Positions 1 through 64,000 of a stretch of 64,000 nt of DNA are shown here, piece by piece. Each line of letters opens with the position of its first letter. The stretch's first letter is position 1. A model generated the notes under the pieces. The model did no database searches. It was not told the origin of the DNA and was given only the letters and a program-made list of their open reading frames with translations. The translations under genes and the position numbers were made by a program. Source of the DNA: Paenibacillus pedocola (GTDB lineage: Bacteria; Bacillota; Bacilli; Paenibacillales; Paenibacillaceae); assembly GCF_031599675.1 (NCBI RefSeq), contig NZ_CP134223.1, positions 930,001 through 994,000 on the forward strand, in the 5' to 3' direction.

Positions 1-1232
1 ACTTCGAGGAGAACATGGGCTGGGGCTGGAAGGAAAAGCTCAGTTCTGAGATCCGCGACACGCTATGGGCAGCATACGAAGAGATTTTCCACCGCATTCT
101 GCCGGAGGCGGTAGCAGCCTATCATCCGGGTGTTGATTACTGGCCGTCCTCTCCGCTCCGTGAACGTACTAATAATATAGACCAGCATTCGACGCGGATT
201 ACGGGCGAAGGGGACATTCATTATTGGGGCGTATGGCACGGTATTGAACCTTTTGAGAACTATAACGTCAAGGTGGGCCGCTTCATGAGCGAATACGGCT
301 TCCAGTCCTTCCCGGAGCTGAAATCGGTGCTGAGCTATGCGGAGGAAGCTGACATGGAGCTGGAATCGGAAGTGATGCTGGCGCACCAGAAGAACGGTCG
401 CGGGAATCTGCTGATTAAAGAATATATGGACATCTATCTGCCGGAGCCAAAGGATTTCAGCTCATTTCTGTATATGAGCCAGATTCTTCAGGCGGAGGCC
501 ATGAGGGTCGCGATTGAAAGCCACCGGAGAAACAAGCCGTACTGCATGGGTACCTTGTACTGGCAGATGAACGACTGCTGGCCCGTAGCTTCCTGGGCAG
601 GGATGGATTACTACGGCCGCTGGAAGGCACTGCAATATACCGCTCGCAAAAGCTTCAAGGATATCCTCCTCTCCATTGAGGAAATGGACGGGGTAAACCT
701 GCAGGTGCATGCAGTATCTGATCTGCGGGAAACGCTGGCCAGTGAGCTGGTGCTCCGGTTGTATGATTTCAGCGGTTCGGTTCTGAAGGAATGGAATCAG
801 TCCGTGCAGCTGGCTGCCGATTCGGCGGCGGTGGTATTCACCGTGCCTGCTGCCGAATTGCTGGAGGGCAATGATCCTAAGCAGGTGGTGCTGGTAGCTT
901 CTTTGCTGGCCGAGGGCTCCCTGCTGGAGCAGAAAGAGCATTACTTCGCTGCGGCTAAAGAGATCAAGCTGAGTCAGCCTGCACTTACAGTGGCTGAGGT
1001 TCCGGGCAGCGGCGGCCTAAGCTTCACGGTCAGCAGCGATGTGCTGGCCAGAGGGGTGTATTTGACGGCGGAAGAGGAAGGCATCTTCTCCGACAACTTC
1101 TTCGATCTGCTTCCGGGCGAGCCAAAGACGGTGCAATTCTCGCTGCGCGGCAGCGGAGAGCAGGACTTTATCCCGGCTGCACCAAAAGGTCTTGAAGTCC
1201 GCTCGATGGCTGATTATGTGAAAGAAGCCTGA
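1..1232 (+). CDS. beta-mannosidase, GH2 family (C-terminal part; 5' end outside window)
   Basis: Glycoside hydrolase that removes mannose from the non-reducing end of beta-mannosides, probably in the cytoplasm on imported oligosaccharides. The reading frame is already open at base 3, so the gene starts upstream; about 410 residues are visible, roughly the C-terminal half of a family that usually has about 820. Visible marks are GDIHYWGVWHG, then MSEYGFQSFPEL, whose Glu (codon 291-293) matches the GH2 nucleophile, and GTLYWQMNDCWPVASW, all typical of bacterial GH2 mannosidases. A beta-sandwich-like tail follows. The alpha-galactosidase gene lies 386 bases downstream on the same strand, which fits joint use on galactomannan. 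A GH2 enzyme with another beta-glycoside specificity is possible but less likely. Confidence 0.85.
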   Translation, partial: FEENMGWGWKEKLSSEIRDTLWAAYEEIFHRILPEAVAAYHPGVDYWPSSPLRERTNNIDQHSTRITGEGDIHYWGVWHGIEPFENYNVKVGRFMSEYGFQSFPELKSVLSYAEEADMELESEVMLAHQKNGRGNLLIKEYMDIYLPEPKDFSSFLYMSQILQAEAMRVAIESHRRNKPYCMGTLYWQMNDCWPVASWAGMDYYGRWKALQYTARKSFKDILLSIEEMDGVNLQVHAVSDLRETLASELVLRLYDFSGSVLKEWNQSVQLAADSAAVVFTVPAAELLEGNDPKQVVLVASLLAEGSLLEQKEHYFAAAKEIKLSQPALTVAEVPGSGGLSFTVSSDVLARGVYLTAEEEGIFSDNFFDLLPGEPKTVQFSLRGSGEQDFIPAAPKGLEVRSMADYVKEA

Positions 1233-1282
1233 TACGCCTGGACCGAGGCTGAACAGAGCAGTATGCATCTCTGGGCGAACTA

Positions 1283-1556
1283 GCGGAAATAGAGGGAAAA
1301 ATCCCTCTGAATCCGGCCTAGGCGAGGGGATTGGCAGAAATAGAGGGAAAAATCCCTTTGAATCGGGCCTAGGCGTGGGGATTGGCGGAAATAGAGGGGA
1401 AAATCCCTCTGAATCCGGCCTGCGCGCGTGGATTGGTGGAAATAGAGGGAAAAATCCCTCTGAATCCGGGCTACACGGGCGAAATGGCGGAAATAGAGGG
1501 AATAGTACCTTTGATTTTGGACTGCGCGCGGGAACTGGCGGAATAAGGGGTAGCTG
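1283..1556 (+). repeat. 51-bp tandem array A (about 5.3 units)
   Basis: Units begin with GCGGAAATAGAGGG or a near variant at 1283, 1334, 1385, 1436, 1487 and 1538, an exact period of 51 bases. The first units contain the inverted repeat AGAGGGAAAAATCCCTCT (1291-1308 in unit 1), which could fold into a hairpin. The last units diverge toward AGTACCTTTGATTTTGG, which resembles array B downstream of the next gene. The array fills most of the 386-base gap between the mannosidase and alpha-galactosidase genes. Because 51 is divisible by three it leaves open reading frames on both strands, which I regard as by-products. Confidence 0.93.
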
Positions 1557-1618
1557 AACAAATTGCACGCTGCCATTAAAGAACATATAACAATATTCAG
1601 GAGAGAAGGAACCGGACC

Positions 1619-3778
1619 ATGGCCATTTGGGTACAGGAAGACAAGGGGACATTTCATTTACAGAGTAAGGGTATGAGTTATATTATCGGTCTTTTTAATA
1701 ACTATCCGATGCACGTGTACTGGGGCAAAAAACTGCGCCATGACAGCAATCTGGAGGGCTTGCCGCATTTGGGGGTGGGCACTGCGCTGGACCGGCTTCC
1801 GCAGGAATACCCGCAGTACGGTACTGGGGATTACCGTGTGCCGGCTTATCAGGTCAAGCTGGAGGACGGCACGCGAATTACTGAGCTGCACTATACCGGT
1901 TACCGTGTACTGCCGGGCAAGCCGCAGCTTGCCGGACTTCCGTCCGTGTATGTGGAGTCCCCGGAAGAAGCGGATACGCTGGAAATTACGCTGCGCGATG
2001 ATTACGCGTCGCTGAATGTCATTTTGCGTTATACCGTTTACCGCGACACGGACGTTATTGCCCGCTCGGTAGAATTCGTCAATGACGGCGGGGCGCAGCT
2101 CGATCTGCTGCGCGCACTGAGCGCTTCCGTTGATTTTCCGGAGGACAGCCAGTTTGACCTGATCTATCTCTCCGGCGGCTGGTCACGGGAGGCGGACCTG
2201 ACCCGCAGACGGCTGGAACAGGGCACGACGGCGCTGCAGTCCCGCCGGGGAATGAGCAGCCATCAGCACAACCCGTTCGCCGCACTGGCTAAGCCGGGTA
2301 CCGACGAGCACCAGGGCGAAGTGTACGGCTTCTCACTGGTCTATAGCGGCGGATTCGCAGCTGAAGCCGAGGTGGATGCCTTCGGACATACCCGTCTGTG
2401 CATGGGTCTGAATCCTTTTGATTTCTCCTGGCGTCTGGCTCCGGGCGAACGCTTCCAGACTCCCGAAGTCGTTATGGTCTACTCAAATGAAGGGCTCGGA
2501 GGCATGTCGCGGACGTATCACCGCCTGTACCGTACGCGCCTGGTGAGAGGAACATTCCGTGATAAGGAACGGCCAATCCTCGTGAATAACTGGGAAGCGA
2601 CCTACTTCAATTTCAATGCCGACAAGCTGGTGGATATTGCCGCCGAAGGCTCGAAGCTGGGCATTGAGCTGTTTGTGCTTGATGATGGCTGGTTCGGCAA
2701 GCGCGATGCTGACAACTCCTCGCTCGGCGACTGGACCGAGGATCTGCGCAAGCTGCCGGGTGGACTGGCCGATGTGGCGAAGCGGGTCAACGACCTGGGC
2801 ATGCAGTTCGGCCTTTGGGTAGAGCCGGAAATGATCTCGCCAGATAGCGATTTGTACCGCGCCCATCCGGACTGGTGCCTCCATGTGCCGGGACGCCGCC
2901 GCACCGAAGCCCGCTGGCAGCTGGTGCTCGATCTTACGCGCGCAGAAGTGCGCGAGTACGTTTACAATGCACTGAGCAAAATCTTCTCCACGGTGCCGAT
3001 TGCCTATGTCAAATGGGATATGAACCGCAACCTGACGGAGATAGGTTCGGCTGAACTGCCGGCGGAGCGCCAGGGGGAAACTGCCCACCGTTATGTGCTC
3101 GGGCTGTACGAGCTGATTGATCGCCTGACGGCGGACTTCCCGCATATTCTGTTCGAGAGCTGCTCCAGCGGCGGCGGACGTTTCGACCCGGGTATGCTCT
3201 ACTATATGCCGCAGACCTGGACGAGCGATGACACCGATGCGGCGGAACGCCTGAAGATACAGTACGGCACCAGTCTGGTGTATCCGGTCAGCGCAATGGG
3301 CGCGCATGTCTCCGCAGTTCCGAATCATCAGGTCGGCCGCGTTACGCCGCTGTCCTTCCGCGGGGATGTCGCCATGTCCGGCAACTTCGGCTATGAGCTT
3401 GACCTGACGAAATTCACCGACGAGGAGAAAGAGCTCGTTAAAGAGCAGGTAGCGAATTACAAGGAAATCCGCAGTCTTGTGCAGCAGGGCAACCTGTACC
3501 GTCTGCAAAGCCCATTCGAGGGTAATGAAACGGCTTGGATGTTCGTCTCGGACGATCAGAGCGAAGCATTGGTCTATTACTTCCGGGTCATGGCTGTGCC
3601 TTACCCGGCACGCCGGACGCTGAAGCTCCGTGGCCTCAACCCGGACACCGATTATACGGTGCTGGATAGCGGTGAGGTCTTCGGCGGCGACCGGCTGATG
3701 CAGGCCGGGCTAGCGCTGCCTGATATCCAGCGCGACTACGTGAGCGGATGCTTCCACCTGAAGGCACAATATAATTAG
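1619..3778 (+). CDS. alpha-galactosidase, GH36 family
   Basis: Hydrolyses terminal alpha-1,6-galactose from raffinose-type sugars and galactomannan oligosaccharides; no signal peptide, so intracellular. The 719 residues match the usual length of bacterial GH36 enzymes. An N-terminal beta-rich domain is followed by the barrel with FVLDDGWFGKRDADNSSLGDW, then YVKWDMNRNLTE with the predicted nucleophile D467, FESCSSGGGRFDPGM, and WTSDDTDAAERL with the predicted acid/base D537; the 70-residue spacing agrees with characterised GH36 members. The start at 1619 follows AGGAGAGAAGG with good spacing. Two copies of a 51-bp repeat array flank the gene. It probably works with the upstream mannosidase on galactomannan fragments. 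Family assignment is firm; the exact natural substrate is inference. Confidence 0.95.
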   Translation: MAIWVQEDKGTFHLQSKGMSYIIGLFNNYPMHVYWGKKLRHDSNLEGLPHLGVGTALDRLPQEYPQYGTGDYRVPAYQVKLEDGTRITELHYTGYRVLPGKPQLAGLPSVYVESPEEADTLEITLRDDYASLNVILRYTVYRDTDVIARSVEFVNDGGAQLDLLRALSASVDFPEDSQFDLIYLSGGWSREADLTRRRLEQGTTALQSRRGMSSHQHNPFAALAKPGTDEHQGEVYGFSLVYSGGFAAEAEVDAFGHTRLCMGLNPFDFSWRLAPGERFQTPEVVMVYSNEGLGGMSRTYHRLYRTRLVRGTFRDKERPILVNNWEATYFNFNADKLVDIAAEGSKLGIELFVLDDGWFGKRDADNSSLGDWTEDLRKLPGGLADVAKRVNDLGMQFGLWVEPEMISPDSDLYRAHPDWCLHVPGRRRTEARWQLVLDLTRAEVREYVYNALSKIFSTVPIAYVKWDMNRNLTEIGSAELPAERQGETAHRYVLGLYELIDRLTADFPHILFESCSSGGGRFDPGMLYYMPQTWTSDDTDAAERLKIQYGTSLVYPVSAMGAHVSAVPNHQVGRVTPLSFRGDVAMSGNFGYELDLTKFTDEEKELVKEQVANYKEIRSLVQQGNLYRLQSPFEGNETAWMFVSDDQSEALVYYFRVMAVPYPARRTLKLRGLNPDTDYTVLDSGEVFGGDRLMQAGLALPDIQRDYVSGCFHLKAQYN

Positions 3779-3830
3779 CATCTCAGGGAATGAGGGAAGC
3801 CGGGGAAACCTGGCTTCTTTTATTTTGGAC

Positions 3831-4060
3831 GAGGACAATATGGTGAAATTAAAGGTAGAAGTGCTTTTGATTTCAGCACATGTGGCCAATATGGTGGAAT
3901 AAGAAGCTTAAGTGTTTTTGAATTTGCTATACGAGGACAATATGGTGAAATCAGAAGCAGAAGTACCTTTGATTTCAGCGCACGCAGGCAATCTGGTCAA
4001 ATGAAGTGTAAAAGTACTTTTGAATCTGGCGTATGCGGTCAGATGGCGACCGAGCGCTGA
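3831..4060 (+). repeat. 51-bp tandem array B (about 4.4 degenerate units)
   Basis: Related motifs GAGGACAATATGGTGAAAT, GTGGCCAATATGGTGGAAT and variants start at 3831, 3882, 3933, 3984 and 4035, again exactly 51 bases apart. Aligned in phase, the unit resembles array A (GG-GAAAT-A-AGG and CTTTTGATTT match the last unit of A), and both arrays have the same orientation. The hairpin of array A is eroded here. Bases 3779-3830 upstream hold only a short GGCTTC/GAAGCC-type hairpin-like stretch and 4061-4172 downstream show nothing recognisable. Confidence 0.85.
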
Positions 4061-4172
4061 AACTACTGGCTTTTATGGGCAAACGGGGACGGTTTTTCCT
4101 GATCAATCCACAATAACATAACGGTTAATGTTCGTGTTTGGCGTTACTTTCATGTTAGATTTAGCTTTTTTC

Positions 4173-4201
4173 TTGCTGGAAATACGATAGTTATGTATAA
4201 T
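4173..4201 (+). promoter_or_regulatory. sigma-A-type promoter of the MpsC-like gene
   Basis: TTGCTG at 4173-4178 and TATAAT at 4196-4201 are separated by 17 bases. The predicted start of transcription is near 4208, giving a leader of about 45 bases before the ATG at 4254. Confidence 0.65.
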
Positions 4202-4253
4202 AGCAATTAATCTCGATGTGATTGTACGATATTCTGTTTTCGAAGGTGGTTTC

Positions 4254-4598
4254 ATGGCAGAACTGGAAAACAGCGAGCAGAAGAAGAAGATGTGCCAGAT
4301 CTACAATGAGATCTCCAAGGAATTGTTTGGTTTCGGGACGACCTTGCTCCGCGTAACTGTCGATCAGCGGGTCATTACCTTTCACGCCAAGCACCGCAGA
4401 TCTCCCCGGTCGGCTGCCCTTGAAGGCGAAGCGCCGGAGCTGAAGCAGGAAGTGGATTTTCGGATGTCGATGCTGTTTAAGAAGAGATTCAAGGAAAGAC
4501 TTGAAGCAGAAATGGGCTTAACGCTTGAGGTTCTGCTCAGGGATTACGATGCACCGACCCAGTGGGCTTTTACGAACATGATACTGGCCGGAGATTGA
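4254..4598 (+). CDS. MpsC-like (DUF2294) small protein
   Basis: A soluble protein of 114 residues. It aligns by eye with the protein encoded at 62198-62572: both have a QIYNEIS/RIYNEIN motif near the N terminus, a basic FKKRFKERLEAEMG / FKTQIKQAFMDEF helix, and LRDYD/LKDYD before the C terminus. This pattern is that of the DUF2294 family, now linked to MpsC of the staphylococcal membrane-potential-generating system MpsABC; that link is family knowledge and the role here is unproven. No mpsA or mpsB gene is in the window. I chose ATG 4254 because GAAGGTGG lies just upstream; an in-frame GTG at 4218 would add 12 residues but has no good ribosome binding site. A terminator follows at 4698. Confidence 0.8.
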   Translation: MAELENSEQKKKMCQIYNEISKELFGFGTTLLRVTVDQRVITFHAKHRRSPRSAALEGEAPELKQEVDFRMSMLFKKRFKERLEAEMGLTLEVLLRDYDAPTQWAFTNMILAGD

Positions 4599-4697
4599 CA
4601 ATTTAAACATGATATTAGCGGATTTTTGCTTTTGATCTATCTTAAGCGAAGACCGTCCTTTTATAACGGGGTAGCTCTTTTGCTTTGTTTACACAAA

Positions 4698-4739
4698 GAA
4701 AAGTGTTCTTGTTCCTACAAGAATGCTTTTCTTTTTTTT
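4698..4739 (+). terminator. rho-independent terminator after the MpsC-like gene
   Basis: AAAAGTGTTCTTG pairs imperfectly with CAAGAATGCTTTT across a 6-base loop and runs into CTTTTTTTT. The rest of the gap from 4599 to 4905 shows no convincing riboswitch or gene; an open frame at 4685-4879 begins inside the terminator and has no ribosome binding site. Confidence 0.8.
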
Positions 4740-4905
4740 ATGAAAAAATAAGGGGAATCAGATGTTTATTACCAACAGGGGGTGCTGCTGATCCGTTTTA
4801 CGCTGCCGATTGCTTCGATAAGAGACTGACAGAACATGCCGGATTTGCAGGAAGAACGCTGGATTTGTACACATATTAGGACTACATTCGGGAGGTTATT
4901 TACTA

Positions 4906-5994
4906 ATGAAAAAGATCATGACTACCGGCCTTGCACTGGCCCTGACTTCAATGCTGGCCGCTTGCGGCGCAAACAATACTGCGACGAACAACACCAGTAC
5001 TAATAATGCGGCTGCACCGGAAGCTACATCAGCGGGAGAACCGTCAGAGTTGGTGATTTCCACCTGGGGATTCTCGGAAGATTTCTTCAAAGAATCGGTC
5101 TATGCGCCGTTTGAGAAAGAGCACAATGTGAAAATTGTGGTGGAAATCGGCAACAACGCCGAGCGCCTGAACAAAATCCGCCAGGGCAGCTCCGATGTGG
5201 ATGTGGTGTATCTGTCCGACTATTATGCGCAGCAGGCGATTAATGAAGGGCTGTTCGAAACGATCGACAGCAGCAAGATCCCGAATATCCAGAACATTTA
5301 TGATATCGCCAAAGCGCCGCTGGGTGCAGAATATGGCCCTGCGTATACGATCGGACGACTGGGAATTGCCTATAATCCGGCTCTCACCCAAGGTGACGTA
5401 ACGACCTGGAGCGATCTGTGGACCAAGTTCGATAAGAACCTGGCGATGCCGGCAATTACAGCTACAGCAGGTCCGATGGTGGTAGATGCGGCCTCTCTTG
5501 CAGCAGGTAATGCGGACTTCAATGAAGATACTGCGTTCACAAAGCTGAAAGAGCTGGACAAGAATGTTGTGAAATATTACAGCCAGACCTCCGAGTATGT
5601 GAACATGTTCGGCCAGGAGGAAATCGCCGGCGGCCCGATTATGGAAATGTACTTCAAGGATCTGCAGGCTGCTGTGCCTGATGCCAAATTCGTAGCACCA
5701 TCTGACGGCGCCTATGCCGTAATGAATACTGTTAACGTCGTTAAAGGCAGCGACAATAAAGAGCTTGCCGAAGAGTTCATCAACTGGCAGCTGAGCGAGG
5801 AAGTGCAGACAGCATCTGCCAAAGCCAAGGTGGATTCCCCGGTAAACACGAAGGTGGTGCTGACAGCTGAAGAAGCGGCAGGTGTGACTTACGGAACGGA
5901 TGTTATCAGCAAGCTGCGCAAGCTGGATATGTCGTTCGTGAATGAACACATTACGGAGTGGACCGACCGCTTCAACCGCGAGATTGGCGGCTAA
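4906..5994 (+). CDS. ABC transporter substrate-binding lipoprotein, PotD-like
   Basis: Extracytoplasmic solute receptor of the importer encoded downstream. A lipoprotein signal with the box MLAAC (Cys20) is followed by an Asn/Thr-rich linker and a type II binding fold (LVISTWGFSEDFF, FEKEHNVKIVVEIGNNAERLNKIRQG, VDVVYLSDYYAQQAINEGL) as in spermidine/putrescine and related receptors. The 362 residues are typical. The start follows GGGAGG. The gene is first in a tight operon with nucleoside hydrolase, two permeases, an ATPase and adenine deaminase, so a nucleoside or purine-containing ligand is more likely than a polyamine; that is inference from context. Polyamine or thiamine-like ligands remain alternatives. 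Confidence 0.88.
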   Translation: MKKIMTTGLALALTSMLAACGANNTATNNTSTNNAAAPEATSAGEPSELVISTWGFSEDFFKESVYAPFEKEHNVKIVVEIGNNAERLNKIRQGSSDVDVVYLSDYYAQQAINEGLFETIDSSKIPNIQNIYDIAKAPLGAEYGPAYTIGRLGIAYNPALTQGDVTTWSDLWTKFDKNLAMPAITATAGPMVVDAASLAAGNADFNEDTAFTKLKELDKNVVKYYSQTSEYVNMFGQEEIAGGPIMEMYFKDLQAAVPDAKFVAPSDGAYAVMNTVNVVKGSDNKELAEEFINWQLSEEVQTASAKAKVDSPVNTKVVLTAEEAAGVTYGTDVISKLRKLDMSFVNEHITEWTDRFNREIGG

Positions 5995-5996
5995 GG

Positions 5997-6950
5997 ATGA
6001 AGGGGCGTAAAAAAGTCATTCTGGATGTAGATACCGGAGTGGATGATGCGCTGGCCATTATGCTGGCAGTGACGAGCGGGCAGCTCGACATTGTCGGAAT
6101 CACCACGGTTAGCGGCAATGTCTCGCTGGAGCAGGCAACCCTCAACACCTGCAAAATTCTCGAACTGCTCGGCGTATCCGGGCAGATTCCGGTCTACCGC
6201 GGAGCTGACAAGCCGCTGGTCCGCGATACTATGTTCGAGCATCGCGTACACGGTTCGGATGGTATCGGCGGTGCACTGGGCGATATGCGGATAACGAAGC
6301 AGGCAGAAGCAGAGCGGGCAGAAGACTTCATGATCCGCCAGCTACAGGAGCAGCCAGGCGAGATCACGCTGATTATGACTGCGCCGCTAACCAATCTGGC
6401 GCGTGCATTGCACAAATGCCCGGAGCTTACGCAGTATGCCGCCGAGGTCATTGTAATGGGCGGCGTCGTACAGGGCTTCGGCAATATTACGCCGACAGCG
6501 GAATACAACATGTATGTTGATCCGGAAGCGGCCAAGCTGGTGCTGGCGGCCGGGTTCCCCCGGCTGACGCTGGTCGGGCTGGATGTTACCCGCCGGGCGC
6601 TGCTAAGCGCAGATGATATACAGAAGCTGCAGATTCCGGCAATCCGTGAGTATGTGGAGGGAAGCACTGCGGACTACCGCACGCGGTACTTTGAACGAAA
6701 CGGTGTGCAGGCTTGTGCCCTGCATGACCCGCTGGCAGTTGGCGTGGCGCTGAACCGCGGGTTCGTCACCGCGCACGATTACTATGTAGACGTGGAGACC
6801 CGCAGCGAGCTGTGCGACGGCCAGACGGTCTGTGATTTCCAGAACCGGCTGGGTAAGCCTGCGAATGCCGCTGTCTGCCTGGAGGTGGACGCGCCCGCTT
6901 TTCTGGAATGCTTCATTAATAGCTTGAACAAGCTTGAACCAAGAGCCTAA
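5997..6950 (+). CDS. nucleoside hydrolase (IUNH/Rih family)
   Basis: Cleaves the N-glycosidic bond of ribonucleosides to free base and ribose in the cytoplasm. The N terminus VILDVDTGVDDALA carries the calcium-binding Asp cluster (D10, D12, D16, D17); later marks are the TAPLTNLA segment, VIVMGGVVQGFGNITPTAEYNMYVDPEAA, GLDVTRR and ALHDPLAV, the last with the conserved Asp of the active site. Length 317 residues is normal. ATG 5997 lies two bases after the receptor stop codon, so translation is probably coupled; an in-frame upstream start would overlap the receptor gene. The neighbours supply import and adenine deamination, giving a complete nucleoside-to-base route. Confidence 0.92.
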   Translation: MKGRKKVILDVDTGVDDALAIMLAVTSGQLDIVGITTVSGNVSLEQATLNTCKILELLGVSGQIPVYRGADKPLVRDTMFEHRVHGSDGIGGALGDMRITKQAEAERAEDFMIRQLQEQPGEITLIMTAPLTNLARALHKCPELTQYAAEVIVMGGVVQGFGNITPTAEYNMYVDPEAAKLVLAAGFPRLTLVGLDVTRRALLSADDIQKLQIPAIREYVEGSTADYRTRYFERNGVQACALHDPLAVGVALNRGFVTAHDYYVDVETRSELCDGQTVCDFQNRLGKPANAAVCLEVDAPAFLECFINSLNKLEPRA

Positions 6951-6978
6951 GAGCCGAAGAAGGACGGAAGTCATTAGA

Positions 6979-7797
6979 ATGAACAAACGAGCCATATATC
7001 TGCTGCTGCCGGGCCTCTTGTTCCTGGCGGCCTTCATGCTGGTCCCGATTACGCTGACCATCGCCTCTACTTTCGTGCAGGACGGGAGGCTGACGCTGGA
7101 AGGGTATCTGCATTTTTTCCGCGACGGGTACTTTAACCGCATCCTGCTGACTACGCTTCGGGTAAGTGTTGTGACCACGCTGGTCTGTATGCTGCTCGGG
7201 TATCCGGCGGCTTATTATATCTCGCGGACCAGCGCCCGCAAAAAGAGCCTTCTGCTGGCGCTGTCGATCTTTCCGCTGTTGACCAGTCCCGTTGTGCGCT
7301 CCTTCAGCTGGATGATTATTCTCGGCAAAAAAGGGCTGATTAATTCCTTTCTGGTCAATACCGGACTGGTCGCGAAGCCCCTGGACATTCTCTATACACC
7401 TGCGGCCATGATGATCGGTCTGGTGCATCTGTTCCTGCCGCTGATTATTATCACTCTGCTTGGAGTGATGGAGAATCTGGATCATGAGCTGGTGCGGGCG
7501 GCACGCAGTCTGGGTGCTTCCCCGTTTGCCGCGTTCCGCAAAATCACCTTCCCGCTGACGGTGCCGGGGCTGATCATCGGCGGAATTCTGGTCTTCGTCG
7601 GCAGCCTCACGGCGTATACCACGCCAGCACTGCTTGGCGGTAAGGAACGGGTAGTATCAACCTTTCTGTATCAGAACGCGATGACGCTGAATGACTGGCA
7701 GGCCGCTTCGGTTATCGCTGTCATTATGATTGTTATTACATTTGTGGTGGTGGGGCTGATGAATGCCTGGGCCAACCGCTTAAATCCGAAGGGGTGA
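6979..7797 (+). CDS. ABC transporter permease, PotB-like
   Basis: Inner-membrane permease subunit of the operon's importer. About six hydrophobic segments are visible, starting with IYLLLPGLLFLAAFMLVPITLTIAS, and the cytoplasmic coupling loop with ELVRAARSLGASPFAAFRKITFPL contains the EAA-type motif that docks to the ATPase. I place the start at ATG 6979 after GAAGGACGG; the upstream TTG at 6934 would overlap the nucleoside hydrolase gene. The 272 residues fit PotB-type permeases. It pairs with the next permease, four bases downstream. Confidence 0.88.
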   Translation: MNKRAIYLLLPGLLFLAAFMLVPITLTIASTFVQDGRLTLEGYLHFFRDGYFNRILLTTLRVSVVTTLVCMLLGYPAAYYISRTSARKKSLLLALSIFPLLTSPVVRSFSWMIILGKKGLINSFLVNTGLVAKPLDILYTPAAMMIGLVHLFLPLIIITLLGVMENLDHELVRAARSLGASPFAAFRKITFPLTVPGLIIGGILVFVGSLTAYTTPALLGGKERVVSTFLYQNAMTLNDWQAASVIAVIMIVITFVVVGLMNAWANRLNPKG

Positions 7798-7801
7798 GAA
7801 C

Positions 7802-8590
7802 ATGAAGGAAGGGAACCGCATGCTGTCACTGTACACGCTGCTGGTCTTTATATTTTTGCTGGGTCCGCTCATCATCATTTCCATTACTTCCTTTGAGCCG
7901 GGCACCGTCCTGAAATTCCCCCCTGAGGGCTTTTCACTGAAATGGTATCAGAACATCTTCGAGGTCAGCGCATTTATGGAGACCTTCAAGACCTCGATTA
8001 TCATCTCGCTGCTCGGCAATCTGCTGGCGCTCCTGGTGGGTGTGCCTGCGGCCTACGCGCTGAGCCGTTACCGGTTCCGCGGGCGGGATACGCTGAATGC
8101 GATTTTCCTGTCCCCGGTGCTGATTCCCGGCATTGTGCTGGGCTTCACGCTGCTGCGCTATCTGATTGTGGTGTACGGGCTGCCGATTGTCGCCGGACTG
8201 CTGATCGGGCATACGGTGATTATGCTGCCTTTTATTATCCGGGTGATCGCTTCGAGTCTGGAGAATTTCGATTTCGCCGTGGAAGAAGCGGCGCAGAGCC
8301 TGGGGGCTTCCAGATTGTATACGTTCTTCAAAGTGGTGCTGCCTAATATCCGTTCCGGGATTCTGGCGGCCATTCTGATCGCTTTTCTGGAATCGTTCAA
8401 CAACGTGGATATATCCGTATTCATGACCGGTCCGGGGATTAGTACCCTGCCGATTCAAATGCTGACCTATGTGCAAAATTACTTCGATCCCACGATTGCC
8501 GCGATTTCGGTCATTCTCATGGTGCTGACGGCAGCGCTGATGTTCATCATTGAGCGGCTGATGGGATTCGCTTATTTCACCAAACGATAG
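7802..8590 (+). CDS. ABC transporter permease, PotC-like
   Basis: Second membrane subunit of the same importer, 262 residues with about six membrane segments. The EAA-type loop reads FAVEEAAQSLGASRLYTFFKVVLPNI. The ribosome binding site GGGGTGAG overlaps the stop codon of the preceding permease gene, showing tight coupling. In the PotABCD family the B and C permeases form a heterodimer over the ATPase dimer; here that arrangement is inferred from gene order. Ligand unknown, probably a nucleoside as argued for the receptor. Confidence 0.88.
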   Translation: MKEGNRMLSLYTLLVFIFLLGPLIIISITSFEPGTVLKFPPEGFSLKWYQNIFEVSAFMETFKTSIIISLLGNLLALLVGVPAAYALSRYRFRGRDTLNAIFLSPVLIPGIVLGFTLLRYLIVVYGLPIVAGLLIGHTVIMLPFIIRVIASSLENFDFAVEEAAQSLGASRLYTFFKVVLPNIRSGILAAILIAFLESFNNVDISVFMTGPGISTLPIQMLTYVQNYFDPTIAAISVILMVLTAALMFIIERLMGFAYFTKR

Positions 8591-8619
8591 CCTATTACAT
8601 GATACGGAGGCCTAACGCA

Positions 8620-9684
8620 ATGTCACTTTTAAGTCTTGAGCAAGTATCGGTTGCGTATGACAACCGTCTAATACTGGAGGATTTCAATCTGTCGCTGGAA
8701 AAGGGGCAGCTCCTCTCGCTGCTCGGCCCCAGCGGCTGCGGCAAAACAACCACGCTGCGGCTGATCGCCGGATTCCTGAATGCGCAAGCGGGCAATTTCA
8801 TGTTTGGCGGGAAGGACTACACCAAGGTTCCGGTGGAAAAGCGGAATTTCGGTTTCGTGTTCCAGAGCTATGCGCTGTTTCCGCATCTGTCGGTCTATGA
8901 CAATGTGGCGTTCGGCCTCCGGCTGCGCAAGGTGAAGGAGGCGGAGGTGAAGAAGCGTGTGACCCGGATGCTGGAGACAGTCAGTCTGGGCGGCTTCGAG
9001 AAAAGACTTCCGGCTGCCCTCTCCGGCGGACAGCGTCAGCGGGTAGCAATCGCCCGCTCACTCGTCATTGAGCCGGATCTGCTATTGTTCGACGAGCCGC
9101 TGAGCAATCTCGATGCCAATCTGCGGGTGAACATGCGGGTAGAAATCCGCCGCATCCAGCAGGAGCTGGGCATCACGACCGTCTATGTCTCCCATGACCA
9201 GGAGGAATGCTTCTCGATCTCCGATCAGGTGGCCGTCATGAACAACGGCAAGATTGAGCAGCTCGACAAGCCATCGGCGATCTTCAAATATCCGGCCAGT
9301 GAATTTGTGGCCCGGTTTATCGGGTTTGGGAACTTTATTGCTTTTGACGGACGGAATGATGAAGGTTCGGATATTGAGCTCAGCCGCGGTGCGCTGAAGT
9401 TCCTGGCGGCGAAACGGCCGGAGGGGCTGGGCAACACCGGATTACTCGGGGCTATCCGCCCTGACGATCTGCAGTTGTTTGCTGCTATGCCTGAGCCTGG
9501 TACAACCCGTAACACACTGCCCGGAACAGTGCAGATCAGCACGTATCTCGGCCGCAGCTATCAGTACCAGGTGGAGACGGAACTCGGTGTATTCACCGTT
9601 AATCAGGAAATGGAGCAGCCTTTCATTCAAGGACAGCAGGTCACGGTTTATTTTCCAAAAGAGAAGCTGGTGCTGGTGCAGTAG
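8620..9684 (+). CDS. ABC transporter ATP-binding protein, PotA-like
   Basis: Energises the importer. Walker A is GPSGCGKTT, the signature LSGGQRQR, Walker B LLLFDEPLSNLD, and the H-loop follows in VYVSHDQEE; a C-terminal extension of about 110 residues resembles the TOBE domain of PotA/MalK-type ATPases. ATG 8620 is preferred because ACGGAGG sits at 8603-8609; the in-frame ATG at 8599 overlaps that ribosome binding site and would add seven residues. Protein length 354 residues is normal. It lies between the permeases and adenine deaminase genes. Confidence 0.92.
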   Translation: MSLLSLEQVSVAYDNRLILEDFNLSLEKGQLLSLLGPSGCGKTTTLRLIAGFLNAQAGNFMFGGKDYTKVPVEKRNFGFVFQSYALFPHLSVYDNVAFGLRLRKVKEAEVKKRVTRMLETVSLGGFEKRLPAALSGGQRQRVAIARSLVIEPDLLLFDEPLSNLDANLRVNMRVEIRRIQQELGITTVYVSHDQEECFSISDQVAVMNNGKIEQLDKPSAIFKYPASEFVARFIGFGNFIAFDGRNDEGSDIELSRGALKFLAAKRPEGLGNTGLLGAIRPDDLQLFAAMPEPGTTRNTLPGTVQISTYLGRSYQYQVETELGVFTVNQEMEQPFIQGQQVTVYFPKEKLVLVQ

Positions 9685-9703
9685 CGCTTCATAAGGAGCA
9701 GAC

Positions 9704-11428
9704 ATGATGATTACAGATCAACTTATACTGAACGCTAAAGTGTACAACAGTTACTATAAACGATTCGAGACAGCGAATGTTGCCGTCAAGGAAGGGCGTT
9801 TTCTCTATGTAGGACCGCTTGGTGCGGAGACATTCATTGCTGCAGAAACGATTGACGCAGAGGGGCAGTATCTGGTGCCCGGGCTAATCGATATCCACCT
9901 GCATATTGAGAGCACAATGATTACTCCGGAGACTTTCTCTTACGGCGTCCTGCAGCACGGGGTAACGACCATTGTTCCCGAGCCGCATGAAATGGCTAAT
10001 GTATTTGGTGTAGAGGGGGTCCATGAGATGATCCGGGCCAGCCGGGACTGTAAGGTGGACATGTTCTACGCGATTCCGAGCTCGGTGCCGGCGACGCCGC
10101 TGGAGACAACGGGCGGCTCGATTGAAATTGCCGATATCGATGAGCTGATGGAGACAGAGCAGATGATCTGCCTGGGTGAAGTGATGAATTTCGTCGATGT
10201 GATCCGAGATCCGGACTCTAAAAGCAACCAGATCCTCCAGCATGTCCGCAGCAAGTATCCCGGTCTTGTCATTGAAGGCCATACGCCCAAGCTGCTGGAC
10301 CTGGATCTGCATCAGCTGATCTTTGCCGGGATTGATTCCGATCATACCCATCAGAGCATCGAAGGCCTGACCGCGCGGATCGCAGCCGGGATGTTCATCG
10401 AGATCCAGGAGAAATCGATGACCCCGGATGTAGTGGACTATCTGATTAATCATCCGGTCAGCGAGCATTTCTGCTTCGTGACCGATGATGTGATGACCGA
10501 TTCGCTGGTAGCGACCGGCCATCTGGACCATCTGGTCCGCAAGGCTATCGCTATGGGTATGGCGCCGGAGGACGCGGTCTATGCGGCTACGTTCACGCCA
10601 GCCCGGCGGATGAAGCTGGACGACCGCGGCGTGATAGCGCCGAACAAAACCGCCGATTATCTGCTGCTCTCGGACCTCAGCAGCTTCACGATTGAGGCGG
10701 TCTACAAGCGGGGCGCCCAGGTCTATGACCGCAAGCAGCCGCTGCCGCAGGCAGAACAGGAGCCGCGGTTTCCGGCTCATTTCTACCAGAGCGTGCAGCT
10801 CACGCCGCTAGCGGCCGCTGACTTCGCGGTGCCTGCGGAGCTTGCAGACGGCCGCTATGGTGCCCGCGTGATGATGGTCAACAACGTGTCCACGTTTACC
10901 GAAGAGAAGCATGCGGAGGCCGGGGTGAAAGACGGCCTGCTGCAGTGGCGGGAGAGCGGCTTCGGCCTGATCGCCACCTTCGAGCGGTACGGCAAGAACG
11001 GCAACCGTGCCTACGGCCTGATCGGCGGCGACACGATTAAGCGCGGCGCAGTTGCAACCACGTATTCGCACGACAATCATAATCTGCTTGTGGTCGGCCA
11101 TAACGCCGAGGATATGGTGCTTGCTGCCAATACTGTGATTGCCGCGCAAGGCGGCTTCTGCGTCGTCTGCGATGGCGAGGTGCTTGCACTGCTTGAGCTG
11201 CCGGTCGGCGGCATTCTGACCGAAGCGCCGCTGGCTGAGACAGCGGAGCGCGTGCTTGCGCTGCGGACAGCGATGGAATCGCTGGGCTATGATCATTACA
11301 ACCCGATCATGTCGATCAGCACGCATTCCCTGCCGGTCAGCCCGGCGCTGAAGATTACGGACCTTGGACTGATTGATGTCGGCGCAGGCAAGGTCGTGCC
11401 GCTGCTGTTCCCGCTTGGGGAAGAATAG
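9704..11428 (+). CDS. ade: adenine deaminase
   Basis: Converts adenine to hypoxanthine and ammonia for purine salvage. The amidohydrolase metal site is visible as GLIDIHLHIESTM, followed by TTIVPEPHEMANVFG, GHTPKL, and FVTDDVMTDSL; the C-terminal part has GGFCVVCDGEVLALLELPVGG, usual for Ade proteins. The 574 residues match the family. AAGGAG lies at a good distance upstream. As last gene of the operon it fits a route in which imported adenosine is split by the nucleoside hydrolase and the adenine is deaminated. Identity by family motifs is strong; a role for the importer in supplying adenosine is inference. Confidence 0.92.
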   Translation: MMITDQLILNAKVYNSYYKRFETANVAVKEGRFLYVGPLGAETFIAAETIDAEGQYLVPGLIDIHLHIESTMITPETFSYGVLQHGVTTIVPEPHEMANVFGVEGVHEMIRASRDCKVDMFYAIPSSVPATPLETTGGSIEIADIDELMETEQMICLGEVMNFVDVIRDPDSKSNQILQHVRSKYPGLVIEGHTPKLLDLDLHQLIFAGIDSDHTHQSIEGLTARIAAGMFIEIQEKSMTPDVVDYLINHPVSEHFCFVTDDVMTDSLVATGHLDHLVRKAIAMGMAPEDAVYAATFTPARRMKLDDRGVIAPNKTADYLLLSDLSSFTIEAVYKRGAQVYDRKQPLPQAEQEPRFPAHFYQSVQLTPLAAADFAVPAELADGRYGARVMMVNNVSTFTEEKHAEAGVKDGLLQWRESGFGLIATFERYGKNGNRAYGLIGGDTIKRGAVATTYSHDNHNLLVVGHNAEDMVLAANTVIAAQGGFCVVCDGEVLALLELPVGGILTEAPLAETAERVLALRTAMESLGYDHYNPIMSISTHSLPVSPALKITDLGLIDVGAGKVVPLLFPLGEE

Positions 11429-11460
11429 AGAGTGATTTAGTGTAACCAAATATGCTGTAG

Positions 11461-11488
11461 AAAGGGTGTCCGAGAGGGCGCCCTTTTT
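11461..11488 (+). terminator. terminator of the nucleoside/adenine operon
   Basis: AAAGGGTG pairs with CGCCCTTT over a short loop and is followed by TTTTT, 33 bases after the adenine deaminase stop codon. Confidence 0.8.
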
Positions 11489-11540
11489 AATACGGGGATT
11501 TACGAGTTCTTATCCTATGGATGTGAATGTATGGATATGA

Positions 11541-11745
11541 ATTCTTGGAGTGATTGTACTTTCTGCAATAGAATGCTCAATATTGGGCTGAAAATCGCAT
11601 TCTGCTGTATTTCGTGCAATGGAAAATCAAGATTTGGAGGTAAAGAGGCTTCTTTGCTCAATTCTGCTGTACAGAGTGCAGTAGTTTCAGTTTTCCGGTA
11701 ACGAAAGGGTTCATCTGCTGCAGAAAATGCAATAGAATGCACTAT
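11541..11745. repeat. four-unit intergenic repeat, copy 1 (51/62/51 spacing)
   Basis: Four imperfect units share a TGCA core followed by A/G-rich bases (TGCAATAGAA, TGCAATGGAA, TGCAGTAGTT, TGCAATAGAA) and mostly a CTGCTG stretch just before. The TGCA cores start at 11564, 11615, 11677 and 11728, so the spacings are 51, 62 and 51 bases. A second copy with identical spacings lies at 16641-16850. An open frame on the minus strand across this block has no ribosome binding site and reflects the repeat. The rest of the gap up to 11793 holds nothing else I recognise. Confidence 0.75.
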
Positions 11746-11809
11746 CACCGGTCATTTGTGATGGATTTTTCTCGTCCAAAATGGACGTAATGCAGGGAGG
11801 GGACGAGCT

Positions 11810-11950
11810 ATGACAGATAAAGCGATGCAGCGCCAGTTAAAGCATTCAGCAGATGAACGGGATCATTCATGCAGCAGCTACATCATACAGGCGAAGCTTT
11901 TCGCTTTTACGATTGACTTGCGTATGACACGACCCTATGATGATAAATAA
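11810..11950 (+). CDS. candidate small protein, 46 residues, function unknown
   Basis: ATG 11810 is preceded by GGGAGGGG at 11795-11802 with suitable spacing, and the frame runs 46 codons to TAA. The product begins MTDKAMQRQLKHSADERDH and shows no signal peptide, membrane segment or motif I know. It lies 45 bases before the CYTH phosphatase gene and could be a leader gene for it. Support is only the ribosome binding site and position; it may not be a real gene. Confidence 0.35.
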   Translation: MTDKAMQRQLKHSADERDHSCSSYIIQAKLFAFTIDLRMTRPYDDK

Positions 11951-11995
11951 TATAAAAATATAAGCGGACCGTACGAAGAGGAGAGAGCGAGCAGC

Positions 11996-12490
11996 ATGGG
12001 GATGGAGATTGAACGCAAGTTTCTGCTGCCGGAATATCCGGAGCAGCTGATTGAGGGAGGACAGCTCAAAGTGCTTACCCGGCACAGTATTGACCAGACG
12101 TATCTGGCGATTGAGGACGGGCAGGAGCTGCGGGTGCGCAAAATAACCGATCTGGATTCCGGTGAGGTTACCTTCACACACACCTTCAAGGATGGCAAGG
12201 GCATCAGCCGGAAGGAGGTCGAATACGACATCTCCGAAGGTTTATATAACCAGATGATTGAGGCCGTGAAGGCCGTGCCTCTGGTCAAAACCCGCACTAC
12301 TGCCGTATGGAACGGCACCACGGTCGAAATCGATGTCTACACTCAGCTTGAGCTTACGGTGATCGAGGTTGAATTTGATTCGCTGGAGGAAGCGGAGGGC
12401 TTCACCGCCCCTGAATGGTTCGGCGAGGATGTCAGCGTAGCGAAGCAGTACAGCAACAAAACCGTCTGGAAGCAGCTTCAGCATAAGTGA
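11996..12490 (+). CDS. CYTH domain phosphatase (triphosphate tunnel metalloenzyme)
   Basis: The N terminus MEIERKFLL carries the ExExK signature of CYTH proteins, which bind triphosphate groups inside a beta tunnel. Further charged strands are visible in ELRVRKITD, VTFTHTFKDGKGISRKEVEYDIS and TTVEIDVYTQLELTVIEVEF. With 164 residues it has the size of a single-domain bacterial tripolyphosphatase. The start follows GGAGAGAG. Known members hydrolyse inorganic triphosphate or thiamine triphosphate or cyclise ATP; the sequence alone does not decide, and the inorganic triphosphatase role is the commonest for this size. Confidence 0.85.
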   Translation: MGMEIERKFLLPEYPEQLIEGGQLKVLTRHSIDQTYLAIEDGQELRVRKITDLDSGEVTFTHTFKDGKGISRKEVEYDISEGLYNQMIEAVKAVPLVKTRTTAVWNGTTVEIDVYTQLELTVIEVEFDSLEEAEGFTAPEWFGEDVSVAKQYSNKTVWKQLQHK

Positions 12491-12570
12491 GGCACGGCAG
12501 CCGTATTTTTTTCACCAAAGTTGACACGGAAGTAACGGACTTTAACGCTTAAACGTGTTAATATGTAAGA

Positions 12571-12609
12571 TGAACTTAAGAATGAATTCAGTTTACATTC
12601 TTAAGTTCA
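12571..12609. promoter_or_regulatory. perfect 14-bp inverted repeat before threonine synthase
   Basis: TGAACTTAAGAATG at 12571-12584 is exactly complementary to CATTCTTAAGTTCA at 12596-12609, with an 11-base loop. There is no T-tract after it, so a terminator is unlikely; it may be an operator or an RNA structure in the leader about 70 bases before the ATG. Confidence 0.5.
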
Positions 12610-12677
12610 CATTCTATATATGGTATTCACGTTCTACACAGGGTAAATAAAGAGGGGTTCAGGAGGATGAGACAGGT

Positions 12678-14066
12678 ATGGAGTATATAAGCACAAGAGG
12701 AAATGTGGAAGCTAGAGGCTTTATTGATACAGTTCTGATGGGGCTGGCGGATGACGGCGGGCTGATGGTTCCGGTGCAGATCCCGGTAATTTCCCCGGAC
12801 ACGCTGGAGGAATGGCGGAAGCTTAGCTTCCAGGAGCTGTTTCTGGAGATTTTCTCCCATTATACTAACGATGAAATTCCTTACGATGATCTCAAAGAAA
12901 TGGTGTACACCAGCTACGGCAATTTCCGTGCGCCGGAGGTGACACCTCTTCATAAAGTGAATGATTCCTTATACGTGCTTGAGCTGTTCCATGGACCTAC
13001 GTTCGCGTTCAAGGATGTGGCGCTGCAGTTTATGGGCGAGCTGTATTCCTACATTGCCAAGGTGCGGGGCGAGATTATCCATATTCTCGGGGCGACCTCA
13101 GGTGATACCGGTGCGGCGGCGATTCAGGGCGTACGCGGCAAAGCAGGCATCAAGATCTGTATCCTGCATCCGCATAATAAGGTGAGCAAGGTACAGGAGC
13201 TGCAAATGACGACTGTGGATGACAGCAATGTGCTGAATCTGTCCGTCGAAGGCAACTTCGATGATTGCCAGAAGGTGATCAAGGAGCTGTTCGCGGATCT
13301 GGACTTCAAAGGCAAATATCACCTGCGGGCGATCAACTCGATCAACTTCGTGCGTATTCTGGCCCAGACGGTTTATTATTTCTATGCTTACCTGCAAATC
13401 GAGAACAGCGGTGGAAAGAAGATCAATATCAGCGTGCCTTCGGGCAACTTCGGCAATATTTTCTCCGGCTTCCTGGCCAAAAAGATGGGGCTGCCGATCA
13501 ACAAGCTGATCATTGCCACGAATGAAAATAATATCCTCGAACGCTTCGTGCTGACCGGTGAATACAAACCAGGCGGCTTTACGAGCACATACAGCCCTTC
13601 GATGGATATCCAGGTGGCGAGTAATTTTGAGCGCTATCTGTATTATTTGCTGGACGAGAATGCGGTCAAGCTCTCGGAGTATATGGCGGGGCTTGCGGCA
13701 GAGGGCAAAATTACGGTGGATGGCGAGCTGTTCACTCAGGTGCAGGCTGATTTTGCCGCGCTTGGCGTGAAGAACGAGCAGTGCCTCGAAACAATCAGCA
13801 AATATGAGCAGGAATACAGCTATCTGCTTGATCCGCATACAGCCTGCGGGATCGCGGCATATGAGGCTTTTGGCGGACCGGATGAAGTGACGGTTACTTT
13901 TGCTACGGCGCACCCTGCGAAGTTCGATGAAGCGATTGCCCTGACCGGGATCAAGCAGGAGTTCCCGGCGCCAATTTCCGCATTGTTCGAGATGCCGCAG
14001 CATATGACGGTTGTGGAGCATGACAAGGCGGCGATTGTGCGCGAGCTGCAGGCTTTTTACGGATAA
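12678..14066 (+). CDS. thrC: threonine synthase
   Basis: PLP enzyme converting O-phosphohomoserine to threonine, last step of the pathway. The motif HGPTFAFKDVALQF contains the PLP lysine K112; LGATSGDTGAAAI, SVPSGNFGNIFSG and the late DPHTACGIAAY are further marks of this group. With 462 residues it belongs to the long (E. coli/yeast-like) class, not the short class of B. subtilis ThrC. The start is supported by AGGAGG 15-20 bases upstream, with an alternative binding site overlapping GAGACAGG. It stands alone, not with hom or thrB, and is followed by its own terminator. Confidence 0.93.
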   Translation: MEYISTRGNVEARGFIDTVLMGLADDGGLMVPVQIPVISPDTLEEWRKLSFQELFLEIFSHYTNDEIPYDDLKEMVYTSYGNFRAPEVTPLHKVNDSLYVLELFHGPTFAFKDVALQFMGELYSYIAKVRGEIIHILGATSGDTGAAAIQGVRGKAGIKICILHPHNKVSKVQELQMTTVDDSNVLNLSVEGNFDDCQKVIKELFADLDFKGKYHLRAINSINFVRILAQTVYYFYAYLQIENSGGKKINISVPSGNFGNIFSGFLAKKMGLPINKLIIATNENNILERFVLTGEYKPGGFTSTYSPSMDIQVASNFERYLYYLLDENAVKLSEYMAGLAAEGKITVDGELFTQVQADFAALGVKNEQCLETISKYEQEYSYLLDPHTACGIAAYEAFGGPDEVTVTFATAHPAKFDEAIALTGIKQEFPAPISALFEMPQHMTVVEHDKAAIVRELQAFYG

Positions 14067-14125
14067 CTAGCGCCGGGATGTTCACTGCTTGAACCTGCTT
14101 CTGCACCCTATACGAAAGTACACGC

Positions 14126-14163
14126 AAAAGGCCCCGTTTCTCGAGAAGAACGGAGGCCTTTTT
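14126..14163 (+). terminator. terminator of threonine synthase gene
   Basis: AAAAGGCC-CGTT pairs with AACG-AGGCCTTTTT around a short loop, with A residues on the left and T residues on the right, so it could act in both directions. A GC-rich palindrome, CTGCGGGGGGCCCGCAG at 14191-14207, follows; the remaining bases to 14404 show no gene. Confidence 0.85.
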
Positions 14164-14404
14164 GGTCGTATAGCTGGAGTTAGCCTGTAACTGCGGGGGG
14201 CCCGCAGAACATCGTTACTTTTTTCACATAAATAGGCTTGCAGGATTTGTCGTAAATTCTGATTGAAAAGTGGACATACCTATCACGGAATGAGAAAATA
14301 GCAGGTAGAGAGCAGCAAAGAAGCGGAAGCGTGTCCGCGGGAAAAGAAGGAACTTATAATCATCCGGCATCAGTCGTATATTTAAAAAAAGGACGGGATC
14401 ACTC

Positions 14405-15391
14405 ATGACAATTCGTTTCGGGGTCGTAGGCACCAACTGGATTACAGACCGCTTTATTCAAGCCGGGCTGGAGAATGAGGAATTTATTCTGACAGCGGTA
14501 TATTCCCGTACAGAGGAAAAGGGCCTTGCTTTTGCCGCCAAATACGCGGGAGCCGCCATCTATACCAATCTGGAGGATATGGTGTCCAGCGGAGAAGTGG
14601 ATGCCGTGTATATCGCAAGTCCCAATTCGATGCATGCTGAGCAGGCGCTGATCTGCATGAATCACGGCAAACATGTGCTGTGCGAAAAACCGGCTGCCTC
14701 CAACAGCAGCGAGCTGCAGAAGATGATCGAGGCTGCGCGCAGCAATGATGTGCTTCTAATGGAAGCGATGAAATCGACCTTTATGCCGAATTTCGGCGTA
14801 ATTAAAGATAATCTTTATAAGCTGGGCAGGGTACGGCGTTATTTCGCCAGTTATTGTCAGTACTCGTCCAGATACGATGCGTACCGGCAGGGAACGGTGC
14901 TGAATGCTTTTAACCCGGAATATTCGAACGGCTCACTGATGGATCTGGGGATCTACTGCCTGTATCCGATGGTGGCGCTATTCGGCAAACCGGATTCGGT
15001 AAAGGCTACGGGCATTATGCTCTCTTCCGGGGTGGACGGCGAAGGCAGCATGGTGATGCGCTACCCGCATATGGATGCTGTCGTGATGCATTCCAAGATT
15101 ACCGATTCCTATCTGCCGGCAGAAATTCAGGGGGAGAACGGGACCATGGTGATTGATAAGATCAACCAGCCGTACCAGGTCAAAATCCAATACCGCGACG
15201 GAACGGTGGAGGAGCTCACCCTGCCGCAGGTGTTCGAGCCGATGTACTATGAAGCGTATGAGTTTATTAATCTGCTCAAAAACGGACAACGTGAGAGCAC
15301 TGTCAACAGTCACGCCAATTCCTTGGCGGTAGCAGAGATCATGGAGGAAGCGAGACGGCAGATCGGCCTCCGCTATGCCTCGGATATATAG
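14405..15391 (+). CDS. Gfo/Idh/MocA family oxidoreductase
   Basis: NAD(P)-dependent dehydrogenase of sugars or polyols. The Rossmann start is FGVVGTNWITDRFIQAG, followed by DAVYIASPNSMHAEQA and the family motif GKHVLCEKPAA, whose Lys is part of the active site. The 328 residues are normal. The start lies after AAAGGACGGG. The radical SAM gene begins 18 bases after its stop codon, so the two probably form an operon. Substrate cannot be read from the sequence; a second member of the family is encoded at 53950-54951. Confidence 0.88.
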   Translation: MTIRFGVVGTNWITDRFIQAGLENEEFILTAVYSRTEEKGLAFAAKYAGAAIYTNLEDMVSSGEVDAVYIASPNSMHAEQALICMNHGKHVLCEKPAASNSSELQKMIEAARSNDVLLMEAMKSTFMPNFGVIKDNLYKLGRVRRYFASYCQYSSRYDAYRQGTVLNAFNPEYSNGSLMDLGIYCLYPMVALFGKPDSVKATGIMLSSGVDGEGSMVMRYPHMDAVVMHSKITDSYLPAEIQGENGTMVIDKINQPYQVKIQYRDGTVEELTLPQVFEPMYYEAYEFINLLKNGQRESTVNSHANSLAVAEIMEEARRQIGLRYASDI

Positions 15392-15409
15392 TGAAATGGG
15401 GAGCAGCAC

Positions 15410-16285
15410 TTGAAGACTTTTAAAAAGGTATACATCGAGATTACAAGCGTCTGCAACCTGGCTTGCAGCTTCTGCCCGCCAACCGAGCGGCAGAAGAACT
15501 TCATGAAGCCGGATACCTTCAGCACTATTCTTGATGAGATTAAGCCGCACAGTAATCATATCTATCTTCATGTCAAGGGCGAGCCGCTGCTGCATCCGAA
15601 GATTGGTGAGCTGCTGGACATTGCAGATGCCAAAGGCTTCAAGGTCAATATCACGACCAACGGAACGCTGATCCATAAGGCGGGGCCGAAAATTATCGGC
15701 AAGCCGGCGCTGCGCCAGATGAACTTCTCCCTGCACAGCTTTGACGGGCACGAAGGCTCGGAGAACCGGGAGGGGTATTTGAAGGAGATTATTTCTTTTG
15801 TACAGGAAGCTTCGGCGCAAGGGGTCATCATCTCCTTCCGGCTCTGGAATCTGACGGAGGACAACCAGACCAATCTGACGCGGAGCCGCAACCGAGAGAC
15901 GCTGGCTGTGCTGGAGGAGGCGTTCAATCTGGACTTCAAGATTGAGGAGAAGGTCGTTCCGGGCAGCGGCGTCCGCATTGCGCCGCGTATCTATCTGAAC
16001 CAGGACCACGAGTTCAAATGGCCGGCACTGCATGAGCCGGAGGATGACGGCAAAGGCTTCTGCCACGCGTTGCGCAGCCAGGCGGCGGTGCTGGTGGACG
16101 GCACGGTGGTGCCGTGCTGTCTGGATGGCGAGGGGGTAATCAACCTCGGCAACATCCATGAGCGGCCGTTCTCCGAGATTGTCGAGGGCGAGCGGGCCAA
16201 CAATCTGTTCTACGGCTTCTCCCGCAGGGAAGCTGTAGAAGAGCTGTGCCGCAAGTGCGGGTACCGGCAGCGGTTCGGTACGTAG
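15410..16285 (+). CDS. radical SAM/SPASM-like protein
   Basis: Iron-sulfur enzyme expected to use S-adenosylmethionine for radical chemistry. CNLACSFC near residues 15-22 gives the CxxxCxxC cluster motif; LHVKGEPLLHP and the glycine-rich stretch around NITTNGTLI follow the usual core. The C-terminal third has further Cys residues (GFCHAL, VVPCCLDGEG, ELCRKCGY), consistent with a SPASM or twitch auxiliary cluster. The start is a TTG at 15410 after GGGGAGC; the first internal Met is within the cluster domain, so a shorter protein would not be functional. It is paired with an oxidoreductase gene. No precursor peptide gene is seen nearby, and the substrate is unknown. Confidence 0.85.
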   Translation: MKTFKKVYIEITSVCNLACSFCPPTERQKNFMKPDTFSTILDEIKPHSNHIYLHVKGEPLLHPKIGELLDIADAKGFKVNITTNGTLIHKAGPKIIGKPALRQMNFSLHSFDGHEGSENREGYLKEIISFVQEASAQGVIISFRLWNLTEDNQTNLTRSRNRETLAVLEEAFNLDFKIEEKVVPGSGVRIAPRIYLNQDHEFKWPALHEPEDDGKGFCHALRSQAAVLVDGTVVPCCLDGEGVINLGNIHERPFSEIVEGERANNLFYGFSRREAVEELCRKCGYRQRFGT

Positions 16286-16469
16286 GCAGGAGGCAGATGA
16301 GGTCGCTGTCAGCAGCAAGGGCAGCCGGGTGAACATTCCAGCAGAGCTGCAGCTGGCAGCAGTCACATTCAGTAGCAACCGTAGTTAATAGCGGAAATAG
16401 GTAGAAGAATGAGGTAGCTGATAGTATTCGAAGCCATCTGCAGCCCTGTTTGTAATCGTAAAGCAAACC

Positions 16470-16500
16470 ATAGCAAGCCTCCGCCGGAAGCTTGCTATTT
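16470..16500 (+). terminator. hairpin, probable weak terminator after the radical SAM gene
   Basis: ATAGCAAGC at 16470-16478 is exactly complementary to GCTTGCTAT at 16490-16498. Only three T residues follow, so termination may be weak. The surrounding bases 16286-16469 and 16501-16640 show no gene. Confidence 0.5.
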
Positions 16501-16640
16501 GGCGTATGGTACCTGTAGTTCTCGCGAAAAGACGCATTATCTCAAAATGGCGTAATGAACATTCATAGCTTTGCCCACCCTACCCATCTTATGCTCTAAA
16601 AATCCTGCTATAGCCCCTATAACCGCCCGATGAACGCTAC

Positions 16641-16850
16641 CGGATACGTGTAACTGGATTCCGTACAATTAAATTAAGAATATTTTGCCCTGCTGTACGA
16701 CTAATTGCATTTGCTGCAGTTAAAATTCAACAAAAGCAGGTTTACAGTGGTTTGAGAGAAATATAATTTTAGAAATTGCAACTAAACTACAATTCGGCTA
16801 GGCAACGCCTGATTTAACTGTAGAGAATGCAGTTAAATATTGCTGTACGC
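16641..16850. repeat. four-unit intergenic repeat, copy 2 (51/62/51 spacing)
   Basis: Units with the core TACAATTAAA, TGCAGTTAAA, TGCAACTAAA and TGCAGTTAAA begin at 16664, 16715, 16777 and 16828. The spacings 51, 62 and 51 equal those of copy 1 at 11541-11745, and the two copies align over about 200 bases without gaps at an offset of exactly 5100, although identity is moderate. GCTGTACG occurs near both ends. The rest of the gap to the next gene at 16979 shows nothing further. Confidence 0.75.
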
Positions 16851-16978
16851 TTAAACTTCTGATATCCGCAGAAAAGGCGATTGCCAGCACCAGTAAGTAC
16901 TATAACGGTTTACGTACTAATAGGTTCCTATCTACATTCGCCAATCAAACAAGAGATTATCATACCAGGAGGTGCAGG

Positions 16979-19120
16979 ATGCTGAAATCGTTGCAGGCTA
17001 TTGAAGCATACCGTGAAGGGGATTATTTGCCTGAGGAGGAGCTTGTGTGGCTGAAATATATTGTTCAGGCTGAAATGCCGATAGTCAATCTGGAGCGCGT
17101 GGAATCGCTGCGGGAGCTGGACCATCGGAATCCCGTGCTGGACTATGTGGAACGGAGTCTGCGGCTGCTGGATAGTCTGCCGTTGTCCTACTGGATTAAG
17201 GAATTAGCCGAAGAGACGCTGGTCTGGTCGGAGACGGCCAAAGGCGGGACCTCCCGCCAGCGCCGGAAGTGGCAGGAGGAAGGCATTAATTGCTTTGCCC
17301 ATAATATAGGGTCAGCGCAGCTGTACTGGCAGCATGCCGGAGGCAATGCAGCCGCTGTAGCCTCCGGGCCTCAGGCGGCGCTGCTTAAGGCGGCGGGTGT
17401 AGCGCATGCGGAGAAGATTCTGATTGTGCACCGCCTGATTGAAACGCATGGCCTCCTCGGCCAGCAGATCCGCGGCGAGGTTCCGCCAAGTGTTAACCGC
17501 CCGCTGGCCGGTTTGGTCGAGGAGGGGCTGCTGACCTCCGACGAGCTGGAGCGGCTGCTGTTTGCGCTGAATCATTGTATCATTGGCGCTGTCTCGCCGG
17601 TACTGTGGCAGGAGGTTCGCAGTGAGGTGATGGAGCTGATAGCTGTGATCGCTTCAGGAAGCCTGGATACCCCATTGCCAATGAGGGAGCGGCTGCACCG
17701 CATGCGCTCCGGTCCAATCTCCCGGGGTGAGGATTTCGCGGCGGAGTGGAGCAGGCTGGAGCAGGAGGGCATGGATTCCGCATTGCTCGAAGCCATGCAT
17801 CCGGTAACGTTCTGGTATGTGGAGTCGGCACTGCAGACGTTTTCGCTGGAGCAATTTCTTAAAGTGCTGGCGCTGGCCGCACAGGGCAGCGCCAGCAGCG
17901 GCCTGAACCATATCAGCTTTGAAGCCGTCATGAATTCAATCTACTATGACTATAAAGGCGTAAAAAAAATCAACGTATATAAGAAACGGATTATCGAAAA
18001 GTATCTGTCTGAGTTTAGCTGGCAGGACATTACCGCCGGAAACAGCACTTCCGGCAATCCCCATCTGATTCACCGGCTGCGGCGGCAGAGACATCTGCCG
18101 GATACGGTGTTTTTTGACTTTGAATTCTCCCCCGCAGCAGAGAAGCTGATTGAATTCTGTATTGAGGCCGAGAAGTCAGCGCTATACGAGCGGGCGGTGC
18201 TGCTCTTATTCGATTTGTTCGATCTGCGGCGCGACGCATTCGACCGCTTCCATAACGAGGATAGCTACCTGAGCCAGATGAACGATACGGCTGATTATAA
18301 GGCTGTTATGCTGGATTATGTCACCGGCAGCAAGGTGCTGGATATCGGCCCAGGCGGCGGTGTGCTGCTTGATCTGATTGAAGAGCGGATGCCCGCTGTC
18401 ACTCCGGTCGGCATTGATATATCCAGTAATGTAGTGGAAGCGCTGCGCCAGCGTAAACAGCGGGAAGGCCGCCGCTGGGAGGTGCTGCAGGGTGATGCGC
18501 TGAACCTGAAGGATTTTGTGGAGACGGGCAGCGTGGATACGGTGATTTTCTCGTCCATTCTGCATGAGCTGTATTCGTATGTGCCGATGAATGGCGTGAA
18601 ATTTAATCATGAGACGGTAGCCGCAGCGCTGGTAAGCGCGTTTGAGGTACTTGCCGAAGGCGGTAAGATCATTATCCGGGACGGGATCATGACTGAACCG
18701 GAGGCATTGCAGCGGAGAATCCGGTTTCTGGAACAGAGCGGACTGGCATGGCTGGAACGGTATGCCGGGGATTTTGCCGGACGCAAAATCCAGTATGAGG
18801 TGGTCGGTGAGCAGGAGGTGCTTATGCCTGTTAACGATGCCATGGAATTTCTGTACACCTACACATGGGGTGAGGAAGCTTACGTCCACGAGGTCCAGGA
18901 GCAGTTCGGTTATTTTACACCTGAGCAGTATGTGAAGTTTATCAGGGATCATCTGGGAGAGCAGGCGCAGATTGAGGTGTTCCGCCACTATCTGCAGGAA
19001 GGCTATACCCTGGCACTTCAGGAACGGGTCGTTATTATGGATGAGCACGGCAATGAGACGGCTTTGCCGGACAGCACCTGCTTCATGGTAATCCGTAAGG
19101 CTGGCAGCGCGGCAAGGTAA
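16979..19120 (+). CDS. two-part SAM-dependent methyltransferase with unrecognised N-terminal half
   Basis: The C-terminal part from about residue 440 is a class I methyltransferase: VLDIGPGGGVLLDLIEE (near residues 452-468) is motif I for AdoMet binding, VGIDISSNVVEAL supplies the acidic loop, and DTVIFSSILHELYSY and EGGKIIIRDG are the later motifs. The first 430 residues are mostly alpha-helical and not recognised by me; HRLIETHGLLGQQIRGEVP and an earlier NCFAHNIGSAQLYW hint at paired His residues but do not form a family signature I can name. Total length 713. The start follows CAGGAGG. A strong terminator follows, so it is a single-gene unit. The methylated substrate is unknown. Confidence 0.75.
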   Translation: MLKSLQAIEAYREGDYLPEEELVWLKYIVQAEMPIVNLERVESLRELDHRNPVLDYVERSLRLLDSLPLSYWIKELAEETLVWSETAKGGTSRQRRKWQEEGINCFAHNIGSAQLYWQHAGGNAAAVASGPQAALLKAAGVAHAEKILIVHRLIETHGLLGQQIRGEVPPSVNRPLAGLVEEGLLTSDELERLLFALNHCIIGAVSPVLWQEVRSEVMELIAVIASGSLDTPLPMRERLHRMRSGPISRGEDFAAEWSRLEQEGMDSALLEAMHPVTFWYVESALQTFSLEQFLKVLALAAQGSASSGLNHISFEAVMNSIYYDYKGVKKINVYKKRIIEKYLSEFSWQDITAGNSTSGNPHLIHRLRRQRHLPDTVFFDFEFSPAAEKLIEFCIEAEKSALYERAVLLLFDLFDLRRDAFDRFHNEDSYLSQMNDTADYKAVMLDYVTGSKVLDIGPGGGVLLDLIEERMPAVTPVGIDISSNVVEALRQRKQREGRRWEVLQGDALNLKDFVETGSVDTVIFSSILHELYSYVPMNGVKFNHETVAAALVSAFEVLAEGGKIIIRDGIMTEPEALQRRIRFLEQSGLAWLERYAGDFAGRKIQYEVVGEQEVLMPVNDAMEFLYTYTWGEEAYVHEVQEQFGYFTPEQYVKFIRDHLGEQAQIEVFRHYLQEGYTLALQERVVIMDEHGNETALPDSTCFMVIRKAGSAAR

Positions 19121-19137
19121 GGGATTAAAGTATGTAA

Positions 19138-19182
19138 GGCAAACACCGGCAGCCAAGAAGAGGAGCGGTGTTTGCCTTTTTT
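19138..19182 (+). terminator. terminator of the methyltransferase gene
   Basis: GGCAAACACCG is exactly complementary to CGGTGTTTGCC, followed by TTTTTT. Strong intrinsic terminator. Confidence 0.9.
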
Positions 19183-19222
19183 GTTAACAGACATGGGTTA
19201 CCGGGAAACTCTCATTGCCCTC

Positions 19223-20152
19223 TCACGGATACAGCTGACCCTGCCCGGCCCCCTGCATGGCTCCCAGCGCGGCTCCTTTGCGGAACTCCGAGGGTGAGCA
19301 TTTCATCGCCTTACGGAACACCTTAATGAAATAGCTGACGTTGTCAAAGCCGACCTCCAGTGCGATGTCCGATATTTTACGTTCACTCTGCTGCAGGAGA
19401 TCGGCCGCCTGGCGGATACGGTAGGAGTTGATATAATCGACGGGCGTCTTGCGGGTCATGGCTTTGAAGAAGCGGCAGAACTGGCCCTCGCTCATCGGAA
19501 TCAGTTCGGACAGATCGCGGGTGCGGATCGGTTCCTGATAGTTGTCCTGAATATACAGAATGACCTTCTTCAGCCGGTTGATCTTGGTTGTATCAGCGCT
19601 CTCCGACTGGCTGTGGTTCACGGAACGGTCCGGGGTGGCAATCTGCGAGAGCATAATGAGCAAAGTTCCTTTCATAAAGGCCTCGAATCCGGGCATTTTA
19701 TTAGCATATGCTTCCATCATCCGCTCCAGGTGGTGCAGCAGCTCCTGCTGCCAGGGAACAGCGGGTGTAATGTGCCGGGGAAAGCTCTGGCGCTTCTCCT
19801 GAAGCGGAAGAATCACATTCTGCTGGATCGTATCGTACTGGGCGCTGGCCAGAAGGTCAGGGTGGAAGACGAGCGCACAGAACCGGCAAGGGCCTTCCTT
19901 CAGGACGTAGGCGGCATGAATATCACCGGATTCGATAAAGACGGCTTCACCTGCGCGGAGCGGAAAATAATCGGTGTCCACCTGAAACAGGATCTCTCCC
20001 TCCAGCAGCAAAAAGAACTCGGCCTCCTCATGCCAGTGCGTATCCAGGACATGCGTTCCGGCCGGAAGTTCGATCCAGTAAGCAGCCAGCGGAAACATAA
20101 CATCACCATGTACGCGGTCTTCTTTGAGCAAACGCTGGGACGTGCGGTCCAT
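19223..20152 (-). CDS. AraC-family regulator with cupin sensor domain
   Basis: Transcription factor of 309 residues. The N-terminal half is a cupin (HWHEEAEFFLLLEGEILFQV, LRAGEAVFIESGDIHAAYV) expected to bind a sugar; the C-terminal 100 residues carry two helix-turn-helix units, with IRTRDLSELIPMSEGQFCRFFKAMTRK and the signature KISDIALEVGFDNVSYFIKVFRKAMKCSPSEFR. The start is preceded by AAAGGAGG. It is divergent from the alpha-xylosidase gene with about 127 bases between, whose promoter has a perfect -10 but weak -35; this fits activation of the xylosidase by this protein, an inference. Confidence 0.9.
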   Translation of the reverse strand: MDRTSQRLLKEDRVHGDVMFPLAAYWIELPAGTHVLDTHWHEEAEFFLLLEGEILFQVDTDYFPLRAGEAVFIESGDIHAAYVLKEGPCRFCALVFHPDLLASAQYDTIQQNVILPLQEKRQSFPRHITPAVPWQQELLHHLERMMEAYANKMPGFEAFMKGTLLIMLSQIATPDRSVNHSQSESADTTKINRLKKVILYIQDNYQEPIRTRDLSELIPMSEGQFCRFFKAMTRKTPVDYINSYRIRQAADLLQQSERKISDIALEVGFDNVSYFIKVFRKAMKCSPSEFRKGAALGAMQGAGQGQLYP

Positions 20153-20233
20153 TCCTAGGCCTCCTTTAGTTGAAACGTCAAAATAGTGTTATAAACGAGC
20201 TATATTTTATTAGTTTTGTTGTTTTATTATCGT

Positions 20234-20239
20234 TATAAT
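20234..20239 (+). promoter_or_regulatory. -10 element of the alpha-xylosidase promoter
   Basis: TATAAT at 20234-20239 lies 41 bases before the ATG. The matching -35 position (20211-20216, TAGTTT) is poor, as in promoters that need an activator such as the divergent AraC-family protein. Confidence 0.5.
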
Positions 20240-20279
20240 GCAACTATAAACACCAAATTGAAAGGTGGCAAGTGCACAC

Positions 20280-22601
20280 ATGAAATTTACAGACGGCCTC
20301 TGGCTGGTTCGTGACGGAATCAACATCAATGGCGCAGTACAAAACTATGTAGTAGAAAAAACATCCGAGGGTTTGACAGCAGTCACTCAAACAACTCCAA
20401 TTACAGGACGCGCAGCTACACTGAACTCAACGCTCCTTACCGTTAAATTCCATTCCCCGCTTCCTGGTGTAGTGGGTGTGAAGATCATTCATAATGACGG
20501 CGTGATCGACCGCGGTCCGGCTTTTGAATTGACCAAGGGAACCGGCGACCATGTACAGATTGAAGAAAACGAAGCCCAAACCGTGCTGATCAGCGGCGGA
20601 CTCCGTGTGGTTATCAATAAAGGCACTCAATGGTCCGTGGATTTCTACCGCGGTGACGAGCGCATTACAGGCAGCGGTTACAAATCAATGGCCTATATCA
20701 CCGACCAGGACGGCAACACGTTCATGCGTGAGGAGCTGGATATCGGCGTAGGCGAATTCGTGTATGGTCTGGGCGAGCGTTTCACTGCTTTTGTGAAGAA
20801 CGGCCAAGTCGTTGATATCTGGAATAAAGACGGCGGCACCAGCTCCGAGCAGGCGTACAAGAACATTCCGTTCTATGTAACCAGCAAAGGCTACGGCGTA
20901 TTTGTGAACCAGCCTGAACTGGTTTCTTATGAAATCGCTTCGGAAAAAGTGAAAAAAGCCCAATTCAGCGTAGCTGGAGAGAGCCTGGAATATTTCGTGA
21001 TTGAAGGGCCTACGATCAAAGAGGTCATCAGCAAATACACTTCGCTAACCGGCAAGCCTGCCCTTCCGCCGGCATGGACCTTCGGCCTGTGGCTGACCAC
21101 TTCGTTCACTACAGACTATGATGAAGCAACGGTTAACTCCTTCGTTGAAGGTATGGCTGAACGCGATCTGCCGCTGCATGTCTTCCACTTCGACTGCTTC
21201 TGGATGCGTGAATACCAATGGACCGATTTCCAGTGGGACGAGCGCGTATTCCCGGACCCTGTAGGCATGCTGAAACGCCTGAAGGAAAAAGGACTGAAAA
21301 TCTGCGTCTGGATCAACTCCTATATCGGACAGCGTTCACCGCTGTTTGAAGAAGGCAAGAAGAACGGCTACCTGATCAAAAAAGCCAACGGCGATGTATA
21401 TCAAACCGATCTATGGCAGGCAGGTATGGGACTCGTAGACTTTACGAACCCTGCGGCTTGTGAATGGTATGCAGGATACCTGCGTGGTCTGGTGGATATG
21501 GGCGTAGACAGCTTCAAAACAGACTTCGGCGAACGGATTCCTACAGATGTCGTGTACTTCGACGGCTCCGATCCGCAGAAAATGCATAACTATTACACTC
21601 AGCTGTACAATAAAGTGGTCTTTGATGTATTGGAAGAGAAGCTCGGCAAAAATGAAGCAGCTGTCTTCGCACGTTCGGCCACAGCCGGCGGGCAGCAGTT
21701 CCCGGTACACTGGGGCGGCGACTGCTACGCAGATTATGAGTCCATGGCAGAAAGCCTGCGCGGCGGCTTGTCGCTCGGTCTGTCCGGCTTCGGCTTCTGG
21801 AGCCATGATATCGGCGGCTTCGAAAATACCGCTCCGGCGCATGTCTTCAAACGCTGGCTGGCCTTCGGCCTGCTCTCCAGCCACAGCCGTCTGCACGGCA
21901 GCACCTCGTACCGTGTGCCTTGGGCTTACGATGACGAAGCGGTGGATGTTACCCGGTTCTTCACCAAGCTCAAATGCAGCCTGATGCCTTACCTGTATGA
22001 TGTGGCCGGACAGGCGCATGAACAGGGCTGGGCTTCGATGCGGGCCATGGTCATGGAATTCCCTGAAGATCCTACCTGCGAAGTGCTTGACCGTCAGTAC
22101 ATGCTTGGTGACAAGCTGCTGGTAGCTCCAATCTTCCAGGAAAACGGCGAAGTGAAATACTATCTGCCGGCTGGACGCTGGACTCACCTCCTGAACGGTG
22201 AAACGGTAGTGGGCGGATCATGGCGCAAAGAAAAGCATGACTTCTTCAGCCTTCCGCTGTTCGTACGCCAGAACTCGCTGCTGGCCACAGGCAGTGTCGA
22301 TAACCGTCCGGATTATGATTTTGCTGACGGCGTGAAATTCGGCCTGTACTCCCTGGAAGACGGCGCTACAACAGCTGCAACAGTCCGTGATATCAACGGC
22401 GCTCCTGAACTGACAGTGACAGCTGAACGCACAGGCAGCACCGTTAAGGTAACTGCTGAAGGCAGCGGCAAACCGTTCACATTTGCTGTGAAGGATCTGG
22501 GTGCTATCGCTTCCGTAGATGGTGCAGAGCAAGCGGATGAAACAACTGTACAAGTTAACGGCGGCAGCAAGACCGTATCGTTCACGATTACATTGAAATA
22601 A
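20280..22601 (+). CDS. alpha-xylosidase, GH31 family (YicI-like)
   Basis: Removes alpha-1,6-linked xylose from isoprimeverose and xyloglucan oligosaccharides inside the cell. MKFTDGLWLVRDG is the typical YicI N terminus; FHFDCFWMREYQWTDFQWD, then FKTDFGERIPTDVVYFDG with nucleophile D415, and HWGGDC with acid/base D481 match the E. coli enzyme (D416, D482) almost residue for residue. Length 773. ATG 20280 follows AAAGGTGG; the upstream GTG is inside the binding-site region. The AraC-family gene is divergent, and an SGNH esterase gene follows after a terminator, suggesting xyloglucan or acetylated xylan use. Confidence 0.95.
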   Translation: MKFTDGLWLVRDGININGAVQNYVVEKTSEGLTAVTQTTPITGRAATLNSTLLTVKFHSPLPGVVGVKIIHNDGVIDRGPAFELTKGTGDHVQIEENEAQTVLISGGLRVVINKGTQWSVDFYRGDERITGSGYKSMAYITDQDGNTFMREELDIGVGEFVYGLGERFTAFVKNGQVVDIWNKDGGTSSEQAYKNIPFYVTSKGYGVFVNQPELVSYEIASEKVKKAQFSVAGESLEYFVIEGPTIKEVISKYTSLTGKPALPPAWTFGLWLTTSFTTDYDEATVNSFVEGMAERDLPLHVFHFDCFWMREYQWTDFQWDERVFPDPVGMLKRLKEKGLKICVWINSYIGQRSPLFEEGKKNGYLIKKANGDVYQTDLWQAGMGLVDFTNPAACEWYAGYLRGLVDMGVDSFKTDFGERIPTDVVYFDGSDPQKMHNYYTQLYNKVVFDVLEEKLGKNEAAVFARSATAGGQQFPVHWGGDCYADYESMAESLRGGLSLGLSGFGFWSHDIGGFENTAPAHVFKRWLAFGLLSSHSRLHGSTSYRVPWAYDDEAVDVTRFFTKLKCSLMPYLYDVAGQAHEQGWASMRAMVMEFPEDPTCEVLDRQYMLGDKLLVAPIFQENGEVKYYLPAGRWTHLLNGETVVGGSWRKEKHDFFSLPLFVRQNSLLATGSVDNRPDYDFADGVKFGLYSLEDGATTAATVRDINGAPELTVTAERTGSTVKVTAEGSGKPFTFAVKDLGAIASVDGAEQADETTVQVNGGSKTVSFTITLK

Positions 22602-22618
22602 GTTATACCGTCAGTATC

Positions 22619-22673
22619 AGACTCTCTAATGGCCGGGGACACATTGTCCCTGGTTCATTAGGGAGTTTTTTTA
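22619..22673 (+). terminator. strong terminator after alpha-xylosidase gene
   Basis: ACTCTCTAATG-CC-GGGAC pairs with GTCCC-GG-CATTAGGGAGT around a short ACATT loop (a few mismatches), followed by seven T residues. Confidence 0.9.
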
Positions 22674-22725
22674 GAAAAACAAAATATCTATATGAATGCG
22701 GATCAGGACAGGAGAATTGATTACT

Positions 22726-23901
22726 ATGATTATTAAAAATAACAACGGAGTGCTCAGCGAAGCGGACTACTCTTCGGCCACGGCGCTGTCCACTGCGGCC
22801 AATTATATTATGAATGCGCCGGAGATGTTCACTCATACCTACCGGACATACATCCGCCTGCGGGAAAACGGCAGTTTGACGCTGAAATTCTGGCACAGCA
22901 ACAGTGTCGATTCCACCTGGGATATGGGGCAGGAGGCCAGCGGCAGCGAACCGGGCGGGGAGTGGAGCATAGAAGCCGCGTACATCGCTGACGGCGGACT
23001 TGTGCCGGACGGTGCGGTAGCTCCAGGCTCGCAGGTTCCGGTTACCTTTGCAGGAGAGAACAGCAAGCATGTCGCCGCAGGTGAAATGTTCTGGAGCGAC
23101 GAGGCCAGCCTGGACTTGCCGGAAGGTCATTATCTGGTCTTTACCTGGACCCTTAGAACAGCCGCGCCGGGCAAGTCCTTCCCGTTCAACGTGGAAGGTA
23201 TTCTCGTGTCCGCATATGATGCAGACGGCAATCTGGCCGGGCAGGAATCTGCGGATACCTTTGCCGAATCGGACAAGCTGCTGGTCATGCCAAGCTATAT
23301 CGGATACAAGAAGCAGGTGGCGAAGAAGCTGGTATTCCTGGGGGATTCGATCACACAGGGAGTCCGGACAGAGAAGGATGCCTACAGCTATTGGGCGGCG
23401 CGGATCGCCGAAGGTCTGGGGACGGATTACGGACTGTGGAATATCGGTTCAGGCTGGGGCAGAGCTTATGACGTTGCTGCCGACGGGGCGTGGCTGAATA
23501 AGGCTAAGCAGGGCGATGAGGTACTGATTGTACTCGGGGTCAACGATCTGGATATCGGCAAGCGCAGTGCAGAGGAACTGCTCGGCGACCTGACGGCGAT
23601 AATCGGGAAGATTAAAGAGGCGAACACCAACGCAGAGATTATCCTCAGCACCGTGCCGCCGTTCAATTTCGAAGAAGAACGGGAAGTATCCTGGCGTAAG
23701 GTGAATGAGACGATTCTCACTAACCCTCCGGCTGGTGTGAACCGTGTGTTCGACATTGCAGCAGTACTGTCTGTACCGGCTCCGGCTGATCACAGGATCA
23801 AACCGGAATACATGAGCAATGAGTTTGATCCGCATCCGAACGGGAACGCCGGCAAGGCGGTAGCAGAAGCTTTTCTGGCTTGGTACGGGAAAAATAGATA
23901 A
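22726..23901 (+). CDS. SGNH/GDSL hydrolase with N-terminal beta-rich domain, probable carbohydrate esterase
   Basis: The C-terminal part carries the SGNH catalytic blocks: FLGDSITQG (Ser208 nucleophile), the Gly in IGSGWGRAYD, the Asn in LGVNDLDIG, and FDPHPNGNAG (D368, H370). The first 190 residues form a beta-rich region that resembles a carbohydrate-binding or accessory domain, as in some acetyl-xylan esterases. No signal peptide, so intracellular. ATG 22726 follows CAGGAG; the in-frame ATG at 22696 lacks a good site. Position behind the alpha-xylosidase supports deacetylation of hemicellulose oligosaccharides, which is inference. Confidence 0.85.
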   Translation: MIIKNNNGVLSEADYSSATALSTAANYIMNAPEMFTHTYRTYIRLRENGSLTLKFWHSNSVDSTWDMGQEASGSEPGGEWSIEAAYIADGGLVPDGAVAPGSQVPVTFAGENSKHVAAGEMFWSDEASLDLPEGHYLVFTWTLRTAAPGKSFPFNVEGILVSAYDADGNLAGQESADTFAESDKLLVMPSYIGYKKQVAKKLVFLGDSITQGVRTEKDAYSYWAARIAEGLGTDYGLWNIGSGWGRAYDVAADGAWLNKAKQGDEVLIVLGVNDLDIGKRSAEELLGDLTAIIGKIKEANTNAEIILSTVPPFNFEEEREVSWRKVNETILTNPPAGVNRVFDIAAVLSVPAPADHRIKPEYMSNEFDPHPNGNAGKAVAEAFLAWYGKNR

Positions 23902-23956
23902 AGAACACTACAAGCTTGCTAGGCATACTATGTATTACTTTTAACAGAAGGGTAGT

Positions 23957-24271
23957 GTGCCTGCAATGGGTATTCAAGTGGGAATGCAGCCGAAAGTGCT
24001 GTATCAGGCAGATCAAAATTATGTTCAAACCATGAAATCGGTTAGACATCACTTACACGGTATATGTAGACAACATGTAAACCAATTCGTCCGGGTGCAG
24101 ACAATTGACGGTCAGGTCGTAACGGGAAGAATTTTGGGCTGTGATAGAGGGATGTTATATTTGGGCGTGCAGAGTCATGGAGGACAACGCGCCTTCTTTG
24201 GGGGCAGCGATGAAGCGATTCTAGCCCTGGTGCTTTTCGAATTGCTTGTTATTACTTTATTGTACACGTAA
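23957..24271 (+). CDS. small protein with Sm-like core and hydrophobic tail
   Basis: A product of about 104 residues. The middle, FVRVQTIDGQVVTGRILGCD followed by RGMLYLGVQ, has the strand pattern of a small Sm-like barrel; the C terminus (ILALVLFELLVITLLY) is hydrophobic enough to be a membrane segment. The start is a GTG just after GAAGGG; ATG 23966 is an alternative that drops three residues. A perfect terminator palindrome follows, and a small spore-type peptide gene lies convergent. I do not recognise a named family; a spore-associated role is only suggested by the neighbour. Confidence 0.6.
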   Translation: MPAMGIQVGMQPKVLYQADQNYVQTMKSVRHHLHGICRQHVNQFVRVQTIDGQVVTGRILGCDRGMLYLGVQSHGGQRAFFGGSDEAILALVLFELLVITLLYT

Positions 24272-24278
24272 TTCCCAG

Positions 24279-24309
24279 TAGAGCCTGCAATTGCAGGCTC
24301 TACTTTTTT
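24279..24309 (+). terminator. terminator, perfect palindrome
   Basis: TAGAGCCTGCAA at 24279-24290 is followed directly by its exact reverse complement, then CTTTTTT. Confidence 0.9.
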
Positions 24310-24322
24310 AGGCTTACAACAC

Positions 24323-24418
24323 TTAGAATGTTTTAAGAATGATCACCAGCAGAATATAAAGCACCAGGATTGTAGTAGTAGAAGTAATCATACCACCTAC
24401 ATTTGCGCAACCGCTCAT
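24323..24418 (-). CDS. YjcZ-like sporulation peptide, 31 residues
   Basis: The product begins MSGCANVGGMITSTTT and ends in one hydrophobic helix (ILVLYILLVIILKTF), the layout of the YjcZ family of very small Bacillales spore proteins (MSG-rich head, glycines, membrane helix). The ribosome binding site AAGGGGG lies eight bases before the ATG on the minus strand. CATATCAT about 45 bases upstream resembles the -10 of mother-cell sporulation promoters, a weak hint. Its length is far below usual gene-calling limits. Confidence 0.7.
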   Translation of the reverse strand: MSGCANVGGMITSTTTILVLYILLVIILKTF

Positions 24419-24523
24419 TGCTTTACCCCCTTCGCATTATCATCTTACAAACCCATGATATGCACCTTCCCCCATTCGTGTATGGACAATTGCCCCATTT
24501 GAAAATTAAAATCGTATAGCCTG

Positions 24524-26173
24524 TTAAAGCGGGATTTGTGTACGATAGTCCTTGGGTGAGCTGCCGACCTGCTTCTTGAACACTTTACTGAAGTACTTCA
24601 CATCGTGGAAGCCGACCATTTCCGAGATTTGTGACAGCTTGAGGTTCGGATTCTGCAGCAGCAGCTTAGCTTTATTGATTCTGACGCTGCCGATGTAGTC
24701 GGAGAAATTAATGCCGTATTCCTGCTTGAATTTGCGGGAGACGTATTCGCGGCTGACATAGAATCTGCCGGCGACCTCCTGCAGCGACAGGTCGGACTGA
24801 TAGTTCTGCTCGATATATTTGACGATTTCTGTTAGCGGGTTACGTTCCTTGATCTGCCTTGCCGACAGCTCCTGCGACAGGCGCTGCATCAAGGCGAAGG
24901 ACCAGTCGCGCCAGGCGAACAGCGAGAAGGAATAGCCATTGGCATAAGGAGCAGGATTGTGCCGGTCGGCCAGCTCCAGTTCAGCCAGAGCACTGTCGGC
25001 TTCCCCGCCCAGCGCTTCGCGTACGAGCCGGGAGCGGAACAGCAGGGCATCGGCTTTCCAGGAGCCCAGCATTTCCGGCGTTACCACGCCCCCGCGGCTC
25101 AGCTCATCAATCCAGTGCTGGGCTGCAGCGGACAAGGCCTCTGTATTCCCGCTGATAACGGCCATCCTCCAGTCCTCCTGGACATGGGCGAAGATCGCCC
25201 TGGAGCCGTCGGCTCCGGCTGCTTGTTCAGCCTTGCTATGCTCTCCGGCAGAGGAAGCGAAGTGGCAATAATCCTCATGCCGGAGCAGATTCCGCCGCAT
25301 CAGGGCATCCAAAGCTTCCGATCGCTGCTGTGCAAGCTGGCCTGGCAGGCTGCCCGCACTGCTGATCCCAAAATGCATCCGGAACTGCAGCGTCCGGAAG
25401 ATACCTTGATTGATCCGGCTGATCAGCTCCAGTACCGATTCCTGGACATCCCATAGCAGGATGGCGATTTCCGGCGGCCCTCCCCAGTAGCGGAAAGCGA
25501 TCCCTTTCTTCTGGGGCTGCAAGAACTCATTGCAAATATTGACGATGGCATAATAGAGCAGCTCGCTGTCTCCGCCGAATCTTTTGAGCAGCTGATTATT
25601 GCCCGCATCGGTCTGTACAAGAATTAGCCGGGAGGACCCTGCATTACCGGGAATGACGTTCTCAGCGACAAGCCGGCGGAGGGAGGTCTCAGAAGTAACG
25701 GGATCATCAATCAGTGCCGACAGTAGCCGTTCCCCGTAGATCGGTTTGATCTCATTCAGCCGGATGCTCTGCTGCTGCCGGTGGCTGCGTTCTTCTTCCT
25801 CTGAGCGCCAGGCGGCAACCGCCTTGGACACGGCTGTATTGATGGCATCCGCCTCAATGGGCTTGAGAATATAGTCGATTCCTCCATGCCGGACCGTCTG
25901 GCGTACAAACTCAAAATCATTATGCCCGCTGACTACAATAAACTTCGTATTCCCGGCAAACTCATTCACCCAGGTCATCAGCTCAATGCCGCTCCCCGAT
26001 TCCATCATCATATCCATGATCACCAGAGCCGGCTTTTGCCCGCGGATCACTTCAATGGCTTCATTGCCGTTTCCCGCTTCCAGAATTTCATCGATCTGAT
26101 GGGCGTCCCAGTCGACCAGCAGCCGGACCGCCTTTCTGACTCTCGCTTCATCATCCACAATCAGCGCCTTCAT
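24524..26173 (-). CDS. response regulator with AraC output domain (YesN-like)
   Basis: Cytoplasmic half of a two-component system. The receiver domain spans about residues 1-120: acidic pocket in LIVDDEARVR, phosphorylation Asp in ALVIMDMMM, and conserved Lys in DYILKPIE. A long middle region links to a C-terminal AraC-type domain with LSLQEVAGRFYVSREYVSRKFKQEYG and KLSQISEMVGFHDVKYFSKVFKKQVGSSPKDYR. Length 549. Its stop-start overlap (ATGA) with the kinase gene shows they are co-translated. The ABC importer behind the divergent promoter region is the likely target. Confidence 0.93.
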   Translation of the reverse strand: MKALIVDDEARVRKAVRLLVDWDAHQIDEILEAGNGNEAIEVIRGQKPALVIMDMMMESGSGIELMTWVNEFAGNTKFIVVSGHNDFEFVRQTVRHGGIDYILKPIEADAINTAVSKAVAAWRSEEEERSHRQQQSIRLNEIKPIYGERLLSALIDDPVTSETSLRRLVAENVIPGNAGSSRLILVQTDAGNNQLLKRFGGDSELLYYAIVNICNEFLQPQKKGIAFRYWGGPPEIAILLWDVQESVLELISRINQGIFRTLQFRMHFGISSAGSLPGQLAQQRSEALDALMRRNLLRHEDYCHFASSAGEHSKAEQAAGADGSRAIFAHVQEDWRMAVISGNTEALSAAAQHWIDELSRGGVVTPEMLGSWKADALLFRSRLVREALGGEADSALAELELADRHNPAPYANGYSFSLFAWRDWSFALMQRLSQELSARQIKERNPLTEIVKYIEQNYQSDLSLQEVAGRFYVSREYVSRKFKQEYGINFSDYIGSVRINKAKLLLQNPNLKLSQISEMVGFHDVKYFSKVFKKQVGSSPKDYRTQIPL

Positions 26174-27993
26174 ATCCGTTCACTCTCCGTTAGTATTTCA
26201 ATTTCCAGTCTTATCAGGACCCCGCCCTCAGGCAGATTGTCCACTGTCAGCGCAGCGTCATCCCCGCAGACAAGCCGCAGGCGTGCGAGTACATTGCCAA
26301 GGCCGATTCCTGCGCCTGGCGCATCCCGCCTGCTGTCACTGCTCTTCACGGCGGTGACGTCGAGCGGAGCAGGCTGCTCCAGCTCCTGCCGGAGCTTTTC
26401 TAGTTTTGCCAAAGGGATGACGTTGCCGTTATTCCGAATCATGATTTCCATTCTTCCTGTTGCCAGCCGGGCTGCCGTAATCTCGATTGATCCATCACTG
26501 CGCGACAGATTGAAGCCGTGCTTGAAGTAATTTTCAACAATCGGCTGGAGGATCATTTTGGGCATCAGCGCATTCAGCAGCGGCTCCTCCATATCGTAGC
26601 GGAAACTGAATTTATTTTCAAAACGCTCCTTTTGCAGCTCGATGTAAGCTTTGACATGCTCCAGTTCATTTTGAATAGTGACAATCTTCTCGTCATTGTA
26701 CATGCTGTAACGCATCATCTTGGCTAGCGCTGACAGCAGGGCATAGATTTGCGGCACTTTCATCTCAAGGGCAAGCGTACCGATAATCTGCAGGGTGTTG
26801 TTGAGAAAATGCGGATTGATTTGCGACTGCAGTGCCCTTAGCTCATTGGTTTTATTGGACAGCTCCAGCCGGTATTCCCGCAAAATCAGATTGTTGATCG
26901 TATCCATCATGCTGCGGAAATGCTCGGTCAGCACACCGATCTCATCATTGCCCGCCGGGCTGATCTCCACCTCCAGATTACCGGTCCGTACCTGATTCAT
27001 GTACCGGGTCAGCTGCTTGATCGGGGCAGTGATCCGGAAAGAGATGAAGATGGTTAGAGCAATAATCATGGTCATTAGGAGGAAGAGGAGCAGCAGGTTG
27101 ATGCCTGCGGCTTCCTTCGCTTCGCGGAACAGGTAGGACACCGGGATCTGCTTGACCAGCGTCCAGTTCAGGCCGGTGCCTTCCACCTTTTGATAAATGA
27201 ACACAGACCCGCCTTCCTCAAAATAACCCTGAGCCCCAGCATTCGCAGCAATCTGCTTACTGTACCATGCTGCATTCAGCGGCTTGCCGAGCGAATCGGC
27301 ATCCTGGCCGTACACCAGTGTACCGTCACTGTCCACTACATAGGTCTTCTCCTGATCCTGCTCATACAGCTGGTCGACAATTTCGGCAAGCGCCGTCAGC
27401 TTGACATCAATCGACAGATAGCCGAGTGCTTCCGAAGAAGGAATGAGCTCAATTCTGCGGTGTAAGGTAAAGACCGGCTCAGGCGTGAACTGGATCAAAG
27501 GCAGGTTCAGCCCGTAAGCATTGCTGATGTGGGTACTCTGGACACTTACCGGAGAACTGCCAGTAATGTTGGATTCCAGATACGGCATGTTCACCAGCCA
27601 GCGCTTGGGCGTTGTGTTATCGGTAATCAGCGTGGCTTTGCCGTCCTTGACACCGTATAAGTATACCTGCGAGATGTCGGGCAGCGAAGTAGAGATGTAA
27701 CTAAGTGAATTATAGATTGCGATATCGGAAGACAGGTCATCATAACCGGCTTCTAGCAGACGGTAAAAATCCGAATCGGAGTATACGCTCAGCGACAGCC
27801 GGTTGACCTCCTGAATCAGGCTGTTAATATTTTTGGAGCCTTGATAGAGCAGGTTTTTGTTCTCGTCCACGGCTCGTGTTCTCAGCGACTGGGTTGTATA
27901 TGAATAGCTGATATACATCGTCGCCATAATACAAATCAAGGTTGGAAGGAGTAAAAAAAGGATCAGTTTGGTGCGGATATTGTTCCATTTCAT
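26170..27993 (-). CDS. sensor histidine kinase (YesM-like)
   Basis: Membrane sensor of 607 residues: transmembrane helix at about 12-32, extracellular sensing domain of about 260 residues, second helix (LLLLFLLMTMIIALTIFISF), HAMP linker, then the LytS/YesM-type kinase with QINPHFLNNTLQIIG as the phosphorylated His box and an ATPase domain with MILQPIVENYFKHG and GAGIGLGNVLARL. The gene is divergent from the sugar ABC transporter genes with 134 bases between. By family knowledge such kinases sense plant oligosaccharides, often with the help of a binding protein. Confidence 0.93.
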   Translation of the reverse strand: MKWNNIRTKLILFLLLPTLICIMATMYISYSYTTQSLRTRAVDENKNLLYQGSKNINSLIQEVNRLSLSVYSDSDFYRLLEAGYDDLSSDIAIYNSLSYISTSLPDISQVYLYGVKDGKATLITDNTTPKRWLVNMPYLESNITGSSPVSVQSTHISNAYGLNLPLIQFTPEPVFTLHRRIELIPSSEALGYLSIDVKLTALAEIVDQLYEQDQEKTYVVDSDGTLVYGQDADSLGKPLNAAWYSKQIAANAGAQGYFEEGGSVFIYQKVEGTGLNWTLVKQIPVSYLFREAKEAAGINLLLLFLLMTMIIALTIFISFRITAPIKQLTRYMNQVRTGNLEVEISPAGNDEIGVLTEHFRSMMDTINNLILREYRLELSNKTNELRALQSQINPHFLNNTLQIIGTLALEMKVPQIYALLSALAKMMRYSMYNDEKIVTIQNELEHVKAYIELQKERFENKFSFRYDMEEPLLNALMPKMILQPIVENYFKHGFNLSRSDGSIEITAARLATGRMEIMIRNNGNVIPLAKLEKLRQELEQPAPLDVTAVKSSDSRRDAPGAGIGLGNVLARLRLVCGDDAALTVDNLPEGGVLIRLEIEILTESERI

Positions 27994-28020
27994 CGATTCT
28001 TGTCACATCCGATCAATATT

Positions 28021-28052
28021 TTACACCTGAAAGATCACTTGCGTAGGTGTAA
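28021..28052. promoter_or_regulatory. inverted repeat in the divergent kinase/transporter region
   Basis: TTACACCT at 28021-28028 and AGGTGTAA at 28045-28052 are exact reverse complements separated by 16 bases. The spacing fits a dimeric regulator site between the divergent genes. Confidence 0.45.
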
Positions 28053-28127
28053 GAGGTCCGCAAAAAAACGGATAATATCTTTAGATCATAAACAAGTGAG
28101 TGAGTAAAAGAAAGGGGGGGCCAATTC

Positions 28128-29009
28128 ATGCGAGGTCATAAGTTGTCCCAATTCGGTCAACAGCTTTTTTTCGTTGGTCCGGCAGTTCTGTTTTTCTCTG
28201 TAGTCATGATTATTCCATTTCTGATGGGGATGTATTATTCCTTCACCGACTGGAACGGAGTATCGGGAAATGTAAGCTGGGTAGGATTTGATAACTTCAA
28301 AAATATTTTCACGAATGACCCTGACTTCTGGTCATCGTTCTGGTTTACCGTTAGATTTACTCTGTTAGGTGTTGTTTTGACCAACGTGGTCGGCTTTTTC
28401 CTGGCGTACCTGTTGACGAAACCTCTGAAAACACGCAATATGCTCCGTACGATCTTCTTTATGCCGAATGTTATCGGGGGCTTACTGCTTGGTTTTATAT
28501 GGCAGTTTATTTTTATCAAAGGTTTTGCCACTCTCGGTGAAACTACAGGCTGGCCGTTCTTTAATCTTCCTTGGCTTGGTGATGCAACGACCGGCTTCTG
28601 GGCAATCATCATGGTATTCGTCTGGCAGTCCTCCGGTTATCTGATGGTTATCTACATCGCTTCGCTCAGCAACGTATCCAAGGAAGTGCTTGAAGCTGCT
28701 GACATCGACGGCGCCTCGCCGTTCCAGGTGCTCCGCAACATCGTTGTTCCGCTGATTATGCCTGCGGTAACTATCGGCTTGTTCCTGGCCATTTCCTGGT
28801 CGTTCAAAATGTTCGACCTTAACCTGTCGCTGACCAAAGGCGGACCGTTTAAATCAACGGAATCTGTAGCGATGAACATTTATAATGAAGCCTTCCTGAA
28901 CAACCGTTACGGTCTGGGTACGGCAAAAGCGCTGCTGTTCTTTGTAATTGTAGCGGTAATCACGATGATTCAGGTCCGTGTAACGAAGAGCAAGGAGGTT
29001 GAGGCTTAA
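28128..29009 (+). CDS. sugar ABC transporter permease, MalF/MsmF type
   Basis: First membrane subunit of a CUT1-type oligosaccharide importer: 293 residues, about six hydrophobic segments beginning with FFVGPAVLFFSVVMIIPFLMG and YYSFTDWNG, and the EAA loop EVLEAADIDGASPFQVLRNIVVPL. The start follows AAAGGGGGGG. Its last base overlaps the first base of the next permease start codon. It stands next to YesMN and a GH42 beta-galactosidase, an arrangement like the galactan uptake genes of B. subtilis, so beta-galacto-oligosaccharides are the best guess. Confidence 0.92.
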   Translation: MRGHKLSQFGQQLFFVGPAVLFFSVVMIIPFLMGMYYSFTDWNGVSGNVSWVGFDNFKNIFTNDPDFWSSFWFTVRFTLLGVVLTNVVGFFLAYLLTKPLKTRNMLRTIFFMPNVIGGLLLGFIWQFIFIKGFATLGETTGWPFFNLPWLGDATTGFWAIIMVFVWQSSGYLMVIYIASLSNVSKEVLEAADIDGASPFQVLRNIVVPLIMPAVTIGLFLAISWSFKMFDLNLSLTKGGPFKSTESVAMNIYNEAFLNNRYGLGTAKALLFFVIVAVITMIQVRVTKSKEVEA

Positions 29010-29842
29010 TGAATGCAAAGTCAAAAAGCAGATGGAATATCGGGATTGAAGTGCTGATGATCCTGCTTGCCCTGCTCTTCCTCGCTCCGTTTTATTTCCT
29101 GCTGGCGAACTCCGTGAAATCATTTGGCGAAATTCTCAGCAATGCGGCAAGCTGGCCGCAGGAATTCATGTGGTCCAACTATTCCAATGCCTGGAAGCTG
29201 GCCCGCTTCGGTGAAGCGTTCCGCAACTCCCTCATTGTAACGGTAATCAGTGTCATCCTGATCTCTTTGTTCAGCGCAATGGCTGCGTACCGGATGGTCC
29301 GTGCGGATACGAAGTTCAATAAGATCCTGCTGCTGCTGTTCGTGGCGGCAATGGTGGTACCGTTCCAGACCATCATGATTCCGATCCTGAAGGTTGTAAA
29401 CGTCCTGGGTGTGAACAACTCCATTCCGGGTCTCTTGATCACCAACTTGGGCCTCAGTATTCCGATGGCGATCTTCCTGTTCCACGGGTTCATCAAATCG
29501 GTACCGCTTGAAATCGAAGAGGCGGCTACAGTCGACGGCTGTAATCCGATTACGGTGTTCTTCCGGATTGTGCTTCCACTGCTGAAGCCGATGCTGATGA
29601 CAACCATCGTCCTGAATGCACTTGGGATTTGGAATGACTATCTGCTGCCGTCTCTGATTCTTCAGGCACCTAATCTGCGGACCATTCCACTGGCAACCTT
29701 CTCGTTCTTCGGCCAATATACGAAGCAATGGGATATGGCGCTCCCGGCACTTACGATCGGCGTAGCACCTATTGTAATTTTCTATCTGTTCATGCAGCGT
29801 TACATTGTTGAGGGAATAGCGGCGGGCTCGGTGAAGGGTTAA
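29009..29842 (+). CDS. sugar ABC transporter permease, MalG/MsmG type
   Basis: Second membrane subunit of the importer, 277 residues. Hydrophobic segments start with VLMILLALLFLAPFYFLLANS; the EAA loop reads LEIEEAATVDGCNPITVFFRIVLPLL. Its ATG shares a base with the TAA of the upstream permease gene, and AAGGAGG lies just before, inside that gene. No ATPase gene is in the cluster; CUT1 importers commonly share one MsmK-type ATPase encoded elsewhere. Confidence 0.92.
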   Translation: MNAKSKSRWNIGIEVLMILLALLFLAPFYFLLANSVKSFGEILSNAASWPQEFMWSNYSNAWKLARFGEAFRNSLIVTVISVILISLFSAMAAYRMVRADTKFNKILLLLFVAAMVVPFQTIMIPILKVVNVLGVNNSIPGLLITNLGLSIPMAIFLFHGFIKSVPLEIEEAATVDGCNPITVFFRIVLPLLKPMLMTTIVLNALGIWNDYLLPSLILQAPNLRTIPLATFSFFGQYTKQWDMALPALTIGVAPIVIFYLFMQRYIVEGIAAGSVKG

Positions 29843-29906
29843 CCTTCACGGAGTCCACGTTCCAAATAATATTTAGGCAGTTAAACTTATCTAGGGGGAA
29901 AATAGA

Positions 29907-31214
29907 ATGATGAAGAAACGTTCTGCAGTGATGATGTCCAGCGTTATGCTGATGTCTGTCGTACTCGCGGCGTGTGGCGGTAACAACAACACCGCTTCAA
30001 ATAACACACAAAATGGAAGCGCTGGCAACGCTGCTTCCGGAGAAGTGAAAACGGTTAAGATCTTCCAGTTCAAAACCGAAATCGTTGAAGGCCTCAATGA
30101 GCTGAAAGTAGAGTTTGAAAAGGAATATCCAAACATCAAGCTGGACATCCAGACTGTCGGCGGCGGAGCAGACTATGCAGCAGCCCTGAAAACCAAATTC
30201 GCTTCCGGCGATGCTCCTGATATTTTCAGTAACGGCGGTTATGCCGAAATGAATCTTTGGGCAGACAAGCTGGAGGACCTGTCCGATCAGCCATGGGTTA
30301 AGGATCTGATTCCTTTGGCCGCTGAGCCAATGACCAAAGACGGCAAAACCTACGGTATGCCGATGAACCTTGAAGGTATCGGTTTTGTATACAACAAAGA
30401 CCTGTTCGCAAAAGCAGGTATCACTGAAACTCCAAAAACAATCACCGAGCTGGAAGAGGCTGCCAAAAAACTGCAGGCGATCGATGTTATTCCTTTCGGC
30501 AACGCGTATCAGGAATGGTGGCTGCTGGGTATCCAGGGCATCAGCGTAGCTTTTGCGCAACAAGACAATGTGGATGAGTTCATCAGCGGACTGAATGCAG
30601 GAACTTCCACAATCGTGGGCAACGAGAAATTTAAGGATTGGAGCAATCTGCTCAACCTGACTGTAAAATACGGACAGAAAAATCCTTTGACTACAGATGC
30701 TAATACTCACCTGGCTATGTTCGCTAATGGCGAAACGGCTATGATGCAGGAAGGCAACTGGGCACAGACTCTGGTTGACGGCATCACTCCGGACATGAAC
30801 ATCGGTATGTTCCCTATGCCAATCAACGACGATGCTGCGATGAATGATAAGCTGTCTGTAGGCGTTCCGGCTAACCTGGTCGTTAACAAGGATTCCGGTT
30901 CGAAGGAAGAAGCTAAGACTTTCCTGAACTGGCTCGTAACTTCTGACATGGGTAAAGAGTATATCGTGAAAAAATGGAAATTCATCCCTGCCCTGTCCAC
31001 TATTCCAGCAACACCTGAAGATATCGGTCTTCTTGGTGCTGATGTATGGAACTATGTCAAAGAAGGTAAAGTATACGGACTGCAGGCTTCGAAATTCCCT
31101 GATGGTGTGACCCAAGAATTCGCCAGCTCGATTCAGCAGCTGATTGCTGGTAAAGTCGACGAAGCCGGCTGGGAAGCTTCTATGCAAGCGGCTTGGGACA
31201 AGCTGAAGAAATAA
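29907..31214 (+). CDS. sugar ABC transporter substrate-binding lipoprotein
   Basis: Receptor of the same importer, 435 residues. Lipoprotein signal with LAAC, then an Asn/Thr-rich linker and a family 1 binding fold: IFQFKTEIVEGLNELKVEFE, SGDAPDIFSNGG, YGMPMNLEGIGFVYNKDLF and GETAMMQEGNWA. GGGGG lies just upstream of the ATGATG start. It comes after both permeases, the reverse of the usual order, and is separated from the following beta-galactosidase gene by a terminator-like hairpin, which may give the receptor more mRNA. Confidence 0.93.
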   Translation: MMKKRSAVMMSSVMLMSVVLAACGGNNNTASNNTQNGSAGNAASGEVKTVKIFQFKTEIVEGLNELKVEFEKEYPNIKLDIQTVGGGADYAAALKTKFASGDAPDIFSNGGYAEMNLWADKLEDLSDQPWVKDLIPLAAEPMTKDGKTYGMPMNLEGIGFVYNKDLFAKAGITETPKTITELEEAAKKLQAIDVIPFGNAYQEWWLLGIQGISVAFAQQDNVDEFISGLNAGTSTIVGNEKFKDWSNLLNLTVKYGQKNPLTTDANTHLAMFANGETAMMQEGNWAQTLVDGITPDMNIGMFPMPINDDAAMNDKLSVGVPANLVVNKDSGSKEEAKTFLNWLVTSDMGKEYIVKKWKFIPALSTIPATPEDIGLLGADVWNYVKEGKVYGLQASKFPDGVTQEFASSIQQLIAGKVDEAGWEASMQAAWDKLKK

Positions 31215-31274
31215 AGATCCCGTGACCATAAAGAGAGTCCTCTAAAGGACCGGTAATTGGATAAAGTGGATTTG

Positions 31275-31328
31275 CCAGGGCGCTACCCGTCTAACTCATT
31301 ATTGATGTGAGGCGGGGGCGCCTTTTTG
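31275..31328 (+). terminator. terminator between binding protein and GH42 genes
   Basis: AGGGCGC-CCCG pairs with CGGG-GCGCCT over a 20-base loop, followed by TTTTT. It ends 37 bases before the beta-galactosidase start, so read-through or an internal promoter must supply that gene. Confidence 0.65.
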
Positions 31329-31364
31329 GTAAGATGGAGCGCATACGGGAAGGGAGAAGGGGAG

Positions 31365-33368
31365 ATGGAAATGCTCAGCTACAGCAATGTTCAAATCGGT
31401 GTCGATTATTACCCGGAGCATTGGGAAGAATCCTTATGGGAAGCGGATATGCAATTAATGAAGGAGACCGGAGTGAAAGTGGTCCGGGTGGCCGAGTTCG
31501 CCTGGAGCCGGCTGGAGCCTGTCGAAGGAAACTTTGATTTTGCCTGGCTGGACCGGGCGATTGATGCTCTGCACCGCTATGGGCTGCAGGTGGTGATCGG
31601 AACACCTACAGCAACACCTCCGCGCTGGCTAACGACAGGATATCCCGATGTGCTGCCGGTATTTGCAGACGGACAGACCTTTCATCCCGGCGTGCGCGGG
31701 CACCGCTGTTACAATAGCGGGTCACTGCTGAAATACGGCACGCGGATTGTCAACAAGCTGGCCCGTCATTACAGCAGTCATCCCGCGGTCATCGGCTGGC
31801 AGACTGACAATGAATTCGGCATGATTGACTGCCACTGTGACAGATGTAATGAGGCTTTCCGCGACTGGGTGCAGGACAAGTATAAGACGCTCGAACATGT
31901 GAATGCAGAATGGGGAACGGTAGTATGGAGCGGGGAATACAGCGACTGGCAGGAGCTGACGGTCCCTTATGGCGGATCTCCGTTCCAGAATCCTTCGCTG
32001 CTGCTGGACTTCCAGCGGTTCCAGTGGGATTCGGTGGTGAAGTTCCAGCAGACGCAGATTGATGTGCTGCGTGCGGAGTGTCCGGATCATTTCATCACCC
32101 ATAACTTCCACAGCTATCCCCAGCGGCTGGATATGTATGCGGTCGGCGCTGGGCTGGATGTGGCATCATTTGACTATTATCCGAATACCTCTCCTAACAA
32201 GCAGGCAACGACGCCCTACAGCGGAGCCTTGTCGCTGGATGTGACAAGGGGAATCAAGCGGAAGAATTTCTGGATCATGGAGCAGCTGAGCGGTCCGCCC
32301 GGGTGCTGGATGCCGATGTGGCGCACACCGTATCCCGGCTTTATCCGGGCTTATGCCTGGCAGGCCATCGCGCGTGGAGCGGATACCGTGGTCCACTTCC
32401 GCTGGAGAAGTGCGGTTGCGGGTGCAGAGCAGTACTGGCATGGCCTGATCGACCACAGCAATGTGCCGGGCCGCAGGTTTGCAGAGTTCGGCCGGCTATG
32501 CTATGAAGTAAACGCGTTAGCCGATAAGCTTAAGGGAACGGAGCTTAAGCATGAGGTGGCCATACTTCATTCCCATGAACAGAAGGCGGCGCTGGACATC
32601 CAGCCGCAGGCCGAGGGAATGGATTACTACGAGAATATCAAGCAGTATCACCGTGTACTGACCAAGCTGGGTATCGGATGTGATGTTATCCAGGCAGGTG
32701 AGCCGCTGGAGAAATATAAGCTGGTCATTGCACCAAGCCTTTATCTGTTAAGTGAGGAGCTGGCTGCGCAGCTTGAAGCTTTTGCTCTTAAGGGCGGTAC
32801 CTTGATTCTGACAAACCGCAGCGGTGTGAAGAATATCAATAATATTTGTGTGATGCAGCCGCTGCCTGGCATGCTGAGCCGTGCAGCCGGAGTGTGGGTC
32901 AAGGAATATGATCCGGTTGGCGGGGATGTGCATATCCTCCTGGACGGGCAGGGCAATACCTTCGAATGCAGCCAGTGGTGCGACCTGCTCACTCCGGTTA
33001 CCGCAGAGCCCATCGCCTGGTATAACGATGATTTCTATGCGGGAACTGCGGCGATCACGGTCAACAGCTTCGGCAAAGGCCAGGTCTATTACTTCGGGAC
33101 CCATGCCGGAGAAAATTATTGGTCCATGCTGCTGGCGGGGCTTGCAGACAAGCTTGGCCTGCTGCGCTTTGCTGGTCTGCCGGAGGGCGTCCAGGCTACG
33201 GTCCGCAGCGGAGAGAACGGCAGCTTCCTGTTTCTGCTGAATCTCAGCAAGGCAGAGCAGACGGTGAAGCTGGACAAGCCTTATCGCTGTGAGCTGACCG
33301 GAGCCGTACGTTCAGGGCCGGTTGTGCTTGCCCCGTACGGCGTAGAGATTCTCGGGACAGAAGGCTGA
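31365..33368 (+). CDS. beta-galactosidase, GH42 family (first copy)
   Basis: Intracellular enzyme cleaving beta-galactosides such as galactan oligosaccharides. IGVDYYPEHW opens the barrel; WQTDNEFGM carries the acid/base E150 and WIMEQLSGPPGCW the nucleophile E306. CHCDRC suggests part of the zinc site of GH42 enzymes. The trimerisation and C-terminal beta domains follow, total 667 residues. I chose ATG 31365 after AGGGAG; ATG 31371 is equally possible, and the upstream ATG/TTG codons lie in the terminator region. It follows the sugar importer genes, and a second GH42 gene lies 2.4 kb downstream. Confidence 0.95.
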   Translation: MEMLSYSNVQIGVDYYPEHWEESLWEADMQLMKETGVKVVRVAEFAWSRLEPVEGNFDFAWLDRAIDALHRYGLQVVIGTPTATPPRWLTTGYPDVLPVFADGQTFHPGVRGHRCYNSGSLLKYGTRIVNKLARHYSSHPAVIGWQTDNEFGMIDCHCDRCNEAFRDWVQDKYKTLEHVNAEWGTVVWSGEYSDWQELTVPYGGSPFQNPSLLLDFQRFQWDSVVKFQQTQIDVLRAECPDHFITHNFHSYPQRLDMYAVGAGLDVASFDYYPNTSPNKQATTPYSGALSLDVTRGIKRKNFWIMEQLSGPPGCWMPMWRTPYPGFIRAYAWQAIARGADTVVHFRWRSAVAGAEQYWHGLIDHSNVPGRRFAEFGRLCYEVNALADKLKGTELKHEVAILHSHEQKAALDIQPQAEGMDYYENIKQYHRVLTKLGIGCDVIQAGEPLEKYKLVIAPSLYLLSEELAAQLEAFALKGGTLILTNRSGVKNINNICVMQPLPGMLSRAAGVWVKEYDPVGGDVHILLDGQGNTFECSQWCDLLTPVTAEPIAWYNDDFYAGTAAITVNSFGKGQVYYFGTHAGENYWSMLLAGLADKLGLLRFAGLPEGVQATVRSGENGSFLFLLNLSKAEQTVKLDKPYRCELTGAVRSGPVVLAPYGVEILGTEG

Positions 33369-33387
33369 AGCATCCGGGTAACCGGGA

Positions 33388-33618
33388 TCATGCGGATGGA
33401 TGGCGTCTTTTATCCGTCATACGTGAGATGAAGGGAATCAGCTTGGCCATCGGCTTGGTATTCAGCCTTGAAGCCTGTATCTGCGGTGTGGTCTGAACTT
33501 CGTCCTTCCGCATGAGATCCAGCAAATCATAAACACTTTTGATTTCGCTGATATCGATATCCTTAAGGCTGCCTTCCGGGTCTCCGGGAATTCTAAAGCT
33601 CCAGCGTTTGTTTTCCAC
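33388..33618 (-). CDS. hypothetical protein, 76 residues
   Basis: The product begins MENKRWSFRIPGDPEGSLKD and contains DISEIKSVYDLLDLMRKDEV, probably helical; no signal peptide or membrane segment. The start is a GTG eight bases after AAGGAG; another in-frame GTG three codons earlier overlaps that site. It is convergent with the beta-galactosidase gene. I do not recognise a family. Confidence 0.6.
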   Translation of the reverse strand: MENKRWSFRIPGDPEGSLKDIDISEIKSVYDLLDLMRKDEVQTTPQIQASRLNTKPMAKLIPFISRMTDKRRHPSA

Positions 33619-33645
33619 TTTACTCACTCCTTAAAAGTTTTGATA

Positions 33646-33692
33646 GCATAGACTTCCTTGAGGTACTTCGCAAAACTCGCTTCGGAAGCTTA
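33646..33692. repeat. fragment of an intergenic repeat family (GCTTCCGAAG core)
   Basis: On the minus strand this stretch reads AGCTTCCGAAGCGAGTTTTG. The same core, GCTTCCGAAG-GAG-TTT, appears on the plus strand at 43104-43121, inside a larger hairpin-rich element. The match is short, so the relation is tentative. Confidence 0.4.
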
Positions 33693-33812
33693 TTCTTAAA
33701 ATTAATTTGATTTATATTTTCATCATATTCCATGGACCAGTTCCTGTATAATGAAGGGAAATGATGGAGGGCATCACTGCGGCTGATGGCTGATCCGAGG
33801 GGGAGAGGGCGG

Positions 33813-34736
33813 ATGATGGATATTGGACTTCTTAAAGTGTTTCAGGCGGTTGCCGAGGAAGGGAGCATTTCCAAAGCGGCCCAAAGCCTGAATTATGTGC
33901 AGTCGAATGTGACGGCGAGAATTCAGCAGCTGGAGCAGGAGCTGAGGACTCCGCTTTTTTACCGGCATAGCCGGGGCATCACCTTGACTTCAGCCGGACA
34001 GACGCTCATGGAATATACGGTTAGGATATTTAATCTGCTGGAGGAAGCACAGCAGGCAGTTCTTGATTCGCCGGTTCCGAAGGGAACCATTACGGTTGGC
34101 TCCGATACGACTGCTGCCGTACGGCTGCCTGCGATCCTGTCCGCTTACCGCGGCTGTTACCCGGATGTCGAGGTTCATCTGCAGATCGGACGGGCGGCGG
34201 ATCTGATCGATTCTGTCCTGCAGCATGTGGTACACGGGGCGTTCATGGACGGGCCCGTCGAACATCCGGAGATCGTACAGGAGCTGGTCATCCACGAGCA
34301 GCTGGGACTGGTCATTCCAGATACGATCGGTTATCGGGGGCTCTCTTCGATCCATGATAAGACGCTGCTGATACTGAATGCAGAATGCCTCTACCGGGCG
34401 AGGCTTGAGGAGTGGCTCAGGGAAGAAGGCTTCCGGCTGGGGAAGGTAATGGAGTTCGGGACCATGGAAGGTTTGCTTGGCTGCGTAAGGGCCGGCATAG
34501 GATATGCAGTGCTGCCGGTATCTTATTTCAGACGGATGAATATTACGGAAGGCATCTCCTGCTATCCGTTTCCGGAGCGGTACGCCGAGGTGCCGACAGT
34601 ATTCATCCGGCGGCGTGATCTGTATATAACGAGTGCTTTCCGGGAGTTCATGGAGGAGCTGAAGGTGCATCTGCCGGAAGCGGTATGCAGGACAGACATT
34701 CTGGCGGCTGAAGGCAGGGGAACGGCTAGTAATTAG
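33813..34736 (+). CDS. LysR-family transcriptional regulator
   Basis: The first 60 residues are the winged helix-turn-helix (LLKVFQAVAEEGSISKAAQSLNYVQSNVTARIQQLEQEL), followed by a ligand-binding domain of the periplasmic-receptor type (GTITVGSDTTAAVRLPAIL, EFGTMEGLLGCVRAGIGYAVLP). Length 307. ATG 33813 is chosen after GGGGGAGAGGG; ATG 33816 is possible. TATAAT at 33747-33752 may be the promoter -10. Its target is not clear; it is not divergent to a metabolic gene here, the neighbour upstream being a small hypothetical gene. Confidence 0.9.
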   Translation: MMDIGLLKVFQAVAEEGSISKAAQSLNYVQSNVTARIQQLEQELRTPLFYRHSRGITLTSAGQTLMEYTVRIFNLLEEAQQAVLDSPVPKGTITVGSDTTAAVRLPAILSAYRGCYPDVEVHLQIGRAADLIDSVLQHVVHGAFMDGPVEHPEIVQELVIHEQLGLVIPDTIGYRGLSSIHDKTLLILNAECLYRARLEEWLREEGFRLGKVMEFGTMEGLLGCVRAGIGYAVLPVSYFRRMNITEGISCYPFPERYAEVPTVFIRRRDLYITSAFREFMEELKVHLPEAVCRTDILAAEGRGTASN

Positions 34737-34776
34737 AGACGGGGCAGGCATTGGGCTCAAACCGTCCACATAAACG

Positions 34777-34819
34777 AAAACAGCGGCACCCGGGGATTAT
34801 CACCCGGGTGCCGCTGTTT
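34777..34819. terminator. bidirectional terminator between LysR and AraC genes
   Basis: CAGCGGCACCCGGG at 34781-34794 is exactly complementary to CCCGGGTGCCGCTG, with A residues before and T residues after, serving both convergent genes. Confidence 0.85.
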
Positions 34820-34835
34820 GTATGTTCTCATGAAT

Positions 34836-35678
34836 TCAGTGCAGCCGCCGGAACTGATCCGGCGTCGTCCCCGACTGCTTGCGGAAGGTGGCCACAAAGT
34901 GACTGACATCGCGGAAGCCGACGAGCTGGGAGATCGCTTTTACTGTCAGGTCCGGCTGGCTTACGAGCAGTTCCTTGCTCTTGCGGATGCGTAAGCGGAC
35001 GAAATAGGCGTAGGGAGATAGCCCGAAGGTCTGCAGGAACAGGCTGTTGAGATACCGGCCTGATACCTCAAGCTGGGAAGCAAGGTCATACAGCCCGATG
35101 CGGGGATCACCGTAGTGGCTGTCCATCCATTTCAGGAGCGGCTGCAGCTTGTCTACGTTTCGCGAAATTGCAGTGTTGTTATGCAGCTGTCCGTATTTAC
35201 TGAGAGTGAGCAGGAAGCGGTAAGCATCGGTGGACACGCCGAGGCTGAACATGTCTGCGGCTGCATCGTACCGGTCAAGCATTTCCTGCAGCATGCGGGT
35301 TAGCGGTGCTTCACTTTCCCAGCGGTAGAAAGAATTAGAATGCATACTTAAAGACTCAAGGATGTGCCGGGATGAGCTGCCGCCGAAAGTGAGATAATAG
35401 GTGCACCAAGGCTGGGAGGAAAGGGATTCATACCGGTGCGGGGTACCCGGCAGCAGCAGCACACCGCTGCCTTCGGCAAGCGTGAGTTTTTTATTCTCGA
35501 AATGAATAATCCCTTCACCCGCAGCCGTCTGCAGCCAGTGATAGACATGATAGCCGTCCGGCCGCGATACCTGTTCCTGTTCCTGATACGGATTGTACCC
35601 CATGCTATCCAGAGTGATTGGCAGCTGCTGGCCGCTCTCCTGGGCAAATACAATTCTGCGGGGGGCTGACATTAACAA
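34836..35678 (-). CDS. AraC-family regulator, divergent to GH42
   Basis: 280 residues: an N-terminal AraC-like cupin (HVYHWLQTAAGEGIIHFENKK, LLLPGTPHRYESLSS) for sugar sensing and a C-terminal DNA-binding domain (IGLYDLASQLEVSGRYLNSLFLQTFG and VKAISQLVGFRDVSHFVATFRKQSGTTPDQFR). The start is TTG 35678 after AGAGGTG; ATG 35672 is an alternative that is two codons shorter. The gene is divergent from the second beta-galactosidase gene; a palindrome in between is a candidate binding site. It probably activates that gene in response to a galactoside. Confidence 0.9.
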   Translation of the reverse strand: MLMSAPRRIVFAQESGQQLPITLDSMGYNPYQEQEQVSRPDGYHVYHWLQTAAGEGIIHFENKKLTLAEGSGVLLLPGTPHRYESLSSQPWCTYYLTFGGSSSRHILESLSMHSNSFYRWESEAPLTRMLQEMLDRYDAAADMFSLGVSTDAYRFLLTLSKYGQLHNNTAISRNVDKLQPLLKWMDSHYGDPRIGLYDLASQLEVSGRYLNSLFLQTFGLSPYAYFVRLRIRKSKELLVSQPDLTVKAISQLVGFRDVSHFVATFRKQSGTTPDQFRRLH

Positions 35679-35746
35679 TGAGAAGCACCTCTTTGTAGTA
35701 CCATATTATTATATCCGATGGCAAAAATTTTATATTTATCGCACTA

Positions 35747-35781
35747 AGTTTAAAGGTTAAACTAAGAATATACTTATACTA
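35747..35781 (+). promoter_or_regulatory. palindrome and promoter of the second GH42 gene
   Basis: AGTTTAA at 35747-35753 and TTAAACT at 35757-35763 are exact reverse complements with a 3-base centre, and ACTAAG repeats directly on both sides (35743 and 35761). TATACT at 35776-35781 is a possible -10, placing the palindrome at the -35 region, a usual position for an AraC-type activator. Confidence 0.5.
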
Positions 35782-35798
35782 TAAAGGAAGTGCGATGT

Positions 35799-37829
35799 GT
35801 GATCAACGATAAATTGCCGAAGATTTGGTATGGTGGAGACTACAACCCCGAGCAATGGGACGCCCCGGTTTGGGCAGAGGATGAACGGATGTTCAAGCTG
35901 GCGGGAATCGACGTCGCGACCATTAATGTATTTTCATGGGCCCTTATTCAGCCGTCTGAGGACGTATATGATTTCACCGGACTGGATGAACTGATGGACC
36001 GCCTATATAAGAATGGAACCTATGTATGTCTGGCCACAGGCACTGGAGCGCATCCGGCATGGATGGCACACCGCTATCCTGAAGTGACCCGTGTGGATGT
36101 ACAGGGCAGAAAGCGCAAATTCGGCGGACGCCATAACTCTAATCCGAACAGTCCGGTGTACCGCAAATATGCAGCCAAACTGGCCGGCAAGCTGGCTGAA
36201 CGCTATAAGGATCATCCAGCTCTGGTGGCCTGGCATATCTCCAATGAATATGGAGGCTATGATTATTCCGAGCAGTCTGCGGCGGCTTTCCGCGTCTGGC
36301 TGAAGGAGCGTTACGGCTCACTTGATGCCCTGAACAAAGCCTGGAATACCCGCTTCTGGGGCCATACCTTCTATGACTGGGAAGAAATTGTTGTTCCAAA
36401 TGAACTGAGTGAAGAGTGGAACGGCAACCGGACTAACTTTCAGGGGATTTCCCTCGACTACCGCCGGTTCATGTCTTACAGCCTGCTGGAGTGTTACAAA
36501 ATTGAGAAAGAGGCGATCAGGGAGCACAGTAAGGATATTCCGGTAACGACCAACCTGATGGGCTTCTACCCGGAGCTGGATTATTTCGAGTGGGCTAAGC
36601 ATATGGACATCATCTCATGGGATAATTATCCGGCTCTGGACACTCCGGTCAGCCATACGGCAATGACGCATGATCTGATGCGCGGGCTGAAGAACGGACA
36701 GCCGTTCATGCTGATGGAGCAGACGCCGAGCCAGCAGAACTGGATGCCGTACAACTCACTGAAACGTCCCGGTGTGATGCGTCTGTGGAGTTACCAGGCG
36801 GTAGCACGCGGTGCGGACACCGTGCTGTTCTTCCAGCTGCGCCGCTCCATCGGTGCCTGTGAGAAGTATCACGGTGCGGTCATTGAGCATGTGGGTCATG
36901 AGCATACCCGGGTCTTCCGCGAATGCGCAGAGCTGGGCCGGGAGCTTGAGCTGCTTGGCGACAAGCTGCTGGATGCACGCAGTGCAGCGCAGATCGGCAT
37001 CATCTATGACTGGGAAAACCGCTGGGCGCTTGATCTGTCGAGTGGTCCTACTGTAGCCCTTGATTATGTAAAAGAAGTGCATAAATATTACAATGCTCTC
37101 TATCAGCAGAATATCGAAGCAGACATGATCGGTGTTGAAGAGAACCTGTCCAAGTACAAAATCGTAATCGCACCGGTGTTGTATATGATTAAGCCAGGCT
37201 TTGCCGAGAAAGTGGAGGCCTTCGTTAAGGCAGGCGGGACATTCGTGACAACCTTCTTCAGCGGGATCGTCAATGAAAATGATCTGGTTACAGTTGGAGG
37301 ATATCCGGGTGAGCTGCGCAAGGTGCTTGGCATCTGGGCCGAGGAGATTGATGCGCTGCTGCCGGACATGAGCAATGAAATCGTGATGAACGGGGAGTGG
37401 GGTTCGTTAAGCGGAACCTACAAATGCGATCTGCTCTGCGATCTGATCCATTCCGAAGGGGCAGAAGTGCTGGCTCATTACGGTACCGATTTCTACAAGG
37501 GCATGCCGGTATTGACTGCGAACAGCTTCGGTGAAGGCAAAGCCTACTATGTAGCATCGAGCCCCGAAGCGGGCTTCCTGCGAAGCTTCCTGGGAAATCT
37601 GTGCGAAGAGAACGGCATCGAGCCGCTCGTAAACGCACCGGAAGGAATCGAATCGGTACAGCGTGTGAAAGACGGCGTATCCTACCTGTTCCTGCTGAAC
37701 CATCACGAAGGCGAGCTGAGCGCAGTCATTGGTGCAGCTGAACGCACCGACCTGCTGACCGGCAAGCGCTTCAGCGGCACCGCTGTTGTTCCGGGCCGCG
37801 GCGTACTGATCTTGTCCGATAAGAAATAG
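35799..37829 (+). CDS. beta-galactosidase, GH42 family (second copy)
   Basis: Intracellular beta-galactosidase, 676 residues. IWYGGDYNPEQW opens the barrel, AWHISNEYGGY carries acid/base E150 and MLMEQTPSQQNW nucleophile E307, the same positions as in the first GH42 protein, from which it differs widely outside these motifs. It lacks the CHCDRC cluster of the first copy. The start is GTG 35799, eight bases after AAAGGAAG; a GTG three codons earlier overlaps that site. It is the sole gene between an AraC-family regulator (divergent) and a strong terminator. Confidence 0.95.
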   Translation: MINDKLPKIWYGGDYNPEQWDAPVWAEDERMFKLAGIDVATINVFSWALIQPSEDVYDFTGLDELMDRLYKNGTYVCLATGTGAHPAWMAHRYPEVTRVDVQGRKRKFGGRHNSNPNSPVYRKYAAKLAGKLAERYKDHPALVAWHISNEYGGYDYSEQSAAAFRVWLKERYGSLDALNKAWNTRFWGHTFYDWEEIVVPNELSEEWNGNRTNFQGISLDYRRFMSYSLLECYKIEKEAIREHSKDIPVTTNLMGFYPELDYFEWAKHMDIISWDNYPALDTPVSHTAMTHDLMRGLKNGQPFMLMEQTPSQQNWMPYNSLKRPGVMRLWSYQAVARGADTVLFFQLRRSIGACEKYHGAVIEHVGHEHTRVFRECAELGRELELLGDKLLDARSAAQIGIIYDWENRWALDLSSGPTVALDYVKEVHKYYNALYQQNIEADMIGVEENLSKYKIVIAPVLYMIKPGFAEKVEAFVKAGGTFVTTFFSGIVNENDLVTVGGYPGELRKVLGIWAEEIDALLPDMSNEIVMNGEWGSLSGTYKCDLLCDLIHSEGAEVLAHYGTDFYKGMPVLTANSFGEGKAYYVASSPEAGFLRSFLGNLCEENGIEPLVNAPEGIESVQRVKDGVSYLFLLNHHEGELSAVIGAAERTDLLTGKRFSGTAVVPGRGVLILSDKK

Positions 37830-37843
37830 AACGCAAATAGCCC

Positions 37844-37888
37844 AAACCCCGGCAACTCTCCTGAAAGGGAGGGGTGCCGGGGTTTTTT
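37844..37888 (+). terminator. terminator of second GH42 gene
   Basis: AACCCCGGCA pairs with TGCCGGGGTT, extended by CTCTCC/GGGAGG, followed by TTTTTT. Confidence 0.9.
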
Positions 37889-37992
37889 AAAATATAAGAA
37901 TTTTATATGTTTTACTTAATAAATTATCCTTCTATTTCTCGCAGAAACGGATACCCTCCTAACCAGGACGGCAAAGCCGTTTCTTCTTACAG

Positions 37993-39183
37993 CTACTCGG
38001 TAAAGGAACCGAAATCGGTTATTTTCAAATCATATTTAAAACGGACTACGGAGCGGCTGAATGTATCGTCCCACTGGTCCTGGACCTTTTTCCACACCCG
38101 GGGATACTGGATGCTGAGCGCTTCTCCGAAACCGGCTACATCGGCTTTATACTCTTTTTGCAGCTTCTCCATCATCCTCTCCATCATCTTCTCAAGCTTA
38201 ACTTCGAACATACGGCCTACCTTCTCTGTATATTCTGTTGAGTCGGCATCACTTGAGCTGCTCCAGGTTTCGATCAGCCGGCCTTCCGTCTCGATGGAGA
38301 CATCAAACGAAATGTCATCCCCGTCGATACGGGCTTTGATTTTGCTTTTCATGTCCTTCATTTCATAGGTCATCGGCTCGTCATCCTGGTCATAGGCTTT
38401 GATAGTGCCAGCCTTGCCATTATTGGTCAGCCAGGTTAGGCATTCGGTATCTTCCTGGGACAAGGTGCCGATCCAGTGCCCCGTGTCTCCTTTCACCACA
38501 GCAGCTCCGGAAAACTCGGTTTCCCCACCCGCGGTAACGAGGTTCTGCAGAGCATAACTTCGCTTTGCATGCATGAGTGCATCCAGTTCGGACAAAATGA
38601 CCGGCTTCATCACCTTACTTGTTCTTTTCTGGCCGTGGATCATATCTCTGAGGTGAAAGGAGGGGATTTCATCGGTCCGCTTGGAGACAAGCGTCTCCTC
38701 TGCCCTGCCTTGACTGATAAAAACCATAGTGCTGGGGCGGATATCATTATCGCGGAGTACAAAATCCATCAGCTGTTCCATGGATTGCCGCTTCAGCAAT
38801 TCCGTTGAGACCACAATGACCTTCAGATGATGACCGACGATCGGCCGTTCGTTTCTCAAAGAATATTGACGGAAGACTTCAAGCACGGAATCTCCGGTTC
38901 CGGATATGTTGAGATAAGGTGTAGGCTGTGGACCTCCCTGCTGTTTTTCCATGCCTGCGTGTTTCACCGGTACAATCTGGACCGTCGCTGTAACTTTATT
39001 CCGTTTAGAGTAGGTAATGTCTTGCGCTTCCAGCTCTTGTTCAGCCTTTGTCAGCTTGCCCGTATCCAGAGCGAGTCCGGTATAAAGTGCCAGGTCCTCA
39101 ATTTCTTTGCTGCTCCAGCATCCGGACTGTGTCATAGCAAGCAGGAAAAGACAGAGAAGAAGCGGCATTAATCGTCTATACAT
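37993..39183 (-). CDS. spore germination lipoprotein, Ger(x)C family
   Basis: C subunit of a germinant receptor in the spore inner membrane. Lipoprotein signal ends in TQSGC; GCWSSKEIEDLALYTGLALD is the typical family N terminus, and GTGDSVLEVFRQYSLRNERPIVGHHLKVIVV and the long C-terminal region match GerBC/GerKC proteins. Length 396. Its start overlaps the end of the B-subunit gene by eight bases. The gene order A-B-C on the minus strand is that of known ger operons. Confidence 0.93.
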   Translation of the reverse strand: MYRRLMPLLLCLFLLAMTQSGCWSSKEIEDLALYTGLALDTGKLTKAEQELEAQDITYSKRNKVTATVQIVPVKHAGMEKQQGGPQPTPYLNISGTGDSVLEVFRQYSLRNERPIVGHHLKVIVVSTELLKRQSMEQLMDFVLRDNDIRPSTMVFISQGRAEETLVSKRTDEIPSFHLRDMIHGQKRTSKVMKPVILSELDALMHAKRSYALQNLVTAGGETEFSGAAVVKGDTGHWIGTLSQEDTECLTWLTNNGKAGTIKAYDQDDEPMTYEMKDMKSKIKARIDGDDISFDVSIETEGRLIETWSSSSDADSTEYTEKVGRMFEVKLEKMMERMMEKLQKEYKADVAGFGEALSIQYPRVWKKVQDQWDDTFSRSVVRFKYDLKITDFGSFTE

Positions 39184-40279
39184 GCTGCTTCAATCCTTTC
39201 GTACGGATGAGCCAGATGACCGAGAGCAGCAGGGGCAGAAGCAGAAACAGGACAATTCCCGCTTTGCCGATCATATCCCCCAGGCTGAACAGCTCGTTAA
39301 CGGACTTAGGCACCATCGCAGAGATGAAAATGACCGGCACCAGCAGATAAATGACCGCATGAACCTTCAGACGGAAAATTTGGGAGATACCGAGAGAAGC
39401 CTGGAAAAAGAAACTGCAGAAGTTGCAGAACATTTGCATCAGCCAGATCACCATTAGCGGAAACTCCATCCGTTCGAATAGAAATCCGGGGATTTCAAAG
39501 CTGCGGATCAGATCGATGGTCGGCCAGGTGCTCGTGATCACAGAATCGATAGAGAGTCCGCCTATGACCATAATTACTGTCAACAGATAGAGTCCGATCG
39601 GGATGCCGATTCCCACCAGCATTACTTTTATAGCCTGACGGGGCTGCTGCATGAACGCTACAAGCGTCATCACGACCTCACACCCGCTATAGACAAGCAC
39701 CGTTGACTTCAGGCCGCTGATCACTGGCATAATGCCGCTGCCGAGGACAGGACGCAGGTTGTTAATATCAAAAAGCCGGAGGCTGAACCCGTAGCAGATG
39801 AGCAGAATCATGATACTGATCGGAAACACAATCTGAAAGACCCTGGCGATGGCATTGATTCCGCCGTATACGAGATAGGTTCCCACCCAGATGAAAGGCA
39901 GGATAATCGCCCAGATTGGAGTGCCTTCCAGCAGGAAGAACAGCGTAACCTCGGCGAGCGAGCGGATCTCAAAGCCTGCGAGAGTTAGAAAATAGATAAT
40001 CAGCAGCAGGCACAGGAAAGCTCCCGGTATCCGGCCTACGATTTTTCCGGCATACTGGAAAATGGTTTTTCCGGGAAACTGCTGGCTGATCTTCACCATC
40101 AGGACAATTACAGCCATCACGATGATCCCCCCGAGCAATACGGACATCCAGGAATCCGGAGTCTTTACAGCTTCGCTTACCCCCCGTGGCAGTGTCAGAA
40201 TCCCGGCGCCAAGCACTGTGTTATTGAGGAATACCGCTGCTTGTGTAGCAGTGATTTTGTCGTCTGTACGGGTAAACAT
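39176..40279 (-). CDS. spore germination permease, GerB/GerKB family
   Basis: B subunit of the receptor, 367 residues with about ten hydrophobic segments of the amino acid-polyamine transporter fold, beginning ITATQAAVFLNNTVLGAGILTLPRG. Family knowledge places the germinant-binding site in this subunit. The start follows AGAGGAGG. It lies 27 bases after the A-subunit gene. Confidence 0.93.
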   Translation of the reverse strand: MFTRTDDKITATQAAVFLNNTVLGAGILTLPRGVSEAVKTPDSWMSVLLGGIIVMAVIVLMVKISQQFPGKTIFQYAGKIVGRIPGAFLCLLLIIYFLTLAGFEIRSLAEVTLFFLLEGTPIWAIILPFIWVGTYLVYGGINAIARVFQIVFPISIMILLICYGFSLRLFDINNLRPVLGSGIMPVISGLKSTVLVYSGCEVVMTLVAFMQQPRQAIKVMLVGIGIPIGLYLLTVIMVIGGLSIDSVITSTWPTIDLIRSFEIPGFLFERMEFPLMVIWLMQMFCNFCSFFFQASLGISQIFRLKVHAVIYLLVPVIFISAMVPKSVNELFSLGDMIGKAGIVLFLLLPLLLSVIWLIRTKGLKQHV

Positions 40280-40306
40280 GATACTGCCTCCTCTCTTAAC
40301 ATGTGT

Positions 40307-41983
40307 TTACGATTTACGTTTGCTGTCCTGCGTCTTCATCATCGCCGGTCTGCGTTTCATCAGGGTAAGCGGTGCCCGGAAGAACAGGTCCTTCCAGTCC
40401 CTTGCCCGAAACGGGGATACAGGCGTCAGGTACGGCACCCCAAAGCTCTTGAGCTTGGTAAGATGGCTGCAGATCAGCAGGAAGAAGAGGATTGTACCGA
40501 ACATCCCCAGCAGGGCCGCAAATCCCATCCCGACAAAGCGGAGAATCCGCAGCGTTATTCCGGCACTGTACATCGGAATAGAGAAGGAGGAGATCGCGGT
40601 GACCGCAACGACAATGACCAGAAAGGGGCTGACGATCCCTGCATTTACGGCGGCATCGCCAATAATGAGACCGCCGACGATACCCATTGCCGGCCCGACC
40701 GGTTTAGGCAGCCGGATGCCGGCTTCCCGCAGAATTTCAATCGAGATCTCGAGAATCAGTACTTCGATTACAGACGGAAAGGGGACTCCCTGGCGGGTCT
40801 CAATAATGGAGAGTGCCAGCTCCGTCGGGATCAGTCCGGGATGAAAGGAAATGAACGATATATAGAGAGCCGGAGCCATCAGCGCCAGAAAGGAAGCAGC
40901 GAAGCGCAGCATCCGCAGAAGCGATCCGGGCAGCCAGCGTTCATAATAGTCTTCCGGAGATTGCAGCAGCATGCTGAAGGTAACCGGAATAATCAGCGCG
41001 AAGGGCGTTCCATCCAGCAGAATCGCAATCCGTCCTTCCAGTAGCGCACTGATCACCCTGTCAGGACGTTCGGTGTTCTGGACCTGCTGGAAAGGACTTA
41101 GGTAGTTGTCTTCGATTAGCTGCTCGATGTATCCCGATTCTGCAAGAAAATCGATATCCAGCTTGGAGATCCGTGACTCGACTTCCTGAAGCAGCTCCGG
41201 ATTAACAATATCCTTCATATAAGCGATTGCCAGATCCTTCTGAATCCGGTTGCCGGCCCGGTGAGTTACGATCTCCAGCTGATCACTCCTGCCCTGGCGC
41301 CGTAAGATGGAGGTGTTCAAATTTAATGACTCGGAGAAACCCAGCCGGGGCCCGCGCAACAGCGCTTCTGAGACAGGCTCGTCCAGTGACCGGCTGTCTG
41401 CTTCCGGCGGCTGGATCAGCAGGCCTTGAGGAAGCCCTTCAATCAGTAGGCCGGCATATCCATACAGGACTGATTGATTGAAGTCCGTCAGATCACTGGC
41501 CTCGCTCAGCTGGCTGAACGGCAGCCGCTGTCCGGCTAATCCGGAAGCGGAGAAGGAATCAGTTGTTGCCTCGAACATTAGAAACTGCATGATCTTTAAA
41601 TTCAGATTTCTATCGTTCTGCATGCCGTCTACATAAATAAGCGCCGCCTGTTTCTGCAGCCTGGTTATAGTAAATTCCTTGAAATGAAGATCAGTGTTCC
41701 TTCCGATAGCCGACTTAATAAACTGAAGGTCTGTGGTATAGTTTCCGCTGAAGCTTTGCCGGGCTTGCAGAGGGGGGGACACCGGAGCATCAGATAACCC
41801 CTTGCGCTTCTTCCCGCTGCTGCCCGGCGACTCCACCGCCCTGCCGCTGCCTACCAGGGAATACAGTGCTTTATAGAGACGGCTTACAGCTAGAGGAAAG
41901 AGAAGTGCAATTCCCGCCTGAAAGAAGACATCCCAGCCGGGGATGTGGGAAATAACGAAAGATAGCAATGAAATCAACCCCAA
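40307..41983 (-). CDS. spore germination protein, GerA/GerKA family
   Basis: A subunit of the receptor. The soluble N-terminal domain (FIKSAIGRNTDLHFKEFTI to about residue 330) is followed by the GerA membrane region with ALLEGRIAILLDGTPFALIIPVTF, LEISIEILREAGIRLPKPVG and several hydrophobic helices. The frame is 558 residues, slightly long; it starts with a hydrophobic segment that usual GerA proteins lack. All candidate starts at the N terminus are TTG codons with weak binding sites, so the real start is uncertain. First gene of the three-gene ger operon. Confidence 0.9.
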   Translation of the reverse strand: MGLISLLSFVISHIPGWDVFFQAGIALLFPLAVSRLYKALYSLVGSGRAVESPGSSGKKRKGLSDAPVSPPLQARQSFSGNYTTDLQFIKSAIGRNTDLHFKEFTITRLQKQAALIYVDGMQNDRNLNLKIMQFLMFEATTDSFSASGLAGQRLPFSQLSEASDLTDFNQSVLYGYAGLLIEGLPQGLLIQPPEADSRSLDEPVSEALLRGPRLGFSESLNLNTSILRRQGRSDQLEIVTHRAGNRIQKDLAIAYMKDIVNPELLQEVESRISKLDIDFLAESGYIEQLIEDNYLSPFQQVQNTERPDRVISALLEGRIAILLDGTPFALIIPVTFSMLLQSPEDYYERWLPGSLLRMLRFAASFLALMAPALYISFISFHPGLIPTELALSIIETRQGVPFPSVIEVLILEISIEILREAGIRLPKPVGPAMGIVGGLIIGDAAVNAGIVSPFLVIVVAVTAISSFSIPMYSAGITLRILRFVGMGFAALLGMFGTILFFLLICSHLTKLKSFGVPYLTPVSPFRARDWKDLFFRAPLTLMKRRPAMMKTQDSKRKS

Positions 41984-42063
41984 CTTTCTGTATAAATTGC
42001 TGTGTACATGAAGTTTTCCAAAGTCTGCTTTCGTTTAGTCATTTCTGTAAAAATAATTGTCCG

Positions 42064-42100
42064 CAAAAAAACGGATGCGCCTCTTTTCAGGACACATCCG
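42064..42100 (-). terminator. terminator of the glycine-rich lipoprotein gene
   Basis: On the minus strand CGGATGTGTCC pairs with GGCGCATCCG (with G-T pairs) and is followed by TTTTTTT. Confidence 0.75.
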
Positions 42101-42128
42101 CTTGAATTGGAATATTCAATAAGGGTTA

Positions 42129-42839
42129 TTAACTACCCGAGCCGGCAGCAGCCGAACCGTTGTTGCCTTGGCCGTTGCCGCCTCCGGGGGCTCCACCCCG
42201 GCCGCCCCCTCCGAAGCCGCCTGCTCCTAGCGTGATCTTCTCTGCATTGGTGGTGTCTGTCTTCAGCGTGTACTGGATGATATCCTCAGCCTTGAGGTCA
42301 GCCAGGCTGATCACCGTTTCCTTCTGCTCACCGTTATCAAAGGTAACGGATACAAACTGGGTATCGCTCTCGACAGTAATATCCGTAGTCTCCCCGGAGA
42401 AATTCTGCATCATGCCGCCGCCCGGCATCCCGCCTTGGCGGCCGCCGCCTTGACCTCCCTGAGCGTCTTGGGCAGTACCTTCCGGAGGCTGCCCGTCTTT
42501 ACCACCCTCCGGCGGAGTTCCCTGGCCTTCCGGTGCAGTGCCGTCGGCGCCATCACCGTTATTTTGCGGCCGTCCAGCAGGCATTTCGGCTGTATAGATC
42601 GTGATGGTGCTGCCACTGATGCTTTTGATTTTACCAATATTCATGCCGGCTCTGTTCATACCTCTGTCCCCGGCTCCGGGGGAGGCGGCGGGTTGTGCGG
42701 CTGTGCCGTCGCTCTGGGTTTGCGCGGTTTGGCTGTCTGCAGCTGATGAGGACGCTGTATCCGTGTTTGAACTGCAGCCTGCAAGCAGGATGGCTGCGAT
42801 CAGGCTGCTGGCCATCATATAGGGTACATTCCTTTTCAT
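42129..42839 (-). CDS. Gly/Pro-rich lipoprotein, function unknown
   Basis: 236 residues. Lipoprotein signal with ILLAGC, then a Ser/Thr/Gln-rich linker. A middle segment (IGKIKSISGSTITIYTAEMP) and a later one (ETTDITVESDTQFVSVTFDNG, LKAEDIIQYTLK) look like one small beta domain interrupted by a low-complexity stretch rich in Gly, Pro, Glu and Gln; the C terminus is again Gly-rich. ATG 42839 follows AAGGAGG and gives the signal peptide the usual position. Such proteins are cell-surface; no enzyme motif is visible. It is divergent from the YpsA-like gene. Confidence 0.75.
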   Translation of the reverse strand: MKRNVPYMMASSLIAAILLAGCSSNTDTASSSAADSQTAQTQSDGTAAQPAASPGAGDRGMNRAGMNIGKIKSISGSTITIYTAEMPAGRPQNNGDGADGTAPEGQGTPPEGGKDGQPPEGTAQDAQGGQGGGRQGGMPGGGMMQNFSGETTDITVESDTQFVSVTFDNGEQKETVISLADLKAEDIIQYTLKTDTTNAEKITLGAGGFGGGGRGGAPGGGNGQGNNGSAAAGSGS

Positions 42840-43012
42840 TTCAATTCTCCTCCTTGATGAACTACACAACTTTCTGCGGACAATATATCAGAGCGTCCTG
42901 AATGTCAGCTTAAAGTTTGGTAAATATTTCTGAAAAGATTGACAGAAACAATTGATATATAATGGTTATATAAATTGAACCTGTGATTCTTCTATTTTGG
43001 GAATGGCCGTGA

Positions 43013-43165
43013 CTACAGAGAATATTTGGACTTCCGGCCGCTGTTGTCTGCAGATTTCTTGATTTAAACCGCTACTAGCGGTAGAAATCCACAGACTGCT
43101 TATGCTTCCGAAGTGAGCTTTCCTACGGAAAGCTTTTAGGCGGACGCTATCGCTCCTACAGTTCC
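43013..43165. repeat. hairpin-rich intergenic element
   Basis: A nested inverted repeat spans 43046-43096: GTCTG, GATTTC and ACCGCT on the left pair in order with AGCGGT, GAAATC and CAGAC on the right. A second perfect hairpin, GCTTTCC-TAC-GGAAAGC, follows at 43117-43133, and GGCGGACGCTATCGCTCC after it. It fills most of the gap between two divergent genes, and no ribosome-bound gene is visible in it. Its core recurs in part at 33646-33692. Confidence 0.65.
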
Positions 43166-43262
43166 AAAATTCCCCTCCGCCACTTTTCCCTAAATGTATA
43201 CTTTCAAGTTCAATCTATATAGTGGAGTACAGAGACGAAACCTTCAAGGAAAGAGGCAACAC

Positions 43263-43820
43263 ATGACAACCCTACTGGTAACAGGCTACCGTGCGCATGA
43301 GCTCGGGATTTTTGACAGCAAGCATCAGGGCATCCCCTATATCAAAAAGGCGCTCGCCGCAAGGCTGATTCCCCTCATTGAAGACGGAGTGGATTGGGTC
43401 ATTACTCCCGGTCAATACGGTGTAGACCTTTGGGCCTGCGAGGTGGTACTGGAGCTGAAGCGTAAATATCCGCTCCTGAAGCTGGGGATCATTACCGCTC
43501 ATGCCAACCCGGAAGAGAAGTGGAAAGAGGACAAGCAGAACGAATACCGGGGAATTGTGGCCGGAGCAGATTATTATGGAGCGGTAAGCAATGCCCCTTA
43601 TGACGGCAGCTGGCAATTCCGGGCCAGAGATGATCTGCTGTTCCGCAAAAGCGATGCCATTCTGCTGTTCTATGATGAGGATGCCGCTGAAGGAAGTGCG
43701 AAATATTTTAAGGAACGGGCATTGAAGCTGCATGCGGAGGGCGACTATGGTCTCTATCTGATGTTTGCGGAGGAAATTCAAAATATTGCTGACGAGGAAA
43801 ACCAGCGTGATTACGAGTGA
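43263..43820 (+). CDS. YpsA-like protein (SLOG/DUF1273 family)
   Basis: 185 residues of the family of B. subtilis YpsA, with a Rossmann-like nucleotide-binding fold related to DprA and LOG proteins. LLVTGYRAHELGIF at the N terminus and WVITPGQYGVDLWACEVV are the family marks; LGIITAHANPEEKWKE and FRKSDAILLFYDEDAAEGSAKYF follow. ATG 43263 lies after AAAGAGG; an in-frame ATG 23 codons earlier has no site. YpsA affects cell division in some Firmicutes; the biochemical role is not known. Confidence 0.88.
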   Translation: MTTLLVTGYRAHELGIFDSKHQGIPYIKKALAARLIPLIEDGVDWVITPGQYGVDLWACEVVLELKRKYPLLKLGIITAHANPEEKWKEDKQNEYRGIVAGADYYGAVSNAPYDGSWQFRARDDLLFRKSDAILLFYDEDAAEGSAKYFKERALKLHAEGDYGLYLMFAEEIQNIADEENQRDYE

Positions 43821-43855
43821 CAAGAAGCAGTGAGTGAAGCGGAGGGGGATGGAAG

Positions 43856-44176
43856 ATGAATTCTGTTCAGGCGGAAGAAGATATATGTTATGTCATTCTG
43901 TTAAGCCCCACGCAGCAGGACCGCAGAGATATGGAGATCATCCGCGGGCATGTGCAGCATCTGCAGCAGCTGGAACGCAGCGGCCAGCTGGTGCTGTGCG
44001 GGCCGTTTAACGATGCTCCCGGCGGGATGGTAATTATCCGGGCAGAATCCCGGGAAGAGGCAGAGGCGGTTGCGGAGCGTGATCCGTATGTTCTCTCAGG
44101 CATCCGCAGCTACGAGCTCCGCACCTGGAGCCTGTCACATGCAGGCAACAGACACATGGGCATAGCCGCGGATTGA
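43856..44176 (+). CDS. YciI-like protein
   Basis: 106 residues with a small ferredoxin-like fold typical of YCII-related proteins: ICYVILLSPTQ, RRDMEIIRGHVQHLQQLERSGQLVLCGPF, GGMVIIRAESREEAEAVAERDPYV. His and Asp residues at the usual positions suggest an active-site pocket, but the family's reactions are mostly unknown. GGAGGGGG lies just upstream. The gene follows the YpsA-like gene by 35 bases and may share its mRNA; the amidase gene is convergent. Confidence 0.8.
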   Translation: MNSVQAEEDICYVILLSPTQQDRRDMEIIRGHVQHLQQLERSGQLVLCGPFNDAPGGMVIIRAESREEAEAVAERDPYVLSGIRSYELRTWSLSHAGNRHMGIAAD

Positions 44177-44189
44177 CGAGAGCTGCTGT

Positions 44190-45647
44190 TTAAATAAAGC
44201 TCTGCAGCGAAGGCGCTTTGCGGATCTTGTAATTCTGCTCATAGGCATAGGCCAGCTTGATCAGCAGCGGCTCCTGATAAGCCTGGGCCGAGAACGTCAC
44301 CCCGAACGGGGCACCGGCCGAGGTGTAGCCGGAAGGCACGACGATGGAGGGATATCCTGATCTGGAGGTGATCCGTGCTCCAAAGTCGGCCGGGAACAGC
44401 AGGGCGTCCAACTGGTGCTCCTTCATGGTGGCGTCGATGCCCTGCTCCTTGCAGAGCTTCAGATCCGTGGCGCGGTCACGCAAGTACTGCGGCTCTGTCA
44501 GAGTGCCTGAAGAGGTATATTCGGCATCGATCAGTGTAGCTTGTCCATAGCGCAGCGTCTCTACCGGATGGGCATGGTTGAAGTCAATGATATCCTTAAG
44601 GGTTCGTATCTTCGCACCCGGGCCGAGCCGGGCCAGATAAGCGTTAATGGAGGTTTTGAACTCGTTCAGCACTACGGAGGAATATTTGATCTCGCGCGCG
44701 GTGCGGATATCGGCAGGGTCGATGATGGTTGCGCCAAGCTCACGCATTCTGTCCACGGAAGCGTTGAACAGTGCCAGCTGTTCTTCTGTTAATTCTTCGA
44801 AATAGTAGTCCCGGGGAATGCCGATCCTCGCACCCTGCAGACCGTTCAGATCAAGGAATTCCGTATAGTCCTCATGCAGCCTTCCCTCGCTAGTGCCCAT
44901 CGCCGCATCACTGCTGTCCCGGCCAAGCATGGCATTCAGCAGGAGTACTGCGTCACGGACAGTTCTACCCATTGGCCCGGCAGTATCCTGCGTGTTCGAC
45001 AGCGGAAGAATGCCGGAGCGGCTGAGCATGCCTACCGTCGGCTTAATTCCCACAATTGACCCGAGATTGCCGGGATTGAGGATGGAGCCGGAGGTTTCGG
45101 TTCCCACCGATACTGTGCAGAAATTACAAGCGACGGCTACTGCGGAGCCGGCACTGGAGCCGCCGGTAGGTGTGGAGATATTGTAAGGGTTCAGCACCTG
45201 GCCCCCGCGCGAGCTGTAGCCTGACGGCATGCCATTCGTCATGAAGTTGGCGAATTCCGTCATGTTCGCTTTGCCCATGATGATGGCTCCGGCCTCGCGC
45301 AGCTTCGTAACGATAAAGGCATCTTCCCCGGCAAAAGAATCCGCCAAAGCCAGCGATCCCGCACTGGTATGCATTTTATCCCCTGTATTGATATTGTCCT
45401 TGAGCAAGACCGGAATGCCATGCATCGGTCCTCTTGGACCCTGCAGCGCACGTTCCACATCCAAAGATTCCGCAATGAACAGCGCATCCGGATTGATCTC
45501 CAGCACAGAGTTAATCGTCAGGCCGTTTTTGTCATGATCGGCAATGCGCTCATAATACATGAGAACCAGTTCTTTGGAAGTGATCTCTCCGGCTGCCAGT
45601 GCGGCCTGAATTTCCGGAATTGTAGCCTCTACGATTTCAAAACTCAT
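44190..45647 (-). CDS. amidase, amidase-signature family
   Basis: Ser-Ser-Lys hydrolase of 485 residues. The triad is visible as K83 in PVLLKDNIN, the cis-Ser in PTGGSSAGSAVAVA (residues 160-173) and the nucleophile S188 in VGTETSGSILNPG. The sequence resembles secreted or cytosolic peptide/aliphatic amidases rather than GatA, since no gatC or gatB is nearby and the C-terminal part differs. No signal peptide. Substrate not predictable. The lipoprotein gene at 45806 is divergent. Confidence 0.9.
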   Translation of the reverse strand: MSFEIVEATIPEIQAALAAGEITSKELVLMYYERIADHDKNGLTINSVLEINPDALFIAESLDVERALQGPRGPMHGIPVLLKDNINTGDKMHTSAGSLALADSFAGEDAFIVTKLREAGAIIMGKANMTEFANFMTNGMPSGYSSRGGQVLNPYNISTPTGGSSAGSAVAVACNFCTVSVGTETSGSILNPGNLGSIVGIKPTVGMLSRSGILPLSNTQDTAGPMGRTVRDAVLLLNAMLGRDSSDAAMGTSEGRLHEDYTEFLDLNGLQGARIGIPRDYYFEELTEEQLALFNASVDRMRELGATIIDPADIRTAREIKYSSVVLNEFKTSINAYLARLGPGAKIRTLKDIIDFNHAHPVETLRYGQATLIDAEYTSSGTLTEPQYLRDRATDLKLCKEQGIDATMKEHQLDALLFPADFGARITSRSGYPSIVVPSGYTSAGAPFGVTFSAQAYQEPLLIKLAYAYEQNYKIRKAPSLQSFI

Positions 45648-45805
45648 GCGGGTTCACGCTTCTTTCTCTCTTTGGTTTGGCCTTCTCCTTCATCTAACCA
45701 TAGTTTACCGCGTCTTGATAGAGTTCATTTTGGATTTTTTTTGATAGTTGGCATTCCATATCTGGTGTATAATCCCATGTGAAGCTCACACGGGAGGATT
45801 TCATT

Positions 45806-46618
45806 TTGAATAAATGGGGAAAAGGTTTAATGGTTGTGGTTATGGCGCTTGGTCTGGCTGGCTGCGCGGATGATGGTATTGTCAAGGAGAGCCGTGTTCA
45901 AGAACCGGCTATGCCTACAGCAGAGCAGTTAATCGCGAAAATAACAGAAGCCAGTGAAGGGCTTAGCAGCTTTGTGCAGGAGACCCAGTCCTGGCTGAAT
46001 ACAGATATGGCACAAGCTGAAAGTCAGGTGAATCAAACTGTAGAAACGAAGTCAACCACTGAGGTTGTAATGGCCCCCCTGCAGATGCATCAGGTGAGCC
46101 AGTTACAGATTTTGGGCAAGGAGGAACAGAAGCTGGAGATATATCTTGTTGAGGGAGGCTATTTTACCTCTATGAACGGCTACTGGCGAAAGATGCCTGA
46201 GAGTATGTCTGAGCTAATAATGACGCCTTTGCAGCTGGAGGCAAGCCCCGGACGGCGGATGGAACAGTTTAAGACGATCCTGCCTTATTTATCGGTGACG
46301 GAGGAAGGCGGCGACTACGTGCTGAAGGCCCGTGCATCCGGTGAGCAGATGAAGGATTTCACAGCCTATTACAGGTTGCAATATGGCAGCGGAGAGCTGG
46401 CAGAGCAGCAGATATCTGCTGTGAAAAGTATGAGCATATTGTACAGCGTGGACAAACAGACCTACTGGCCAACCCGGACAGAAGATGAAATGGTTACTGA
46501 CGACAGAAGGGGCGGCCAGGGGATGTACTCTAAAGTCAAAAGGAGAACCGATATAGGGAAATATAATACCCTCTCAGAGATTGAGCTTCCGGAGGAGGCC
46601 CTGAATGTTCTGCAGTAA
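45806..46618 (+). CDS. lipoprotein with LolA/LppX-like fold, function unknown
   Basis: 270 residues. Lipoprotein signal with GLAGC, then EQLIAKITEASEGLSSFVQETQSW and a run of beta strands (KLEIYLVEGGYFTSMNGYWRKMPE, GDYVLKARASGEQ, TYYWPTRTEDEM-like turn), the pattern of DUF6612-type extracytoplasmic proteins related to LolA/LppX folds. The start is TTG 45806 nine bases after GGGAGG; an upstream frame extension has no binding site. A terminator follows. Confidence 0.75.
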   Translation: MNKWGKGLMVVVMALGLAGCADDGIVKESRVQEPAMPTAEQLIAKITEASEGLSSFVQETQSWLNTDMAQAESQVNQTVETKSTTEVVMAPLQMHQVSQLQILGKEEQKLEIYLVEGGYFTSMNGYWRKMPESMSELIMTPLQLEASPGRRMEQFKTILPYLSVTEEGGDYVLKARASGEQMKDFTAYYRLQYGSGELAEQQISAVKSMSILYSVDKQTYWPTRTEDEMVTDDRRGGQGMYSKVKRRTDIGKYNTLSEIELPEEALNVLQ

Positions 46619-46648
46619 ACAACGGAGGTTCAAGAAACACAAAATCAG

Positions 46649-46697
46649 CCAAAAAGCCTGTATGCCGCTAAGGAGTAGTGGTGTCCAGGCTTTTTGG
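46649..46697. terminator. bidirectional terminator
   Basis: CCAAAAAGCCTG at 46649-46660 is exactly complementary to CAGGCTTTTTGG at 46686-46697. It serves the lipoprotein gene and the convergent hypothetical gene. Confidence 0.85.
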
Positions 46698-46715
46698 TGG
46701 GCAAATATCGGAAAT

Positions 46716-47213
46716 CTAGTCCTGCGCCGGGCGGAAGCCCTCTTCCGCCAGATAATCGTGGGCTTCTTCAAGGGTCTCGAAGGCCATTTCCAGCTGGAGT
46801 CCGGCATAGAGATACCATAAGTCTTCTTCGAATCTCAGACTAAGGCTGTTGCCGTCCTCATTCACCCAAATCGTCTCAGCCGAGTCTGCCGCCAGTTTCT
46901 TCTTGCGCTTACTTGGGGCAGGCGCTTCCGGAATGTACATGGTCAACGAGGCAATGGATGCCTCAATCAGCTCCCGCAGTCCGGCTTCGGAATAATCGCG
47001 GATATTTACAAGACCCTTGTTATCCGTTTCATAGCCCCGCAGCAGCCCTGCGTATACAAAGCCGTTACCGTTAGGATGCAGATGGGAAGCAACGGTTTTT
47101 TTGTCATGCCGGCTGCCTTCGTAATGATAGTTCACCCGTCCAAGCGAGACATTCCTCCGCTCAAGCTCTGGATAGGAATCAAATATTGCCAATTTCTGTT
47201 CAAAAGTAAGCAT
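46716..47213 (-). CDS. hypothetical protein, 165 residues
   Basis: The product begins MLTFEQKLAIFDSYPELERR and includes VSLGRVNYHYEGSRHDKKTV, a middle Lys/Pro-rich linker (APAPSKRKKKLAADS) and a C-terminal part with LWYLYAGLQLEMAFETLEEA. It looks like two small alpha/beta units; no signal peptide. ATG 47213 follows GGAGG; the frame extends 17 codons upstream without a site. No family recognised with certainty. Confidence 0.65.
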   Translation of the reverse strand: MLTFEQKLAIFDSYPELERRNVSLGRVNYHYEGSRHDKKTVASHLHPNGNGFVYAGLLRGYETDNKGLVNIRDYSEAGLRELIEASIASLTMYIPEAPAPSKRKKKLAADSAETIWVNEDGNSLSLRFEEDLWYLYAGLQLEMAFETLEEAHDYLAEEGFRPAQD

Positions 47214-47319
47214 ATACAGCCTCCGGTTCACGGTTCTTCTAAGGTTAATGTTACGTCGGTGCAAGTGATTATACCACGTTAAAGACCCGCGGGACTACAG
47301 CTGCCGCTTCGCCACTGTA

Positions 47320-48729
47320 TTAAGCATGGAGCGGCAAAATCAGCTCGAAGGTGGAGCCTTGGTCGGGACTACTTCCCAGCACCAGGCTTCCGCCCATCGC
47401 TTCGGCCAGCAGACGGCTGAATGTTAGGCCCAGCCCCAGGCCGCGAAGCGTGCTCTGCTTGTCGCTGCTGCGGAAGAAAGCTTCGAAGATTCTGCCGCTG
47501 ATGTCCGAAGGGATGCCCGGCCCGTTATCGGTGACGGTAATTTCAGCATATCCCTGCGGAATTACGGTTAGGCTGATGGTCAGCTGGAGATTTTGTCCAG
47601 GCAGTGAAGCCTGTACGCTGTTGTTCAGCAGATTCACGATGATTTGCTGGATGCGCAAGGGGTCTCCCCGCACATAGAGCGGCTTCTCTGGCAGCTGAAG
47701 CACCGGTTCATTAACTGACTCACACTGCGTGAGCTTCCACTGGTAGACGATCTCCGCCAGCAGCGGAACGGCATCCAGCCGGTCATGCCGGACGGCCACG
47801 ATGCCGGCGGTGAGGGCGTTGTAATCCAGCAGATCGGCCACCATGCGCTGCAGCCGGCCCGCTTCCTGCAGGGCGATGTCGAGGAATTCATCGGCTTCAT
47901 CGCCTTCAACGACACCCTCGCGGACGGCATGAACCAGTCCTTTGATCGAGGTGACCGGTGTTTTCAGCTCATGGGATACTCCGGCCAGCATAACCGCCCG
48001 GGACTGCTCGAACTGCTGCAGCTTGCCCGACATCTCCTGAAAGGAGAGCAGCAGCTCGTGAATTTCCCGCTCTTTGGCCCCTGTGTCCAGAATGATATTG
48101 TACTCCCCGCTGCTAATCTGTGCTGCTGCGGCAGCTACCCGCTGAATCGGTTTTGCCAGCTTGCTCGATAAGAGGTAGATGGTCAGCCAGCTCAGGATGA
48201 TCAGGAACAGGATCAGAATGGAGAAGAACGTAATCTCCTCCTGGGGAATATGGCGCAGGGAACGTTTGGACTGAAGCACGATAACCTGCCCCAGGGTTTC
48301 GCCGCCTTGCTGAATCTGGGCCACCGCAGCCTTGAACTCTGGACTGCGTGAGCCGGATAGCGTGTCATTGAGCTTATGGTTCATCTCTTCCTGGGTCAAG
48401 GCTGGCTCAGAGAAGAGTAGTTTGCCCTCCGGGTCTGTAATAATCACGCACATTTCCTGCGTTAATTTGAAGAAGCGTTTGCGGTCTTCGACCAGCTTAG
48501 CCAAGGTTGGGCTGATCTGCATGGTTCCTTCGCTGCTTACGCTGCGGTCGGCAATCTCCTGGGCGAGCAGGGCGGTGGTCTGCATGCGGTTGTTCATCGC
48601 CTCCTGCTGAATCCACCAGAAGGTCACCAGTGCGGTGAGCAGAAGCCCGATGCTGATAATAATAAGATAGCGGAGCGTCCAGTAGGAGAGGATGGAGGTG
48701 CGTCTCTGCGCCTGCTTCATACGGTCCAT
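47320..48729 (-). CDS. sensor histidine kinase (HisKA type)
   Basis: 469 residues: membrane helix at about 20-45, extracellular sensor of about 115 residues, second helix (FFSILILFLIILSWLTIYLL), HAMP domain, HisKA domain with the phosphorylated His in AGVSHELKTPVTSIKG, and ATPase domain with VNLLNNSV, DNGPGIP and RGLGLGLTF. The start overlaps the end of the response-regulator gene by 13 bases, so the pair is co-translated. The signal is unknown; cell-envelope stress is common for this type. Confidence 0.93.
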   Translation of the reverse strand: MDRMKQAQRRTSILSYWTLRYLIIISIGLLLTALVTFWWIQQEAMNNRMQTTALLAQEIADRSVSSEGTMQISPTLAKLVEDRKRFFKLTQEMCVIITDPEGKLLFSEPALTQEEMNHKLNDTLSGSRSPEFKAAVAQIQQGGETLGQVIVLQSKRSLRHIPQEEITFFSILILFLIILSWLTIYLLSSKLAKPIQRVAAAAAQISSGEYNIILDTGAKEREIHELLLSFQEMSGKLQQFEQSRAVMLAGVSHELKTPVTSIKGLVHAVREGVVEGDEADEFLDIALQEAGRLQRMVADLLDYNALTAGIVAVRHDRLDAVPLLAEIVYQWKLTQCESVNEPVLQLPEKPLYVRGDPLRIQQIIVNLLNNSVQASLPGQNLQLTISLTVIPQGYAEITVTDNGPGIPSDISGRIFEAFFRSSDKQSTLRGLGLGLTFSRLLAEAMGGSLVLGSSPDQGSTFELILPLHA

Positions 48730-49397
48730 AACTGGTACCCGGTCCCGCGCAGTGTGCGGATCTCCCCTTCCTCAGCCGGCCAGTGCGAGAGCGCCTGGCG
48801 CAGTCTCTTGATCGACAGGTCGACCGCCCGGTCGCTGCCCTCATAGTCCATCTCCCACACCTGTTCAATCAGCTGGTCTCTGGTGCAGATCTGATTCGGG
48901 CGTTCGGCCAGGAACAGCAGGACAGACATATCGCGCGGGCTCAGACTGACCTCGGCGTTATTCAGGAAGACGCTGCGGGCGCTGAAATCGACAAACAGGC
49001 TGCCGAAATGGCGTTTGCCGCTGCCATCGGACCACTGGGAAGGGCGGCGCAGCACGGCGTTTACCCGGGCGACGACTTCTTCGGGGATGAATGGCTTGGA
49101 CATATAGTCGTCGGCACCGCCGTCAAGTCCGGCCAGCCGGTCCTTAATTCCGTCCCGGGCGGTGAGCATGATGACGGGGCAGCTGCTGATTTTGCGGATC
49201 TGGCCCAGCAGTTCAAAGCCGTCCATGTTCGGCAGCATAATGTCGAGCAATATAAGAGAAGGAGGCGATGCCTCGAACACTTCAAGTGCGGCTATGCCGT
49301 CGGCGGCATGGGTAACCTGGAAGCCGGCTTTTTTAAGATAGGCGCCAAGCACACGGGCAATTGCTGCCTCATCTTCAACAATCAGAATGGATTTCAT
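48717..49397 (-). CDS. response regulator, OmpR/PhoB family
   Basis: 226 residues. Receiver domain with LIVEDEAAIARV, phosphorylation Asp in LILLDIMLPNMDG, Thr in MLTARDG and Lys in YMSKPFIPEE; C-terminal winged helix with LSPRDMSVLLFLAERPNQICTRDQLIEQVW and VDLSIKRLRQAL and the end IRTLRGTGYQL. ATG 49397 lies after AAAGGAGG; the frame extends 14 codons further without support. Partner kinase gene directly downstream. Confidence 0.93.
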   Translation of the reverse strand: MKSILIVEDEAAIARVLGAYLKKAGFQVTHAADGIAALEVFEASPPSLILLDIMLPNMDGFELLGQIRKISSCPVIMLTARDGIKDRLAGLDGGADDYMSKPFIPEEVVARVNAVLRRPSQWSDGSGKRHFGSLFVDFSARSVFLNNAEVSLSPRDMSVLLFLAERPNQICTRDQLIEQVWEMDYEGSDRAVDLSIKRLRQALSHWPAEEGEIRTLRGTGYQLWTV

Positions 49398-49535
49398 GGG
49401 AAACAAGCCTCCTTTAGCGGACATTTTACCACAGAACACCGGACGGTGCTTTGACTTATTCCCGACATATTGCTTTGTTAGAATGGGAGCTAGCCGGACA
49501 AGGCAGAGAAAAATTTCTAGATGGAGGGAATAAGG

Positions 49536-50252
49536 ATGAAGAAGAAAACATGGGTGTGGGCAGCCACGGGCGTCGTAATCGCGGGGGCAATCACAGCATT
49601 TACGTTACTGAACAACAGCTTGGGCAATAACGTGGAAATCGAGTCCGTCATTCCTGCACAGGAACAGGGAACGAATAACTCTGGAACGGCGGTAGCGAAT
49701 GCGGCGGCGGCAACAGGCGCTGCAGTTACAGCAGAACAATTAAACGGTGCCTGGAGTATTGCCGACACTTCGAAAGTATACTGGTCGGTTACGACCTCCA
49801 AAGAAACGGTCAACTTCGTAAATGCCTCCGTTCAAGGGACATGGAATGTCAATCTGGATGACACAGCCTCTATGACTGGCGAAGGTTCCATTGAGATGAG
49901 TGCGCTGGATTCCGGAGAAGGACAACGGGACGAGCACGTAAAAAGCGCAGATTTCCTGAGTGTAGAAGAGTTCCCGCAGTCGACATTTAAGGTGAGCTCC
50001 TTTTCTGAGCTGCCGGCAGAATGGACGGAGGGTACTGCGGTGCCGGTTCAGATGACAGGTACGCTTACCGTAAAAGGAATTGAGAAAGAGGTTACCTTCG
50101 ATTCGCAGGCGGTGTACAGCGGTGGACAGCTGATGCTGTCGGGAACGACAACCGTAACCTTTGCAGACTTCGGTATGAAGAATCCGCACTCGATCGTGCT
50201 GGATACTGAGAATGATCTTGAAGTGCGTCTGGAGCTTGTACTAAGCAAGTAA
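49536..50252 (+). CDS. membrane-anchored YceI-like domain protein
   Basis: 238 residues. One N-terminal membrane helix (WVWAATGVVIAGAITAFTLL), an Ala/Thr/Asn-rich linker, then the YceI domain: WSIADTSKVYWSVTTSKETVNFVNASVQG, the EGSIEMSALDSGEGQRDEHVKSADFLSVEEFPQSTF segment and MTGTLTVKGIEKEVTF. YceI domains form lipocalin-like barrels that bind long isoprenoid lipids. ATG 49536 is six codons inside the longer frame and lies after GGAGGG. A terminator follows; the gene is divergent from the two-component pair. Confidence 0.9.
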   Translation: MKKKTWVWAATGVVIAGAITAFTLLNNSLGNNVEIESVIPAQEQGTNNSGTAVANAAAATGAAVTAEQLNGAWSIADTSKVYWSVTTSKETVNFVNASVQGTWNVNLDDTASMTGEGSIEMSALDSGEGQRDEHVKSADFLSVEEFPQSTFKVSSFSELPAEWTEGTAVPVQMTGTLTVKGIEKEVTFDSQAVYSGGQLMLSGTTTVTFADFGMKNPHSIVLDTENDLEVRLELVLSK

Positions 50253-50316
50253 CATAGTGAGCAGGCCAAGTTTCATAAGAAGATCTTCTAACCACCATAA
50301 ATTAGCTGTTATCGGC

Positions 50317-50356
50317 AAAACAAGCCCATTCCGTCTATGGAATGGGCTTGTTTTTG
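50317..50356. terminator. bidirectional terminator after the YceI-like gene
   Basis: AAACAAGCCCATTCC pairs exactly with GGAATGGGCTTGTTT around a 6-base loop, with A residues before and T residues after; the convergent penicillin-binding protein gene ends nearby. Confidence 0.88.
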
Positions 50357-50486
50357 TTCTTGGATAAGCGTGCGTAAGCTTGAGCTGTTTGGCGAAAAAC
50401 CTTCCTCCATATCCCGAAAGAGAGCTTACATACTCACGCCTGTATGGTTTTTTTGTCCACAGTAGAGAGCAGTACACGGAAACCGA

Positions 50487-52616
50487 CTAATGCGTCGATT
50501 CCACAGCTGCCCCATCTCCGGCAGTCTGCTTAGCTTTATCCTCCACAGGCGGAATGCTCTTCTTCGGTATACCGTCCAGCCCGTATTCCCAATCATAGGC
50601 GTCAAAAATTTTGCGGGCAACGGGCGCGGCGCTGTTGGAACCGAATCCCCCTTCGGGAATAACGACGGCGACGGCCAGCTTGGGATTCTCGCGCGGGGCG
50701 AAGGCAATAAACACGCCGTTGTCGGCCAGGTAACTGCTCTTTTTAACCGTATATTGCTGCTGGGAAGTACCGGTTTTACGTGCAAAGTCATAAGGGAAAT
50801 CCTCAAATGCAGTCACAGAAGTATTCATACCCTTGATGACTTCACGCCAGTATGCTTTATCGAACTTCACTTCGTTCAGCACTTCCCTGCCGAAGGTCTT
50901 GACGGTGTTTCCGGCCTGATCTGTGATTTTGCTGACAAGCTGCGGCTTAATCCGGACTCCCTGGTTCGCCAGCGTGGAGGCATACTGGGCCAGCTGCAGC
51001 GCCGTGTAACGGCCTTGCTGTCCGAATGACGCAAAGACCAGCGCTGACTGGGCGCTTCCGCTTTTTGCCTCTTTCACATAGTTGATAAGGCCTTTATGCT
51101 CATTCGGTAGTCCGCTGCCCGGCCGCTCACCCAGCCCGAACTCCCTCATGTATTTATCCCAGACATTGACTCCTTCAGAGCCGTACTTCTCATAGAGTTT
51201 CTTGCCGACCATATCGATCATGAAGACGTTGGAGGACTTCTCTATGGCTTCAGCCGGAGAGTTGAAGAATCCATAGGCATGGCCGCCGGCGTTGCGGACG
51301 GTCGTCTCATAACCGGCTCTGCCGAAGGTTGTGCTGCCTTTGTCGGTATAAGTTGTTCGTGTTGTAATGAACCCTTCGTTCAGGCCGATCAATACGGTCA
51401 GCGGCTTGATCACTGAACCGAGGAACACAGCGGAATCGAAATTGTGCCCGGACCGTCCGGAGGAAATTGGCGTGACGGTACCGTTCTGATAATTCAGCTG
51501 AATCTGGTTATATACCTCTGTAGGCAGAGTGCCTGTAGTCCAAATATTGGTATCATAATCCTCCATGCTGGCCATCGCTACAATATTTCCGGTATCGACT
51601 TCCATGGCAACGGCGTAACCGGTCTTGGCATCAGGGTGAACCTTGCCCTGCACCGGATTCCTGTGAACCCACTTGATCTGATCCAGGATCGCCTGCTCCG
51701 TCTTCAGCTGAATGTTCTTATCGATGGTGGTCCATACATCATTGCCTTTGACAGGAGGTACAATGGCTTCAATGCCCTCGGCCATATTCTTGGCATTAAC
51801 ACCTACGGTCAGGTAGCCGTTGCGCCCCCGCAGCTCCCGCTGGTACTGCAGCTCCAGCCCGTCAAAGCCGACAAACTCATCACTCCGGTAAGAGAGGCCC
51901 GGGTCAGTGTCATTTTTCATGGCTGCCAGAATGTTCTTATAAATATCTAAGCTATCCGCTTTCTTGAAGGTTTTGATATATCCGACCGTCTGTACAGCTA
52001 CTGTGTCCGGATCATAGTGGCGCTCGTCCTCCTCGCTGACAGTGAGATTCGGATACTTGTCCTTATGCTCCATGAAGTAGGCAATTTCCTCTTTAACCAG
52101 ACCGCGTTTGATCGGCCGCAGCATGAAGCCCGAGTAGACTTTGGAGTCAAGGTCCATGGCTTTCAGCACGGCATCCTTCGTAATCACTTCATCTTCCGGC
52201 ACCTTGGCCCCGTATTTGGCGAAATCCGCAGCAAGGTCGGCGGCAAGCTGATTAGCTTTGGCGGTAGCTTCGGGCGACCGTGAGGTTAATTTGGTTTTTT
52301 TGTCCGTTACGGTTTCTGTATAGTCAGTGGTCAAGGAGAAATAAAGCGTTTGCACCGAGGTGGAATAGGCTAGCTTTTCTCCGCCCTTTGCCAAAATACT
52401 TCCGCGTATCGAAGCAAGCGGCACGTTTTTGGTATCACGGCTCGTTTCAACCTCGGTGAGCGTGGGGCCTTCAACAAATTGTACAATGGCAAGACGGACA
52501 ATAATAATGCAGAATATAATAAAAGTGCCGAAGAAAAATATATTGATGCGCAGACTAAGCGACGGGTTCGCGCTCTGATCCTCATTCCTGGCATCCGGCC
52601 TGAAAATAGATTTCAC
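50487..52616 (-). CDS. class B penicillin-binding protein (PBP2/PbpH-like transpeptidase)
   Basis: Cell-wall transpeptidase of 709 residues anchored by one N-terminal helix (INIFFFGTFIIFCIIIVRLAIV). The dimerisation domain begins with ETSRDTKNVPLASIRGSILAKGG; the catalytic domain has SVIK (S401, K404), SSN (461-463) and KTG (614-616), all in the expected order. The length and the short C terminus without PASTA repeats suggest the elongation type of PBP2 rather than PBP2B-like division enzymes. The mRNA is probably a single gene, with the NUDIX gene divergent. Confidence 0.93.
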   Translation of the reverse strand: MKSIFRPDARNEDQSANPSLSLRINIFFFGTFIIFCIIIVRLAIVQFVEGPTLTEVETSRDTKNVPLASIRGSILAKGGEKLAYSTSVQTLYFSLTTDYTETVTDKKTKLTSRSPEATAKANQLAADLAADFAKYGAKVPEDEVITKDAVLKAMDLDSKVYSGFMLRPIKRGLVKEEIAYFMEHKDKYPNLTVSEEDERHYDPDTVAVQTVGYIKTFKKADSLDIYKNILAAMKNDTDPGLSYRSDEFVGFDGLELQYQRELRGRNGYLTVGVNAKNMAEGIEAIVPPVKGNDVWTTIDKNIQLKTEQAILDQIKWVHRNPVQGKVHPDAKTGYAVAMEVDTGNIVAMASMEDYDTNIWTTGTLPTEVYNQIQLNYQNGTVTPISSGRSGHNFDSAVFLGSVIKPLTVLIGLNEGFITTRTTYTDKGSTTFGRAGYETTVRNAGGHAYGFFNSPAEAIEKSSNVFMIDMVGKKLYEKYGSEGVNVWDKYMREFGLGERPGSGLPNEHKGLINYVKEAKSGSAQSALVFASFGQQGRYTALQLAQYASTLANQGVRIKPQLVSKITDQAGNTVKTFGREVLNEVKFDKAYWREVIKGMNTSVTAFEDFPYDFARKTGTSQQQYTVKKSSYLADNGVFIAFAPRENPKLAVAVVIPEGGFGSNSAAPVARKIFDAYDWEYGLDGIPKKSIPPVEDKAKQTAGDGAAVESTH

Positions 52617-52756
52617 GTTTAGCCTCCCCGAAAAAAATACATTTTTACTCTATGAAGCTAGTGAACAGTTAATTAGTATGCAATTCATATTTTACCATAT
52701 AAAACCACAATATGGCATCTCTCGTAAATGTTGAGTGCCGGTCCGGAGGAGCAAAA

Positions 52757-53149
52757 ATGAGGATTGAAGTAGCGGCGGCGATTATCCATAATAAAGAAGG
52801 AAAGCTGCTGATCGCCCGGCGGAAACCTGGCAAAGCGCAGGCAGGGCTGTGGGAATTCCCCGGCGGCAAGCTGGAGGCCGGTGAAGATGCCGTAGAGTGT
52901 CTGCGCAGAGAGCTGATGGAAGAAATGAGAATCGCCATCCGGCCTTATGAAGCATTCGGAAGCCATGAGCATGATTATGGCAACGTACAGATTACGCTGA
53001 TAGCCTGGAAGGCGGAGTATCTGGACGGGGAGATTGCGATGAGTGACCATGATGCCTGCAGATGGGTGGAACGGGGCGAGCTGGCGGAATACGACTTTGC
53101 CCCGGCGGATATTCCTTTTGTGGAGCGCCTGAGGAAGGAGCTTAGCTGA
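52757..53149 (+). CDS. NUDIX hydrolase, MutT-like
   Basis: 130 residues. The NUDIX box is complete: GGKLEAGEDAVECLRRELMEEM. The preceding RRKPGKAQAGLWEFPGGKLE is characteristic of MutT-type 8-oxo-dGTP diphosphatases that clean the nucleotide pool, and the C-terminal LIAWKAEYLDGEIAMSDHDACRWVERGELAEYDFAPADIPFVE fits as well. ATG 52757 follows GGAGG; the frame extends 15 codons upstream without a site. It is followed by a MazG-like gene, another nucleotide-cleaning type. Confidence 0.88.
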   Translation: MRIEVAAAIIHNKEGKLLIARRKPGKAQAGLWEFPGGKLEAGEDAVECLRRELMEEMRIAIRPYEAFGSHEHDYGNVQITLIAWKAEYLDGEIAMSDHDACRWVERGELAEYDFAPADIPFVERLRKELS

Positions 53150-53181
53150 GGGTAGCCGATTATAGAATGAAAGGCGGCTGA

Positions 53182-53532
53182 TTGATTTTGACCGAGTATT
53201 TCAAGCTTGTAAGAGATGGTATTCCGGCGCTGATTGCATCGCAGGGGAAGACCTGTGCCACCAGAATACTGGATACCGGGGAATACATAGAGGCGCTGCG
53301 TGCGAAGCTGCGCGAGGAAGCAGAGGAATACTTCCGGGAAGAGCAGGACGGGCATGCGCTAGAGGAGCTGGCAGATATGCTTGAGGTCATCCGGGCATTA
53401 GCCGTGATCCATGGCGGAGACAGTGAGATGCTGGAGGCGATCCGTGCCGAGAAGGCAGAGCGCCGCGGCGGATTCAAGGACCGTATTCTGCTGCTTCGGA
53501 CAGAAGGGGCTGCAGCTGATGTTCAAAAATAA
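53182..53532 (+). CDS. MazG-like nucleotide pyrophosphohydrolase family protein
   Basis: 116 residues. FKLVRDGIPALIASQGKTC, EYIEALRAKLREEAEEYFREE and HALEELADMLEVIRALAVIHG show the helical bundle with EExxE and ExxD metal residues of MazG and HisE-like phosphohydrolases (COG4997 type). The start is TTG 53182 after AAAGGCGG; TTG 53188 is possible. The end overlaps the start of the next gene by 14 bases. Confidence 0.8.
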   Translation: MILTEYFKLVRDGIPALIASQGKTCATRILDTGEYIEALRAKLREEAEEYFREEQDGHALEELADMLEVIRALAVIHGGDSEMLEAIRAEKAERRGGFKDRILLLRTEGAAADVQK

Positions 53533-53869
53533 AATGACGATCACCCTAAGCAGTGTTGCTGCCATCATTCCTGTATTGCTGTATATGTATCTCTACCGGG
53601 AGATGCCTGATTTTGTACCTATTCATTACAATGGTGAGGTGGCGGACCGGTTTGTGGACAAAGGGAGCTATGAGGTCCTATTAGTGAGTTTATTCGGCTG
53701 GTTTAGCTTCGGGTTCATCCGTCTGCTTCAGCTGCTGCTGCGAAGGCTGTTCCTCCGCAGCTATATTGAGAATCTCGCGCTGAACCACCGGATCTGGAAT
53801 GCCGCTACGCTTCTGGTGACGGTCGGATTTTCTGTAATTAGCGTGTTTGCGCTGCTGGCAATGGTCTAA
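53519..53869 (+). CDS. membrane protein with DUF1648-like domain
   Basis: 116 residues with three hydrophobic segments (ITLSSVAAIIPVLLYMYLY, VLLVSLFGWFSFGFIRLLQL, ATLLVTVGFSVISVFALLAM). The loop after the first, MPDFVPIHYNGEVADRFVDKGS, is the core motif of DUF1648, also found next to SdpI-type immunity proteins. ATG 53519 overlaps the MazG-like gene and is preceded by AAGGGG. Function unknown; an envelope role is likely. Confidence 0.78.
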   Translation: MFKNKMTITLSSVAAIIPVLLYMYLYREMPDFVPIHYNGEVADRFVDKGSYEVLLVSLFGWFSFGFIRLLQLLLRRLFLRSYIENLALNHRIWNAATLLVTVGFSVISVFALLAMV

Positions 53870-53949
53870 GCTTAGCGGTGAATCTTTTACACAAGAAGCA
53901 CAGTTTGATAGAATCAAATAGACTGAAACTATTGCAGGAGGAGACTTTA

Positions 53950-54951
53950 ATGCCAATGGATAACGCTTACAAGGTGAAATGGGGAATTCTCAGCACCGGC
54001 TGGATTGCCCACCAGTTCGCAACGGATCTGGCCCATGCCAGTAACGGTATTGCTTACGCTGTCGGATCACGCACCCAGGAAAGCGCGGATGAATTCGCTA
54101 AGAATCACGGCATTCCCGTCGCCTATGCTACTTACGAAGAACTGGTGAACGACCCGGAGGTGGATGCCATCTATATCGGGACGCCGCATCCGTTCCATAA
54201 AGAGAACGCCCTGCTGGCCCTGCGCGCCGGCAAGGCTGTGCTGTGTGAGAAGCCGTTCACGGTGAACAGCGGGGAGCTGGAAGAAGTCGTGGCCTATGCC
54301 CGCGAGCATAAGCTGTTCCTGATGGAGGCCATGTGGAGCCGCTATATCCCGGCTAACGTCAAAGTCAGAGAGTGGATTGCTGCAGGGAAGATTGGGGACG
54401 TCCGCCTGGTCCAGGCAGACCTTGGCTTCCGCGCCGACTGGAATCCGGAAAGCCGCCTGCTGAATCCGGCGCTGGGCGGCGGAGCATTGCTGGATGTCGG
54501 CATCTATCCGATATCCTTCGCTTCCATGGTTTTAGGGCCTCATCCTGAGTCCGTATCCAGTACGGTACATATCGGTGAGACCGGGGTGGATGAGCATTTC
54601 TCACTGCTGTTATCCTATGGCGGCGGAAAAAGCGCTTCGCTTAACGGGGGAATCCGGCTCAAGCTGCTGGAGGAAGCTCATGTATTCGGAACCGAGGGCC
54701 ATATTATTGTGAAAGGCACGCTGGTGAATCCGCGTGCGGCCGAGCTGTATATCGGCGGTGAACTGGCAGAGACCTTTGAGGATGACCGTGCTTCTGTCGG
54801 CTATTCGTTTGAGGCGGAGGAAGTGGGCCGCTGTCTGCAGGCCGGTCTGACGGAAAGTCCGGTTATGACGCTGGATGAATCCGTAGCGATTCTGAAGCTG
54901 CTGGATCAGGTCCGGGCACAGTGGGGACTTAAGTATCCTGGCGAACAATAA
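53950..54951 (+). CDS. Gfo/Idh/MocA family oxidoreductase (second copy)
   Basis: NAD(P)-dependent oxidoreductase of 333 residues. WGILSTGWIAHQFATDL starts the Rossmann fold, DAIYIGTPHPFHKENALLAL and AGKAVLCEKPF give the family motif with the catalytic Lys, and GALLDVGIYPISFASMVLG the C-terminal domain with its Asp and Tyr. It resembles dimeric dihydrodiol/xylose dehydrogenase-like members. ATG 53950 follows GGAGGAG; the longer upstream frame has no site. Substrate unknown. Confidence 0.9.
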   Translation: MPMDNAYKVKWGILSTGWIAHQFATDLAHASNGIAYAVGSRTQESADEFAKNHGIPVAYATYEELVNDPEVDAIYIGTPHPFHKENALLALRAGKAVLCEKPFTVNSGELEEVVAYAREHKLFLMEAMWSRYIPANVKVREWIAAGKIGDVRLVQADLGFRADWNPESRLLNPALGGGALLDVGIYPISFASMVLGPHPESVSSTVHIGETGVDEHFSLLLSYGGGKSASLNGGIRLKLLEEAHVFGTEGHIIVKGTLVNPRAAELYIGGELAETFEDDRASVGYSFEAEEVGRCLQAGLTESPVMTLDESVAILKLLDQVRAQWGLKYPGEQ

Positions 54952-54974
54952 TTAAATGCTTCTGAAGAAACCGG

Positions 54975-55009
54975 CGGTCCCCAGAGAATATTGTTAACTC
55001 TGGGGACCG
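54975..55009 (+). terminator. 12-bp perfect hairpin between oxidoreductase and glycohydrolase genes
   Basis: CGGTCCCCAGAG is exactly complementary to CTCTGGGGACCG around an 11-base loop. No T-tract follows, so it may stabilise or process the mRNA instead of ending it. The next ATG is 24 bases downstream. Confidence 0.5.
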
Positions 55010-55032
55010 TCAGTGCATAAGGAGGATGCAGT

Positions 55033-55971
55033 ATGACTTTGAATGCGGATCGATATCAGGGGTGTCTGCATGGGCTGGCGGTAGGGGATGCGCTCGGAAC
55101 CACGGCCGAATTCAAGGCCCCCGGCACCTTTGCACCGCTGGAGGATATCATAGGGGGCGGCGTCTTCGGCTTGCAGCCGGGACAGTGGACAGATGACACA
55201 TCCATGGCACTATGCCTGGCGGAAAGCCTGCTCTCAAAGCAGGGATTTGATCCTGCAGACCAGATGCAGCGTTATTTGAAATGGTTCCGTGAGGGGCATC
55301 TGAGCAGCACCGGGGAATGCTTTGACATCGGCAATGCTACGCGGGCGGCGCTGCTTCAATATGAAGCGAGCGGAGAGGCCTACAGCGGTTCGGCCGATCC
55401 GTTTGCTGCGGGGAATGGCTCGATTATGCGGCTGGCTCCTGTCGTTATGTATTACGCTGCCCATCCGGCGGATGCCATCCGATATGCGGCCAGCAGCTCT
55501 AGAACGACACATGCCGCAGCGGAATGTGTCAGCGCCTGCCGCCTGCTGGCCGCTTATATTCTTGCCGGACTGCACGGGTGGAGCAAACAGGAGATGCTGG
55601 CCCCGGAGGCCTTCGGCGGCTGGCTGCAGGAGGATCAGCTGACACCGCATATCCTGGGCATTATGAATGGCTCTTACAAGCTTAAGCAACCGCCTGAAAT
55701 TCAAGGCTCCGGGTACGTGGTGGAATCGCTGGAAGCGGCGCTGTGGGCGTTCCATAACTCCGCCAGCTTTGCCGAAGGTGCGCTGCTCGCTGTCAATCTG
55801 GGCAATGACGCCGATACGACCGGGGCGGTCTACGGCCAGATTGCCGGGGCCTTTTACGGATTAAGCGGCATCCCGGAGCACTGGATCTCTATACTTGCGA
55901 TGCGCGGGCTGATTGCCGACTATGCGGGAAGACTGTATGCGGATGAAACAAGGGACCTTGGGGAAAAGTAG
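55033..55971 (+). CDS. ADP-ribosylglycohydrolase family protein
   Basis: 312 residues. CLHGLAVGDALGTTAEFKAPG, QWTDDTSMALCLAESLL and the late GNDADTTGAVYGQIAGAFYG carry the Asp/Thr residues that bind two metal ions in DraG/ARH3-type enzymes, which remove ADP-ribose from proteins or nucleotides. GNGSIMRLAPV is also typical. The start follows AAGGAGG. A spore protein gene lies 27 bases downstream in the same direction. Confidence 0.9.
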   Translation: MTLNADRYQGCLHGLAVGDALGTTAEFKAPGTFAPLEDIIGGGVFGLQPGQWTDDTSMALCLAESLLSKQGFDPADQMQRYLKWFREGHLSSTGECFDIGNATRAALLQYEASGEAYSGSADPFAAGNGSIMRLAPVVMYYAAHPADAIRYAASSSRTTHAAAECVSACRLLAAYILAGLHGWSKQEMLAPEAFGGWLQEDQLTPHILGIMNGSYKLKQPPEIQGSGYVVESLEAALWAFHNSASFAEGALLAVNLGNDADTTGAVYGQIAGAFYGLSGIPEHWISILAMRGLIADYAGRLYADETRDLGEK

Positions 55972-55998
55972 AGGAAATACACCAAGGGAGTGATCTGG

Positions 55999-56283
55999 AT
56001 GGCAAGAAGAAACCGGAAATATGCAGTACCGGGAGCAGCACAGGGAATGCAGACCTTCAAAGCGGATGTGATGAGGCGCGAAGGGTATACCGTTGATCCG
56101 AACCACCCGGACGATGTGAAATATGAAGTCGCCAAGGAGCTGGGCATCCCCCTGCAGCCGGGCAATAATGGCGGTCTGACTACGGAATCAGCCGGCCATA
56201 TCGGCGGCAAAATCGGCGGCTCCATGGTCCGTGAAATGATCCGCCTTGCCCAGGAGCAGCTCGCGGAGAAGGGGAATTCTTAG
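55999..56283 (+). CDS. small acid-soluble spore protein, alpha/beta type, N-terminally extended
   Basis: 94 residues. The C-terminal two thirds match alpha/beta SASPs that coat spore DNA: KYEVAKELGIPLQPGNNGGL, then TTESAGHIGGKIGGSMVREMI and AQEQL. The first 35 residues (MARRNRKYAVPGAAQGMQ, TFKADVMRREGY) are basic and longer than the usual tail of about 20, and the normal spore-protease cleavage sequence is not clearly present. ATG 55999 follows AAGGGAG. A forespore promoter could not be identified with confidence. Confidence 0.82.
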   Translation: MARRNRKYAVPGAAQGMQTFKADVMRREGYTVDPNHPDDVKYEVAKELGIPLQPGNNGGLTTESAGHIGGKIGGSMVREMIRLAQEQLAEKGNS

Positions 56284-56393
56284 GAGCTTGCAGGGCCTGC
56301 GGTGGCAGTTCTTGTTCTGTGGGGGAGCGGTAGTTCAACTGTGATCTGCAGAATCCCGCCTAATCTAACAATTATAAATGTTGTTGTAGACCC

Positions 56394-56428
56394 AAAAAAG
56401 AGCTCCCCGCCACGGGAAGCTCTTTTTG
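56394..56428. terminator. bidirectional terminator
   Basis: AAAAAGAGCT-CCCG pairs with CGGG-AGCTCTTTTT around a short loop, between the SASP gene and the convergent IF-3-like gene. Confidence 0.88.
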
Positions 56429-56445
56429 TCATCTATACCGGCTGA

Positions 56446-56967
56446 TCAGCGCGGATTTAACTTCACCTTCGAGCCTTTGCCGCCGGTCTGGAGGCCGGTT
56501 TCCTTGACTCCGGCTTCCTTCAGGTCGGTGACCAGCCGTTCAAGCACGGACTTGGCCGCGGCGGCTTCCTTGGCGCTGGAGGCCTGCACAACCAGCTGCA
56601 CCGGCTTGCCGGAGCGCAGATGCTTGTCCGCCTGGCGCAGCTTCGTCTCGTAATCATGCTCCTCGATATGGGCAGTGAAGCGCAGCTCCTTGACCTTCTC
56701 CTTGCTGCCGCTCTTTCCGGCTGCCTGGCCGGGGGATGCCTTGCGTGCCGAAGCAGCTTCCTTCTGCGCGGCAGCCTTTGCTTTGCCTTTAGCCATCAGG
56801 CTGCAGGGCGGGGGGCTGCTCATCAGCGAGGTGCAGACCAGATCCGCCCCTTGGGACCGGGCAATCCCCAGTGCCTCCTCTCTGGAGACTATACCGAGCT
56901 TCTCGCCTTTTAGTCCGGTGAGCACGACCTCGGATGCTCTTATTTGTTCATTCATGAATACTGCCAT
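56446..56967 (-). CDS. divergent paralogue of translation initiation factor IF-3
   Basis: 173 residues. The N-terminal part MNEQIRASEVVLTGLKGEKLGIVSREEALGIA-type block and the C-terminal ELRFTAHIEEHDYETKLRQADKHLRSGKPVQL-type block align with the N and C domains of IF-3. The linker is replaced by an Ala/Lys/Ser-rich stretch (KGKAKAAAQKEAASARKASP), the conserved MDYGKFKYE motif is MAKGKAKAAA, and the RFRGRE motif of the ribosome-binding face is QASSAKE. So it is unlikely to be the main IF-3; the housekeeping infC normally sits with rpmI and rplT, absent here. ATG 56967 follows AGGAGG. It may bind ribosomes under special conditions. Confidence 0.8.
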   Translation of the reverse strand: MAVFMNEQIRASEVVLTGLKGEKLGIVSREEALGIARSQGADLVCTSLMSSPPPCSLMAKGKAKAAAQKEAASARKASPGQAAGKSGSKEKVKELRFTAHIEEHDYETKLRQADKHLRSGKPVQLVVQASSAKEAAAAKSVLERLVTDLKEAGVKETGLQTGGKGSKVKLNPR

Positions 56968-57003
56968 TACTATGAAACCTCCTGCTTGAGCCATGATACT
57001 GAT

Positions 57004-57032
57004 ATCATAACGGGAAGTGGCCTGCTGTTCAA
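57004..57032 (-). promoter_or_regulatory. sigma-A-type promoter of the IF-3 paralogue gene
   Basis: On the minus strand TTGAAC (57032-57027) and TATGAT (57009-57004) are 17 bases apart. The inverted repeat ATGATA-CTGA-TATCAT at 56993-57008 overlaps the -10 and start region and could be an operator. Confidence 0.65.
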
Positions 57033-57062
57033 TCGGTTAGCAGCTGCAAGTCCTGTATATTA

Positions 57063-57092
57063 AAAAAGAACCCGGCAGACTCTGCCGGGTTC
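57063..57092 (-). terminator. minus-strand terminator upstream of the IF-3 paralogue
   Basis: GAACCCGGCAGA pairs exactly with TCTGCCGGGTTC, and on the minus strand six T residues follow. It lies upstream of the IF-3 paralogue promoter and may block transcripts coming from the helicase side, or be a leader element of a more distant promoter. Confidence 0.7.
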
Positions 57093-57194
57093 GGTCTATA
57101 AAATAAATTGCATACAAAAAGACGGTATGATATAGTTAAATACGTATCGGTTTTTTAGATCGAAAATCTCATAAGTATTGCATCTTATTTACAT

Positions 57195-57218
57195 CTTAAT
57201 CTTACCATGGGGATTAAG
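57195..57218 (+). promoter_or_regulatory. inverted repeat in the helD leader
   Basis: CTTAATC at 57195-57201 and GATTAAG at 57212-57218 are exact reverse complements; a T-rich run (TTTCTTTTTG) follows about 13 bases later. It may be an operator or a weak attenuator about 60 bases before the HelD start. The rest of the gap from 57093 shows no gene. Confidence 0.4.
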
Positions 57219-57276
57219 GGTTTGTCAAACTTTCTTTTTGATCCCGATTAGACTGAAAAGGAGCGTGTTCAGGAGA

Positions 57277-59715
57277 ATGATTAACGCGAATGATTGGCAG
57301 CAGGAACAAGACCGGCTGGAGCTGGTTGAAGAAAGGCTGCAGGCGGCAATCAAGGGGTTGGAGCCGGAGGTAACCGGGCTGCACGAGCAGGCGGCGGATA
57401 TCCGCAAGCGGTTCTGGGAGGAAGTTACGGTCAATACCAGCACCCATGAAGATTTCGAAGAGACCTTCTATAGTATCAGGCAGCAGGAGGCGATGCTGTC
57501 TGAACGGGAACGGAGTCACCGGCTTCGGCTGCAGCGCTACAGAAGCATGCAGCGGCTGTTGCCGTCCCCCTATTTCGGACGGATTGATTTTCGTGAGGAG
57601 GGCTCCAGCAGCAGTGAGCAAATATTCATCGGTGTAGCCTCATTCGCCGATGACGATGGCATGAGCTTTCTGGTATACGACTGGCGGACGCCTATTGCAA
57701 GCATGTACTACGATTATTCCCCCGGGGCAGCTGCTTACGAAACGCCGGGTGGATCAATCACGGGCGAGATGACGTTGAAGCGGCAGTATCAGATCCGCGG
57801 CGCACAGCTCCACAATGTGTTCGATACGAGCCTGACGATCGGCGATGAATTGCTTCAACAGGTGCTCGGTAAAGGTGCAGACTCACAAATGAAGAGCATC
57901 GTGGCGACGATTCAGAAGGAGCAAAATGCTATTATCCGTGACGACAAGAGCCGTATGCTCATCGTGCAGGGGGCGGCCGGAAGCGGCAAGACGTCCGCTG
58001 CGCTGCAGAGGGTAGCTTATCTGCTTTATAAACACCGCGGCCGGATCAGGGCCGATCAGATCGTGCTTTTCTCGCCGAATCCGATGTTTAACAGCTATGT
58101 ATCCACAGTGCTTCCCGAGCTGGGTGAGGAAAACATGCAGCAGACGACCTTTCAGGAATATCTTGCTCACTGGCTGGGCTCGGCGTTTCGGCTGGAAGAC
58201 CCGTTCGAGCAGATTGAATATGCCATGAATCCGGAGTCTGCCTCCGGGTATGAAGCACGGATGAGCGGGATGCGGTACAAGGCTTCGGAAGATTTCCTTC
58301 AGGCTCTCCAGCACTACGCATTGTGGCTCGGGAATGAAGGTATGTTATTCCGCAGTATCCGTTTCCGGGACCGCGAGCTGATTGCCGCAGAGCAGATGAA
58401 ATTGCAGTTTTACAGCTACGACCGCTCCATCCGCCTGGCTAACCGAGTTGTACTGCTGCAGGAATGGCTGCTGCGGGAGCTGGCTTCGCTTGAGCTTAAG
58501 GAGCAGGAAGAGCCATGGGTTCAGGATGAGCTTGATTATCTCGACAACGAGCAATATGCCGAAGCTTACAGCGCCTTGCTCAAGAAAGTTCAGCGGGAGA
58601 CCGTCGTCTTTGATTTTACTCAGGAGTACGTGGAGCAATATGGAGACCTTCGCGGACAGGAGCAGGGAGAAGAGAATGTCTTCGACTTCGGCCTTCAGCA
58701 AGAAGAACTGCTGCAGCGGATGATCGTGAAGGAACATTTCAAACCGCTGAAACGGGAAATTAAACGGTTCATGTTCGTAGATGTGACTGGGCTCTATAGC
58801 CAGTTGTTTGGAGAGGAGGCAGCTTACCGGATGATGACGGATGAGGCCGGGGTGCCTGATCATTGGACTGAAATCTGCAGGCAGACGAAAGAGAAGCTGG
58901 AGCGCAGCGAGCTTTTCTATGAGGATGCAACCCCGTTCCTGTATTTAAAAGAACTCTTGGAGGGTGTACGGACGAACACAGTGGTCAGGCATTTGTTTGT
59001 CGATGAAGGCCAGGATTATTCGCCGTTCCAATATGCCTATCTCAAACGGCTGTTTCCCCGCGCGCGAATGACCGTGCTGGGCGATTTCGGCCAGGCGATT
59101 TTTCCCCAGGCCACGAATCTGCATGAGGCGGATTCCTCGCTGATCCGGCTGCATGGCGAAGAAGACACAAACCTGATCCGGCTTGTCCGGAGCTACCGAT
59201 CAACACGGGAGATTGTTGAATTTACGAAGTCTATGCTGCCAGGCGAAGAGATCGTGCCGTTCGACAGACACGGCAGTAAGCCGTGTCTCACGCAGACCGG
59301 CGGGATCGCCGCGCGGGCGGAACGGATCCTTGAAGATGTCGCAGCACTCCAGGCAGAGGGCTACGACTCCATCGCCATCATTACGAAGACCGCTGCCGAA
59401 AGCTGCGAGGCCTATGAAGCATTGAAGGCGCAAAGCCCAGGGGAAATACGGCTTATTACCAAGGAGACTCTTACCTTTGAAAAAGGGACACTGGTTATTC
59501 CCGCTTATCTTGCCAAGGGAGTAGAATTCGACGCTGTGCTCATCTATGATGCTTCTTCGCAGACGTATCACAGGGAGAGCGAGCGGAAGCTGTTTTATAC
59601 CGCATGCACTCGGGCAATGCACCGTTTAATGCTGTACACCACAGCGGACTGGACACCTTATCTCCAGGCAGCGGATGCTTCGTTGTATGATGTAGGTTCT
59701 TTGGCACGTATATAA
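57277..59715 (+). CDS. helD: RNA polymerase recycling motor HelD (UvrD-like ATPase)
   Basis: 812 residues. The N-terminal coiled coil (DWQQEQDRLELVEERLQAAI) is followed by the UvrD-type ATPase core: Walker A GAAGSGKTSAAL at residues 232-243, FSPNPMFNSYVSTVLPELGE, the DEGQD Walker B motif in LFVDEGQDYSPFQY, and the late QTYHRESERKLFYTACTRAMHRL motif VI. HelD family proteins release stalled or rifampicin-bound RNA polymerase from DNA. ATG 57277 follows CAGGAGA; an upstream frame extension of 33 codons contains the leader inverted repeat and is not supported. The gene ends 29 bases from a convergent acetyltransferase gene without a visible terminator. Confidence 0.92.
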   Translation: MINANDWQQEQDRLELVEERLQAAIKGLEPEVTGLHEQAADIRKRFWEEVTVNTSTHEDFEETFYSIRQQEAMLSERERSHRLRLQRYRSMQRLLPSPYFGRIDFREEGSSSSEQIFIGVASFADDDGMSFLVYDWRTPIASMYYDYSPGAAAYETPGGSITGEMTLKRQYQIRGAQLHNVFDTSLTIGDELLQQVLGKGADSQMKSIVATIQKEQNAIIRDDKSRMLIVQGAAGSGKTSAALQRVAYLLYKHRGRIRADQIVLFSPNPMFNSYVSTVLPELGEENMQQTTFQEYLAHWLGSAFRLEDPFEQIEYAMNPESASGYEARMSGMRYKASEDFLQALQHYALWLGNEGMLFRSIRFRDRELIAAEQMKLQFYSYDRSIRLANRVVLLQEWLLRELASLELKEQEEPWVQDELDYLDNEQYAEAYSALLKKVQRETVVFDFTQEYVEQYGDLRGQEQGEENVFDFGLQQEELLQRMIVKEHFKPLKREIKRFMFVDVTGLYSQLFGEEAAYRMMTDEAGVPDHWTEICRQTKEKLERSELFYEDATPFLYLKELLEGVRTNTVVRHLFVDEGQDYSPFQYAYLKRLFPRARMTVLGDFGQAIFPQATNLHEADSSLIRLHGEEDTNLIRLVRSYRSTREIVEFTKSMLPGEEIVPFDRHGSKPCLTQTGGIAARAERILEDVAALQAEGYDSIAIITKTAAESCEAYEALKAQSPGEIRLITKETLTFEKGTLVIPAYLAKGVEFDAVLIYDASSQTYHRESERKLFYTACTRAMHRLMLYTTADWTPYLQAADASLYDVGSLARI

Positions 59716-59744
59716 TCATTCTCTGCCTTGGAATCCTCAAAGAT

Positions 59745-60548
59745 TTAAGTCCGATGCCGCTCCATCCAGGCCGTTGCCCAGTCGACGAGCGGACGCTGTT
59801 CCAGCAGCCGGACCTCAGCGTTGCCGATGCGATGAACCGGAAGCTTCATTTCCTCCTCGTAGGCGGTTCCTAACCGGACAAAATCGCTGTCATCCACGGC
59901 CTGGGTGGGGTAGGTGATCCACTCCCGCTTCCCGTCTAGCATAACTGCGCTGCTCTCATAGACCGTTTGTTTGCCGGGGAAGGAAGCGCGGGTCTCCGCT
60001 AAATGCAGTGAAGTGTTCTTGTCATGGCCGACACCGACCAGGAGCACGGAGCCGTTCAAGCGGTAGAGCTTATCCAAGGGAGAGCCCTCGCCAAAAATAT
60101 TGCTCAGATCGTGATTCTCCGTAAGGTAGGACGCATGTTTGCCAACCGCTGCGACAGAACGGGCAGGATGATCCGATCTTTGGGCTCCCGGCCATTTGCG
60201 GAGCATTTCGGCGGCAACACCCATGCCAATGGCCGGGGTAACCTCTTTATCATACGCCGGCCAATGCTCCCGGATGACGGGCCACCATTCTGCAGGCGCT
60301 TCCCAATGCACACCGGTAGCGGGATCGAGATTCTTCCACGTCTGGGATGGCATCATTAAGGTGCCCTCAGGTCCGACGATTTCCAGAAGGGCCCGGATAA
60401 GAGTCTCCGCTCCGCCAACGACAAACCCCAGCTTGCTGAGAGAGGTATGCACAAGCAGGTGCTGTCCTTCTTTGACTCCACAGCTTTTGAATTGACTGAT
60501 TAACTCTTCCCTGGTAAAAATAGCTCTTGGTTCTTGCTCCATACTCAT
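59745..60548 (-). CDS. AAC(3)-family N-acetyltransferase
   Basis: 267 residues of the antibiotic_NAT family that acetylates the 3-amino group of aminoglycosides with acetyl-CoA; many members such as B. subtilis YokD act poorly on known drugs. HLLVHTSLSKLGFVVGGAETLIRALLEIVGPEGTLMMPSQTW is the typical N terminus (read as several short motifs), FGEGSPLDKLYRLNGSVLLVGVGHDKNTSLHLAE the active-site region with the conserved His. ATG 60548 follows GGTGAGG; an in-frame ATG 31 codons upstream (60641) lies before the leader terminator and has a poor site. Resistance spectrum cannot be stated. Confidence 0.85.
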   Translation of the reverse strand: MSMEQEPRAIFTREELISQFKSCGVKEGQHLLVHTSLSKLGFVVGGAETLIRALLEIVGPEGTLMMPSQTWKNLDPATGVHWEAPAEWWPVIREHWPAYDKEVTPAIGMGVAAEMLRKWPGAQRSDHPARSVAAVGKHASYLTENHDLSNIFGEGSPLDKLYRLNGSVLLVGVGHDKNTSLHLAETRASFPGKQTVYESSAVMLDGKREWITYPTQAVDDSDFVRLGTAYEEEMKLPVHRIGNAEVRLLEQRPLVDWATAWMERHRT

Positions 60549-60585
60549 CTTTACCTCACCTTTCATAGCCTCAAAATATCTATAC

Positions 60586-60620
60586 AAAAAGACAACCCCG
60601 CAGCAGTCTGCGGGGTTGTC
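60586..60620 (-). terminator. intrinsic terminator inside the AAC(3) gene leader
   Basis: On the minus strand GACAACCCCGCAG pairs exactly with CTGCGGGGTTGTC around a 4-base loop and is followed by TTTTTG. It ends 37 bases before the ATG at 60548 with no room for another promoter, so it probably acts as a conditional attenuator. A -10 TATAAT (60670-60665, minus strand) places the transcript start near 60658. Confidence 0.7.
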
Positions 60621-60664
60621 TTCGGATAGTCTGAAGAACATTGCCCTTCGGTTAATATGATTAG

Positions 60665-60670
60665 ATTATA
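60665..60670 (-). promoter_or_regulatory. -10 element of the AAC(3) gene promoter
   Basis: TATAAT on the minus strand. The best -35 candidate, TTGTCA, is 20 bases away, longer than usual; another upstream activator may be needed. Bases 60671-60883 hold nothing else I recognise. Confidence 0.45.
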
Positions 60671-60883
60671 TCATTCAGCTCTGTTACGGATGACAAAAAG
60701 TTCATTTTTCAGCATGTTATTTCCAAAGCAAGCTATGGATTGAAACTTTACTTTTTATAAATGTGAAATAAAACTTCCGGGCCGCGCTTGTTTTGATTCG
60801 ATGCTAAGAGTGCGCAGGAAGAGCAATTTTAACGAAAGCTGATATTAGTGCGAAGAAAAATAAGTTCGGAAAAGATATTTACA

Positions 60884-60899
60884 ATGTAAGCGATATCAC
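60884..60899 (+). promoter_or_regulatory. cre-like catabolite repression site of the arabinanase gene
   Basis: ATGTAAGCGATATCAC fits the CcpA consensus WTGNAANCGNWNNCAW in 15 of 16 positions (last base differs). It lies just upstream of a promoter-like TTTTGG/TATAAT pair (60901-60928, 16-base spacer). Confidence 0.65.
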
Positions 60900-60975
60900 A
60901 TTTTGGACAAGGAGAGGTTTAGTATAATTTATTGTGAATAAATTCATACATCAATTAATCAAAGGAGCGTGGGAA

Positions 60976-61929
60976 ATGATTAAATCCAGGAAAAGAGTTT
61001 TCGTACTGCTGCTGTCTGTCTTCCTAATTTTTTCGACCGTATTTCCTGCAAGTGCAGCAACATGGACATTAACGGGAGACACGAATGTTCATGATCCGGC
61101 GTACATCAAAGAAGGCAATACCCATTGGGTATTCAGCACAGGCTCCGGGCTTCAGGTACTCTTTTCAACGAATGGTACCAACTATGTCCGCTCATTACCG
61201 ATTTTCACCTCAGAACCCTCCTGGTGGGATACTTATGTTCCGAATCACGTAGAGCTCGATGTCTGGGCACCGGATATTTTCTATTATAACGGCAAGTATT
61301 ATTTGTATTATTCAATCTCAACGTTTGGTTCCAGAGTTTCCGCGATTGGACTGGTAACAACCTCATCGATCTCCGGGGGAGTATGGACGGACCAAGGAAT
61401 GGTTATCAGTTCCACGGATGCCTCCAATTACAATGCCATCGACCCTAATATTACTGCGGATGCCAACGGGAATTTGTGGATGGTCTTCGGTTCCTGGAGT
61501 AATGGAATATATGTTACCTCTATCAGCAAAACAACCATGAAGCCGACGGGCAATTCCTACCGGATCGCAACGAAGTCCGGGGGGATTGAGGGAGCGAATC
61601 TTGTCTATAACAGCAGCACTGGCTACTACTATTTGTTCGTATCCATCGGAGTGTGCTGTCAGGGCACCAGCAGCACTTACAAGGTTGCAGTCGGCCGGTC
61701 AACCAGTGTCCTTGGACCGTATTATGCCAAGGATGGTACGGCGATGAAGGATGGCGGCGCAACAGTAATCGACAGCGGCAACAGCAGCTGGGTGGGGCCG
61801 GGCGGCCAGGATGTCTACGGCACGGGTGTGATTGCCCGCCATTCCTATAGTGTTGCGGAGAACGGTGCTCCCAAGCTGCTGATAAGCGATTTGTATTGGG
61901 ATTCCTCAGGCTGGCCGTACTACAACTGA
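60976..61929 (+). CDS. secreted arabinan endo-1,5-alpha-L-arabinosidase, GH43
   Basis: Extracellular enzyme that cuts linear alpha-1,5-arabinan. Signal peptide with a basic start and hydrophobic core ends near ASAATW (residue 27). Catalytic residues are visible as D40 in NVHDPAYI, D156 in NAIDPNIT and E205 in GGIEGANLV; VWAPDIFYYNGKYYLYYS is a typical blade motif. Total 317 residues, the size of a one-domain arabinanase. ATG 60976 follows AAAGGAGCG; the upstream in-frame codon at 60934 lies at the predicted transcription start. A terminator follows. Regulation by CcpA is likely from the cre-like site. Confidence 0.93.
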   Translation: MIKSRKRVFVLLLSVFLIFSTVFPASAATWTLTGDTNVHDPAYIKEGNTHWVFSTGSGLQVLFSTNGTNYVRSLPIFTSEPSWWDTYVPNHVELDVWAPDIFYYNGKYYLYYSISTFGSRVSAIGLVTTSSISGGVWTDQGMVISSTDASNYNAIDPNITADANGNLWMVFGSWSNGIYVTSISKTTMKPTGNSYRIATKSGGIEGANLVYNSSTGYYYLFVSIGVCCQGTSSTYKVAVGRSTSVLGPYYAKDGTAMKDGGATVIDSGNSSWVGPGGQDVYGTGVIARHSYSVAENGAPKLLISDLYWDSSGWPYYN

Positions 61930-61959
61930 TCCTTTGAACATATCGGCTATCTAGAATGA

Positions 61960-62010
61960 AGCCGCAAGCTAGAAGTGTTTTTTGCTTCTTTCTGCTTGCG
62001 GCTCTTGTGT
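61960..62010 (+). terminator. terminator of the arabinanase gene
   Basis: AGCCGCAAGC at 61960-61969 pairs exactly with GCTTGCGGCT at 61994-62003, with TAGAAG/CTTCT inside; a short T-containing stretch follows. Confidence 0.7.
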
Positions 62011-62082
62011 TATTTATGTCATATTTCATAACATTTAAAGTGTTTTTCTACCTGGATGTCATTTATTCTTACGTATTAGATG

Positions 62083-62110
62083 TTGACAACTCTATCAATT
62101 TATCTATAAT
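62083..62110 (+). promoter_or_regulatory. sigma-A promoter of the second MpsC-like gene
   Basis: Consensus TTGACA at 62083-62088 and TATAAT at 62105-62110, spacer 16 bases. Leader of about 80 bases. Confidence 0.8.
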
Positions 62111-62197
62111 GATGTATAAGTAATAGGCGATTATGGATTATCCAGAATGTTAGTCAGATATTATAACATCATCAATAGCTATGAAGGAGTGATCGCT

Positions 62198-62572
62198 ATG
62201 ATCGCTTCCGCCGGACAATGGAAACAGGATATTCTAAGGATTTACAACGAAATCAATAAGAGGTTATTCAACGCCGGTGTTAAGCAGCAGAAGGTTGATT
62301 TTGTCGGAAACAAGATTATTATCTTATCCATTAACAGCCGGGTCCCTGTACTGAAGGTGCTGGATACCCATGATGCTGCGGCCAGCCGCGGGATTAATCT
62401 GGTGCTGCATGAAGTGTTCAAGACTCAGATTAAGCAGGCTTTTATGGATGAGTTTCAATTGAATATCAAAGCCGTTCTTAAAGATTATGATGTGGAGACC
62501 GAGTATTCCGGTACGATCATAATTTTGGAGAAAGACTTGGAGCATTACCTGAACGTTACGTTGGAACTCTGA
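62198..62572 (+). CDS. MpsC-like (DUF2294) small protein, second copy
   Basis: 124 residues, paralogous to the protein encoded at 4254-4598 (shared RIYNEINKRLF start, FKTQIKQAFMDEFQLNIKAVLKDYDVE end, same length range). No signal peptide or membrane segment. ATG 62198 follows AAGGAG. As with the first copy, the family is linked to the MpsABC membrane-potential system, but the MpsA and MpsB partners are not encoded here. A near-consensus promoter suggests steady expression. A terminator or attenuator hairpin follows before the ABC genes. Confidence 0.8.
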   Translation: MIASAGQWKQDILRIYNEINKRLFNAGVKQQKVDFVGNKIIILSINSRVPVLKVLDTHDAAASRGINLVLHEVFKTQIKQAFMDEFQLNIKAVLKDYDVETEYSGTIIILEKDLEHYLNVTLEL

Positions 62573-62590
62573 AAGTGGGAGAGCCGACCT

Positions 62591-62646
62591 GCCGTCAGTT
62601 TTCAGACATTAGCCCTGGGGCTGTGTCTAAAACTGGCGGCTTTTTG
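62591..62646 (+). terminator. terminator between the MpsC-like gene and the ABC operon
   Basis: GCCGTCAGTTTT-CAGACA pairs with TGTCT-AAAACTGGCGGC over an inner AGCCC/GGGCT hairpin and is followed by TTTTTG. Confidence 0.75.
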
Positions 62647-62679
62647 TTTATCAATCCAAATCCGGGAGGGTCCAAAAAA

Positions 62680-63465
62680 ATGAAAACGAAGATTGAAATT
62701 GCCGGTGTAAGCAAGTGGTTCCGCCGTGACGGGCAAGAGATCATCGCGATGCAGGAAACGAATCTTACCATTGAAGAGGGCAGGTTTGTCAGTATTATCG
62801 GTCCCAGCGGCTGCGGAAAATCCACCCTGTTCAACATCATCGCCGGACTGATGCCTCCATCAACCGGCCGGGTGCTGGCGGATGGAGAGGATATAATCGG
62901 GAAAACCGGGCATGTCGGCTACATGCTGCAGAAGGATATGCTGCTGCCCTGGCGGACCATTCTGGACAATATTATTCTCGGGATGGAAATTCGCGGCGTG
63001 CCGCGCAAGGAGGCGGTTGCCCGGGCCCAGCCGCTGATGGACCGCTACGGGCTGAAGGGCTTTGGCGGCCATTATCCTGCGGAGCTGTCGGGCGGCATGC
63101 GGCAGCGGGCGGCGCTCCTCCGTACACTGCTGTATGACCGGGACATTATTTTGCTGGATGAGCCGTTCGGGGCGCTTGATGCCCAGACCCGGCTGACGAT
63201 GCAGAACTGGCTGCTGGAGATTTGGGAGGATTTCCGCAAGACGGTGCTGTTTGTTACGCATGACATTGATGAAGCCATCTACCTGTCAGACGACATCTAT
63301 GTCTTCTCCGGGCGTCCGGGACGGATTATTTCGAAGATTTCTGTGGACATGCCGAGGCCCCGACATCAGGAGGATACCGTATCAGCTTCCTTTATGGAGC
63401 TGAAAGCCCATCTGCTTGCTCTGCTGTCAGGGGGCCATGAGGAATCGGCGGCGCATATTTCTTGA
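62680..63465 (+). CDS. ABC transporter ATPase, SsuB/TauB type
   Basis: 261 residues. Walker A IIGPSGCGKSTLF, the Q-loop region YMLQKDMLLPWRT, signature LSGGMRQRAALLRTL, Walker B ILLDEPFGALDAQTR and the H-loop in FVTHDIDEAIYLSD. PWRT after the Q-loop is typical of importers for nitrate, sulfonates, taurine and thiamine precursors. ATG 62680 follows GGGAGGG; the longer upstream frame overlaps the terminator hairpin. The permease gene follows 45 bases later, and a binding-protein gene is expected beyond the window. Confidence 0.9.
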   Translation: MKTKIEIAGVSKWFRRDGQEIIAMQETNLTIEEGRFVSIIGPSGCGKSTLFNIIAGLMPPSTGRVLADGEDIIGKTGHVGYMLQKDMLLPWRTILDNIILGMEIRGVPRKEAVARAQPLMDRYGLKGFGGHYPAELSGGMRQRAALLRTLLYDRDIILLDEPFGALDAQTRLTMQNWLLEIWEDFRKTVLFVTHDIDEAIYLSDDIYVFSGRPGRIISKISVDMPRPRHQEDTVSASFMELKAHLLALLSGGHEESAAHIS

Positions 63466-63510
63466 GAAACAGTAAGGCCAAGCTAATCAAACTTTGAGGA
63501 GGAGAACCGG

Positions 63511-64000
63511 ATGGAGAGTGTGCAAAAGAAAGGGTACGTCATTCACAAGCTGGAGGCGTCCGGGAATAGTGCGCTGAAAACGGAAAAAAGGCAGGCAGAG
63601 CCGTTCATTCAGGACGAAGAGGCGCTGGCCCGCCGTAATAAGCGGATCATCAGTCTCGGACGATTGTCTGTAGCAGTCCTTATAGTGCTCTGCTGGGAGC
63701 TGTTTACACGGATCGGCTGGATGGATGCTTATTACTGGAGCAGTCCTGTCCGCATTCTGAATACCACGTGGACCCAGATTACAGAAGGGACGCTGCTAGA
63801 GGATGTTGCGTATACCTCGAGTTCGACCATTCTTGGGTTCATAGGCGGCACTCTGCTGGGTTCACTGCTCGGCCTTTCCTTCTGGTGGTCGCGCAGATTT
63901 GCCGGAATCAGCGAACCCTTCCTGATCCTGCTGAACGCCATGCCCAAGCTGGCGCTGGCACCTGTACTGGTTATACTGCTGGGCATCGGGTTCTTCTCGA
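63511..64000 (+). CDS. ABC transporter permease, SsuC/TauC type (3' end outside window)
   Basis: The first 163 codons of a membrane subunit that pairs with the upstream ATPase. A cytoplasmic head (RRNKRIISLGRL) precedes hydrophobic segments VAVLIVLCWELFTRIGW, TILGFIGGTLLGSLLGLSFWW and LAPVLVILLGIGFFS; NAMPKLALAP is the start of the typical coupling region. ATG 63511 follows GGAGGAG. The gene is cut by the window end, so substrate and full length are unknown. Confidence 0.88.
   Translation, partial: MESVQKKGYVIHKLEASGNSALKTEKRQAEPFIQDEEALARRNKRIISLGRLSVAVLIVLCWELFTRIGWMDAYYWSSPVRILNTTWTQITEGTLLEDVAYTSSSTILGFIGGTLLGSLLGLSFWWSRRFAGISEPFLILLNAMPKLALAPVLVILLGIGFFS

Follow-up and report, generated by a model that had tools for sequence, protein, structure and literature searches.

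Two four-palindrome elements at the locus

The stretch analysed here, termed the window, comprises 64,000 nucleotides of the Paenibacillus pedocola chromosome and contains two intergenic elements, each composed of four short palindromes that we call cores. Copy 1 (11551..11738, + strand) neighbours a gene for a CYTH protein that is 98% identical to its P. ihuae counterpart. Upstream of it, after an adenine deaminase gene, lies a terminator-like hairpin with a T run (11458-11489). Core 1 (11550..11572) is a palindrome with a T-rich centre and a short left arm; core 2 (11601..11623), also with a T-rich centre, follows at a distance of 51 bp. Cores 3 (11663..11685) and 4 (11714..11736), both with A-rich centres, lie 62 bp from core 2 and 51 bp from core 3, respectively. 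Copy 2 (16651..16838, + strand) repeats these distances of 51, 62 and 51 bp with cores at 16650..16672, 16701..16723, 16763..16785 and 16814..16836, the last of them a perfect match to its pattern. Outside the cores, the two copies have little sequence in common. No tRNA was found in the window, and no recombinase gene adjoins either copy.

A sequence-only reading of this DNA had first drawn attention to a four-unit geometry of 51/62/51, and we find it in both copies; the TGCA positions given there correspond to the starts of our 23-nt cores plus 14. The same reading took copies 1 and 2 for diverged versions of one element, a view that we abandon. The outer arms place them in separate families: copy 1 has TTCTRYTGYA (family 1), and copy 2 has TTTARYTGYA, mirrored by TRCARYTAAA (family 2). 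Both sit in a wider, genus-wide class, and the phenomenon is larger than first noted.

Copy number and distribution

A 210-base query from copy 1 matched 16 places in the P. pedocola genome, and a covariance model, R1, was constructed from 11 of these. With R1, this genome yields no fewer than 13 full copies (>130 bits) and some 30 places overall, most of them 187-190 nt long; copy 1 is among the 13 with 177.9 bits, and copy 2 scores 31.3 bits. Across 98 sampled Paenibacillus species' genomes, R1 is present in 51 and absent from the remaining 47, with usually about 26 or more matches listed per carrier genome. Weak matches occur in 3 of 24 genomes from other genera of the order. A phage or plasmid origin was rejected, as the phage and plasmid collections searched contained no match to the element. 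Few R1 places fall between ~1.5 and 4.3 Mb of the P. pedocola genome, a possible bias away from the presumed terminus that a second genome (G028) does not clearly show.

No description of such fixed-spacing arrays was found in the Paenibacillus literature searched. The genus goes unmentioned in the main texts of RepRanger (PMC12306157), of a survey of GTAG/CGTC repeats (PMC3733652) and of a stem-loop survey (PMC2267715).

Fixed spacing in three core families

The element spans ~188 bp (about 190) and carries its four palindromes of ~23-27 bp at 51/62/51 bp; the conserved stretch reaches ~9 nt beyond core 1 on the left and ~4 nt beyond core 4 on the right. In profiles compiled from 101 copies, each of the four cores has an identity of its own: the centres are T-rich in cores 1 and 2 and A-rich in cores 3 and 4, and core 1 lacks the outer left arm. 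With T-rich centres in one half and A-rich centres in the other, the element resembles its own reverse complement, and at these places R1 also scores ~50-98 bits on the opposite strand.

Spacing was measured genome-wide by pattern search. At up to two mismatches, the P. pedocola genome contains 94 cores compared with 1 for the reversed pattern, more than chance would give. A free-gap pattern for family 1, built only from one core's right arm and the left arm of the following core with 13-43 nt in between (spacing 36-66), was run on six genomes and gave 45 adjacent-core pairs in P. pedocola and 27-112 in five relatives; the reversed pattern gave none. Among the 75 pairs listed, 52 are spaced at 51, five at 52, two at 50, 12 at 62 and one at 61, with three elsewhere, so that 72 of 75 fall at 50-52 or 61-62 and neither freely varying spacings nor random core distances were seen. 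Because any spacing from 36 to 66 was admitted and 51 and 62 still emerged, these values are not imposed by the method. The 101 quartets, drawn from ten genomes, have gaps within ~2 nt of 51/62/51, the range to which the set had been pre-filtered. Among exact-length family-1 copies, the spacers are on average 52% identical in pairwise comparison (minimum 23%) and the cores 81%; despite this divergence, spacer lengths hold to ~1 bp.

Family-2 members elsewhere show 51/62/51 or 51/62/50. A hand tally of 68 listed pairs from a free-gap search with this family placed ~39 at 51, 13 at 62 and 7 at 50, most pairs overall falling at 50-51 or 61-62. Relative to family 1, its outer-arm changes are compensated, i.e., they occur on both sides. 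A third family (TARRTGG-N7-CCAYYTA) yielded 85 pairs within an allowed range of 41-71, some places having cores in common: 47 at 51, 12 at 52, 25 at 62 and one at 69. Its quartets read 51/62/51 or 52/62/51, and two elements in two genomes read 51/72/51, one helical turn more. In family 1, extra cores or units occur at 51, 52, 61 and 73. The distances observed thus cluster at 50-52, 61-62 and 72-73 bp. Whole helical turns would give just such a step from 62 to 72 in family 3, as well as the family-1 units at 61 and 73. As spacings of 50-53 also occur, the fit to whole turns is good rather than strict. Judging from a common outline, RNTGNA-N5-TNCANY, the three families may share one ancestor, and their agreement does not amount to three independent origins. 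That the geometry is either selected or mechanically fixed is a firm result.

Selection and genomic context

At 18 orthologous pairs from three species, the element has been kept in place. Substitutions per site between orthologous copies amount to 0.059 in cores, 0.111 in spacers and 0.213 in flanks, with corresponding indel values of 0.0012, 0.0062 and 0.0184; since some flanks align poorly, the value for flanks should be read as an upper bound. In one orthologue, a unit of ~52 nt has been added. The earlier suggestion that the distances themselves are under selection gains support here: three core families have 51/62/51 in common, their spacers show near-random similarity, and spacer indels arise at about one-third of the flank frequency.

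Elements occupy convergent and divergent gene gaps at a ratio of 26:9 compared with 18:36 for element-free gaps (p 2e-4, simple ORF calls), and thus avoid divergent promoter regions. In the gene gap that holds copy 1, P. ihuae, P. auburnensis and P. camerounensis have family 2, and P. typhae and two further species have family 3, the upstream gene being checked only where the sequence shown reached that far. Different quartet families per species are seen in the gap preceding the CYTH gene at L130:5445-5631, L131:5638-5824 and L135:5621-5806, where the window has family 1.

Many copies at non-homologous intergenic places, and about half of the species with many copies and half with none, are also what a selfish or passively copied dispersed repeat of the REP/BIME, BOX or MITE kind would produce. 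Here, an enzyme would have spread the element, the geometry would be what this enzyme recognises or builds, and single copies would have no cellular role. Partial copies, gained 51-52-nt units, the prevalence of 51-nt tandem arrays and the depletion between divergent genes, which resembles tolerated insertions, point the same way. On the other hand, a boundary and length scan of 101 copies revealed no target-site duplication, any flank repeat being common to at most 4-6 of them. Searches of 61 genomes found no Y1/RAYT transposase (PF01797) in P. pedocola or in five other element-bearing genomes (G001, G011, G012, G017 and G018). In addition, orthologous places are retained and cores evolve about half as fast as spacers. 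We regard this explanation as possible but doubtful.

Comparison with known systems

RAYT-associated REP/BIME sequences resemble the element as short imperfect palindromes that form intergenic clusters in many copies, with enrichment on the 3' side of genes and a regular configuration. The P. pedocola genome, however, contains no Y1/RAYT gene, the core profiles of the 101 copies lack a GTAG/CGTC foot tag within 4 nt on either side, and the spacing is fixed at 5-6-5 turns and common to families of different core sequence. With PF01797 and the GTAG/CGTC foot both absent, the tested REP hallmarks fail and a RAYT/REP identity was rejected. BOX elements of Streptococcus pneumoniae (PMC3049150) are likewise modular intergenic repeats with variable numbers of internal modules, yet the Paenibacillus element appears to have no distinct end modules, consists of four units of one kind in a dyadic arrangement, and keeps its spacing while losing its sequence. 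Extra units do occur, of the same kind as the rest, and core 1 is without its outer left arm. Bacterial MITEs such as bcr1, RUP and NEMIS (PMC3733652) share the length of 100-200 bp, the dispersal and inverted-repeat-like ends, the last by construction, because the end cores are palindromic and inverted repeats of each other. A parent transposon for such terminal repeats was sought via PF01797 only. In contrast to MITEs, the element lacks a target-site duplication and orthologous copies are retained between species; a MITE identity was rejected on the negative scan of the 101 copies.

Phased protein-binding arrays are known from resolvase res sites, in which several dimer sites lie roughly five turns apart and need to face the same side of the helix. 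The element shares the phased dimer-type sites about five turns apart and differs in having no recombinase gene next to the window copies, dozens of chromosomal copies and four symmetric sites. We know of no named regulator whose sites fit the array.

Tandem arrays with a 51-nt period

Among the long tandem periods seen in 1.49 Mb of Paenibacillus loci, 51 is the most frequent (22 arrays, with three more at 52 and two at 50); as many of these loci were selected for, or lie beside, elements, and a few overlap, array densities do not stand for whole genomes. One 51-nt-type array was present in a random 400 kb of the P. pedocola genome, and none was found in 400 kb of element-negative Paenibacillus or in 200 kb from other genera within the order. 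Most units of period 50-52 hold one palindrome, and these palindromes are of many unrelated sequences. Two arrays lie in the window itself: 5.1 x 51 nt at 1283-1543, with the palindrome AGAGGGA-AAAA-TCCCTCT in each unit, and 3.8 x 51 nt at 3829-4025, with a palindrome of the type CAAAGGTA-GAAG-TACCTTTG. Long arrays of 50-52 nt with unrelated palindromes were seen in P. tengchongensis (L144:4594-5922), P. wynnii (L145:5263-5885), P. tritici (L142:3614-4202), P. paeoniae (L157:4288-4769), P. nanensis (L159:6566-7436) and P. pinisoli (L155:2682-3945), many with an A-rich loop of 4 nt that an A-T pair closes. Outside the order, a 52-nt array with a short palindrome occurs in Lacrimispora (L172:9115-9513). 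Another recurrent tandem repeat, of ~62-68 nt with the motifs AGTTTTG ... CAAAACT and GAAGCAT, was noted at L219:2704-2849, L221:5640-5766, L227:8911-9050, L245:10254-10383 and L012:7872-8029.

The prevalence of period 51 among unrelated palindromes and the gain of a unit between orthologues would fit an amplification process driven by palindromes with an intrinsic step of ~51 nt, through replication slippage or some nuclease, which would also create the 51-52-nt arrays and make the spacing mechanistic instead of selected for binding. Against this improbable explanation, quartets keep the middle 62 and core-specific centres, the spacers within a quartet are not copies of each other, and the cores at orthologous loci are under purifying selection.

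RNA or duplex DNA

At the variable half-site pairs (2, 5 and 6), left and right letters mostly combine as by chance. Ten of 12 covariation tests gave p >0.05, one was weakly positive (p 0.047) and one went against pairing (p 0.003); weak associations toward pairing concern one core-2 pair (p 0.059) and one core-3 pair (p 0.047). Pair 5 is most often C.A in the profiles of cores 2-4, and the elements lie in either direction with respect to adjacent genes, at a near-random 47 to 31. The consensus folds at -19.6 kcal/mol on the + strand versus -5.2 on the - strand. An Rfam 15 search of the window gave no match at gathering thresholds. Kissing interactions between the loops of cores 1/3 and 2/4 were considered and dropped, as inspection of the aligned copies showed no covariation. 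Since the half-sites vary mostly independently, paired RNA helices are unsupported; taken together with the C.A pair and both orientations, this argues for two half-sites recognised in duplex DNA.

The sequence-only reading had left the choice between a protein bound at four places and a folded RNA of four helices to covariance analysis. One weakly positive test of 12 aside, that analysis lends RNA pairing no support, and the protein is much the better fit. A structured RNA whose four hairpins act like a riboswitch, an sRNA or an mRNA-stability element could draw on the palindromic form of every core, the + strand fold and the outer arms compensated between families, but we consider it very unlikely, given that neither Rfam nor the pair tests support paired helices, and that separate hairpins need no single-base precision in spacing. 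Arms that change on both sides between families are as expected for a symmetric dimer with shifted specificity, and a hairpin would do likewise.

A proposed platform for four dimers

The most economical reading, to which we assign a probability of roughly 55%, is that the element acts as a platform of double-stranded DNA on which a putative dimeric, sequence-specific DNA-binding protein sits in four copies. Each core would represent a site of ~27 bp, in which two inverted 11-bp half-sites surround a 5-bp A/T-rich centre. Centre-to-centre distances of 51, 62 and 51 bp would correspond to 5, 6 and 5 helical turns at ~10.3 bp per turn, and whole turns would place all four predicted dimers on one face of the helix. 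The array appears pseudo-dyadic, with T-rich cores 1-2, A-rich cores 3-4 and mirror-symmetric spacing, which suggests one closed complex, formed either by two dimer pairs or by wrapping of the DNA around an oligomer. Such a complex would form at ~30 to 100 intergenic places per chromosome, and a nucleoid- or domain-organising role is more consistent with the data than control of single genes. Several observations weigh against a duplex platform: the + strand folds better than the - strand, one core-2 and one core-3 pair lean weakly toward pairing, and the near-perfect, hairpin-like palindromes with A-rich 4-nt loops in the tandem 51-nt arrays could reflect recognition of structure.

Extending the four-dimer platform to the genus is more tentative. 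A chromosome organiser might conserve DNA geometry, as quartets of dyadic sites separated by 5, 6 and 5 turns or as tandem 5-turn arrays, and the recognised sequence might turn over with a coevolving DNA-binding protein, such that related species would carry arrays differently worded and identically spaced.

Elements that keep their geometry while losing their sequence are rare and open to direct tests, and the clean split of the 98 genomes into carriers and non-carriers offers a practical route to the protein via gene content. If bound as proposed, the elements would point to a DNA-binding complex that spans the chromosome in a large genus of bacteria from soil and plants, one in which specificity shifts at dozens of sites as the architecture stays constant.
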